Below are positions 1-35,829 of a stretch of 35,829 nucleotides of DNA, in pieces. The stretch is from NCBI GenBank assembly GCA_002709395.1, contig PAQU01000050.1, positions 23,248 to 59,076 of the forward strand, written 5' to 3'. Position 1 is the stretch's first letter, and each line of letters begins with the position of its first letter. Position numbers and translations under genes: made by a program. The DNA is from Roseibacillus sp. (GTDB lineage: Bacteria > Verrucomicrobiota > Verrucomicrobiia > Verrucomicrobiales > Akkermansiaceae). The notes below the pieces were generated by a model. The model did not search any database. It was not told the origin of the DNA and worked only from the letters and a program-made list of their open reading frames with translations.

Positions 1-263
1 CTGGCCGACTCTTCAACATGCTAATGCTGAGTGTAATACTGGCCATATTCTCTGCGTTTGCAGGACATGTGGGAGCGCTGGTGATTCCTGAGATGCTTGG
101 TCTTCGTGGGACAGTCAGTTCTGGAATGATGGCCGTAGTCGCTGGACTGTTGTTTCTCATTGCGTGGGTGCTTGCTCCCGGGGAAGGGTTGTTTTTCAAG
201 ATTCGCAGCAGGGATCCTGGGAGAGGAGTGGGGAGCTCAAAATTACCCGGGCGGGAGCTCTAA
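1..263 (+). CDS. Metal-ion ABC transporter permease, 3' end (partial)
   Basis: The 5' end lies outside the window. The reading frame is open from base 3 and reads GRLFNMLMLSVILAIFSAFA, so the ATG at 18 in the ORF track is internal. The remaining ~86 residues contain two hydrophobic segments. The pattern (RLxxMLxLSVxLAxxSAxxGHxGA, then a small-residue-rich helix SSGMMAVVAGLLFLIAWVLAPGEGLF) is that of the last two membrane helices of ZnuB/MntB/SitD-type permeases (ABC-3 family), which import Zn, Mn or Fe across the inner membrane. The tail after the last helix is basic and poorly conserved. The metal cannot be told from this fragment. The cognate ATPase and binding protein would lie upstream of the window. 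A ZnuA-like protein at 14084 belongs to another cluster. Confidence 0.75.
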   Translation, partial: GRLFNMLMLSVILAIFSAFAGHVGALVIPEMLGLRGTVSSGMMAVVAGLLFLIAWVLAPGEGLFFKIRSRDPGRGVGSSKLPGREL

Positions 264-401
264 CAGGATACGTAAGGAGTTACCTGAAATATTCGGAATA
301 CTTTGCGATCAATAGTTGCGCGTAGTCCGAGAGCTGTGGTAAACTCGGATTCTACCGGATTTTCGAGCATTTCGATTCCGTGGCTCCAGCTACCACTCAT
401 C

Positions 402-3400
402 ATGACAGAATCAACGATGTCCGCGCTGAACCCAGATCGCGCGACGCTGAATTTCCTGAATGGATTCCCAGAGAAGGTCAGGAAGAAAGGTGAGAAGTTA
501 CAGCAGGATGGTGCGGTGACTCAAATCTTCGGTAACCACCTTTATATCCAAGGTCGGGTCGAGGACAAGGGGGGTGTTCATCGGACGACGCTTCGTCTTC
601 AGGGCAATAGATGGTTCGGGAACTGTACTGAGGAAAACGAAGATGTGGCGGGTGCTGCGATGTATGCGACCATGCTGGAGCGCATGCACCGGGGGGAGGA
701 TCTTCCTGAGTCCCCAAATGAATTTGATGATACTCCTGTTATCGACCTGATTGAGGATAAGCTCGACAGGGAGGTTGATGACAAGGAGGCGGATTTTGTC
801 AGCAAGGTAGAAAAGCGTTACCGGCGCTATGTAATTGAAGGAGAGATTCATGACCATGACATGGTCCGGTTGAGCCCCCGCTGGGAGATCAACAGTTATG
901 AACCGCTTGAGCTCTGGCCTGTTCCCCCGGGCGATATCATCGAGTTCTGGAACTACATTGCCTATGCCTTCTACAAGCGCAAACTAAGCTATCCGGATTT
1001 CATGAATGCGATCACCGACCTTGGAGCGGTGCAGCGCAAGATGAGTGACTGGGAGCAGGAGCGTGAGATAGCGTCCTGGTATGATCGGATCGAAAGAGTC
1101 AACGACAGGCCTCCGCAAGTGGAGCCGGTGGCTGCCGAGTTTCGTCTTGTTTCCACTATCAATGAGGCGCGGATTGAAGTGCGCGAGGGCGAGGGTGAGT
1201 GGTATGCCCTCCGTGAAAAACAGGAGATTGAGAGGTTGCTTGAACTCTACCGGGATTCGGCGCTGCGCACGGATGCAGCCAGCCAGATTCTCTGGGAGCA
1301 TTTCCTCAGTCACTACAGCGAGTATGGGGAGGCCGGACTCGATCTCGATGAAGAGGAATCCTGCAGATTTCTGAACCGGATGTTCTGTCAGGAGACAGTA
1401 CGAGGCCGGATGGTTAACCTTGATGTGAGGGAGTTCAAGGTGGTCAAGGAAGCACTCAAGTGGGTGTGTGACGATGATCCGGCCAATCCCAATTGCTTTG
1501 CCTTGCAACTGGTAACCAAGGGGGGAGAGGATGTCTCTCACTCGGTGCGGCTCCTGCCTGGTCGGGAGGAGCTGTATCAATCCGATGAGACGGTTTTCCC
1601 CGGGCCTCCGCGCTGGTTGGAGGAGACCGAGGTGATGCCCCGGTATCTCATACCCAAGACGGTCATAGACAGTCTAGAAGGCGTCGAGTTCCTCCGGAAA
1701 ATTGGAGCGAGGCTTCCGGAGTCGATGCGGCGAAGGGTGGTCGACCTGGATCTCTACCCTCGGTTTGAGATGAAGATCATGCAGGGTTTGACTGCTGCTG
1801 AAACGGAACATCTGGTTATTGACGTGGCCGCTCTTGAGAAGAAGGAGAGACGCAGTGAAAAACTGGTGAAGGGAGGCTGGGAACTGGTGGAGCAGAAGCC
1901 GGTCAGGGGAAAGCAGTTGCTTCGCTTCGCGAGAGAGAAACTATATCCGATACCCGGTATCCTGTCCGAACTCGGACTCTCGTATGATGAGAAGCTTGAT
2001 GCGTTCAAGACGCGTATTACCAAGCAATTCCCAGAGAAGTTTGCCGAGTGGAACGAGACAATGCCGGAATCCGTCGAGATAGAGATGGATGGCAAGCTGC
2101 GCACGATTCTGGCAGATCCTGTTTCCGCGGCGGTCCGCTTCGAGGTTGTGAATCAGGAGATCGACTGGTTTGACCTGAGAGTGGTGATCGATGTGCAGGG
2201 CGTCAATCTGAGCAAGGCCCAGATACGTCAGCTTGTCGCAGCCCGGGGAGGATATGTGCGTATGGATGATGGGTCGTGGATGCGTCTTGAGATCAAGCTC
2301 GATCCCGATCAGAGGGATGCCGTCACCCGGTTGGGCCTGGATCCATTTGACCTGTCGGGGGATACCCACCGGATGCATGCCATGCAGCTAGCCGATCCAA
2401 AGGCTGCTGAGGTCTTTGATCCGAAGGCGTGGAAGCGAATCAAGGATAGCGCCAAGGATATCAAGATTGAGGTTGAGCCGGAAGTTCCTGCGGGCTTGCA
2501 GGCCGATCTCCGGCCCTATCAGGTTGATGGCTTTAACTTTCTTGCCTATCTCGCGACCAATCGGTTCGGGGGGATTCTGGCGGATGACATGGGTCTTGGA
2601 AAGACAGTCCAGAGTCTTGCCTATATCCTGTGGCTGCGACAACTCGCCAAGGACCAGGGAAAGCATATGCCCGCCCTTGTGGTGTGCCCTAAGTCGGTGC
2701 TCGATGTCTGGGCGATGGAAGCGGATCGTTTTGCCCCGGAACTGAAAGTTCAGGTTCTGCGGAGTCGTGATCAACTGGATCTTGAGGCCCTCAAGAGCGA
2801 ACTTGATGTTCTCGTTCTGAATTATGCCCAGTTGCGTGTTGGTGGGGAAGAGCTCAACAAGGTCAAGTGGTTGGTTGTAATCCTCGATGAGGGGCAGCAG
2901 ATCAAGAATCCAGACTCCAAGGCGGCGAAGTCCGCGCGCGAGCTTAATGCGGAAAATCGTCTGGTTCTCACGGGAACCCCGATTGAGAACCGGTTGATGG
3001 ACATGTGGTCGCTCATGGCTTTTGCCATGCCGGGTGTTCTGGGCTCTCGTGCCTATTTCAAGAAGCGCTTTGACAAGCGAAAGGATCCTAACTCCCAGAA
3101 CCGTCTTGCTGCACGCTTGCGACCGTTTCTCCTGAGACGGACGAAGGGACAGGTGGCCAAGGATCTTCCCCCGCGGACCGAAGAGGAGGTCTATGCCAAC
3201 ATGGATGGGATACAGATGGAGATGTATAAGGCTGAACTGAAGCGGATCCAGAAAGCGCTGCTCGGCCTGGACTCTGATGAAGCGGTAAAGAAGAACAGTT
3301 TCGCTATTCTGCAGGGTCTCATGCGCCTGCGGCAGATCTGCTGTCACCCCGGGTTGATTGATCCCAAGTATCTGAAGGAGGAGAGCGCGAAATTGACCGC

Positions 3401-3926
3401 TCTCTTCTACCTGCTCGACCAGTTGCGTGAGGAGGGGCACAAGGTCCTGGTCTTCTCCCAGTTTGTTTCGATGCTCGAGATCATTCGAACTCAACTGGAG
3501 GTCGACAGCCGACCCTTTAACTACCTGACCGGTCAGACCAAGGACCGCAAGGGGGAGATCGAGAATTTCCAGACAAGCAAGGATCCATCGGTCTTCCTTC
3601 TGTCTCTGAAGGCCGGGGGTTCCGGCCTTAACCTGACTTCAGCATCCTATGTCATTCTCTATGATCCGTGGTGGAACCCCGCGGTGGAGAATCAGGCGAT
3701 TGATCGGACGCATCGTATCGGCCAGAAAAACAAGGTGATAGCCTATCGACTGCTGACCAGGGATTCTGTTGAGGAGAAAATCAGGGTTCTGCAGCACCAG
3801 AAGACCGCCTTGGTGACCAATGTCCTTGGGGATGAGGGCTTTGCCAGTAATCTTGGCCTTGAAGACCTCCAGTTCATCCTGAGTCACGGTGGGGAACTGG
3901 AACCCGAAGGGCCCACCGGAGAATAA
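402..3926 (+). CDS. SNF2/RapA-type DEAD-like helicase with degenerate SWIM-like N-terminus
   Basis: A 1174-residue SNF2-family DNA translocase. The C-terminal half holds the two-lobe ATPase: motif I DDMGLGKT (Lys about residue 734), motif II DEGQ (about 829), LTGTPIENR (motif III), and helicase-C motifs including SLKAGGSGLNLT and DRTHRIGQ (about 1101). DEGQ in place of DEAH is seen in bacterial SNF2 proteins. The first ~100 residues resemble a SWIM domain (beta-rich segment, then WFGNCTEEN) but lack the CxC...CxH zinc ligands. The middle ~600 residues are a long acidic region of no clear family. The ORF track starts at 303. I prefer ATG 402 (alternative 417) because the preceding 33 residues are low-quality sequence; neither start has a clear ribosome site. 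Such proteins remodel protein-DNA or RNA polymerase complexes; the substrate here is unknown. It appears to be a single-gene unit. Confidence 0.9.
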   Translation: MTESTMSALNPDRATLNFLNGFPEKVRKKGEKLQQDGAVTQIFGNHLYIQGRVEDKGGVHRTTLRLQGNRWFGNCTEENEDVAGAAMYATMLERMHRGEDLPESPNEFDDTPVIDLIEDKLDREVDDKEADFVSKVEKRYRRYVIEGEIHDHDMVRLSPRWEINSYEPLELWPVPPGDIIEFWNYIAYAFYKRKLSYPDFMNAITDLGAVQRKMSDWEQEREIASWYDRIERVNDRPPQVEPVAAEFRLVSTINEARIEVREGEGEWYALREKQEIERLLELYRDSALRTDAASQILWEHFLSHYSEYGEAGLDLDEEESCRFLNRMFCQETVRGRMVNLDVREFKVVKEALKWVCDDDPANPNCFALQLVTKGGEDVSHSVRLLPGREELYQSDETVFPGPPRWLEETEVMPRYLIPKTVIDSLEGVEFLRKIGARLPESMRRRVVDLDLYPRFEMKIMQGLTAAETEHLVIDVAALEKKERRSEKLVKGGWELVEQKPVRGKQLLRFAREKLYPIPGILSELGLSYDEKLDAFKTRITKQFPEKFAEWNETMPESVEIEMDGKLRTILADPVSAAVRFEVVNQEIDWFDLRVVIDVQGVNLSKAQIRQLVAARGGYVRMDDGSWMRLEIKLDPDQRDAVTRLGLDPFDLSGDTHRMHAMQLADPKAAEVFDPKAWKRIKDSAKDIKIEVEPEVPAGLQADLRPYQVDGFNFLAYLATNRFGGILADDMGLGKTVQSLAYILWLRQLAKDQGKHMPALVVCPKSVLDVWAMEADRFAPELKVQVLRSRDQLDLEALKSELDVLVLNYAQLRVGGEELNKVKWLVVILDEGQQIKNPDSKAAKSARELNAENRLVLTGTPIENRLMDMWSLMAFAMPGVLGSRAYFKKRFDKRKDPNSQNRLAARLRPFLLRRTKGQVAKDLPPRTEEEVYANMDGIQMEMYKAELKRIQKALLGLDSDEAVKKNSFAILQGLMRLRQICCHPGLIDPKYLKEESAKLTALFYLLDQLREEGHKVLVFSQFVSMLEIIRTQLEVDSRPFNYLTGQTKDRKGEIENFQTSKDPSVFLLSLKAGGSGLNLTSASYVILYDPWWNPAVENQAIDRTHRIGQKNKVIAYRLLTRDSVEEKIRVLQHQKTALVTNVLGDEGFASNLGLEDLQFILSHGGELEPEGPTGE

Positions 3927-4133
3927 TCAGGGCTGTTTTGCAGTAGATATGCCCGGGATTGGGCAGTGCCGGAGTCCCAGTTGCCCTGCTCGATGTGGGG
4001 ACTGCTGTGAATAGAGGATGAGAGTCGTTAAGTTTTCCGTTGTTTGAGGGCAAAGGAAGTGTTCCGATTGGCTCAGTTCCGGGGAGTGATATCCTGTCTA
4101 GTCCCCTGAATGGAATGTTCCCATCAAACCGTC

Positions 4134-5168
4134 ATGAGTCATATACACCGAATTTCATCTGCTTTTGCCGCTGCGGTGGTGAGTTGCACCTTGTTTCAGC
4201 CAGTGGGGGCAAAGCCTGCCGGTGATCGAGAGGTCTACAAGGAGGTCATTGTTCCGATTCTTCGAGGGAAGTGCTACCAGTGCCACGCCGATGTTGCTGA
4301 TAACCCTAGCGGGAAGAAGAAGATCAAGGCCAAGTTGGAACTCACTTCTCTCGACCTTGTCAAGAAGGGCGGGGACGAAGGGCCTGCGGCAGTGGCAGGC
4401 AACCTGGATGAAAGCTTGCTGCTCGTCCGAATCAAATTGCCGCACGATGACGACGAGCATATGCCCCCGGAAGGCAAGCCTCAGGTGACTGAAGAGGAGT
4501 TGAAGGTTCTTGAGTGGTGGATCAAGGCTAACCTTCCCGCGGGAAAGAGCATGAAGGACGCTGGTGCTCCTGATGATATTCTGGCCGCCGCCGGAAAGAT
4601 TCCAACGGATGAAGAGGTCAAGAAGTCACTCGCGCAGTCTTTTGCAGAAGCTGATGCCAGTGCTGCCAAGTTGGCAGCAGCACGTAAGGCCCTTGAGGCG
4701 CCCATCGCCGAGGTGTCGGGTCATTTCCCCAATGCGATTGGTTTCGTGTCACAGCAAGATAGTGACCTGACCTTTACAGCGGTGAGCATGCGGAAAGACT
4801 TCAACGATGAGCACCTTGCGAAGTTGGCCCCGGTCAGCGGAGGCTTGGTTGATGTTAATCTGGGAGCTACGGCGGTAACTGATGCCGGGGCCGTCAATCT
4901 TGGCAAGATGGCCCGGTTGAAAAAGCTCTGGCTGAATGGAACAGCGATTACGGATGCAGGCTTGGAGTCCCTGAAGGGACTGAGTGAGCTGGAATATCTC
5001 AATCTCTATGGAACCCAGGTTACCGATGAGGGTCTTAAGAAGCTTGCGGGCCTCAAGAATTTGAAGAGGCTCTATCTTTGGCAGACAAAGGTGACTCCCG
5101 GCGCAGTTGAGGAGTTCAAAAAAAGCGTAAAGGACTGTGATGTGAACATGGGGATCAAGGTGGAATAA
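4134..5168 (+). CDS. Secreted PSC1 cytochrome-type protein with leucine-rich repeats
   Basis: A 344-residue protein starting at ATG 4134; the track's 4110 start adds eight residues before the signal peptide. The N-terminus (MSHIHRISSAFAAAVVSC, ending near VGAKPA) is a Sec signal peptide. A planctomycete cytochrome C (PSC1) domain follows, with one c-type haem motif CYQCH (about residue 47) and the typical HMPPEGKPQVTEEE...LEWWIKANLPAG end. After an Ala-rich helical linker, residues ~239-330 form about four 24-residue leucine-rich repeats of the form TxITDAGLESLKGLSELEYLNL. The family is common in Verrucomicrobiota and Planctomycetota and is presumed periplasmic. The haem motif suggests electron transfer or sensing and the repeats suggest protein binding, but the function is unknown. 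A hairpin terminator follows the stop codon. Confidence 0.85.
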   Translation: MSHIHRISSAFAAAVVSCTLFQPVGAKPAGDREVYKEVIVPILRGKCYQCHADVADNPSGKKKIKAKLELTSLDLVKKGGDEGPAAVAGNLDESLLLVRIKLPHDDDEHMPPEGKPQVTEEELKVLEWWIKANLPAGKSMKDAGAPDDILAAAGKIPTDEEVKKSLAQSFAEADASAAKLAAARKALEAPIAEVSGHFPNAIGFVSQQDSDLTFTAVSMRKDFNDEHLAKLAPVSGGLVDVNLGATAVTDAGAVNLGKMARLKKLWLNGTAITDAGLESLKGLSELEYLNLYGTQVTDEGLKKLAGLKNLKRLYLWQTKVTPGAVEEFKKSVKDCDVNMGIKVE

Positions 5169-5196
5169 AGATCCCCTTGAACTGGGGCGGGTAAGC

Positions 5197-5227
5197 CTCG
5201 GACGGTTGCGTCCGGGTGGACTCTTTT
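5197..5227 (+). terminator. Intrinsic terminator after PSC1/LRR gene
   Basis: An 8-bp stem CTCGGACG/CGTCCGGG (one G-T pair) with a GTTG loop occupies 5197-5216 and is followed by a T-rich stretch ending CTCTTTT. It lies 28 bases after the stop codon, between two convergent genes. Confidence 0.55.
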
Positions 5228-5245
5228 CCCTAAGTGCTCAAGTCA

Positions 5246-6619
5246 CTACTCATCGTTTCCTCTCCCACGAAAACGATCCCTGAATTGCTGCCTGCGATCG
5301 GCATCCCGAACGATCCGCTCCTGCTGCTCGGCGGAAAGTCCGCTGCTCGGGAGCCATGCCCGGGCTTCCTCGGGATCTCGACGGATCCATGAGCGGGCCA
5401 CGCCGTTGAGAGTTTCTGAGCGGATCTCGTCATTTGCGATCGACGCGGCCCACTCTGCCGCCATCTGGGGGTCGGATCCATCCAGTTCATTGGCATAACT
5501 TCTCACTGCAGCGTCCCGCGAGGCGGAAGGTTCCATCTCGCGGAGGAAGTTGCCGGCTGAGACCGGGTCTTCCCGGGTCCAGCGCTCCATCGACTGGTTA
5601 ATTGCCCGGGACTGGGTGACCTCGGGAAGATCTGCTACCCACCGGACTGCTGCCTCAGGGTTTTCCCGGCCCAGTTCTTCCGCCACCTCGCGCACAGCTC
5701 GCTCCGCGTAGCTCTGGTCTGCATGCCTCTTGACCCATTCCGCTGCTGCAGCGGGATCCTCCCGGGCAAACTGGTCGGCTACCCGGTCGAATGCCGAAGC
5801 CTTGATGGTGCCTTCCGGTAGTTGTTCGGCCCAGGCGGTTGCGTTGGACATGCCGCGCTCGATTTGAGCTGTAGCGATAGTATCAAGTTGCCGGTCAAAT
5901 GCGTATGCGCGCCCCCGGTCCCACCATTGGCGTTCGCCTTCCTCCGCTGAGGAGTTTTCAGCTGCGCTTCGTTGTGCCTGATCAAGTTCGAGGACGAAAT
6001 CCGTGGCGGCGTCCGGATCGGAGCTGGCAAGGCCGTTGACAATGCCCTGAGCGAGGACTCCTTTTACCATGCCGTTTTCGATGCCCTCAAGATGCGCTTT
6101 GGCCCCCTCCGGATCGGCGCTGGCCCATCCGGTAATGGCTGCGATTCCTGCCTGAGCCTGACGACGGGGATCACGGCTCATTCCTTCGATGGCCTTCATG
6201 GCGCTGGCCCCATCCAGTTGTCCCCAGGCACGCAGGAAAAGAGTCATCTGAGCCTCGGAGCCATCGCCACGCCTTTTTCGTAAGTCCTCAAAGATGCTTT
6301 GAGCGTTCGAGGCGTCCATGCTGAGGATGAGTTCGGCGAAAAGCTGGTTCGCTACGAGTGGGTCGCGTTCGTTGAGGAACTGAGAGATGGTTACCCGCGA
6401 TTGCGTTCCGCGGGCTCCAGAGAGGGAAAGTCCTGGCCGTTTTCCAGCCTGAGACCCTTTGCTGGCACGCGTAACCAAGCTTTTGCTAGTGCGTTTAACC
6501 TCGATGGCGGAGTCTTCCGGTCCTTTGGCCGACTGCGTGCTGGTGCGTCCATAGAGAAACGCGATGACGGCTACGGAGAGCCAGATAGCGTGGAGAATGA
6601 AGGACTTTTTCATGTGCAA
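5246..6619 (-). CDS. Membrane-anchored alpha-helical repeat protein (DP-repeat), linked to ECF sigma gene
   Basis: A 457-residue protein of no recognised named family. The N-terminus is a signal anchor (MHMKKSFILHAIWLSVAVIAFLYG) with only about six residues before the hydrophobic stretch, so the bulk should lie outside the cytoplasm. From about residue 75 onward there are at least seven repeats of ~30-35 residues with a core like WxREDPxAAAEWVxxL (for example REDPAAAAEWVKRH, RENPEAAVRWVADL, GSDPQMAAEWAASI, RRDPEEARAWLPSS), which should fold as an alpha-alpha superhelix. It ends with an Arg-rich tail. It lies 81 bases downstream of the ECF sigma gene on the same strand, probably in one operon. 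The very short cytoplasmic part argues against a classical anti-sigma domain. Start is ATG 6619; ATG 6613 is an alternative. Confidence 0.75.
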   Translation of the reverse strand: MHMKKSFILHAIWLSVAVIAFLYGRTSTQSAKGPEDSAIEVKRTSKSLVTRASKGSQAGKRPGLSLSGARGTQSRVTISQFLNERDPLVANQLFAELILSMDASNAQSIFEDLRKRRGDGSEAQMTLFLRAWGQLDGASAMKAIEGMSRDPRRQAQAGIAAITGWASADPEGAKAHLEGIENGMVKGVLAQGIVNGLASSDPDAATDFVLELDQAQRSAAENSSAEEGERQWWDRGRAYAFDRQLDTIATAQIERGMSNATAWAEQLPEGTIKASAFDRVADQFAREDPAAAAEWVKRHADQSYAERAVREVAEELGRENPEAAVRWVADLPEVTQSRAINQSMERWTREDPVSAGNFLREMEPSASRDAAVRSYANELDGSDPQMAAEWAASIANDEIRSETLNGVARSWIRRDPEEARAWLPSSGLSAEQQERIVRDADRRQQFRDRFRGRGNDE

Positions 6620-6700
6620 AATAGGCGTTGGTGGATCTTATCTGTATTGTGCGTTACCGAGGGAGGATCTCCGCAGAGCTTTAGCCTATCGGACAGGGAG

Positions 6701-7261
6701 TCAGGAGGGATTTTTTATTTCTTTATGAAGCCACGCCTTACCATAGGTCCAGAGGGCTTCTGCACTGCGTTTTTTTAGATTCATGGCATCGGAGGCCTCA
6801 GACATCGTCATGCCTGCAAAGTAGCGGAGTTTGACCAGTTTCGCGACCTGAGGATCCTCAATCTCCAGCCTGCCAAGAGCCTCGTGTACCGCTATTAGTT
6901 CTTCGGCGGGCGCGTTAACCACAATTGATTCCTCGACCGAATCGAGATCCGTCTTGGGGGCTCCGGATCCACGCTTCTGGCTCATGTGCCTCCGGGCGTG
7001 GTCGACCAGGATTCTCCGCATGGCTTCGGCGGCAGCACCGAAGAAATGGTTTCGGTTATTCCAGTTCTCTCCTGCCGAACCCTTCAGTCGAAGCCAGGCT
7101 TCATGCACGAGGGCGGTGGCCTGCAGGGTGTGTCCGGCGCGCTCACCCGCCATCTTGCTACGGGCTAGACGGCGTAACTCCTCATAAACGGCAGGAAGAA
7201 GTTCTTCAGCCGTGCACTCTCCAGTCTCTAATCGGCAGAGAATGCGGGTTACGTCGTCCAA
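6701..7261 (-). CDS. ECF-type RNA polymerase sigma factor (Sigma70_ECF, Sig-70_X6-like)
   Basis: A 186-residue alternative sigma factor. The pattern (LPAVYEELRRLARSKM, TLQATALVHEAWLRL, RNHFFGAAAEAMRRILVDHA) is typical of the Planctomycetota/Verrucomicrobiota ECF subgroup known as TIGR02999 or PF07638. Region 4 (LVKLRYFAGMTMSEASDAMNL...SAEALWTYGKAWL, about 140-178) is the helix-turn-helix that binds the -35 element. The track start is a TTG codon at 7261. The frame stays open upstream, but no in-frame ATG or GTG is seen close by, and family members begin at about this point, so TTG is accepted. It is divergent from the kinase gene and upstream of the repeat protein. Related ECF groups in Planctomycetes are known to be linked to Ser/Thr kinases, so control by phosphorylation is plausible. 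Confidence 0.9.
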   Translation of the reverse strand: MDDVTRILCRLETGECTAEELLPAVYEELRRLARSKMAGERAGHTLQATALVHEAWLRLKGSAGENWNNRNHFFGAAAEAMRRILVDHARRHMSQKRGSGAPKTDLDSVEESIVVNAPAEELIAVHEALGRLEIEDPQVAKLVKLRYFAGMTMSEASDAMNLKKRSAEALWTYGKAWLHKEIKNPS

Positions 7262-7437
7262 GGTCCGGTCAGGGTTGTAAATGAGAAGGAGTCTGTCAAC
7301 GGGGCAGAGTGGCTCAACTGGTTATCTGCGGGAATTCCAACAAATTGACGGACATGGAGGGCGTTACGATGTTATGATCCGTCCTGCGAAAGTAAGCGGG
7401 CTCGCTAAAAGTCACTCTCTATTCATTCATTGCCACT
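7262..7437. promoter_or_regulatory. Divergent promoter region between ECF sigma and kinase genes
   Basis: A 176-base gap between divergent start codons must hold promoters for both. On the minus strand a perfect TTGACA (7294-7299) lies just upstream of the sigma start, without a good -10 at normal spacing. On the plus strand TTGACG (7345-7350) is followed after 17 bases by GATGTT, and TATGAT (7373-7378) lies 22 bases away. None is a convincing housekeeping promoter; an ECF promoter is possible. Confidence 0.3.
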
Positions 7438-10400
7438 GTGATTCGTAAGCCAGTCAAAGAGGTTGAGGTTGTCAGCAAGGTGCGGGAAGTGTTTACCGCG
7501 GCATTGGCATGCAATGACTCAACGTCGAGGCAAGAGCTGCTGAATAATGCATGTGGCGAAGATGATGAGTTGCGAGAGATGGTTGAGTCTTTGCTTGAGG
7601 AGTCGACGGTAGCCGGGAATTTTCTGGAGCGTCCAGCGGTTGAAGATCGGACCCGGGATAGGGGTAGTGATGATAGTGTTGATCTTCCCGGAGAAAACCT
7701 TGGCGATGAGATCGGACCCTATCGTCTCGTGGAGCTGGTTGGAGAAGGAGGAGGGGGCAGGGTTTACCGTGCCGAGCAGAAGGACCCGGTTCGAAGAACG
7801 GTTGCCTTGAAAATACTGAAGCTGGGTATGGATACCCGGAGTGTAATCCGGAGATTTGAGGCGGAGCGACAGGCCTTGGCGGTGATGGATCACCCGCATA
7901 TAGCGAAGGTTTTGGACGCAGGAGCGAGTCCTGACGGGCGGCCTTATTTTGTCATGGATTTTGTGGAAGGTCAGTCCATTACCGAATACTGTGATGGACG
8001 AGCGCTTCCGGTGAAGCGGCGAGTCGCGCTCATGATCAAGGTGTGCCGGGCTGTGGAACATGCACACCAGAAGGGGATCATTCATCGTGATCTGAAGCCT
8101 TCGAATATTCTCATTGTTGAGCAGGATGAAGAGGTGGTGCCCAAGGTTATCGATTTTGGGGTGGCAAAGGCTGTTGACCCCTTCGACTCAGAAGGGTTGT
8201 TGACGGTGCACGAAACAATCATAGGCACGCCGGCTTATATGAGTCCGGAACAGTCACAGCGTGACAGAGGTGATATCGATACCAGAAGCGATGTGTATTC
8301 GCTCGGGGTTCTTCTGTATGAATTACTTACCAGTTACACTCCCTTGGATGGAGTTCTGGCAAGGGAGGCGGGTATTGATGAGTTGAGAGAAGCCTTCCGG
8401 GATGCCGAGCCTTATCGGCCATCCCTAAGGGTCCGGCATTCACGTGTTGAGGATCGCCCTCGGATCGCAACAAACCGAGGAACGGTGATTGGGAGACTGG
8501 AAGCTGAGCTTCAGGGAGATCTTGATTTGGTGGTGATGAAGTCCCTGGCCCGTGACAGGATCAGTCGTTACGGTGGAGCTAGTGAGCTGGCGAACGATCT
8601 GGAGCGGTATCTGGCCCGGTTGCCGCTTGAGGCAAGTCCGCCCAGCACCGCGGATCGGGTGCGGAAATTTGTGCTCCGGAATCGGTCGGCCGTTGCTGCC
8701 GCGGTATTGCTGCTGCTGATGTTGATTGCCGGGGTTATTGTGAGCACAGACCAGGCTTTGAGGGCTACCCGGGCTGAGAGTAATATGAGGGAGGCTCACC
8801 GTCAGAAGTCGATTGCACACGATAGTGCTCTCCGGGGGTGGGAAGAAGCGGTGAGGAACGCATCTACTGCCAGACTTCACGAGTATGTGGCGGATATTAA
8901 CGTAGGGTATCACGCAGTCGAAGACGGTCATGTAGCGAAGGCCTTGAATCTGCTGGAAAGGCAGCTCCGTTCGGATCCCGGAGGGGAGTTGCGTGGTTTT
9001 GAGTGGCGCTATCTGGCTTCCATGTGCATGGGTGTGCCCCATAGGACCCTGCCCCGTCAGAGCAGCCCCGTTTCAGCGATTGCGTTTTCACCCGATGGAG
9101 ATCTCGTCGCGGTGGGAACTCGCAATGTAGTCCAGGTGTGGGATCTCTCGTCGGAAGAGGAAAAGATCTCGTTCCCTGGTCCAGCATCGGCAGTCAGCTT
9201 TCTTGGTGAGGGAGAGTTGCTGGCAGTTGGAAATCGAAGTGGGACCGTTATTCATGATCTCAGGAGTGGAGAGACGGTAAAGGAGTTGCTGGGGCAACTC
9301 GGAGGAGGGTCAGTAGTGCTGTCGCCCCGGGGAGATGTGCTGGTTACCAGCGGCGGTGGCTCGGTAACGCTGTGGGAAACAGGAAACTGGCAACCTCTCC
9401 GACGACTGCCGGATGTCAGTGGACCCCTGGCGTTTTCGCCCGACGGGCAGATTCTTGCTACTGGCTCAAATGAGGGCATTGTTCTCTGGGATCTTGTGGG
9501 AGAACAAAAGGTGACCTTGAATGATTCGGCGGTTCCTCTTCGTGGCTTTTTCCCGGGAGGAACCAGAATACTGTTCTCTCCCGATGGAAAGACCGTGCTG
9601 GCTCCTCATGTCGAAAAGTCAGAACTGGGCATCTTTTACATCGGGGCTTGGGATGCTGGTACCGGAGAGGAGTTGGGCGTCTTGCCGGCGACCCCTGCTG
9701 ATGTGGGTCATTCGGGGATGATTACCTCCCTGGCTGCGGATTGGGAAGGGCAGGTCATGGCGTCCAGCAGTTGGGATCATTCAGTAATTCTGTGGGACCT
9801 GACCACGCGTCGCTTGTTGAGAACTCTCCATGGTCACAGAGGAGAGGTCTGGTGCGTGGCAATGTCGCCACAGGGAGACTTGGTTGCCAGCGGAAGCAAG
9901 GATGGCGAGGTCAAGGTCTGGCCTGTTGCGATTCCTGTAGAATCCGAGGGTATTGCGGGTCGTTGGGAGCCCTTGAGCTTCTCCCGGGACAGTCGCTATG
10001 TTGGCGCCCTGAACAGGGAAGGCGGGGTCGCGATCATTAACCTGGATTCGAGGAAGGTAGTTCATCAATTGGAGGCAACATCCTCGGATGAACGTTATCC
10101 GCGCTATGTTGTCGCCCTGAGCGATGACCTGACCTCCCTGGCCGAGGCCATGCCGGATGGGGAAGTGAGGATCAGAAGGCTCGGAAAGGAAGGGGACGGG
10201 GTCAACGGTTCTGAGATAAGAATCGAGAGCGGAAGCTCGCGGGTGGACGGGTTGGCAATTGCTCCCGACTCGAGTACTCTGGTTACGGTAGGATGGAGAG
10301 ACGATCTTGCATGGTGGGACCTTGAAGATATCTCGGCTCCTATCGTGAGGATTTCGGGCCGACGTGCTGTATTCTCGGCGGATGGAGCAACCTTGGCAAC

Positions 10401-10887
10401 TGTGACAAGGGATGGTTACAGTATCATATGGGATACGGACACCCGCAGGGAGCGATTGCGTATTCAGCATGGGGATCAATCCTTTGGTTCAAGCATGGCA
10501 ATTTCCCCGGACGGGACGATTCTGGCCCTGACTTATGGGATCGATGATTTTGAGAATGCGGTCAGCCTCTGGGATGCCACAAACGGTGTTCGCCTTGGTG
10601 TCCTGTCGGGTCACAAGCAGTCCATCTGGTCTGTGGCGTTTTCTCCGGATGGTCGGACATTGGCGTCCTCCAGTGCAGATGGTAGTCTCCGGCTCTGGAA
10701 CGTTGCCTCCCGCCGGGAGTTGATGTCCCTGGGGGAGGGTGGAGTCAGTCTGGCGCATCTTCGATTCTCTCCGGACGGCTCATATCTTGTTGGGGGGACA
10801 CCTCCGTTTGTGAGCTCGGGAGAGATCCGCATCATTCATGCGCCTCCGACCAGTTTCGAGGCGTCCAGTCGGCCCGTTATTCCCTGA
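7438..10887 (+). CDS. Membrane Ser/Thr protein kinase with C-terminal WD40 propeller
   Basis: A 1149-residue Hanks-type kinase. Residues 1-75 form the acidic helical leader usual in planctomycete/verrucomicrobial kinases. The kinase domain (about 95-395) is complete: glycine loop GEGGGGRVYRAE, VALKILK, HRDLKPSNIL, DFGVAK, GTPAYMSPEQ and DVYSLGVLLYELLT. A single membrane helix (about 418-438, AVAAAVLLLLMLIAGVIV) follows. After a linker with GFEWRYLASMC, residues ~530-1149 form many WD40 blades (IAFSPDGDLVAVG...VQVWDL, VAFSPDGRTLASSSADGSLRLWNV), probably enough for two propellers. The kinase should face the cytoplasm and the propellers the periplasm, where they could bind a signal or partner. 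The start is GTG 7438 without a clear ribosome site; an ATG at 7369 is followed at once by a stop. It diverges from the ECF sigma gene, its likely partner. Confidence 0.92.
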   Translation: MIRKPVKEVEVVSKVREVFTAALACNDSTSRQELLNNACGEDDELREMVESLLEESTVAGNFLERPAVEDRTRDRGSDDSVDLPGENLGDEIGPYRLVELVGEGGGGRVYRAEQKDPVRRTVALKILKLGMDTRSVIRRFEAERQALAVMDHPHIAKVLDAGASPDGRPYFVMDFVEGQSITEYCDGRALPVKRRVALMIKVCRAVEHAHQKGIIHRDLKPSNILIVEQDEEVVPKVIDFGVAKAVDPFDSEGLLTVHETIIGTPAYMSPEQSQRDRGDIDTRSDVYSLGVLLYELLTSYTPLDGVLAREAGIDELREAFRDAEPYRPSLRVRHSRVEDRPRIATNRGTVIGRLEAELQGDLDLVVMKSLARDRISRYGGASELANDLERYLARLPLEASPPSTADRVRKFVLRNRSAVAAAVLLLLMLIAGVIVSTDQALRATRAESNMREAHRQKSIAHDSALRGWEEAVRNASTARLHEYVADINVGYHAVEDGHVAKALNLLERQLRSDPGGELRGFEWRYLASMCMGVPHRTLPRQSSPVSAIAFSPDGDLVAVGTRNVVQVWDLSSEEEKISFPGPASAVSFLGEGELLAVGNRSGTVIHDLRSGETVKELLGQLGGGSVVLSPRGDVLVTSGGGSVTLWETGNWQPLRRLPDVSGPLAFSPDGQILATGSNEGIVLWDLVGEQKVTLNDSAVPLRGFFPGGTRILFSPDGKTVLAPHVEKSELGIFYIGAWDAGTGEELGVLPATPADVGHSGMITSLAADWEGQVMASSSWDHSVILWDLTTRRLLRTLHGHRGEVWCVAMSPQGDLVASGSKDGEVKVWPVAIPVESEGIAGRWEPLSFSRDSRYVGALNREGGVAIINLDSRKVVHQLEATSSDERYPRYVVALSDDLTSLAEAMPDGEVRIRRLGKEGDGVNGSEIRIESGSSRVDGLAIAPDSSTLVTVGWRDDLAWWDLEDISAPIVRISGRRAVFSADGATLATVTRDGYSIIWDTDTRRERLRIQHGDQSFGSSMAISPDGTILALTYGIDDFENAVSLWDATNGVRLGVLSGHKQSIWSVAFSPDGRTLASSSADGSLRLWNVASRRELMSLGEGGVSLAHLRFSPDGSYLVGGTPPFVSSGEIRIIHAPPTSFEASSRPVIP

Positions 10888-10899
10888 GGGCTTCCGGGG

Positions 10900-10944
10900 G
10901 TGTGCCGTTTGAGGGGAGTAGTCTCCCTCGGTTGCAGGGCGCAC
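10900..10944. terminator. Possible bidirectional terminator between convergent genes
   Basis: A compound hairpin: outer stem GTGTGCC/GGCGCAC (10900-10906 with 10938-10944, one G-T pair) encloses an inner GAGGG/CCCTC stem at 10911-10929. There is no clean T-run on either side, so the termination role rests mainly on its position between convergent stop codons. Confidence 0.35.
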
Positions 10945-10947
10945 GCC

Positions 10948-11805
10948 TTATTTCAGATCTTCCTCAAGTGAGAGTCCGTAAAGGGACGCGATAGAAGATA
11001 TGAACGCAGAGTGCTTCGGAGGTGCTGCCCGTTGCCATTTTAAGAGGTACTGAGGGAATGTTTCCCCTTTGGGGGAGGGTGAGGAATTCAGCCAGCGTAT
11101 TGCATTCCAATGCTGCGGTTGCCTCTCGAAAGCAGCAAGCAGGACGAGGGCCATTGCTCCATTCTTTTCTCGATCGGTGCCATTGGAGGAAAGGTGCCGG
11201 GCATGTTTCTGGTAATAAGCCGGCATCCCGGTGCGCATGATCTCCAGATAGTCATGCCGGGTTCGTTCGATCTCATCGGTGTAGTCACGCAGTAAAGGAG
11301 CATAACTCCTCCAGTTTTCGTAAGGAGCATTAGTTCTCCATTCCACTGACATCCTGCGCATGCAGTAGAGGGATGCGACCTCGCATATCGTTTCCTCAAA
11401 CCAGAGGTTGCCTCGAAAGTCTTTGTCATAGCCGCATAGGACGTGACAGATTTCATGGGAAAACTGGTAGGCGTATTGAGCCCAGTAGAGTTTTTCGGTG
11501 GCCAGTCTTATGAGGTGTTCCCCTTTTTTTCCGCGCCTGAAGAGAACGATCGGACCATTGGTCCCCCTGCTGACATCAGCGGTGGTCTTTTCAAGTCCGC
11601 TCATGTGTCTTAGTAGCTGGTCTGCTGCGGAGCGACATACAGCATGAATATCAGCCTTCGAGGCGTTGAACCCTTCGGCGTTCACCTGGATGGTAAGGGA
11701 TTTGCGAGAGTCAGCCTGAGAACCAAGCTGCAGAAAAACGAGAATTGCGGCAGGGAGAAAGCGAGAGGTTCGTAGGTTTCTCATGGTGAAGATCAATGTT
11801 TTCAA
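10948..11805 (-). CDS. Secreted putative zinc metallopeptidase (HExxH), uncharacterised
   Basis: A 285-residue protein with an N-terminal signal sequence (LRTSRFLPAAILVFLQLGSQA). The centre holds HEICH (residues 117-121), a true HExxH zinc-binding motif, followed 17 residues after the second His by LWFEETICEVASLY. This resembles the WLNEGFA helix that supplies the third zinc ligand (here probably Glu137 or Glu138) in gluzincin peptidases. I do not recognise a named family. A Trp/Arg-rich helical C-terminus follows. Its ATG overlaps the stop of the aldo/keto reductase (ATGA at 11802-11805), so translation is probably coupled. A second start (MRNLRTS) lies seven codons in. Peptidase activity is inferred from the motif alone; a non-catalytic member is possible. 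Confidence 0.65.
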   Translation of the reverse strand: MKTLIFTMRNLRTSRFLPAAILVFLQLGSQADSRKSLTIQVNAEGFNASKADIHAVCRSAADQLLRHMSGLEKTTADVSRGTNGPIVLFRRGKKGEHLIRLATEKLYWAQYAYQFSHEICHVLCGYDKDFRGNLWFEETICEVASLYCMRRMSVEWRTNAPYENWRSYAPLLRDYTDEIERTRHDYLEIMRTGMPAYYQKHARHLSSNGTDREKNGAMALVLLAAFERQPQHWNAIRWLNSSPSPKGETFPQYLLKWQRAAPPKHSAFISSIASLYGLSLEEDLK

Positions 11806-12779
11806 TAGGGCCCACGAATGTGCTCATGAACATTACCAAGGTAGAATTGGCGGAGAGTGTGGTGTAATTCCTCGGAAAGAGGAGCTAGCGAAGAAACGGC
11901 CGCGTTTTCCTGAACCTGTTCCGGGGAGCTGGCCCCGGTAATGATTACGGAGACCGCTTCGAAATCCAGAATCCAGCGTTGGGACATCTGGGCCATGGTC
12001 ATGTTGGCGGGAACGAGAGGACGCAGTTGATTGACAAGTTCTACTCCTTTCTCGAAGGGGAGACCGGCGAAGGTTTCGCCGACATTAAAGCATGCCCCGT
12101 CCCGGTTGAAGTTACGGTGGTCCTTTTCACCAAAGGTGGTCTCAGCGTCGAACTTGCCACTCAGTAACCCACTGGCCAGCGGTAGTCTGACGATGATGCC
12201 GACTCCCTGTTCTGCCGCCCGGGGAAAGAGTTCTTGAATAAGCTTTTGCCTGAACGGATTGAAGATTACCTGGAGAGAAAGGAGGTCTTCGTGTTTCAGA
12301 CAGGTAAGGCCCTCCTCAACACTTTCGACACTCGCCCCGAAGTGCCTGATAAGACCCTCTTCCTTCAGTGCCCGTAACCAGTCAAAAATGGATTCTTCCT
12401 GAAGAACCGAATGCGGGACACAATGCAGTTGCAGGAGGTCGAGGCAGTCCACCCCGAGTTTCTCGTTGGTTTCAAGAATGGACTTTCGGAGGTTCTCTTC
12501 ACTGTAACCGTCGGGGTAGACTTCGCGACCGGTCTTGGATGCAACCGTGATGCCGTCACCTTGTTTCTGAAGGAATTTCCCGATGATGCTTTCGCTGCGT
12601 CCAGAGCCATAGACATTGGCGGTGTCGAAGAAGCTGGTTCCGTAGCTCTTTGCAGCCGAAAGGATCTGGTGGCCGGTCTCCTCGTCGAGGGGGCCGAATT
12701 CCGTCCCTCCCAGTTGCCAGCAACCCAGTCCTACTTCCCCAATTTCAAATCCATTTGTGCCGAGAGTGCGTGTTTTCAT
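11802..12779 (-). CDS. Aldo/keto reductase
   Basis: A 325-residue NAD(P)H-dependent oxidoreductase of the aldo/keto reductase superfamily (TIM barrel). The catalytic tetrad is visible: Asp and Tyr in FFDTANVYGSGRSE, Lys in TVASKTG, His in DLLQLHC. The N-terminal LGxxGFEIGEVGLGCWQLGG and the late SVIITGASSPEQVQENAA (cofactor site) are also typical. The substrate is unknown; members of this branch often reduce sugar-derived or other aldehydes. It starts at ATG 12779 and its stop overlaps the start of the HExxH protein. It is separated from the upstream ThuA-like gene by a strong terminator, so this two-gene unit should have its own promoter in 12780-12872. Confidence 0.9.
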   Translation of the reverse strand: MKTRTLGTNGFEIGEVGLGCWQLGGTEFGPLDEETGHQILSAAKSYGTSFFDTANVYGSGRSESIIGKFLQKQGDGITVASKTGREVYPDGYSEENLRKSILETNEKLGVDCLDLLQLHCVPHSVLQEESIFDWLRALKEEGLIRHFGASVESVEEGLTCLKHEDLLSLQVIFNPFRQKLIQELFPRAAEQGVGIIVRLPLASGLLSGKFDAETTFGEKDHRNFNRDGACFNVGETFAGLPFEKGVELVNQLRPLVPANMTMAQMSQRWILDFEAVSVIITGASSPEQVQENAAVSSLAPLSEELHHTLRQFYLGNVHEHIRGPY

Positions 12780-12872
12780 TCGTTGAGAAACGGTGGCGGG
12801 GTGAGGCGGATATTCAAGGAGGGAGTGCCAAGACTGGCTGAAGTCTTGCGAGGAAGGAGTCGGGTTGGATGC

Positions 12873-12902
12873 AAAACGGGCCGCAGGGATGTCTGCGGCC
12901 CG
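12873..12902 (-). terminator. Strong intrinsic terminator of ThuA-like gene
   Basis: A perfect 10-bp inverted repeat CGGGCCGCAG/CTGCGGCCCG with a six-base loop spans 12877-12902. Read on the minus strand it is followed directly by TTTT (12876-12873). It lies about 35 bases past the stop of the ThuA-like gene. Confidence 0.88.
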
Positions 12903-12937
12903 CTTGGAGATGCTTCTGTTGGCAGAGCAACGACTGG

Positions 12938-13945
12938 TTATTTATGAGCTGCTGGCTTCACTCCCTTCTTGAAGCCGTTGAAACTGTAAAAGGTAGGATT
13001 ATACTCTCCGACCGGAGTGACATTGGCCTTGCCGTCGATCTGATCCTCCATGCCGAGTCCCCAGAAAACGCCATTGACGACCATCCGCCGAAGGCCCTCA
13101 CTCTTAAAGTCTGTGGCGGCTCCCATGGTGGTGCAGAAGAGTCGGTTGGTTTTGCCCTTGGGGTTCTTCAACTCGCGGGTCCACGCTACCGGCATGGCGG
13201 GATCGTTTACATCCCCGACCTGTCCAGTCGCACGATTTTTCTTTTTTTTCCCTTTGACGGGCTTGGAGTCCGGCTTGAGGGAGTCGGTTACGAGTCCCCG
13301 CATGAGGATCGTGGCGTCCTTGGGAGGATATGCTTCGTAGGTATCGCTGTCAGCAAAGACATCGGTGGCTCCCTTGAGGATGGGATGCTCCTTGTTGGCG
13401 TCTTCCACTACTCCACGACATCCTTCGCGCTTATGCGCCCCCCAGTGGCTGACCCATCCTTCGCCAAGCACCTTTTTGCCGAAACTGTTGAAGTCCCGGT
13501 AAGACCCCTGTCGCAGTTGAAAGGCGTGAGTGCTTGTTCGCAGGCCGATGATGGGCACTCCCCGGTGGTAGGCGTCCACAAAGTGTTTCATGTCCTCGTC
13601 AGGCCAGTTGCGGAATCGCAGGGCTATAATTATAAGATCCGCGGTGTCCATGGCTTTCGCGTTGGTGACGCTTTTCTGGTTGTTCGGATCGATCTCGCCC
13701 TTGTCATTGACGGAGAAGAGAACTGTGCAGTCGAATCCATGGTGGTCGGACAGGATACGGCCAAGCATGGGGAGGCACTCCTCGGACCGGTATTCCTCGT
13801 CACCGCTGACTAGAACAACGTGTTTTCCCTTTCCGGGGCCGCTCTTTCCCTTGTAGTGGACTGATAAATGGTGGTCGGCGTGAATGGAGGCCATGCCGAG
13901 CGCGAGAGTGGCGCCAGTTAAGACAATGCGATTGAATAGATTCAT
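12938..13945 (-). CDS. Secreted ThuA-like domain protein
   Basis: A 335-residue protein. The track ORF begins at a TTG at 13972; I choose ATG 13945 because the signal peptide follows directly (MNLFNRIVLTGATLALGMASIHA). The ThuA-like fold (PF06283, glutamine-amidotransferase-like) is shown by HVVLVSGDEEYRSEE, ADLIIIALRFRNWPDEDM, GVPIIGLRTSTHAFQ and the C-terminal LFCTTMGAATDFKSEGLRRMVVNGVFWGLG. The nucleophile-elbow position reads RTSTH, with no Cys, as in other ThuA-like proteins, so amidotransferase activity is not expected. A Lys-rich insert (KPVKGKKKKN) sits at about residue 235. The family is abundant in PVC bacteria and is often linked to polysaccharide use; the reaction is unknown. It appears monocistronic and ends at the hairpin at 12873-12902. 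Confidence 0.85.
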   Translation of the reverse strand: MNLFNRIVLTGATLALGMASIHADHHLSVHYKGKSGPGKGKHVVLVSGDEEYRSEECLPMLGRILSDHHGFDCTVLFSVNDKGEIDPNNQKSVTNAKAMDTADLIIIALRFRNWPDEDMKHFVDAYHRGVPIIGLRTSTHAFQLRQGSYRDFNSFGKKVLGEGWVSHWGAHKREGCRGVVEDANKEHPILKGATDVFADSDTYEAYPPKDATILMRGLVTDSLKPDSKPVKGKKKKNRATGQVGDVNDPAMPVAWTRELKNPKGKTNRLFCTTMGAATDFKSEGLRRMVVNGVFWGLGMEDQIDGKANVTPVGEYNPTFYSFNGFKKGVKPAAHK

Positions 13946-14083
13946 AAGCTTAGTGGGTGGTTCGAGTGTCAACAGGCTGCATACGGACTCTCCGGTGGCA
14001 AGATTTCAATGAGGGGATCCGGGGAACTTCTGGAGGTTGGGCGGCGAAAATCGAAGGATTGTTCCGCTGCCGGAGTTGTTGGT

Positions 14084-15019
14084 TCAGTTGCCAGAGGCCT
14101 CAAGAGCTGCAATGTTGTTGCGCATCACGCTGAGGAAGTCCCCCTCCGCCGGCTGGTTTGCACAGGGCGAGATGACGATGCTGATGAGGCCAGCTTCCCT
14201 CAGGAGTTCAACGTTTCGGCCGAGAGGAGTGCTCTCCCAGATGAAAACCCTGGCATCTGGATGTGTTTTTCGGATGTTGGCCAGTGCCGCCATGTCCTGA
14301 GGGGTAATTTCATTCCCGGGTTCCCAGAGTAGCGAGGGAGTGACGAGGTCATAGGCGCGAGACCAGTAATGGTAGACCGGGTGTGAGGTGATAACCGTAG
14401 CTGGCCTCAGTTTCGAGGCTGCGGCTTTCATTGCAACGTCGAGGGCTTTGAGGTCTTTCTGGAGGTCCTGAAGCCTGTTCATCAGGGTGGTTTTGTGCCT
14501 GGGGAATTGTTCGGTGAGCGCGAGTGCCACGGCGGAGGCCTGCGCAGAAGCCTGCTTGAGGTCCAGCCAAGTTGTGAAGGCGAGTCCCTCATGGGAATGA
14601 CTTTCTGATCCTTTCTTGTGCTTGTGACTGATGCTGTCCTTGAGCCTGATGAGTTGATTCTCGAACGAGCTTGAGGTGACTACAGTGGCCTCGTAGGGGA
14701 GAGTCCGGGTAGCGGTCCACTTGGCATAGTTCGCTCCGTTGAGCAGGATAAGGTCGGCCTTCTGGATGGAGGTGACCTGTTGATCGGAAGGTTCCCAGAA
14801 GGCCGGATCCTGTCCGGCAGGGATATCAAAAAGCACGGTGGCAAACCCATCCGCAAGACGTTTGGCGAAATAGGCCAGGGGATAGTTTACGGCGGCAATT
14901 ACCGGGTCTTCCCTTGCCTTTTCGCCAGCTGGGTTTTCTCTGAGACCCTCTTCACAGGACAGCAACAGGAGGAGGAAACTGCTGGAGATGAGGGCGGATC
15001 GGCAAACGGACTTATGCAT
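14084..15019 (-). CDS. ZnuA/TroA-like metal-binding lipoprotein with altered ligand sites
   Basis: A 311-residue solute-binding protein of the ZnuA/TroA fold (PF01297). A lipoprotein signal ends in FLLLLLSC (Cys22). Family landmarks are PVIAAVNYPLAYFAKRLADG, IQKADLILLNGANYAKW, ITSHPVYHYWSRAYDL (His213) and VMRNNIAAL. A His-rich loop HKHKKGSESHSH (about 132-143) fits zinc capture. However, the first ligand position (usually DPHxxEP) reads DPAFWEP (Ala73), and the usual HxWLDP reads FTTWLDL, so two classical His ligands are missing. This suggests a divergent subfamily whose metal site, if any, differs. It is the last gene of the cluster, 18 bases after the FtsX-type permease, so it probably serves that transporter rather than a ZnuB-type channel. 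Confidence 0.82.
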   Translation of the reverse strand: MHKSVCRSALISSSFLLLLLSCEEGLRENPAGEKAREDPVIAAVNYPLAYFAKRLADGFATVLFDIPAGQDPAFWEPSDQQVTSIQKADLILLNGANYAKWTATRTLPYEATVVTSSSFENQLIRLKDSISHKHKKGSESHSHEGLAFTTWLDLKQASAQASAVALALTEQFPRHKTTLMNRLQDLQKDLKALDVAMKAAASKLRPATVITSHPVYHYWSRAYDLVTPSLLWEPGNEITPQDMAALANIRKTHPDARVFIWESTPLGRNVELLREAGLISIVISPCANQPAEGDFLSVMRNNIAALEASGN

Positions 15020-15037
15020 TGTGACGGGGTAAGGGTC

Positions 15038-16222
15038 TCAGTTGAGCAGCTTGGAAAGCATTTCAGGGGCAATTGACCGGGTGAGAGCTCCGGCCAGGAG
15101 CGAAAGAGTCATTGCGGAGATTACGATAACGGCGACCTCCATTCCCTGCAGGCAGAATATTACATGTCGGGTTGCGCCGATCTTGGAATAGGTGCGAAGT
15201 TCACGCTCCCGGAGTCGAAAGGAGAGAAGAAATACCATGAGTGCCAGTCCGAGAGCGGCCAACCCGAGGAGGCGGAAGGCGGTGAGGGCGAGGCGCTGCG
15301 TGGCAAAGAGGGTAGAGGCAAGGTTCTCCACCGCTTTGAGAGGGATCACAATTTGCTCTGTAATTTCTTCGTCCTGATAGAAGGCAAGGGCAAGGGCACG
15401 TTGCTTGCGGTTCTTCGGGACAACAACAGCGGAAGAAAGAGGGTAAGTGGACTGGTCACCGTGGAAGTGAAAGCTCTGGATGTTGGTGGTGGTTACTTCG
15501 TTGAATTCCACTACCGAGGAGTTGGCGCGGATTACGTTCCCGTCAGATTCCCGTGAGAGAGCATTATCGCCGGGAGCAGCCACTTTCTGGTGTCCATGCG
15601 CCAGGCCTTCAATGATCCAGGTGGTCTTCAGATCGACGAAGACGGCATCATCGTCAGCGGTCTGATTCGGAGCGAGTATCCCGGTGATACGCATCCTGAG
15701 GGGGTAGACGCCTGCAAGATCGAATATGTTTTCCGGTGAGGAGATGATTGTGTCGCCCGGTTTAAGGTTTTGTCGTTCTGCAAGGGCTGCTCCTATCACG
15801 CAGTCTCCGAGACGTGTGATCCAGCGTCCGGCGGTAAGATTAAGTCCACGTAATTCGAAGTATGTCAGCGTTGTTCCTATGATGGGAGCGCCGCCGGCCC
15901 TGAACCGGACATGAAGTGGAATTGTTCTGCCGAAGCCCTGGGATACGAGGTTTTCGTAGGCGCCATATTTCAGGGGGGGCAGTTCCTGAGGAGTAAAGTA
16001 GAGTGAGTTGAGAGTAAGGTCTATGGAACTCCCTTCCGGTCCCACCAGTAAGGGGGTGGAGCGTGCGCGGTCCTCGAGGACGGTTTCGCTTTCACTGATG
16101 AAGATATGGAGGGCTCGCGGGAAGTAGAGGGTGAGAGCGATGCTGCCAACAAGCAGAAGCGATCGAACAGGCCGGTGACGGAGGGCCTTCCAGCTGAGGA
16201 ATGCGATGCCTCCGAGGTTCAT
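15038..16222 (-). CDS. FtsX/MacB/LolE-type ABC permease with FHFHGD motif
   Basis: A 394-residue permease with the type VII (MacB/FtsX) layout: one N-terminal helix (about 18-33), a large extracytoplasmic domain (about 35-270), then three C-terminal helices starting near FRLLGLAALGLALMVFLLSF. RLRERELRTYSKIGATRHVIF after the second helix matches the FtsX-family coupling region (RxREIxxLRAIGA). The outer domain contains FHFHGD (about residue 250), unusual for this fold and potentially metal binding. Such permeases move lipids, lipoproteins or peptides, or act as mechanotransmitters, rather than pumping ions through the membrane. The start ATG overlaps the ATPase stop (16219-16222, ATGA), so subunits are translationally coupled. 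I infer a complex with the ATPase and lipoprotein; the substrate is unknown. Confidence 0.85.
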   Translation of the reverse strand: MNLGGIAFLSWKALRHRPVRSLLLVGSIALTLYFPRALHIFISESETVLEDRARSTPLLVGPEGSSIDLTLNSLYFTPQELPPLKYGAYENLVSQGFGRTIPLHVRFRAGGAPIIGTTLTYFELRGLNLTAGRWITRLGDCVIGAALAERQNLKPGDTIISSPENIFDLAGVYPLRMRITGILAPNQTADDDAVFVDLKTTWIIEGLAHGHQKVAAPGDNALSRESDGNVIRANSSVVEFNEVTTTNIQSFHFHGDQSTYPLSSAVVVPKNRKQRALALAFYQDEEITEQIVIPLKAVENLASTLFATQRLALTAFRLLGLAALGLALMVFLLSFRLRERELRTYSKIGATRHVIFCLQGMEVAVIVISAMTLSLLAGALTRSIAPEMLSKLLN

Positions 16223-16902
16223 GGGCAGGTGGGCTCCCGGGATTGGTTGAGGTCTTCAAAATGAATAACCCTGTCAAATGAGTCGAGAAGTTCGACGTCG
16301 TGTGTGGCTACGACCAGCGCCTGCTGGTTTTTGCGTGCAGAGTCTATCATCAGGCGGACCGTCCTGTGCTTATTGGAGGAATCGAGATTTCCGGTGGGTT
16401 CGTCGGCCAGGACCAGGGTTGGACTGGTGCTCAGGGCCCGGCAGATTGCTGCTCTCTGGCGTTCACCATGTGAGAGGCTGGCAGGGAGGATGCTCCAGTA
16501 GCGCTCGATTCCCATTTTTTCAGCGAGCTGCTTTGCGGTTGACTCAAGGGAAGCCCGGTCGTTCCTGAGCCCAAGGTGAAGTGGCAGGAGGATATTGTCG
16601 CCAACAGAGAGATGCTCAACCAGTTCGAATTCCTGGAAGATCAGACCCATGCGGGAGAGTCGGAAGGCTGCGGAGCGAGTCGGGCGCAGGGAGTTCAGCT
16701 CTACGCCATCTACCTCGATACGTCCTTGTTCTGGCTGGAGGATTCCGGCAATGAGGTTGAGAAAGGTTGTCTTGCCACAGCCACTTGGCCCCACGATGGC
16801 AACGGTCTGCCCCGGGTTGCATGTAAATTCCTCTATGCGCATGCGGTAAGGACTACGCGGATAGGAGAACTCGACTTTCTCGACCTGGAGCAGGGGCTTC
16901 AT
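16219..16902 (-). CDS. ABC transporter ATP-binding protein, LolD/MacB type
   Basis: A complete 227-residue nucleotide-binding subunit: Walker A GPSGCGKTT, Q-loop MGLIFQEFELVEHLSVGDN, signature LSHGERQRAAICRAL, Walker B LVLADEPTGNLD, H-loop VATHD. NLDSSN after Walker B and NILLPL near the Q-loop are typical of the LolD/MacB/FtsE class, which matches the FtsX-type permease next to it. In the signature, LSHGE replaces LSGGE/Q, a known mild variant. It overlaps both neighbours by four bases (ATGA at 16899-16902 and at 16219-16222), indicating coupled translation. It should energise the permease from the cytoplasmic face. Confidence 0.93.
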   Translation of the reverse strand: MKPLLQVEKVEFSYPRSPYRMRIEEFTCNPGQTVAIVGPSGCGKTTFLNLIAGILQPEQGRIEVDGVELNSLRPTRSAAFRLSRMGLIFQEFELVEHLSVGDNILLPLHLGLRNDRASLESTAKQLAEKMGIERYWSILPASLSHGERQRAAICRALSTSPTLVLADEPTGNLDSSNKHRTVRLMIDSARKNQQALVVATHDVELLDSFDRVIHFEDLNQSREPTCP

Positions 16903-18170
16903 TTTGATTCAGGTGCGGGGGGAGGCACAGGAGCCCTTTGACGATCATGGAGGGTCAGAAGGGTGATCTTCCATTTCTGTTCCACGGGTTCGACCTCGAA
17001 AGAAGCGCGGTAGAGGTTGAGGCGGTCGTGAAAGTGGCCCCAGTGACCAACCCGACCACTCACTTCCCATTCGCAGAGAGCTTGAAAACCCGGCCTCGTC
17101 GGGAGAGGCGAGGACTTGGAGGATTCGATACGAAGATCGTTTACCCGGACTCTTGAGCCGTCGCGCTCCCTGCTTTGAAGGGTTCTTTGGATTTCGAGAA
17201 ATATGGGAGTGAGGGCTTCTCCTCCTGCTACCTTATCCAGTTCTTCATACTGCTGATCGCGATTCTGATAGTTGAAGGAGTGGTATACTCCCCTCAAAAG
17301 AGGATCCAGAATACGGGCTGCTGCGGCATCGCTGATGCTGATTGAGGATGTTTTTCCGCGGAGCGGAATACCAACCCCCTTGAATACGATCGCTGCAGGA
17401 AGAATGAGGCCGATAAGGGTGAGGCGGATGACCAGGTTTTCTTTTGCCCGGAAGATGATGAACCCTGCAGGGAAGATAATAATAATCAGGGCAAGGCTGA
17501 GCCATGGAATCCTGAACGGTTCTGCTGCCGTAAGAGCAGGGAGAGGTGGGGGAGTTGGTGGAGAGTTGCGAGCGCCGGAGCGATACCTGCCCCGGATGTT
17601 AAGGGTGGGATTGAATTTTGTCAGGTTGAAGTTACGCGTGCCTCCGGCATCAGCCACCTTGACAGTGACAAAGGGCGAGTTTTCGGGCAAGAGGTCCCAG
17701 AATACCTGAAGAGCCTGGCGAGGATCGAAGTTAGGTGTAGCGTAGATAGCGCTGATTCTGATGTCTCGTGCGGTAACTGTTGCGTCATGGTCGATGATGG
17801 AGAATTCAGTGGCGTCCGGTTCAATGAAGTGAATCCGGTCCAAGGTGAAAACCAGAGGCTCGTCCTGTATGGTGACAGGACATTTTCCTGCGAGAAAATT
17901 TCCGATAGTGGTCTTGAGGTCATCCTTCTCCTCGGGTCGGATTTCCGAGTCTGGTTCAAGACCAAGGTCGATCCATTCTTGAAGGGCCAGCGGGCTCACC
18001 AGAAACTCTTTCTCGATCTGCCATGCATCAAGATAGAGCGCTCCGCTCAATGCGGCCGGAGCAGCGCCCTGCTCCTGGCCTGGTGTTGAAACAGTTCCCG
18101 AGATCGCGATCACAAGGATGACTGCGACCTGGCGGGCGATGAGAATGGGGTTAGGTAGCGGTGCAAGCAT
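16899..18170 (-). CDS. Exported membrane protein with GHWGHFH motif, first gene of ABC cluster
   Basis: A 423-residue protein that I cannot assign to a named family. The track ORF extends to 18317, but the first 49 codons are Arg/Ser-rich without a signal; ATG 18170 gives a good signal peptide (ARQVAVILVIAISGTV). Residues ~40-200 form a soluble outer domain (LYLDAWQIEKEFLVSPLALQEW...). A Pro-rich linker leads to two membrane helices (about 222-240 and 248-270). The C-terminal domain (about 280-423) contains WEVSGRVGHWGHFHDRLNLYRA with GHWGHFH at 375-381, a plausible metal site. Four-base overlap with the ATPase gene and its position as first gene imply a role in the same transporter, perhaps as metal acceptor or accessory subunit. 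Confidence 0.7.
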   Translation of the reverse strand: MLAPLPNPILIARQVAVILVIAISGTVSTPGQEQGAAPAALSGALYLDAWQIEKEFLVSPLALQEWIDLGLEPDSEIRPEEKDDLKTTIGNFLAGKCPVTIQDEPLVFTLDRIHFIEPDATEFSIIDHDATVTARDIRISAIYATPNFDPRQALQVFWDLLPENSPFVTVKVADAGGTRNFNLTKFNPTLNIRGRYRSGARNSPPTPPPLPALTAAEPFRIPWLSLALIIIIFPAGFIIFRAKENLVIRLTLIGLILPAAIVFKGVGIPLRGKTSSISISDAAAARILDPLLRGVYHSFNYQNRDQQYEELDKVAGGEALTPIFLEIQRTLQSRERDGSRVRVNDLRIESSKSSPLPTRPGFQALCEWEVSGRVGHWGHFHDRLNLYRASFEVEPVEQKWKITLLTLHDRQRAPVPPPAPESK

Positions 18171-18481
18171 GCCCTCCAAAGCAGGACTCCGGGCGCAGTC
18201 TATGTCGGAGCAGGGAGATGAGCAAGAGTCCCGGGGATAATCCGACGAAGGCCGGTTCCGGGCGTTAGGACCGATGAAAGATCGTCTGCTCTTATCATGA
18301 GAACGGGGCCAGTTCATTTTTCGAGAGAGATCGCTTCGACTTCAGGAAACATCGGTTATTTTAAGAAAGTTTTTGATAATGAGCATGGGAAGGTGCGAAT
18401 TGCGTCCTCTGAAGGGAGTAATTCGGGAGGGTTGGCTTGTAAGAAGGATCTCTGGCTGTCAGATTTTGACAACTCGCAGGT
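18171..18481. other. Divergent intergenic region (311 bases), no gene recognised
   Basis: It lies between the ABC cluster (leftward) and the large haem/WD40 gene (rightward). The only ORFs are the unlikely N-terminal extension of the leftward gene and two short shadows. An A/T-rich patch TTTTTGATAATGAGCATG (18370-18387) contains GATAAT as a possible plus-strand -10 about 95 bases before the rightward gene, and the stretch GATAATGAGCAT resembles half of a Fur-type box. Neither is strong enough to call. No convincing Zur-like palindrome was found. Confidence 0.3.
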
Positions 18482-21400
18482 ATGTTCATGAGACTAATCC
18501 AAGGACCCCTTTCGTTGCTGGTTTTCAGTGCCAGTCTGGCCTTTCCGATTTCTTTAATTTGTAACGCAGAAGAAACTGAGGATTCTGCGGTTCGACCTGT
18601 CAGTTACTGGAATGAAATCCGGCCTCTGATGCAGGCGAGTTGTCAGGGGTGTCACCAGCCCGCCAAGGCCAAGGGGGATTATATTCTAACTGATGTAAAA
18701 CGCCTGATCGCTGGTGGAGAAAGCGGAGAGGCGGTCGTTCTTCCCGGTAAACCTGGAGAGAGTTTTCTGCTTGAGCAGATTACTCCGGACGAAAACGGAA
18801 AAGCTGAGATGCCCCCCCGGGACAAGGCTCTCCATGAGACTGAGATCGCCCTGATCAAGCGCTGGATCGAAGAAGGCGCCGTTGATGATACTCCTGAAAA
18901 TGCCTTCCAGAAATACGACATGGAAAATCCTCCGTTGTATCTGGAGGCCCCGATCGTTACATCCATGGATTACTCGCCTGATGGAAGCCTGCTTGCGGTG
19001 GCAGGATTTCATGAGGTGCTGTTGCATAAGTCTGACGGGAGCGGGTTGGTTGCGCGGCTGGTTGGGCTCTCGGAGCGCATTGAAAGCGTATCTTTTTCTC
19101 CTGATGGCACGATGCTTGCCGTGACCGGTGGTTTGCCCGGTCGAATGGGCGAGGTTCAGGTATGGGATGTCTCGAAGAAGGCCCTGAAGATTTCCGTCCC
19201 GGTAACCTACGATACGCTCTACGGGGCCGCTTGGTCACCGGATAACAAACTGGTGTCCTTCGGGTGCAGTGACAATACCCTGCGGGCGGTTCGTGTTTCG
19301 GATGGCAAGCAGGTGCTTTTCATGGGGGGGCATAATGACTGGGTTCTTGATTCCGTGTTCTCCCGGGACGGGAAGCAGGTGATCAGCGTTGGCCGTGACA
19401 TGACGGCAAAGCACACTGAGGTGGAAACAGAGAGGTTGATTGACAATCTTACCTCGATCACTCCCGGGGAACTGAAAGGGGGTATTGCTGCAGTTGCCGG
19501 ACACCCTTCCAAGGATGAAGTTCTCGTGGGAGGATCCGACGGGCAACCGCAGGTTTTTCGGCTTAAAAGGCAGACGGCTCGAAAGATCGGAGATAACGCC
19601 AATGTGGTTAGAAAGTTTCCGCGTATGCCGGGACGAATCTGGGACCTCGCCTTTAACGGGGATGGTAAGAGGGCTGCAGCAGTAAGCAGTCTCAATGGTG
19701 CGGGAACCATCACGATTTATCATTCCGACTACGATAGCGGCATTCCCGACGACATTAAAAAGATCTTTAACAAGACTCCGAATGGGGCGGAGAAGCAGAA
19801 GCTGGAGGGCTATTGGGCGCGAGAGGTAAAGGTTCTGCATTCCATTGACGTGCCGGATGCAGAAATGTTTTCTCTGGCCTTTGCCCCTGATGGCAAGATT
19901 CTTGCAGCGGCCGGGGCCGACGGCAGCGTTCGCTTCATTGAGGTTGAGACCGGCGAGTTGAAGGGGGAGTTTCTGCCGGTGGAGATCGAGGAAGCCAAGG
20001 TGGCGTCCCAGTCTGAGGGTAAGAAAGAGAAGCCCCTCAACCGGAAAAGGGGGAAGCGTGCGGAGCTTGGTGAGAGAAAGATCCCGGCGAATGAAATCGC
20101 CTCACTTTCCATAGAGCCTTCCGAGATGATCTTCGACAACTCCAACCAGGTTTTTCAGGTCCTGGTTACCGCGCGCCTGAAGGAAGGAGGCGTTGTTGAT
20201 GTGACCCGCCAGGTGATTCCGGAGGAAGCGGGAGGTATCGTTGAGATCAGTGCCCGGGGACGGATTCAGCCTGTCAGGGATGGGAATGGCGTTCTTTCGG
20301 TCAGGATCGGAGACAACAGGGCTGAGGCGAAGGTGGTCGTAAGGAACCTGAGTAAGCAATATATCCCGGATTACGTACGTGACGTTAAGCCGGTGATCAG
20401 TCGAATGGGGTGCGATGCAGGCACCTGTCACGGTGCCAAGGACGGGAAAAATGGATTCAAACTTTCACTGCGCGGCTACGATCCGCTCTTTGATGTCCGG
20501 GCCTTTACAGATGATATTTCTGGTCGTCGCGTTAATTACGCATCCCCTGATGACAGCCTGATGCTTTTGAAGGCGACTGGAGCGGTCCCCCACGAAGGGC
20601 AGCAGGTGACTGAGCCCGACTCGGAATATTACCGGATTATCCGGGACTGGATCCTGAGTGGTTCCGATCTCTCCGATCCCAAGCCTGTTGTGAAGTCCAT
20701 TGAGGTATCCCCGAAAAACCCGGTGATCCAGGAGGTGGGAGGGCAGCAGCAGATCCGGGTAGTGGCTACCTATGCAGATGGCTCAAAGCGTGATGTGACT
20801 CGTGAGTCTTTTCTGGAGAGTGCCAACCAGGATGTTGCTATTCATGATGACTATGGATTGATGACTACCCTGCGCAGGGGTGAGGCTCCCGTCCTCGCTC
20901 GTTATGAGGGTGCCTATGCGGCGACAACGCTTACTGTAATGGGAGACCGTAGAGGGTTTGAATGGGTGGAACAGCCATCCTGGGGTGAAATCGATAAATT
21001 GGTCGCGGCGAAATGGGAGCGAATGAAGATTCTTCCCAGTGATCTCTGCAGCGATGAAGAATTTTTCCGGCGGGTATACCTCGATTTGACCGGTTTGCCG
21101 CCGAAACCACTTCAATTGAAATTATTCATGGCAGACCCGACCGATTCGAAGACCAAGCGGGAGGAAGTGATTGATGATCTCATAGGGTCGCCCGAATTCG
21201 TTCAGCACTGGACAAACAAGTGGGCTGACATGCTGATGGTGAACAGCAAGTTCCTGGGAGGAGAAGGAGCCAAGATCTATCGCGAGTGGATCCGGAAGGA
21301 AGTGGAAGGAAATACGCCGTATGACGTCTTTGTCAGGAAGATTCTTACCGCCACGGGATCGAACAAGGAGAACCCTCCGGCATCCTACTTCAAGATTCAC

Positions 21401-23608
21401 CGGACACCCGACCTCCTTATGGAGAATACCACCCATCTTTTCCTTGCGACTCGATTCAACTGCAACAAGTGCCACGACCATCCCTTTGAAAGGTGGACTC
21501 AGGACCAGTATTATGAGGTGGCAGCCTACTTTTCCCGGATCAAGCTCGAGAGAGATGGGAAGAATGCACCCAAGCAGAATATTGGAGGCACGGCGGTAGA
21601 GGGAGCCAAGCCACTTTACGAAGTTACGAAGGATGTAGGTGAAGGAGAGATGAAGCATGAACGCACCGGAAAGGTGACCCCTCCAGGGTTTCCTTACCTG
21701 GTGAAGCACGACAAGCCCCGGGCAACGCCGGAGAAGGGTGTTACCCGCCGGGAAGAACTGGCAGCCTGGATTACGGCAGGCGACAATCAGTTCTTTGGTC
21801 GCAGTTATGCGAACAGGGTCTGGGGCTACCTTCTAGGAACCGGGGTGATCGAACCACTCGATGACATCAGGGCTGGCAATCCACCCTCTAACCCGGAACT
21901 CCTCGATTATCTGACTAAGACGTTCGTGGAAGGAGGTTTCGATGTGAGAAAGCTGATAGCGGAAATCTGCAAGTCCAGGACATACCAGCTATCCCTCGCT
22001 ACCAATAAATGGAACGAAGATGATCAGATCAACTTTTCGCATGCGCAGGCGCGCCGACTTCCAGCGGAAGTCCTGTATGATGCAGTTTATGCGGTTACTG
22101 GTTCCGTGCCGAAGTTGCAGGCAAACCAGATCGATGCCAAGCAGGATACGAAGACGGGATTGCTGGCCACTCTGGGCCGGCCAACCCGGGAGAGTGCCTG
22201 TGAATGTGACCGGGCTAATGATGTTCAGCTCAGTGGGATCATGGCTCTGCTGAGTGGCCCTGATATTGCCGATGCGATTGCTGATCCAAAAAATGCGATA
22301 GCCAAGCTGGTTTCGGAGAAGAAGGACGATGCGAAGCTTATCAGGGAAATTTACCTCCGGGTTCTCAATCGTGAGCCACGCGAGGCAGAGATTGAGGTGG
22401 TAAAGGAAAGCTGGACCATGATCCAGCGTGATCACGAGGCGATGGCAACTGAGTTGGCTAATCTTGAAAAAGAATTGGAGCCCGCGCGCAAGGAGCGTGA
22501 GGCCAAGCGGGATGCGGGTATCGCCAAGGCGAGAAAGGATATCGGCGATTACCAGGGCCAGCACGATGCCGAGCGCAAAAGGCTTGAAGAGGAGCGCCAG
22601 AAGAAAATTGATGCAACGAAGAATGCCGTTGCCGAATACGGCGCCAGTCTCCCCGCCAAGGTCGAGGAATTCGCTTCCAAGACGAAGGTGGGAGAGATTC
22701 CTACAAGGTGGCATCTCATGAATCCGTCTTCGGCTTCAGCCACGGACAAGTCGAAGGTTGAGATTCTACCAGATGGTTCGGTCCGGGGAAGCGGCGGAGA
22801 GCGGGCTTTTGATTACCTGGTCTCGCTTGATACAAAGTTGAAGAATATTACAGGGATTATGATCGAGGTAGTGCCTGATCTTGGATTCAAGGGCGGGCCG
22901 GGCCTTAGCAAGGACGGAAATATGGTGATTACCGAGGTGCAGGCCCGGTGGCAGGGGAAGGGAGAGGGAGACAAGGAAATGCCAATTGGCTTTGCTGACG
23001 CGAAAGCCACGTTCACCCAGAAGGACTTTGACGTGAAGCGCACCTTTGACGGAAATCTGGATGGAGGAAACAAGGGATGGGCGTTGGCCGGGACGAATTA
23101 CAAGGTGCCACAACGTGCGGCCTACCGGGTCAAGGATCTGATCGAGGGGAATTCGGAGCAGGGGGTGAAACTCACGGTTGGAATTCTCTGTCGCTTCAAG
23201 AGCCACCCCTTAGGGCGTTTCCGTGTTTATGTTACCACGGACTCTGATCCTCTGCATTTTGGAATACCCGCGCATGTGGTGGATGCCTTCGGCAAGGCCG
23301 CGGGGGCGCGGAGCGAAACAGAGCAAAAGGGATTGGTGGACTGGATCGCGGAAGCGGATGTCGAATACCAGAACCGTCGCTGGGCTGCAAAGGGGCCATT
23401 CCCTGCGATTCCGGCCGATAAAAAGATGGAAGAGCTCCAAAAAGCCCTGAAATACGCGGAAATCCCGATTGAGGAGGATCCTCGACTTATAAGGTTCCGC
23501 AAGGACGTGGAGATGAGCGCCCGCCAGGCCAAGAATCCACGATTGACCGCTGCCCAGGATCTCACTTGGGCATTGATTAATAACCCTGCTTTCCTGTTTA
23601 ATCACTAA
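18482..23608 (+). CDS. Giant secreted PSC1-WD40-DUF1549-DUF1553 haem protein
   Basis: A 1708-residue protein with a Sec signal ([27 protein letters not shown]); ATG 18488 is an alternative start. Domain order: PSC1 with haem motif CQGCH (54-58); WD40 blades (about 160-500); Lys/Arg-rich linker; Ig-like/BIG2-like strand region (about 540-620); CDAGTCHG (644, CX4CH, typical of this family); second BIG2-like region (about 738-820); DUF1549 (about 833-1025) with [11 protein letters not shown] (haem motif at 994); DUF1553 from about 1088. DUF1553 is interrupted at ~1310-1640 by a coiled coil ([19 protein letters not shown]) and a beta-rich domain ([11 protein letters not shown]), then ends with the usual [16 protein letters not shown]. 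The family is a PVC hallmark, presumed periplasmic and linked to polymer use or electron transfer; the exact function is unknown. It is co-directional with the DUF1501 gene, 46 bases away. Confidence 0.92.
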
Positions 23609-23654
23609 ATCAACCCATGCGGGTCCTCTATGTCCCGCGCTACCTGAAATAATT

Positions 23655-25124
23655 ATGTTCCGTATCAAAGGCGCAAAGGGTCGCGATCTCTGCGATTCTC
23701 ATCTGGGGCACACCCGTCGTGATTTTCTCCGAGTGGGAGGGGCCGGCATGATGGGGATGACCCTGAATAACATTCTAGCTGCTCAGGATCAGTCGGCAGA
23801 GAGTCCACATGCGGGCAAGGATGGTTGGGGTAAGGCCAAGAGTGTGATCCTGCTTTACCTGCAGGGTGGGCCGAGTCATCTCGATCTGTGGGACCCCAAG
23901 GAAAACGTGCCTGACAAGATCCGGTCTGCGTTCAAGACCATTCCTACCCAGATCCCGGGTATCCATTTCACCGAGATCCTTCCCAAGCTCGCGAAGGTGA
24001 ACGACAAGTTTACGACGATCCGCTCGATGAGTTATACCCCGAATGGTCTTTTTAACCATACGGCGGCAATCTACCAGATCATGACGGGCTATACTACGGA
24101 CAAGGTCAGCCCGTCCGGGCAGCTTGAGCCGCCTTCGCCCAAGGATTTCCCCAATTTCGGATCAAACATCATCCGGATCAAGCCAACGGATGAACCGATG
24201 CTTCCGTTTGTCATGCTGCCGCGACCTCTGCAGGAAAGCAATGTGGTAGGAAAGGGGGGCACTGCCGGATTTCTCGGAAAGGCCTACGATCCCTATTACC
24301 TGTATCCTCCGGGGGATGACATGAAGATGAACAAGATGGACGGCATCAACGTGGAAGATCTCCAACTCCGCCCTGAGGTCTTCTCCACGCGTCTGCGTCG
24401 AAGAGCCAAGCTTCGTCAGACGATTGAGGATCAGATGCCGGCCCTCGAGAAGGCAGTGGAAAAGTTCAACCTGGATAATTACTACGAGCAGGCCCTCAAC
24501 CTGATCGTATCGGGTAAGGCCCGGGAAGCCTTTGATCTCGAAATGGAGAGCGATGGGTTACGTGACCGGTATGGACGGAATACCTTCGGGCAGAGTTGCC
24601 TGCTGGCCCGTCGTCTGGTGGAGGCGGGTACCCGCGTGGTGGAGGTGGTGTGGCCAAAGGTAGCCAACTCGGATAATCATTCATGGGATCATCACAAGGA
24701 TCTCAGTAAACGAATGAAGAATCAGTCTGGTCCCATGCTCGACGGTGGCCTCGCTACACTTTTTGAAGACCTCGATGAACGTGGCATGCTCGATGAAACC
24801 CTTGTTGTTGCGATCGGGGAATTTGGACGTGCTCCCGAGAAGGGGGTCAGCACCTCAGGAAATGGAAACAGTGCGGATGGGCGGGATCACTGGCCCTACT
24901 GCTACACTTCCGTCATTGGGGGCGCGGGAATCAAGCGTGGATATGTTCATGGCAAGTCTGACAAGACAGGTTCAGCGCCAGTGGAACTCCCGGTGCACCC
25001 GAGTGAGGTTCTCGCCACGATCTACCACAGCGTGGGAATCGAGCCGGAAACGATTGTCTACAATCATCTCAATCAGCCTCGCGAACTGGTCAAGGCACAG
25101 GCAGTTGAGAAGCTCTTTGCCTAA
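23655..25124 (+). CDS. Tat-exported DUF1501 (sulfatase-fold-like) protein
   Basis: A 489-residue protein. The N-terminus carries a twin-arginine signal ([25 protein letters not shown]). Family landmarks of DUF1501 are [128 protein letters not shown] and the C-terminal [19 protein letters not shown]. The fold belongs to the alkaline phosphatase/sulfatase superfamily, but the sulfatase Cys/Ser-x-Pro-x-Arg motif is absent. Pairing with a DUF1549/DUF1553 protein directly upstream is the standard arrangement in Planctomycetota and Verrucomicrobiota, so the two products probably act together in the periplasm. The Tat route suggests export in folded form, perhaps with a metal cofactor. Confidence 0.93.
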
Positions 25125-25227
25125 GGCAGTCGAGCAGAAGGCCGCTTAGGATTTTTCCTGAGGTCCGCCCAGCGGATCTGTCTTGGAGCAGTGGAGCATG
25201 GCTTCGCTCTGAAATCCTTTCGGTAAG

Positions 25228-26280
25228 TCACTGGTTGATCGCAGTCGGGAGCGCCTGAGCAGCCTGTTCAAAAGCGGCTGAAACAGCGGATTCAGATGCA
25301 TCCAGCAAGGCCACCGGTTCGCCTTCGTCACATCGGCGCCGGGTTTCAGGATCAATGGGAATCTGGGCAAGAAGGGGAACGTCGAGTTGGGCCGCTTCGC
25401 GTTGGCCGCCACCTTCACCAAAGAGATGATATCTGGTTCCCTGGTTGCATTCAAACCAGGACATATTCTCGATCAGGCCGAGAATCCTGACATTAACCTT
25501 GGCGAACATGCTGATTGCCTTGCGGGCATCAATAAGGGCTACTTCCTGAGGTGTGGTAACCACAACGGCGCCATCAACGGCGATGGTCTGAACGATCGTG
25601 AGTTGAATATCTCCTGTGCCGGGGGGAAGGTCGAGGATGAGGACATCCAGGTCACCCCAGGCGACCTCCTGAAGAAACTGCTGGGTGTAACGGGTGGCAA
25701 GGGGGCCTCTTACAATAACAGGGGAACTGTCTCCGAGGAGAAATCCCATCGACATCAATTTAATTCCATGAGCTTCAATGGGCACAATGCGCTCTCTTGA
25801 GTCGGCCACGGGTTGCTGATCGGTCGCTCCGAACATGAGCGCAATGGAGGGCCCGTAGAGATCGCAGTCACATAGCCCCACCTTCAGCCCCTGCTTGGAG
25901 AGGGAGATGGCCAGATTTGAAGACACGGTGGATTTGCCCACCCCGCCTTTGCCCGAGGCGACCGCGATGATGCGCTTTACACCTGCGATGGATTGTTTGC
26001 CTCCCACGCCACCGGGGGTATTGGCTCCACCGGGAGGGTCTTGGACATCGATGGTGATCTGGACCTTTTCAGGGCCGCCAGCTATTTCATCGAGGGCCTC
26101 GTGGCATTCATTGAATATCTTTTCCGGAATCTTCGGGTCCCGGGTCTGAACCTGGATGCCGATCGAAATGACACCACTTTCCACCCTTATAGATCTCACC
26201 AGACCGAATGACACAATATCGCGGGAGAATCCCGGATACCTGACGGCGGAGAGAGCATTGCGAATGGTATCTTCGTTCAT
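25228..26280 (-). CDS. Mrp/ApbC-type P-loop ATPase (Fe-S carrier) lacking second cluster Cys
   Basis: A 350-residue Mrp/NBP35 family protein. Residues 1-75 are a MIP18/DUF59 domain, followed by a Gly/Pro-rich linker. The ATPase core (about 100-340) shows the deviant Walker A ASGKGGVGKSTVSSNLA, CDLYGPS, VIVRGPLATRYTQQFLQEVAWGDLDVLILDLPPGTGD and VTTPQEVALIDARKAI. The family carries and transfers Fe-S clusters through a CxxC motif after ENMSxF; here the sequence reads ENMSWFECNQGTRYHLFG, with one Cys only and one residue shorter than usual. Cluster binding may therefore be altered. It starts at ATG 26280 and is co-directional with rpoN, 170 bases away, so co-transcription is uncertain. Confidence 0.93.
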   Translation of the reverse strand: MNEDTIRNALSAVRYPGFSRDIVSFGLVRSIRVESGVISIGIQVQTRDPKIPEKIFNECHEALDEIAGGPEKVQITIDVQDPPGGANTPGGVGGKQSIAGVKRIIAVASGKGGVGKSTVSSNLAISLSKQGLKVGLCDCDLYGPSIALMFGATDQQPVADSRERIVPIEAHGIKLMSMGFLLGDSSPVIVRGPLATRYTQQFLQEVAWGDLDVLILDLPPGTGDIQLTIVQTIAVDGAVVVTTPQEVALIDARKAISMFAKVNVRILGLIENMSWFECNQGTRYHLFGEGGGQREAAQLDVPLLAQIPIDPETRRRCDEGEPVALLDASESAVSAAFEQAAQALPTAINQ

Positions 26281-26450
26281 GTTCAGGTGTGATGGTTTTT
26301 CGTCCCGGGAGTGCTAGTTGTCAAATACTCCATGTATGCAGGTGTCATAACCATGCTGCCTCCGACCGGGGAATACTCACAAAGAAGGAAGAATGAGATG
26401 CTTGCGAGGGATCAGAGGCAGATCTCGGAGGGGGCGGGGGCCTTGAGCCA
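26281..26450. other. Intergenic region between rpoN and mrp-like gene
   Basis: 170 bases on the way from rpoN to the Mrp-type gene. A minus-strand TTGACA (26319-26324) could be the -35 of a separate promoter, but the -10 expected ~17 bases on reads GAAAAA. No convincing terminator follows rpoN. Confidence 0.2.
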
Positions 26451-27842
26451 TTAGAAACTTCTCCTGAGATGGCTGGGGAGAATATTCAGTTGCTCGCGGT
26501 ATTTAGCAACGGTGCGCCGGGCTACCTTGAGTCCCTGCTCGGCAAGGGCCTTCTGGATTGCTGAGTCTGAAAGGGGTTTCTGTGCGTTCTCGGCCTCGAC
26601 GATGGCTTGGAGAGCTTCCCGGACTCCTTCATTAGAAATAGCCTGCCCCTCTGCCGTTGTGTAACCAGAAGCAAAAAAGCGCCGCAGCTCCATGACGCCA
26701 TGGGGTGTGCGGACATGCTTGCCCGCCACCGCGCGGGAGACGGTCGCCGGATGCACCTCTATTGAGTCGGCGATCTCGTTCATGGTGAGGGGGCTGAGGC
26801 TGCGAGGACCGTTCTCGAGAAACTCGATTTGTCTCCGAATAATCTCCTCGGAAATTGCAAGGATGGTCGCCTGGCGCTGGTCCAGAGCCTTTATCAGGGT
26901 GCGGCCATCCCTCAGTTGGTTGCGTAGATAACTTCGCAACTTTCGGTCCGGACTGGTAGCTACCAGGTCCTTGTATGTATCACTGAGCCTCAAGCGTGGC
27001 AGGTACTCATTGGTTAATACGGCTATCCATTCGCCCTCGGCGTTTTTTTCGAATGAAACATCGGGAATGATATAGGGATTTCCGGATGGGTCGAACGAGG
27101 TGCCTGGAGAAGGGTCGAGCTGTCCAATATGAGTTGCGGCCTCGACGACGGCCTCCACGCTTACACTACATGCCTGAGCTATTTTCGGGTAGTGCTTGCG
27201 GGCGAGATCGTTGAGGTGATTTTCGACAATGCGGAACTCCAGGGTGTTGAGTCGACCAGAGCGATGTAGTTGTACCAGGAGGGATTCCCGGAGGTCCTCG
27301 ACCGCGATTCCGGGAGGATCAAAACTCTGCAGGAGTATCTTGGAGCGCTCCAGGTTCTTGATGTCGATTCCGAGTCGTCGTCCGACCTCGCTGAGAGGTT
27401 CGTCGAAATATCCACGCTCGTCCATATTGCCGATAAGGGCCATTGCTGCGGTCCGGATATCCGGTTCAGGTGCCGCGAGGTTGAGTTGGTCCAGAAGGTG
27501 CTGCTGAAGAGTTTCGGGGGAAACAATGGAGCTATAGAGATGTTCCCGGCGTTCTTCGTCATCCCGGGTGGATCCGTTAGCTCGACGCTCCATGATGGCG
27601 AGTTCCCGGAGGTCATCGTCAGGGACCTCGAGAAGGGGGTCGGGATCTGGTGTATTGCTGTCCAGGTCGTCCAAGGAAACGCTGGCAAGTTCGTGCTCCA
27701 GGACGGGATTGGTCTCGAGAAATTGCTGCAGCAGCTGCTGTAGTTCCAAGGTGTTGGCCTGCAGAACCTCAAGGCTCTGGCGCATCTGGGGTGCCAGAGT
27801 CTGTGTCTGATTGAAATTCTGGTTGAGAGAAGGGCCGGACAT
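26451..27842 (-). CDS. rpoN: RNA polymerase sigma-54 factor RpoN
   Basis: A 463-residue sigma-54. Region I is the Gln/Leu-rich activator-interacting segment (QTLAPQMRQSLEVLQANTLELQQLLQQFLETNPVLEHE). The core-binding domain (about 100-250; LLDQLNLAAPEP, GNMDERGYFDEPL, LLQSFDPPGIAVEDLRESLLVQL) and the DNA-binding domain follow (LKALDQRQATILAISEEIIRRQ, LTMNEIADSIEVHPATVSRAVAGKHVRTPHG). The C-terminus holds the RpoN box as ARRTVAKYREQLNILPSHLRR, which reads the -24 element. Transcription by sigma-54 needs AAA+ activators; none is encoded in the window. ATG 27842 starts directly with the conserved N-terminus. A candidate -24/-12 promoter lies about 60-75 bases upstream. Confidence 0.97.
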   Translation of the reverse strand: MSGPSLNQNFNQTQTLAPQMRQSLEVLQANTLELQQLLQQFLETNPVLEHELASVSLDDLDSNTPDPDPLLEVPDDDLRELAIMERRANGSTRDDEERREHLYSSIVSPETLQQHLLDQLNLAAPEPDIRTAAMALIGNMDERGYFDEPLSEVGRRLGIDIKNLERSKILLQSFDPPGIAVEDLRESLLVQLHRSGRLNTLEFRIVENHLNDLARKHYPKIAQACSVSVEAVVEAATHIGQLDPSPGTSFDPSGNPYIIPDVSFEKNAEGEWIAVLTNEYLPRLRLSDTYKDLVATSPDRKLRSYLRNQLRDGRTLIKALDQRQATILAISEEIIRRQIEFLENGPRSLSPLTMNEIADSIEVHPATVSRAVAGKHVRTPHGVMELRRFFASGYTTAEGQAISNEGVREALQAIVEAENAQKPLSDSAIQKALAEQGLKVARRTVAKYREQLNILPSHLRRSF

Positions 27843-27877
27843 CGCCTTTTCAGGTTCTTACCTCTAGTATGGCAGCT

Positions 27878-27901
27878 CTCTCGTTCTTAGCGAGGGTTTT
27901 T
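27878..27901 (+). terminator. Small terminator-like hairpin upstream of rpoN (plus-strand sense)
   Basis: Stem CTCTCG/CGAGGG (one G-T pair) with a 7-base loop at 27878-27896, followed by TTTTT. Read on the plus strand it has the form of an intrinsic terminator and could stop antisense transcription running out of rpoN toward guaB. Confidence 0.3.
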
Positions 27902-27903
27902 GA

Positions 27904-27919
27904 AGCAGAAATTATGCCA
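27904..27919 (-). promoter_or_regulatory. Candidate sigma-54 promoter of rpoN
   Basis: On the minus strand the sequence reads TGGCATAATTTCTGCT, close to the sigma-54 consensus TGGCAC-N5-TTGCW, with GG and GC exactly 10 bases apart. The start point would fall near 27893, about 50 bases before the rpoN ATG. The TGGCAT element is also one arm of an inverted repeat ATGCCA/TGGCAT (27914-27935). A chance match is possible. Confidence 0.45.
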
Positions 27920-28077
27920 TTCTTCACTTTGGCATCAATTTACAAGGTCCGCGGATTTGTCTTTCCGCAAGCCACGAGGAGAGGGGTGGGTTGCCCGGGA
28001 ACAATAGGACTTCGGCGATGGGCGGGCTCCTCGCTTATTAGGCTTGATAACTTGTTGTGTCCTCTCTTGACTCGCCT

Positions 28078-29532
28078 ATGGCGGATTTGACTCTGGGATT
28101 GTCCTTTGATGACGTTCTTCTAGTGCCTCGGAGAAGTGGGGTTTTGCCGACGGAAGCCGAACTGAATACGGCGCTTACTGGGGAGATATTGCTTAAGATT
28201 CCAGTGATCTCAGCGGCCATGGATACCGTTTCTGAAACGGAGCTTGCGGTTGCTCTGGCGAGAGAAGGAGGGATGGCGGTGATCCACCGGGCCTGTTCCG
28301 TAGAGGAGGAGGCGGCAATGGTCGCCAGGGTCAAGCGTTCGGAAAGTGCGGTAATTCAGAAGCCAATGACCGTCAGGGGAGAGATGACGATCGCAGATCT
28401 CAAGGTCATCATGGAAGAGGAGGGTTTCTCCGGTTTTCCAGTAGTGGACGAGCTGGGCTTGCTGGTGGGAATGGTGACAGGACGGGATATCCGTCATTTT
28501 GCGAATGACGCGGGCAAGGTAGAGGATGTAATGACCCGCGGTGAAAAGCTGGTTACCGGGTCTCCCGATACGACCCCTGAAGCGGCCCGGCGGATTCTTT
28601 ACGAGCACCGGATTGAGAAGTTGCCTCTTGTCGATGCGGAGGGTCGATTGGTTGGATTAATTACCGGGGGAGATATTGAAAAACAGATTACTTTTGTGCA
28701 TGCGGCAAAGGATCCCAATGGTCAGTTGCGTTGCGGAGCTGCTATTGGAGTTGGAGCGGACTGGGAGGAACGGGCAAAAGCTGTTATTGAGGCGGGAGCC
28801 GATGCCCTATTCATAGATGCTGCAACGGGACATACATCCCGTGTTCTCGAGGTGGTTGAGAAGCTGGCAGCACTGTCTGACCGTCCCGTGGTGGCGGGAA
28901 ATGTGGTAACAGAGCAAGGAGCGCGCGATCTTGTTTCCGCTGGGGCGCGAGCGATAAAGGTGGGAGTAGGACCGGGATCAATTTGCACTACCCGCGTAAT
29001 TGCGGGAGTAGGAATGCCTCAGTTCACCGCAATTCAGAATGTTGCGCCGTGGTGTCGGAAAAATGGTGTCTGTGTTATTGCAGACGGGGGTATTCGCTAC
29101 TCAGGTGACATTGTGAAGGCGCTGGCTGCAGGGGCGGATATCGTGATGCTAGGTTCCCTGCTGGCAGGAACGCGGGAGAGTCCAGGGTTAACCGTCCATT
29201 TTCAAGGCCGCCGCTTCAAGACCTACCGCGGGATGGGGTCACTGGGGGCCATGATGAAGGGGGCCGGGGATCGTTACGGACAGGGAGCCAGTGGAAAATT
29301 GGTGGCGGAAGGTGTAGAAGGGCGTGTTCCATACAAGGGCCCTCTTTCGGATGTTGTTTATCAGCTTATGGGAGGACTTCGCTCTGGAATGGGCTATGTG
29401 GGGGCGTCAGACCTCCCAAGTCTGCGCTCACAGGGTGAGTTTGTGCGAATTACTCCCGGGGGTCTGCGTGAAAGTCATACTCATGATATTGTCATTACTC
29501 AGGAGCCGACGAACTACCAGCCGATCAGCTAG
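28078..29532 (+). CDS. guaB: Inosine-5'-monophosphate dehydrogenase
   Basis: A 484-residue enzyme that oxidises IMP to XMP with NAD+, the first committed step to GMP. The track starts at GTG 28057; ATG 28078 is preferred because family proteins begin near [21 protein letters not shown]. The TIM barrel is split by two CBS domains (about residues 90-205; [22 protein letters not shown] marks the second). The catalytic loop is [20 protein letters not shown] with the nucleophilic Cys, followed by [33 protein letters not shown] and the flap [11 protein letters not shown]. All key residues are present. guaA follows after 32 bases in the same direction, giving an ordinary guanine-synthesis operon. 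Confidence 0.98.
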
Positions 29533-29564
29533 GCTTGCCGGAATAATTTATAGCCCCCACGCTC

Positions 29565-31088
29565 ATGGAAGAACGCAGGTACGTCGCTGTTATTGATTTT
29601 GGTTCGCAGTATACCCAGCTTATCGTGCGACGGGTCAGGGAGCTGGGATTTCTTGCCAAGCTTCATGCTCTTGAGGATTTTGACAGTCTTGAGGAACCAG
29701 GCGCGATTATTCTTTCGGGAGGTCCGCGGAGCACAAGTGAGGAGGGGGCGCCCGACATCGATTTCAGGCGCTTGCAGGAATATGGAGTTCCGGTATTGGG
29801 GATCTGTTATGGGATGCAGTTGCTTAACATCAAGTTTGGAGGAACTGTGGAAGCGAGTGACCGGCGGGAATACGGGCCCGCTACACTGAATCCTGAATGT
29901 AGGGAAGGGCTCTTTGAGGGAGTGTCGAAGGATTCGCAGGTGTGGATGAGTCATTCCGATACGGTGAATGAGCTGGCTGACGGATGCCGGGTAATTGCGC
30001 GTAATCAGGATGGCACCCCGGTAAGCCTGCAGTGGGGTGATTCCTTTTTCGGAATTCAATTTCATCCGGAAGTAACACATAGCCATGAAGGGCTTCAGGT
30101 TCTGAGAAACTTCCTGGACCAGGCCAAGGGGTTGCAGCAATTCCGTATTGAAGATTTCAAGCAGGAGCTTTTGGCGCAGATCCGGGAGAGGGTTGGGGAG
30201 AAGCAGGTTGTGTGTGGCGTGAGCGGAGGGGTCGACAGCACGGTTCTGGCGGTTCTTCTTAAGGAGTCGGGGATCAGGATGCGTGCTATTTTTGTTGATC
30301 ATGGACTCCTGCGAAAAGCCGAAGGGGATGAGGTGAGGGAGAACTTCCGCCGCATGGGGGTGGATATAGAGACCGTGGAGGCCTCAGAGCGTTTTCTGGG
30401 GGAGTTGGCTGGGGTGACCGATCCGGAACGAAAGCGAGAAATCATCGGCAACCTGTTTATTGAGGTCTTCTGGGATTCGGTAGGGGATGCGGATATGCTC
30501 GCACAGGGAACACTTTATCCTGACGTGATCGAGAGTGCCTCCAATGACAAGACCAAGGCCTCAAAGATCAAGACCCACCATAACAGAGTGGACAGGATTC
30601 TTGAACTGCAGGCAGAAGGGAAGGTGCTGGAGCCACTGGCCGAGTTGTTCAAGGATGAGGTCAGGGAGTTAGGCCTGTCACTGGGGATTGAACATGACAT
30701 CGTGCACCGGCACCCTTTCCCCGGACCCGGCCTGGCAGTCCGTTGTCCCGGTGAGGTGACCGTGGATCGACTTCGTATTATCCAGGAGTGCGATGCGATC
30801 TTTATTGGCTGCCTCAGATCTTACGGCTGGTATGACAGGGTCTGGCAGGCGTACGCGGCTCTGGTTCCCGTCAGGACGGTTGGAGTCAAGGGGGACGAAA
30901 GAAGTTATGAGTTTGCAGTAAGTCTGCGAGCAGTAGTGAGCGAAGATGCCATGACTGCAGACTGGGCTGAGTTGCCCTGCGAGATTCTGCGAGATTCCAG
31001 TAACCGGATCTTAAATGAGGTTCCAGGGGTTAATCGGGTGCTGTATGATGTCTCAACCAAGCCCCCTGCCAGTATCGAGTGGGAATAG
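29565..31088 (+). CDS. guaA: GMP synthase (glutamine-hydrolysing)
   Basis: A 507-residue two-domain enzyme that aminates XMP to GMP using glutamine and ATP. The N-terminal class I amidotransferase domain has ILSGGPRSTSEEGAP, the nucleophile elbow VLGICYGMQLL, and the His-Glu of FHPEVTHSHEG. The ATP-pyrophosphatase domain starts with the PP-loop VCGVSGGVDSTVLAVLL, with SDK/T-type residues in VIESASNDKTKASKIKTHHN. The C-terminal dimerisation domain includes HPFPGPGLAVRCPGEV and the terminal DVSTKPPASIEWE. The length is normal and no key residue is missing. It is co-directional with guaB and convergent with the mscS-like gene. Confidence 0.98.
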   Translation: MEERRYVAVIDFGSQYTQLIVRRVRELGFLAKLHALEDFDSLEEPGAIILSGGPRSTSEEGAPDIDFRRLQEYGVPVLGICYGMQLLNIKFGGTVEASDRREYGPATLNPECREGLFEGVSKDSQVWMSHSDTVNELADGCRVIARNQDGTPVSLQWGDSFFGIQFHPEVTHSHEGLQVLRNFLDQAKGLQQFRIEDFKQELLAQIRERVGEKQVVCGVSGGVDSTVLAVLLKESGIRMRAIFVDHGLLRKAEGDEVRENFRRMGVDIETVEASERFLGELAGVTDPERKREIIGNLFIEVFWDSVGDADMLAQGTLYPDVIESASNDKTKASKIKTHHNRVDRILELQAEGKVLEPLAELFKDEVRELGLSLGIEHDIVHRHPFPGPGLAVRCPGEVTVDRLRIIQECDAIFIGCLRSYGWYDRVWQAYAALVPVRTVGVKGDERSYEFAVSLRAVVSEDAMTADWAELPCEILRDSSNRILNEVPGVNRVLYDVSTKPPASIEWE

Positions 31089-31095
31089 AAACACG

Positions 31096-31119
31096 CCCCG
31101 AGCAGGAGAAACCTCGGGG
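31096..31119. terminator. Weak hairpin between convergent guaA and mscS-like genes
   Basis: CCCCGAG/CTCGGGG, a 7-bp stem with a 10-base loop. An alternative stem AGCAGG/CCTGCT (31101-31106 with 31124-31129) overlaps it and would compete. No T-run follows on either strand, so termination is uncertain. Confidence 0.35.
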
Positions 31120-31148
31120 AGAACCTGCTGAAATTAAGTCTCCCGCGG

Positions 31149-32018
31149 TTACCCGTTTGCCGTGGTTTCGGGAATAACCTTTACGGGTATCTGCCCGAGG
31201 GCTTTGCCAGCAGCCAGAGTCATGTGTGGGAAGGGGATTTCGATATTTTCCTCATCGAAACGTTCCTTGAGTTCCCGGGGTAGAGTGTTGCGGAGAGTTC
31301 CGTAATCATCCTGAAGGCACCAGGCCCCAAGCATGAAATTCAGCGAAGAATCGCCGAATCCGGTAAATACGATGAGTGGATTGGGCTCATCAAGGCATTG
31401 TACGTTCTGTTCAGAGACGTCCTGAAGAACACTTAGAACGTGTCCGATGTTCTCGTCATAGGAGACGCCGATATCGAGGTTGAAACGCCGTATCGGATGA
31501 CGCGTGATATTGGTTACATTGGTTTTTACCAATGTTTCATTAGGGATGCGAACCGAGCGGTTGTCAAAGGTGCGAAGGGTGAGGGAAAGCAGGCCGATGG
31601 TATCGACGGTGCCGCTTATGCCGTCCACCTCAATCATGTCGCCAAGCTCAAACGGCCGCTCTCCAATGAGAAAGAACCCGCTGATAATATTGGAAAGAGA
31701 GGTCTGCGCAGCAAAGCCAATGGCAATGCCAGCAACTCCTGCAGCTCCAAGAATGGCGCCAAGATTGAGGCCCACCTGCCCGAGAGCGAGGATCCCCACA
31801 AAGGCAAATCCGACATAGCGGATGACCTTTTTCATGACCATTACCCCCTGGGGGCCGAGCCGGGGTCCGAAAAGGCGCAGGGAGAACCTGTTCAGGATTG
31901 AAATTACGATGATTCCGCCGAGCAGGATTGCCGCAGCACCCAGAACTTTCCAGAGAAGCTCTGATTTCAGGAAGTCAGAAAGCCAGGGAGGAGGAGCTGC
32001 CAGAAATAGTGCGTTCAC
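31149..32018 (-). CDS. Small-conductance mechanosensitive channel, MscS family
   Basis: A 289-residue MscS-type channel. Three membrane helices: about 20-45, 70-90, and the pore helix NLGAILGAAGVAGIAIGFAAQTSLSNIISGFFL, with the Gly/Ala-rich pattern that lines the MscS pore. The cytoplasmic beta domain follows (RPFELGDMIEVDGISGTVDTIGLLSLTLRTFDNRSVRIPNETLVKTNVTNITR), then the alpha/beta domain ending in ENIEIPFPHMTL. The channel opens on membrane tension and protects against hypo-osmotic shock. The start is GTG 32018, nine bases after the stop of the DUF432-like gene, so the two are probably one operon. Confidence 0.93.
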   Translation of the reverse strand: MNALFLAAPPPWLSDFLKSELLWKVLGAAAILLGGIIVISILNRFSLRLFGPRLGPQGVMVMKKVIRYVGFAFVGILALGQVGLNLGAILGAAGVAGIAIGFAAQTSLSNIISGFFLIGERPFELGDMIEVDGISGTVDTIGLLSLTLRTFDNRSVRIPNETLVKTNVTNITRHPIRRFNLDIGVSYDENIGHVLSVLQDVSEQNVQCLDEPNPLIVFTGFGDSSLNFMLGAWCLQDDYGTLRNTLPRELKERFDEENIEIPFPHMTLAAGKALGQIPVKVIPETTANG

Positions 32019-32027
32019 GACAAGGAC

Positions 32028-32816
32028 TCAGTTAATCACGTCAATGACCGAGGCGAATGCCCGGCGAAGGGTGGAACGGTGTGTCTTTCCAGCGCGCGCG
32101 TGGGCAATTTCCCGTGCATCAGCAGCTGGGGGGAGGGGAGTGGGATTGTAGGTTATGTCGTTGCCGTGTTCGTCATCTTCCATGATGCGAATACTGCATG
32201 CGTTGGACCAGAGGCGACCCTCGTGTTCAAAGATGGAAAAATGTCCAAGATCCAGGAAGAGTCGCTCGAATTCGAAGGGTTCCTTGTTTTCGTTATGGAG
32301 GTCAACGGCGACAATGATGTCGTGTGCCAGCCAGTCTTCTGGATCAAATTGGCGCCGCGCGCGGGTTCGCAGGGAGTAGCATACCTCTCCCTCAGAGCGG
32401 TCTCCGTGCCAGGTTTTGCTAAGGGTTTCGGTAGAAATGGTGGTGAGCTTGTTCAGTTTTCCCCCACATTCGCCATGAACCTCAACGCTGGTCGGGATTC
32501 CTATGTAGAACAGAGCATTTCCTCCCGGTGCAATAGTGAGAGAAGAGTTTGGTTTTGCTATGATTGGTAGCTCGGGAAGAGAGGGAAGAAGGCGGACGAT
32601 CAAGTCCTCATCACTGCAGTCCCAGCGCTCCCATTCGAGTTCCGAAGGCAGGTCCTCCCGGATGCCTTTTTCTGGCAGGTCGGGAAAATCCTGCCCTTTC
32701 CAGTTGCTTACTCTCCACTCGTCATGGCGTCGGAGCAGGGCAAAGTGGATCGATCCGGCATCAGAACGAAACCAATTGTCCTGAGCGAGGTTCCGTTCAT
32801 CCCATGAGAGGTTCAC
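32028..32816 (-). CDS. DUF432-like protein, upstream of MscS
   Basis: A 262-residue soluble protein without signal peptide or membrane helix. Segments such as IAKPNSSLTIAPGGNALFYIGIPTSVEV, LNKLTTISTETLSKTWHGDRSEGEVCYSLRTRAR and FERLFLDLGHFSIFEHEGRLWSNACSIR recall the uncharacterised DUF432 family, best known from archaea; this assignment is from memory of the pattern and moderate at best. Conserved-looking features are a beta-rich middle and a short basic C-terminus. The start is GTG 32816; no in-frame ATG lies nearby upstream. Tight spacing to the channel gene suggests a regulator or cytoplasmic partner of the channel. Confidence 0.6.
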   Translation of the reverse strand: MNLSWDERNLAQDNWFRSDAGSIHFALLRRHDEWRVSNWKGQDFPDLPEKGIREDLPSELEWERWDCSDEDLIVRLLPSLPELPIIAKPNSSLTIAPGGNALFYIGIPTSVEVHGECGGKLNKLTTISTETLSKTWHGDRSEGEVCYSLRTRARRQFDPEDWLAHDIIVAVDLHNENKEPFEFERLFLDLGHFSIFEHEGRLWSNACSIRIMEDDEHGNDITYNPTPLPPAADAREIAHARAGKTHRSTLRRAFASVIDVIN

Positions 32817-32878
32817 ATGGCCACGATGGAAACTGCTAGTGGCAAGTCAAGCGAGGCGGCAGATGGATGTGCTCGTGT

Positions 32879-32908
32879 TTGTGAATAGAATGTGAAAAGA
32901 AGTAATAT
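32879..32908 (+). promoter_or_regulatory. Possible sigma-70-type promoter for the 33038 operon
   Basis: TTGTGA (32879-32884), an 18-base spacer and TAATAT (32903-32908) match four of six and five of six consensus bases. It lies about 130 bases before ATG 33038. Between it and the gene is an inverted repeat GACGCC/GGCGTC (32998-33003 with 33014-33019) that might be an operator or leader hairpin. Confidence 0.35.
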
Positions 32909-33037
32909 GAGGGATAAACCATTGAGAATGGGTCCTGTCCAGAAGTTGAGAGGGAATGGTTGCAATGGAAAAGCACCCGGGAAGTCGGCTTAGCGTTGAC
33001 GCCTTCGCTCCATGGCGTCTAGGTGGTGGGAAGACTG

Positions 33038-34153
33038 ATGAATCCGAGTAGAACAGCATACGGAACCTGGAGTGGCGGACGCTACATGCACTTTGGCGAA
33101 ATGCTCGAGGAAGATCGCTACCAGAATTGTATCCGCCTCGCCTACGAAAGTGGGGTTCGGACGTTTGTAACAGCGGATGTTTATGGACAAGGGAAGGCCG
33201 ATAGGGCCCTCGGAGAGGCTCTCCAGGACTACCCCCGTGAGTCCTATTGCCTGGTGGGAACGATAGGGCATGATTTTTACAAGGGGACCCGTGCCGGTTC
33301 AGGAGGATACCCGCGCTTTACAGACTCGGATCTGCGAAGCCCTGCCGACTACCGGGACTTTCTGAGAATGGCCTGTGAGAAGTCACTCGCGAGCTGTGGG
33401 ACCAATTATTTCGATCTGCTTCTCCTGCATAACCCCGACGAGAAAGGCTACACGAGAGAGGAGGTTTGGCAGGGGATGAGCGGTCTCAAGGACGAAGGAA
33501 TGGTAAACCTGCTGGGAGTTGCACCAGGGCCTGCCAACGGTTTTACGTTGGATCTCATTCATGCCTTTGAGCGCTTTGGAGAGATAATCGACTGGGCGAT
33601 GATCATTCTCAATCCTTTGGAGCCCTGGCCAGGGCAGTCGGTGCTTCCAGCGGCGAAGAAGCATGAGGTGGAAATCCTGACAAGGGTAGTTGACTATGGA
33701 GGTCTTTTCCATGGAGACATGAAACCTGGTCATCAATTCAAGGCTGGTGACCATCGTTCCTACCGGCCGGAAGGATGGGTTGAGGCCGGACATGAGAGGA
33801 TCGAGAAAATGCAGGATGTCATCGACCGTCATGGATTAAGTCTGCTGCACTTTGCCTGTCTCTGGAACCTCTCACAGGAACCAGTAAAGAGTGTGGTGCC
33901 AACCTTTATTCAGGAAGCTGGAGAGTCTGCTCGCGCCATTGAGGATAAAATAAAGGAGTTTGGTTCGCTTCCGGAAATTGTTCTCAGTCCCGAGGATGTG
34001 GAGAGTGTAAGGCTCGCTGGAGACAATACCGGGTGTATGAAGCTCAAGGGGGCTAGTCAGCGTCATGAGTCGAGTGAACGTCCCGATGAATGGCCAATGC
34101 GCTCCGAATTGCTTGAGCTTGCCCAGCGCTATGAGTTGGGATCAGAGTGGTAG
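33038..34153 (+). CDS. Atypical aldo/keto reductase lacking the catalytic Lys
   Basis: A 371-residue protein of the aldo/keto reductase fold. ATG 33038 is preferred to the track's GTG 33023; a GGAAG lies a few bases before it. The Asp and Tyr of the tetrad appear in TADVYGQGKADRALGE and the His in DLLLLHNPD, but the segment that normally holds Lys (STK) reads CLVGTIGHDFYKG, with no Lys at the right place. LGVAPGPANGFTLDLI and WAMIILNPLEPWP are distinctive of a separate branch known in several phyla. It may have a different reaction or cofactor use. The zinc-ribbon/TPM gene follows 20 bases after the stop. Confidence 0.85.
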   Translation: MNPSRTAYGTWSGGRYMHFGEMLEEDRYQNCIRLAYESGVRTFVTADVYGQGKADRALGEALQDYPRESYCLVGTIGHDFYKGTRAGSGGYPRFTDSDLRSPADYRDFLRMACEKSLASCGTNYFDLLLLHNPDEKGYTREEVWQGMSGLKDEGMVNLLGVAPGPANGFTLDLIHAFERFGEIIDWAMIILNPLEPWPGQSVLPAAKKHEVEILTRVVDYGGLFHGDMKPGHQFKAGDHRSYRPEGWVEAGHERIEKMQDVIDRHGLSLLHFACLWNLSQEPVKSVVPTFIQEAGESARAIEDKIKEFGSLPEIVLSPEDVESVRLAGDNTGCMKLKGASQRHESSERPDEWPMRSELLELAQRYELGSEW

Positions 34154-34173
34154 TATCCGGACAGGAGCGAATT

Positions 34174-34815
34174 ATGAAGTGTCCCCGATGCGTGCAGAGA
34201 GTCCATAAAAGGGCCAGGCAGTGCCCACATTGTGGATTCAGCATTTCAGATGTGGACCGCGTTTTCGGCGAGGATGATGTGAGGCTGAGAACCCTCACGG
34301 ATGCAGCAGGGGTTCTGCGCAAACGAGAGCGGTTGGCTTTGCGTCGCACCTTGCGGGACTTCCAGACAATCTTCCCGCAGCTTTTTTTTGGGGTTTATTT
34401 CGGGACTTTTCACGAGGTTTCGAGCTTGAGAGAGTTCGGATTCTGGTTGCTGAATAGGGGGGCGTTTGAGGATGTCGATGTTTCCCGTCCAAACGAGGGA
34501 GGAGTGCTTCTTAGCGTGGATGTCGGAGGAAAGGCGGCCGGGATTACCTATGGCTATGCCCTTCAGCCGTTCCTCTCTGATGAGACGACTTTCCGGGCGA
34601 TCTCAGCTGCGCACCCATATTTTATTGAGGGCCAATGGTTGAAAGCCAGTGAGATGGTTGTCAGTAAACTTGCGAAAGAACTCAGGAAACAGGCCCGGAA
34701 AGCTCGTCGGGATCCCGATGACTTTCAAGACGGGGTGAACACGGATGGCCCAGGTGATTTTTTGCAAAGAATCCGGGCAAGTCATCGAGGGGGGAGGAGA
34801 AGGACACAGGCATGA
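34174..34815 (+). CDS. Zinc-ribbon plus TPM-domain protein, cytoplasmic
   Basis: A 213-residue protein. ATG 34174 is chosen over the track's GTG 34147 because an AGGAG (34163-34167) sits six bases before it, the best ribosome site in the window. It opens with a zinc ribbon (CPRC...CPHCGFSI), followed by a TPM-like domain (TLP18.3/Psb32/MOLO-1; about 40-165): LTDAAGVLRKRERLALRRTLRDFQ, NEGGVLLSVDVGGKAAGITYGYALQPFLSDE. The C-terminus is strongly basic. Unlike most TPM proteins it has no signal peptide or membrane helix. TPM domains are reported in phosphatase-like and photosystem-repair proteins; the role here is unknown. Its stop overlaps the start of the next gene (ATGA at 34812-34815). Confidence 0.8.
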   Translation: MKCPRCVQRVHKRARQCPHCGFSISDVDRVFGEDDVRLRTLTDAAGVLRKRERLALRRTLRDFQTIFPQLFFGVYFGTFHEVSSLREFGFWLLNRGAFEDVDVSRPNEGGVLLSVDVGGKAAGITYGYALQPFLSDETTFRAISAAHPYFIEGQWLKASEMVVSKLAKELRKQARKARRDPDDFQDGVNTDGPGDFLQRIRASHRGGRRRTQA

Positions 34816-35829
34816 GATTAAGGGATACGATATTGGCCATTCTTGGAATAGCCGTCATGGCTGCGGCGGGTCAGGATGCCCGTCTTTCTCTCCCCGGTCC
34901 GGAGGAGCAGCAGGCCAGTGAGTTGCGGCAGTCTGGTGATAAGGACTTGGATCAGGAAGAGGTCGTGCGCTCTCAGTTGCCTGCTCTACCGGTATGGAGT
35001 CCCAGTGACTATGAAAAGGTAAAGAGCGGAGAGATCGTGGCAGGGGAGAATTTTTTCAATCCACTCCCGGTTGACCCTGACGCAACGATCGAACCTCCGG
35101 TGGCAGATTTGCCGGAACCTGTAGAAGAGCCGCAAGAGCCGGAGAAAGACGAAACCACGATCTCGCCCGAAGATTTAGCGGCTTATTTCGCGGAAATCCC
35201 GAGCAATGAGCGGGGAGAGCAAGGTTTCTTGACTGATCCCCAGGAATTGCTCTCGCGACAGGAGTTCCGCGACCGACAAAGCTTTCTGGACTACCACTCC
35301 AGCGAGTCAAATATTGATATTTTTGTGTATCTATTTGATGATCGACAGGAGTTCCCAGCCGATATCAGTATCGGGACGGTCTACGAGGATTTGTTTTCCA
35401 TGCATGGCCCGGTGGCCCTGGTCTTCTATCACCTTGGAGCTCCCGACCGCTCTCAGTTGTTCATGAGTCCAGAGATCAGCGCGGTGATCTCTCAGGATCA
35501 GCAGGATCGAACCCTTCGCGCAGCAATAGTGGAGGCCTTGGAAAAGAGTGATGCAGCATATCAGTTGGACAACTTTCTGGTAGAACTTTCGACTCGCCTC
35601 TATTGGGTTGATCGGGAGCTAAGTCTTGTGGCGGTATCTAACGAGATCCAAGGGGTTGAGCAGAAAGATGGTGAGGTTGAAGTTAAGGGGCCCAGCGAGG
35701 CAGAAAGCCTTCGCCTTGTAATCAGAGCGACCCTTCTCCTTGGCAGTATTGCGTTCATTGGATTTGCAGGATGGGCTGGATGGATCTGGTGGCAGAATCG
35801 GAGAAGATACAGGTTTCCGGAAGTCGAGA
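34812..35829 (+). CDS. Signal-peptide/tail-anchored protein coupled to TPM gene (partial, 3' end outside window)
   Basis: Absent from the ORF track because it has no stop in the window; I read 339 codons open to the last base. ATG 34812 overlaps the preceding stop. The protein has a signal sequence (MRLRDTILAILGIAVMAAAGQDA), an acidic Pro/Glu-rich stretch (LPEPVEEPQEPEKDE), a folded domain (SNIDIFVYLFDDRQEFPADI...GPVALVFYHLGAPDRSQLFMSPEI) and a C-terminal helix (LRLVIRATLLLGSIAFIGFAGWAGWIWW) followed by basic residues. The middle domain has the strand pattern of a TPM-like domain (xIDIFVxxF... VALVFYHxG), but this is tentative. It is probably inner-membrane attached with its domain outside, working with the upstream cytoplasmic TPM protein. 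Confidence 0.75.
   Translation, partial: MRLRDTILAILGIAVMAAAGQDARLSLPGPEEQQASELRQSGDKDLDQEEVVRSQLPALPVWSPSDYEKVKSGEIVAGENFFNPLPVDPDATIEPPVADLPEPVEEPQEPEKDETTISPEDLAAYFAEIPSNERGEQGFLTDPQELLSRQEFRDRQSFLDYHSSESNIDIFVYLFDDRQEFPADISIGTVYEDLFSMHGPVALVFYHLGAPDRSQLFMSPEISAVISQDQQDRTLRAAIVEALEKSDAAYQLDNFLVELSTRLYWVDRELSLVAVSNEIQGVEQKDGEVEVKGPSEAESLRLVIRATLLLGSIAFIGFAGWAGWIWWQNRRRYRFPEVE

What the first reader, a model, noticed from the sequence alone, without database searches (positions are those of the whole stretch)
14084..18170. Four-gene, translationally coupled ABC cluster combining an FtsX/MacB-type permease with a ZnuA-like lipoprotein and His-rich motifs
Seen: three genes share ATGA overlaps and the fourth follows after 18 bases. 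His-rich motifs occur in three products: GHWGHFH (first membrane protein), FHFHGD (permease outer domain) and HKHKKGSESHSH (lipoprotein). Known: ZnuA-like proteins normally serve ZnuB-type channel permeases, whereas FtsX/MacB permeases with LolD-type ATPases move lipids, lipoproteins or peptides mechanically. Inference: the machine may load, extract or shuttle metal, or metal-bound protein, at the inner membrane. From memory, operons in gammaproteobacteria that respond to zinc (the Zrg system of Vibrio; a similar operon in Pseudomonas) also pair FtsX-type permeases with metal-binding proteins, so this could be a PVC relative with a different accessory protein.
Basis: partly seen in the sequence, partly recalled or inferred. 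Interest (0 to 1): 0.72.

Follow-up and report, generated by a model that had tools for sequence, protein, structure and literature searches.

The report
Widespread metal-linked three-helix ABC system
Four neighbouring genes encode an apparently undescribed ATP-driven envelope machine, found in many bacterial phyla, that pairs a shortened lipoprotein-exporter-type membrane protein with metal-handling partner proteins and probably passes a transition metal between them on the outer face of the inner membrane.

Summary
Four minus-strand genes (18170-14084) have two ATGA overlaps and an 18-base gap, and all three His motifs are present. The motifs are not chance: in relatives from many phyla the permease histidines are invariant (65/65), g1's HxxHxH is invariant (35/35) and the lipoprotein's HxH..HxH is 98-100% conserved. 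The gene set co-occurs widely, and where the lipoprotein gene is not adjacent to the permease it usually lies elsewhere in the genome (7/9). The permease forms its own 100/100 clade, apart from ZrgB. It lacks the fourth transmembrane segment, and the genome carries a separate Zrg-like locus. The 'ZnuA' has lost two of three canonical His ligands (Ala, Thr). No Zur-like box was found. Neighbouring NikR, DUF4198, TonB and heavy-metal regulators point to metals, nickel or copper as much as zinc. Most likely it is a MacB-type mechanotransmission machine handing metal between periplasmic carriers (confidence about 0.5). New variant of a known kind; substrate untested.

The parts
16899..18170 (-). 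g1: 423-aa membrane-anchored periplasmic protein; signal/anchor segment, N-domain of ZrgA/Ang-1-like fold, two TM segments, NTF2-like C-domain carrying GHWGHFH; no Pfam or NCBIfam family
   Evidence: start at 18170 chosen from SD GGAGGG at 18172-18177 and alignment of relatives
17028..17048 (-). GHWGHFH motif of g1 (H376, H379, H381 invariant in all relatives aligned)
16219..16902 (-). ABC ATPase, FtsE/LolD/MacB class, below the curated cut-off of every NCBIfam model listed
15038..16222 (-). FtsX/MacB-type permease, 394 aa, large periplasmic domain, only three TM segments (fourth TM of the superfamily missing)
15590..15598 (-). HGH motif (H209, H211) of the permease periplasmic domain
   Evidence: 100% in 65 relatives
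15458..15472 (-). FHFHG motif (H252, H254) of the permease periplasmic domain
   Evidence: 100% in 65 relatives
14084..15019 (-). ZnuA-fold lipoprotein (PF01297) with non-canonical metal site: canonical His1 to Ala73, His2 to Thr150, His3 kept as His213
14591..14626 (-). HKHKKGSESHSH loop of the lipoprotein (HxH..HxH, 98-100% conserved)
18197..18225 (-). sigma70-like TTGCTC-N17-TAGACT upstream of g1, kept in Roseibacillus relatives; no Zur-like palindrome seen

Best explanation
The four genes encode one envelope machine for handling a transition metal in the periplasm. Shown by sequence or model: an ATPase of the LolD/FtsE class; a MacB-fold permease with a large periplasmic domain, four invariant histidines and only three TM helices; a ZnuA-fold lipoprotein whose canonical three-His site is stripped but which carries a conserved HxH..HxH loop; and a membrane-anchored protein joining a ZrgA/Ang-1-like domain to an NTF2-like domain with an invariant HxxHxH motif. 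Inferred: the permease forms no channel. ATP binding and hydrolysis move its periplasmic domains (mechanotransmission, as in MacB and LolCDE), and this motion drives capture, release or handover of the metal (or metal complex) between the lipoprotein, the permease His motifs and the g1 protein on the outer face of the inner membrane. The metal then goes to a separate importer or to an exported metalloenzyme. Which metal is not settled; genomic context favours nickel or copper at least as much as zinc.
For: Cross-phylum conservation of the gene set: of 52 loci with enough flank, the lipoprotein is linked in 39, g1 in 37 and both in 30. Of nine genomes with the permease but without an adjacent lipoprotein gene, seven carry the same special lipoprotein elsewhere. 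All seven intact-cluster genomes among 60 family members have a third, lower-scoring ZnuA-family gene besides the canonical ones, so it is dedicated. His motifs are nearly or fully invariant. g1 model: Foldseek hits Cu-bound Ang-1 (9gce, E 3e-5), ZrgA (8ezw) and PA4063 (7ahw); Ang-1 binds Cu with Kd 74 nM and Ni with 220 nM (PMC12537917). Permease model: MacB, LolCDE, YbbAP, HrtBA. Metal context: a CusRS-type heavy-metal two-component system in Methylomonas; TonB receptor, NikR and CopC in Methylomagnum; DUF4198, a Ni-binding family, beside the operon in Paracoccus and in R. ishigakijimensis; a Metal_resist protein with an ECF sigma factor and TonB receptor in R. ishigakijimensis.
Against: No metal binding, expression or phenotype has been measured for any member. 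Regulators and neighbours differ between lineages, so no single metal is indicated, and most neighbours are unrelated to metals. A few permease loci have neither partner nearby (6 of 52). Distances between the His motifs could not be measured because model coordinates are not exported. The Ang-1 N-terminal His is absent from g1. An A-I protein (AztC) with two His replaced by Ala still binds zinc (cited in PMC9820375), so zinc is not excluded.
Confidence: 0.5

Rival explanations
1. A zinc importer working like ZrgABC: the lipoprotein and g1 deliver zinc, and the ABC core moves it into the cytoplasm under zinc limitation.
For: Same permease superfamily as ZrgB; g1 N-domain has the ZrgA fold; ZrgABC supports zinc-limited growth in Vibrio; the lipoprotein is in the ZnuA family.
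Against: Separate clade from ZrgB; only three TM helices; canonical Zn ligands lost; no Zur-like box; a separate Zrg-like locus exists in the genome; even for PA4064/65 an export role is argued (PMC11481552).
Confidence: 0.2
2. An exporter or extractor: the machine pulls a metallophore, peptide, lipoprotein or metalloprotein out of the inner membrane or periplasm, as MacB, LolCDE and PA4064/65 do, and the His residues serve recognition of a metal-bearing cargo.
For: Fold and ATPase class; PA4065 phenotypes with pyochelin-cobalt; no channel architecture expected from the fold.
Against: No MacA-type adaptor or TolC in the conserved gene set; near-obligate pairing with a solute-binding-protein fold is unusual for exporters; no biosynthetic genes recur next door.
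Confidence: 0.2
3. A heme or other tetrapyrrole handling machine like the HrtBA heme exporter, with the His motifs as axial ligands.
For: HrtBA is among the structural matches of the permease; TonB receptors near some copies.
Against: HrtBA matches are no better than MacB or LolCDE; ZnuA-fold proteins are not known heme carriers (own knowledge); regulators nearby are metal-ion regulators.
Confidence: 0.05

Closest known systems
ZrgABCDE of Vibrio / PA4063-PA4066 of Pseudomonas
   Same: Split ATPase plus MacB/FtsX-type permease with a metal-binding periplasmic partner; g1 N-domain shares the ZrgA/PA4063 fold by Foldseek
   Different: Permease in a different 100/100 clade, without TM4, with HGH and FHFHG that ZrgB lacks; no PF10986 or DUF3299; a ZnuA-fold lipoprotein is present; no Zur box found
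MacAB-TolC, LolCDE, FtsEX (type VII / mechanotransmission ABC systems)
   Same: ATPase class, MacB_PCD periplasmic domain and overall permease fold
   Different: Three instead of four TM helices, invariant periplasmic His motifs, solute-binding-protein partner, no MacA/TolC
ZnuABC / cluster A-I metal importers
   Same: Lipoprotein has the ZnuA fold and a His-rich loop
   Different: Two of three His ligands replaced by Ala/Thr; partner permease is not ABC-3; the genome has separate canonical systems
Ang-1 anglerase domain of HupE/UreJ-2 proteins (PDB 9gce; PMC12537917)
   Same: Best Foldseek match of the g1 model (E 3e-5); periplasmic metal-binding domain attached to a membrane part
   Different: No N-terminal His, no HupE/UreJ-2 profile match, extra NTF2-like C-domain with HWGHFH

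Membership tests
Zrg system (ZrgABCDE / PA4063-66) | ZrgA protein, PF10986 | tested here: not met
   No PF10986 hit in the four proteins; only a fold-level resemblance of the g1 N-domain
Zrg system (ZrgABCDE / PA4063-66) | DUF3299 (ZrgE) in the operon | tested here: not met
   Absent here; present at another locus, G000:C43, with its own ABC, permease and COG0523 gene
Zrg system (ZrgABCDE / PA4063-66) | Permease belongs to the ZrgB clade and has four TM | tested here: not met
   Separate clade, 100/100; C-terminus 52-57 aa after E341 (45 after the following KIG box in the window) in all 65 members, against 85-92 aa after the equivalent box in ZrgB and paralogs
Zrg system (ZrgABCDE / PA4063-66) | Zur regulation | tested here: inconclusive
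   No shared palindrome or Zur-like box upstream of g1; the Zur site of this phylum is not known, so absence is weak evidence
ZnuABC / cluster A-I importers | ZnuA-family solute-binding protein | tested here: met
   PF01297 131.5 bits, cut-off 29
ZnuABC / cluster A-I importers | Three conserved His metal ligands | tested here: not met
   A73 98%, T150 95%, H213 95% in 42 relatives; alignment to AdcA
ZnuABC / cluster A-I importers | ABC-3 channel permease partner | tested here: not met
   Partner is MacB_PCD/FtsX type; ABC-3 permeases are at other loci, G000:C39 and C49:21262-23417
MacB/LolC/FtsX permease superfamily | MacB-like periplasmic core domain and fold | tested here: met
   PF12704 36.1 bits, cut-off 27; Foldseek MacB E 1e-11
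MacB/LolC/FtsX permease superfamily | Complete FtsX C-terminal domain with four TM helices | tested here: not met
   PF02687 17.9 bits, below 25.5, covering 9-72 of 120; last helix 352-393 in the model
Ang-1 anglerase | N-terminal His after signal cleavage | tested here: not met
   Mature N-termini of g1 relatives do not start with His (cleavage judged by eye)
Ang-1 anglerase | Ang-1 fold | tested here: met
   9gce E 3e-5, TM-score by target 0.61

The most novel reading that the evidence does not exclude
A distinct ABC family that moves metal ions without a membrane channel: a three-TM MacB-type permease whose outer domain carries its own His metal site and, driven by ATP, transfers metal between two periplasmic carriers (a ligand-stripped ZnuA and a ZrgA/Ang-fold protein), i.e. 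ATP-powered metal handover or metalation outside the cytoplasm.
Probability: 0.3. Interest if true: 0.82.

Novelty: new variant of a known kind. Interest (0 to 1): 0.64.

Why it matters
Whether FtsX/MacB-type systems such as ZrgBC and PA4064/65 import metal, export a metallophore or do something else is disputed in the literature (PMC9820375, PMC11481552). A widespread sister family with built-in His motifs, a missing TM helix and recognisable metal-handling partners gives a clean test of whether mechanotransmission ABC machines can move metal. It also suggests a role and fold for an unnamed protein family (g1) that sits beside genes now labelled only 'ABC transporter permease' and 'zinc ABC transporter substrate-binding protein'.

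Tried and rejected
(1) Direct Zrg membership: rejected by tree, profiles and TM count. (2) The lipoprotein as the missing receptor of the orphan ZnuBC on contig C39: unlikely, because the genome has a separate canonical ZnuA on C6 and the cluster protein is an extra third copy. (3) A shared Zur box between g1, znuA, znuBC and the Zrg-like locus: none found. (4) The zinc regulon ABC znuGHI of Caulobacter as the same system: rejected, it is ABC-2 type. (5) HupE/UreJ_2 domain in long g1 forms: suspected by eye, no Pfam match at E 0.1. (6) Recurrent neighbour families: no strong enrichment; FadL-type porins 4, sulfatase 3, MBL hydrolase 3 of 87 neighbours. (7) Literature searches for a published description of this family found none. 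(9) His-His distances in the permease model could not be measured.

Full report
Observation. The first gene starts at 18170 (ATG after GGAGGG), giving 423 aa; the ORF list begins it earlier, at 18317. The order g1, ATPase, permease, lipoprotein runs on the minus strand with two 4-base ATGA overlaps and an 18-base gap. Pfam recognises the ATPase (ABC_tran), the permease (MacB_PCD 36.1 bits, above cut-off; FtsX 17.9 bits, below cut-off and only positions 9-72 of 120) and the lipoprotein (ZnuA 131.5 bits). g1 has no Pfam or NCBIfam family. Full-length distant g1 relatives of about 600 aa have none either.

Conservation in the neighbourhood. Of six genomes sampled in the genus, including the window's own, five have the permease. 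The same gene order is seen in the four other same-genus genomes that have it and in many Roseibacillus records of the genome collection. Elsewhere in the family the set appears in variants. In Roseibacillus ishigakijimensis (L022/L085) g1 is replaced by an ECF sigma factor, a Metal_resist protein, a TonB receptor and a DUF4198 protein. In Rubritalea marina (L023/L130) a parvulin-type protein (Rotamase_2 match) precedes a longer g1.

Conservation across phyla. A scan of one genome per species with the permease alignment used only the peptide patterns FDLAGVYP and FxDLKTxW and gave 286 relatives. Eighty were kept, from Verrucomicrobia, Planctomycetes, Acidobacteria, several proteobacterial classes, Myxococcota, Cyanobacteria, Bacteroidetes, Nitrospinae, Calditrichota and others. 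In 65 aligned permeases the only recurrent histidines are H209, H211, H252 and H254, all 100% invariant. In 35 g1 proteins the HxxHxH histidines are 100% invariant. In 42 lipoproteins H132 and H134 are 100% and H141 and H143 are 98%. Since the search patterns contain none of these residues, this is not a selection artefact. It far exceeds chance.

Partnership. Of 52 loci with at least 4 kb upstream and 1.5 kb downstream, the lipoprotein is linked in 39, g1 in 37, both in 30 and neither in 6; the lipoprotein lies immediately downstream in 49 of 70. I then took nine genomes whose permease has no adjacent lipoprotein gene. Seven carry the same special lipoprotein (329-363 bits) at another place, with the same residue signature; one more has a fragment, one has none. 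Among 60 genomes of the family, the seven with an intact cluster have a third ZnuA-family gene that scores clearly lower (115-132 bits) than the others; genomes without the cluster have one or two, apart from one that has three high-scoring copies. The lipoprotein is therefore a dedicated, distinct subfamily and probably not the receptor of the standard ZnuBC.

The lipoprotein is not a normal ZnuA. Aligned with AdcA, the first canonical histidine (PHEYEP) is Ala73 (PAFWEP) and the second (HVWL) is Thr150 (TTWLD); only the third is kept (His213, SHP). Ala73 is 98% and Thr150 95% conserved. Zinc binding is not excluded: AztC with two His changed to Ala still binds zinc but releases it faster (stated in PMC9820375). 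A fast-exchanging carrier would suit a handover role (inference).

The permease. The AlphaFold2 model (mean pLDDT 86) matches MacB, LolCDE, YbbAP and HrtBA. All 65 members end 52-57 residues after Glu341, i.e. about 45 after the following KIG box. ZrgB and the own-genome paralog have 85-92 residues after the equivalent cytoplasmic box, where the fourth TM segment lies. The hydropathy count is noisy for individual members (43 of 65 give three), but the model also ends with one helix, 352-393. I conclude that the family has three TM helices and a periplasmic C-terminus. That is unusual for the superfamily; I know of no other example (own knowledge).

Relation to Zrg. I recovered ZrgB from genomes by locating ZrgA (PF10986) and reading the neighbouring genes; PF10986 and DUF3299 were confirmed at one of these loci. 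ZrgB is about 24% identical to the window permease and lacks HGH and FHFHG. In a maximum-likelihood tree of 43 permeases the window family is one clade (28 rows, 100/100). ZrgB groups with a DUF3299-linked permease in another (100/100). The window's genome has its own Zrg-like locus on another contig: DUF3299 protein, full-length FtsX permease, ATPase and a COG0523 GTPase nearby. The cluster is therefore not a Zrg member. It does work with a similar kit: the AlphaFold2 model of g1 (mean pLDDT 83) finds by Foldseek the Cu-bound Ang-1 domain of a HupE/UreJ-2 protein (9gce, E 3e-5), ZrgA (8ezw) and PA4063 (7ahw), which I assign by size to the N-domain, and ARC6/NTF2-like structures, assigned to the C-domain that carries HWGHFH. 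The tool does not print the aligned region, so this assignment is inference.

Which metal. Context in relatives: a heavy-metal (CusRS-type) two-component system next to g1 in Methylomonas; CopC, TonB receptor and NikR around the operon on a Methylomagnum plasmid; DUF4198 proteins on both sides in Paracoccus and one in R. ishigakijimensis. DUF4198 has been shown to prefer nickel, and Ang-1 binds copper (Kd 74 nM) and nickel (220 nM) (PMC12537917). Upstream of g1 in Roseibacillus a sigma70-like promoter is kept, but no Zur-like palindrome is seen and none is shared with the genome's znuA, znuBC or Zrg-like promoters. Nickel or copper is thus at least as likely as zinc, and the metal may differ between lineages.

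Mechanism. Best-supported view: ATP-driven motion of the permease's periplasmic domains (mechanotransmission, established for MacB) drives capture, release or handover of a metal among the lipoprotein, the permease's His motifs and g1. Steps shown: conserved parts, folds, partners, missing TM. Steps inferred: metal binding by the His motifs, absence of a channel, direction and destination. The main rivals are a Zrg-like zinc importer and an exporter of a metal-bearing cargo, as argued for PA4064/65. I found no published description of this family in the searched library, which holds only part of the literature.

Noticed in passing
G000:C43:5562-11536 (locus L026 2563-8537): A separate Zrg-like locus in the window's own genome: DUF3299 protein of 575 aa, full FtsX/MacB permease, ATPase, and a CobW/COG0523 GTPase nearby.
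   Followed up: yes
L188-L191, L193 (plasmids of Deinococcus, Thermus, Shinella, Paracoccus, Azospirillum): A sibling permease group sits in the order alkaline phosphatase, small (about 90-160 aa) hypothetical protein, ATPase, FtsX-type permease: another FtsX-type machine paired with a metalloenzyme.
   Followed up: partly
window:1-170 and G000:C49:19432-23417: The window begins inside an ABC-3 permease; just upstream on the contig lies a TroABCD-like Mn/Zn importer with two ABC-3 permeases.
   Followed up: partly
G000:C39:17731-19849 and G000:C6:13482-14255: In this genus canonical ZnuBC (with an upstream 153-aa protein of unknown family) and canonical ZnuA lie on different contigs, whereas several other genera keep them together.
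   Followed up: partly
window:11802-13972: A ThuA-like protein and an aldo/keto reductase follow the cluster on the same strand in Roseibacillus relatives; no link to metals is apparent.
   Followed up: no
L114:231-1496, L121:12543-13823, L145:4773-6038: Exported MBL-fold hydrolases (GntH equivalog 385 bits for L114; the others alike by eye) recur near the operon in delta-proteobacteria and a planctomycete.
   Followed up: partly
L143:11149-11730, L134:3912-4466: A 184-194 aa exported protein (no Pfam match for the L143 copy) follows the lipoprotein gene in methanotrophs.
   Followed up: no
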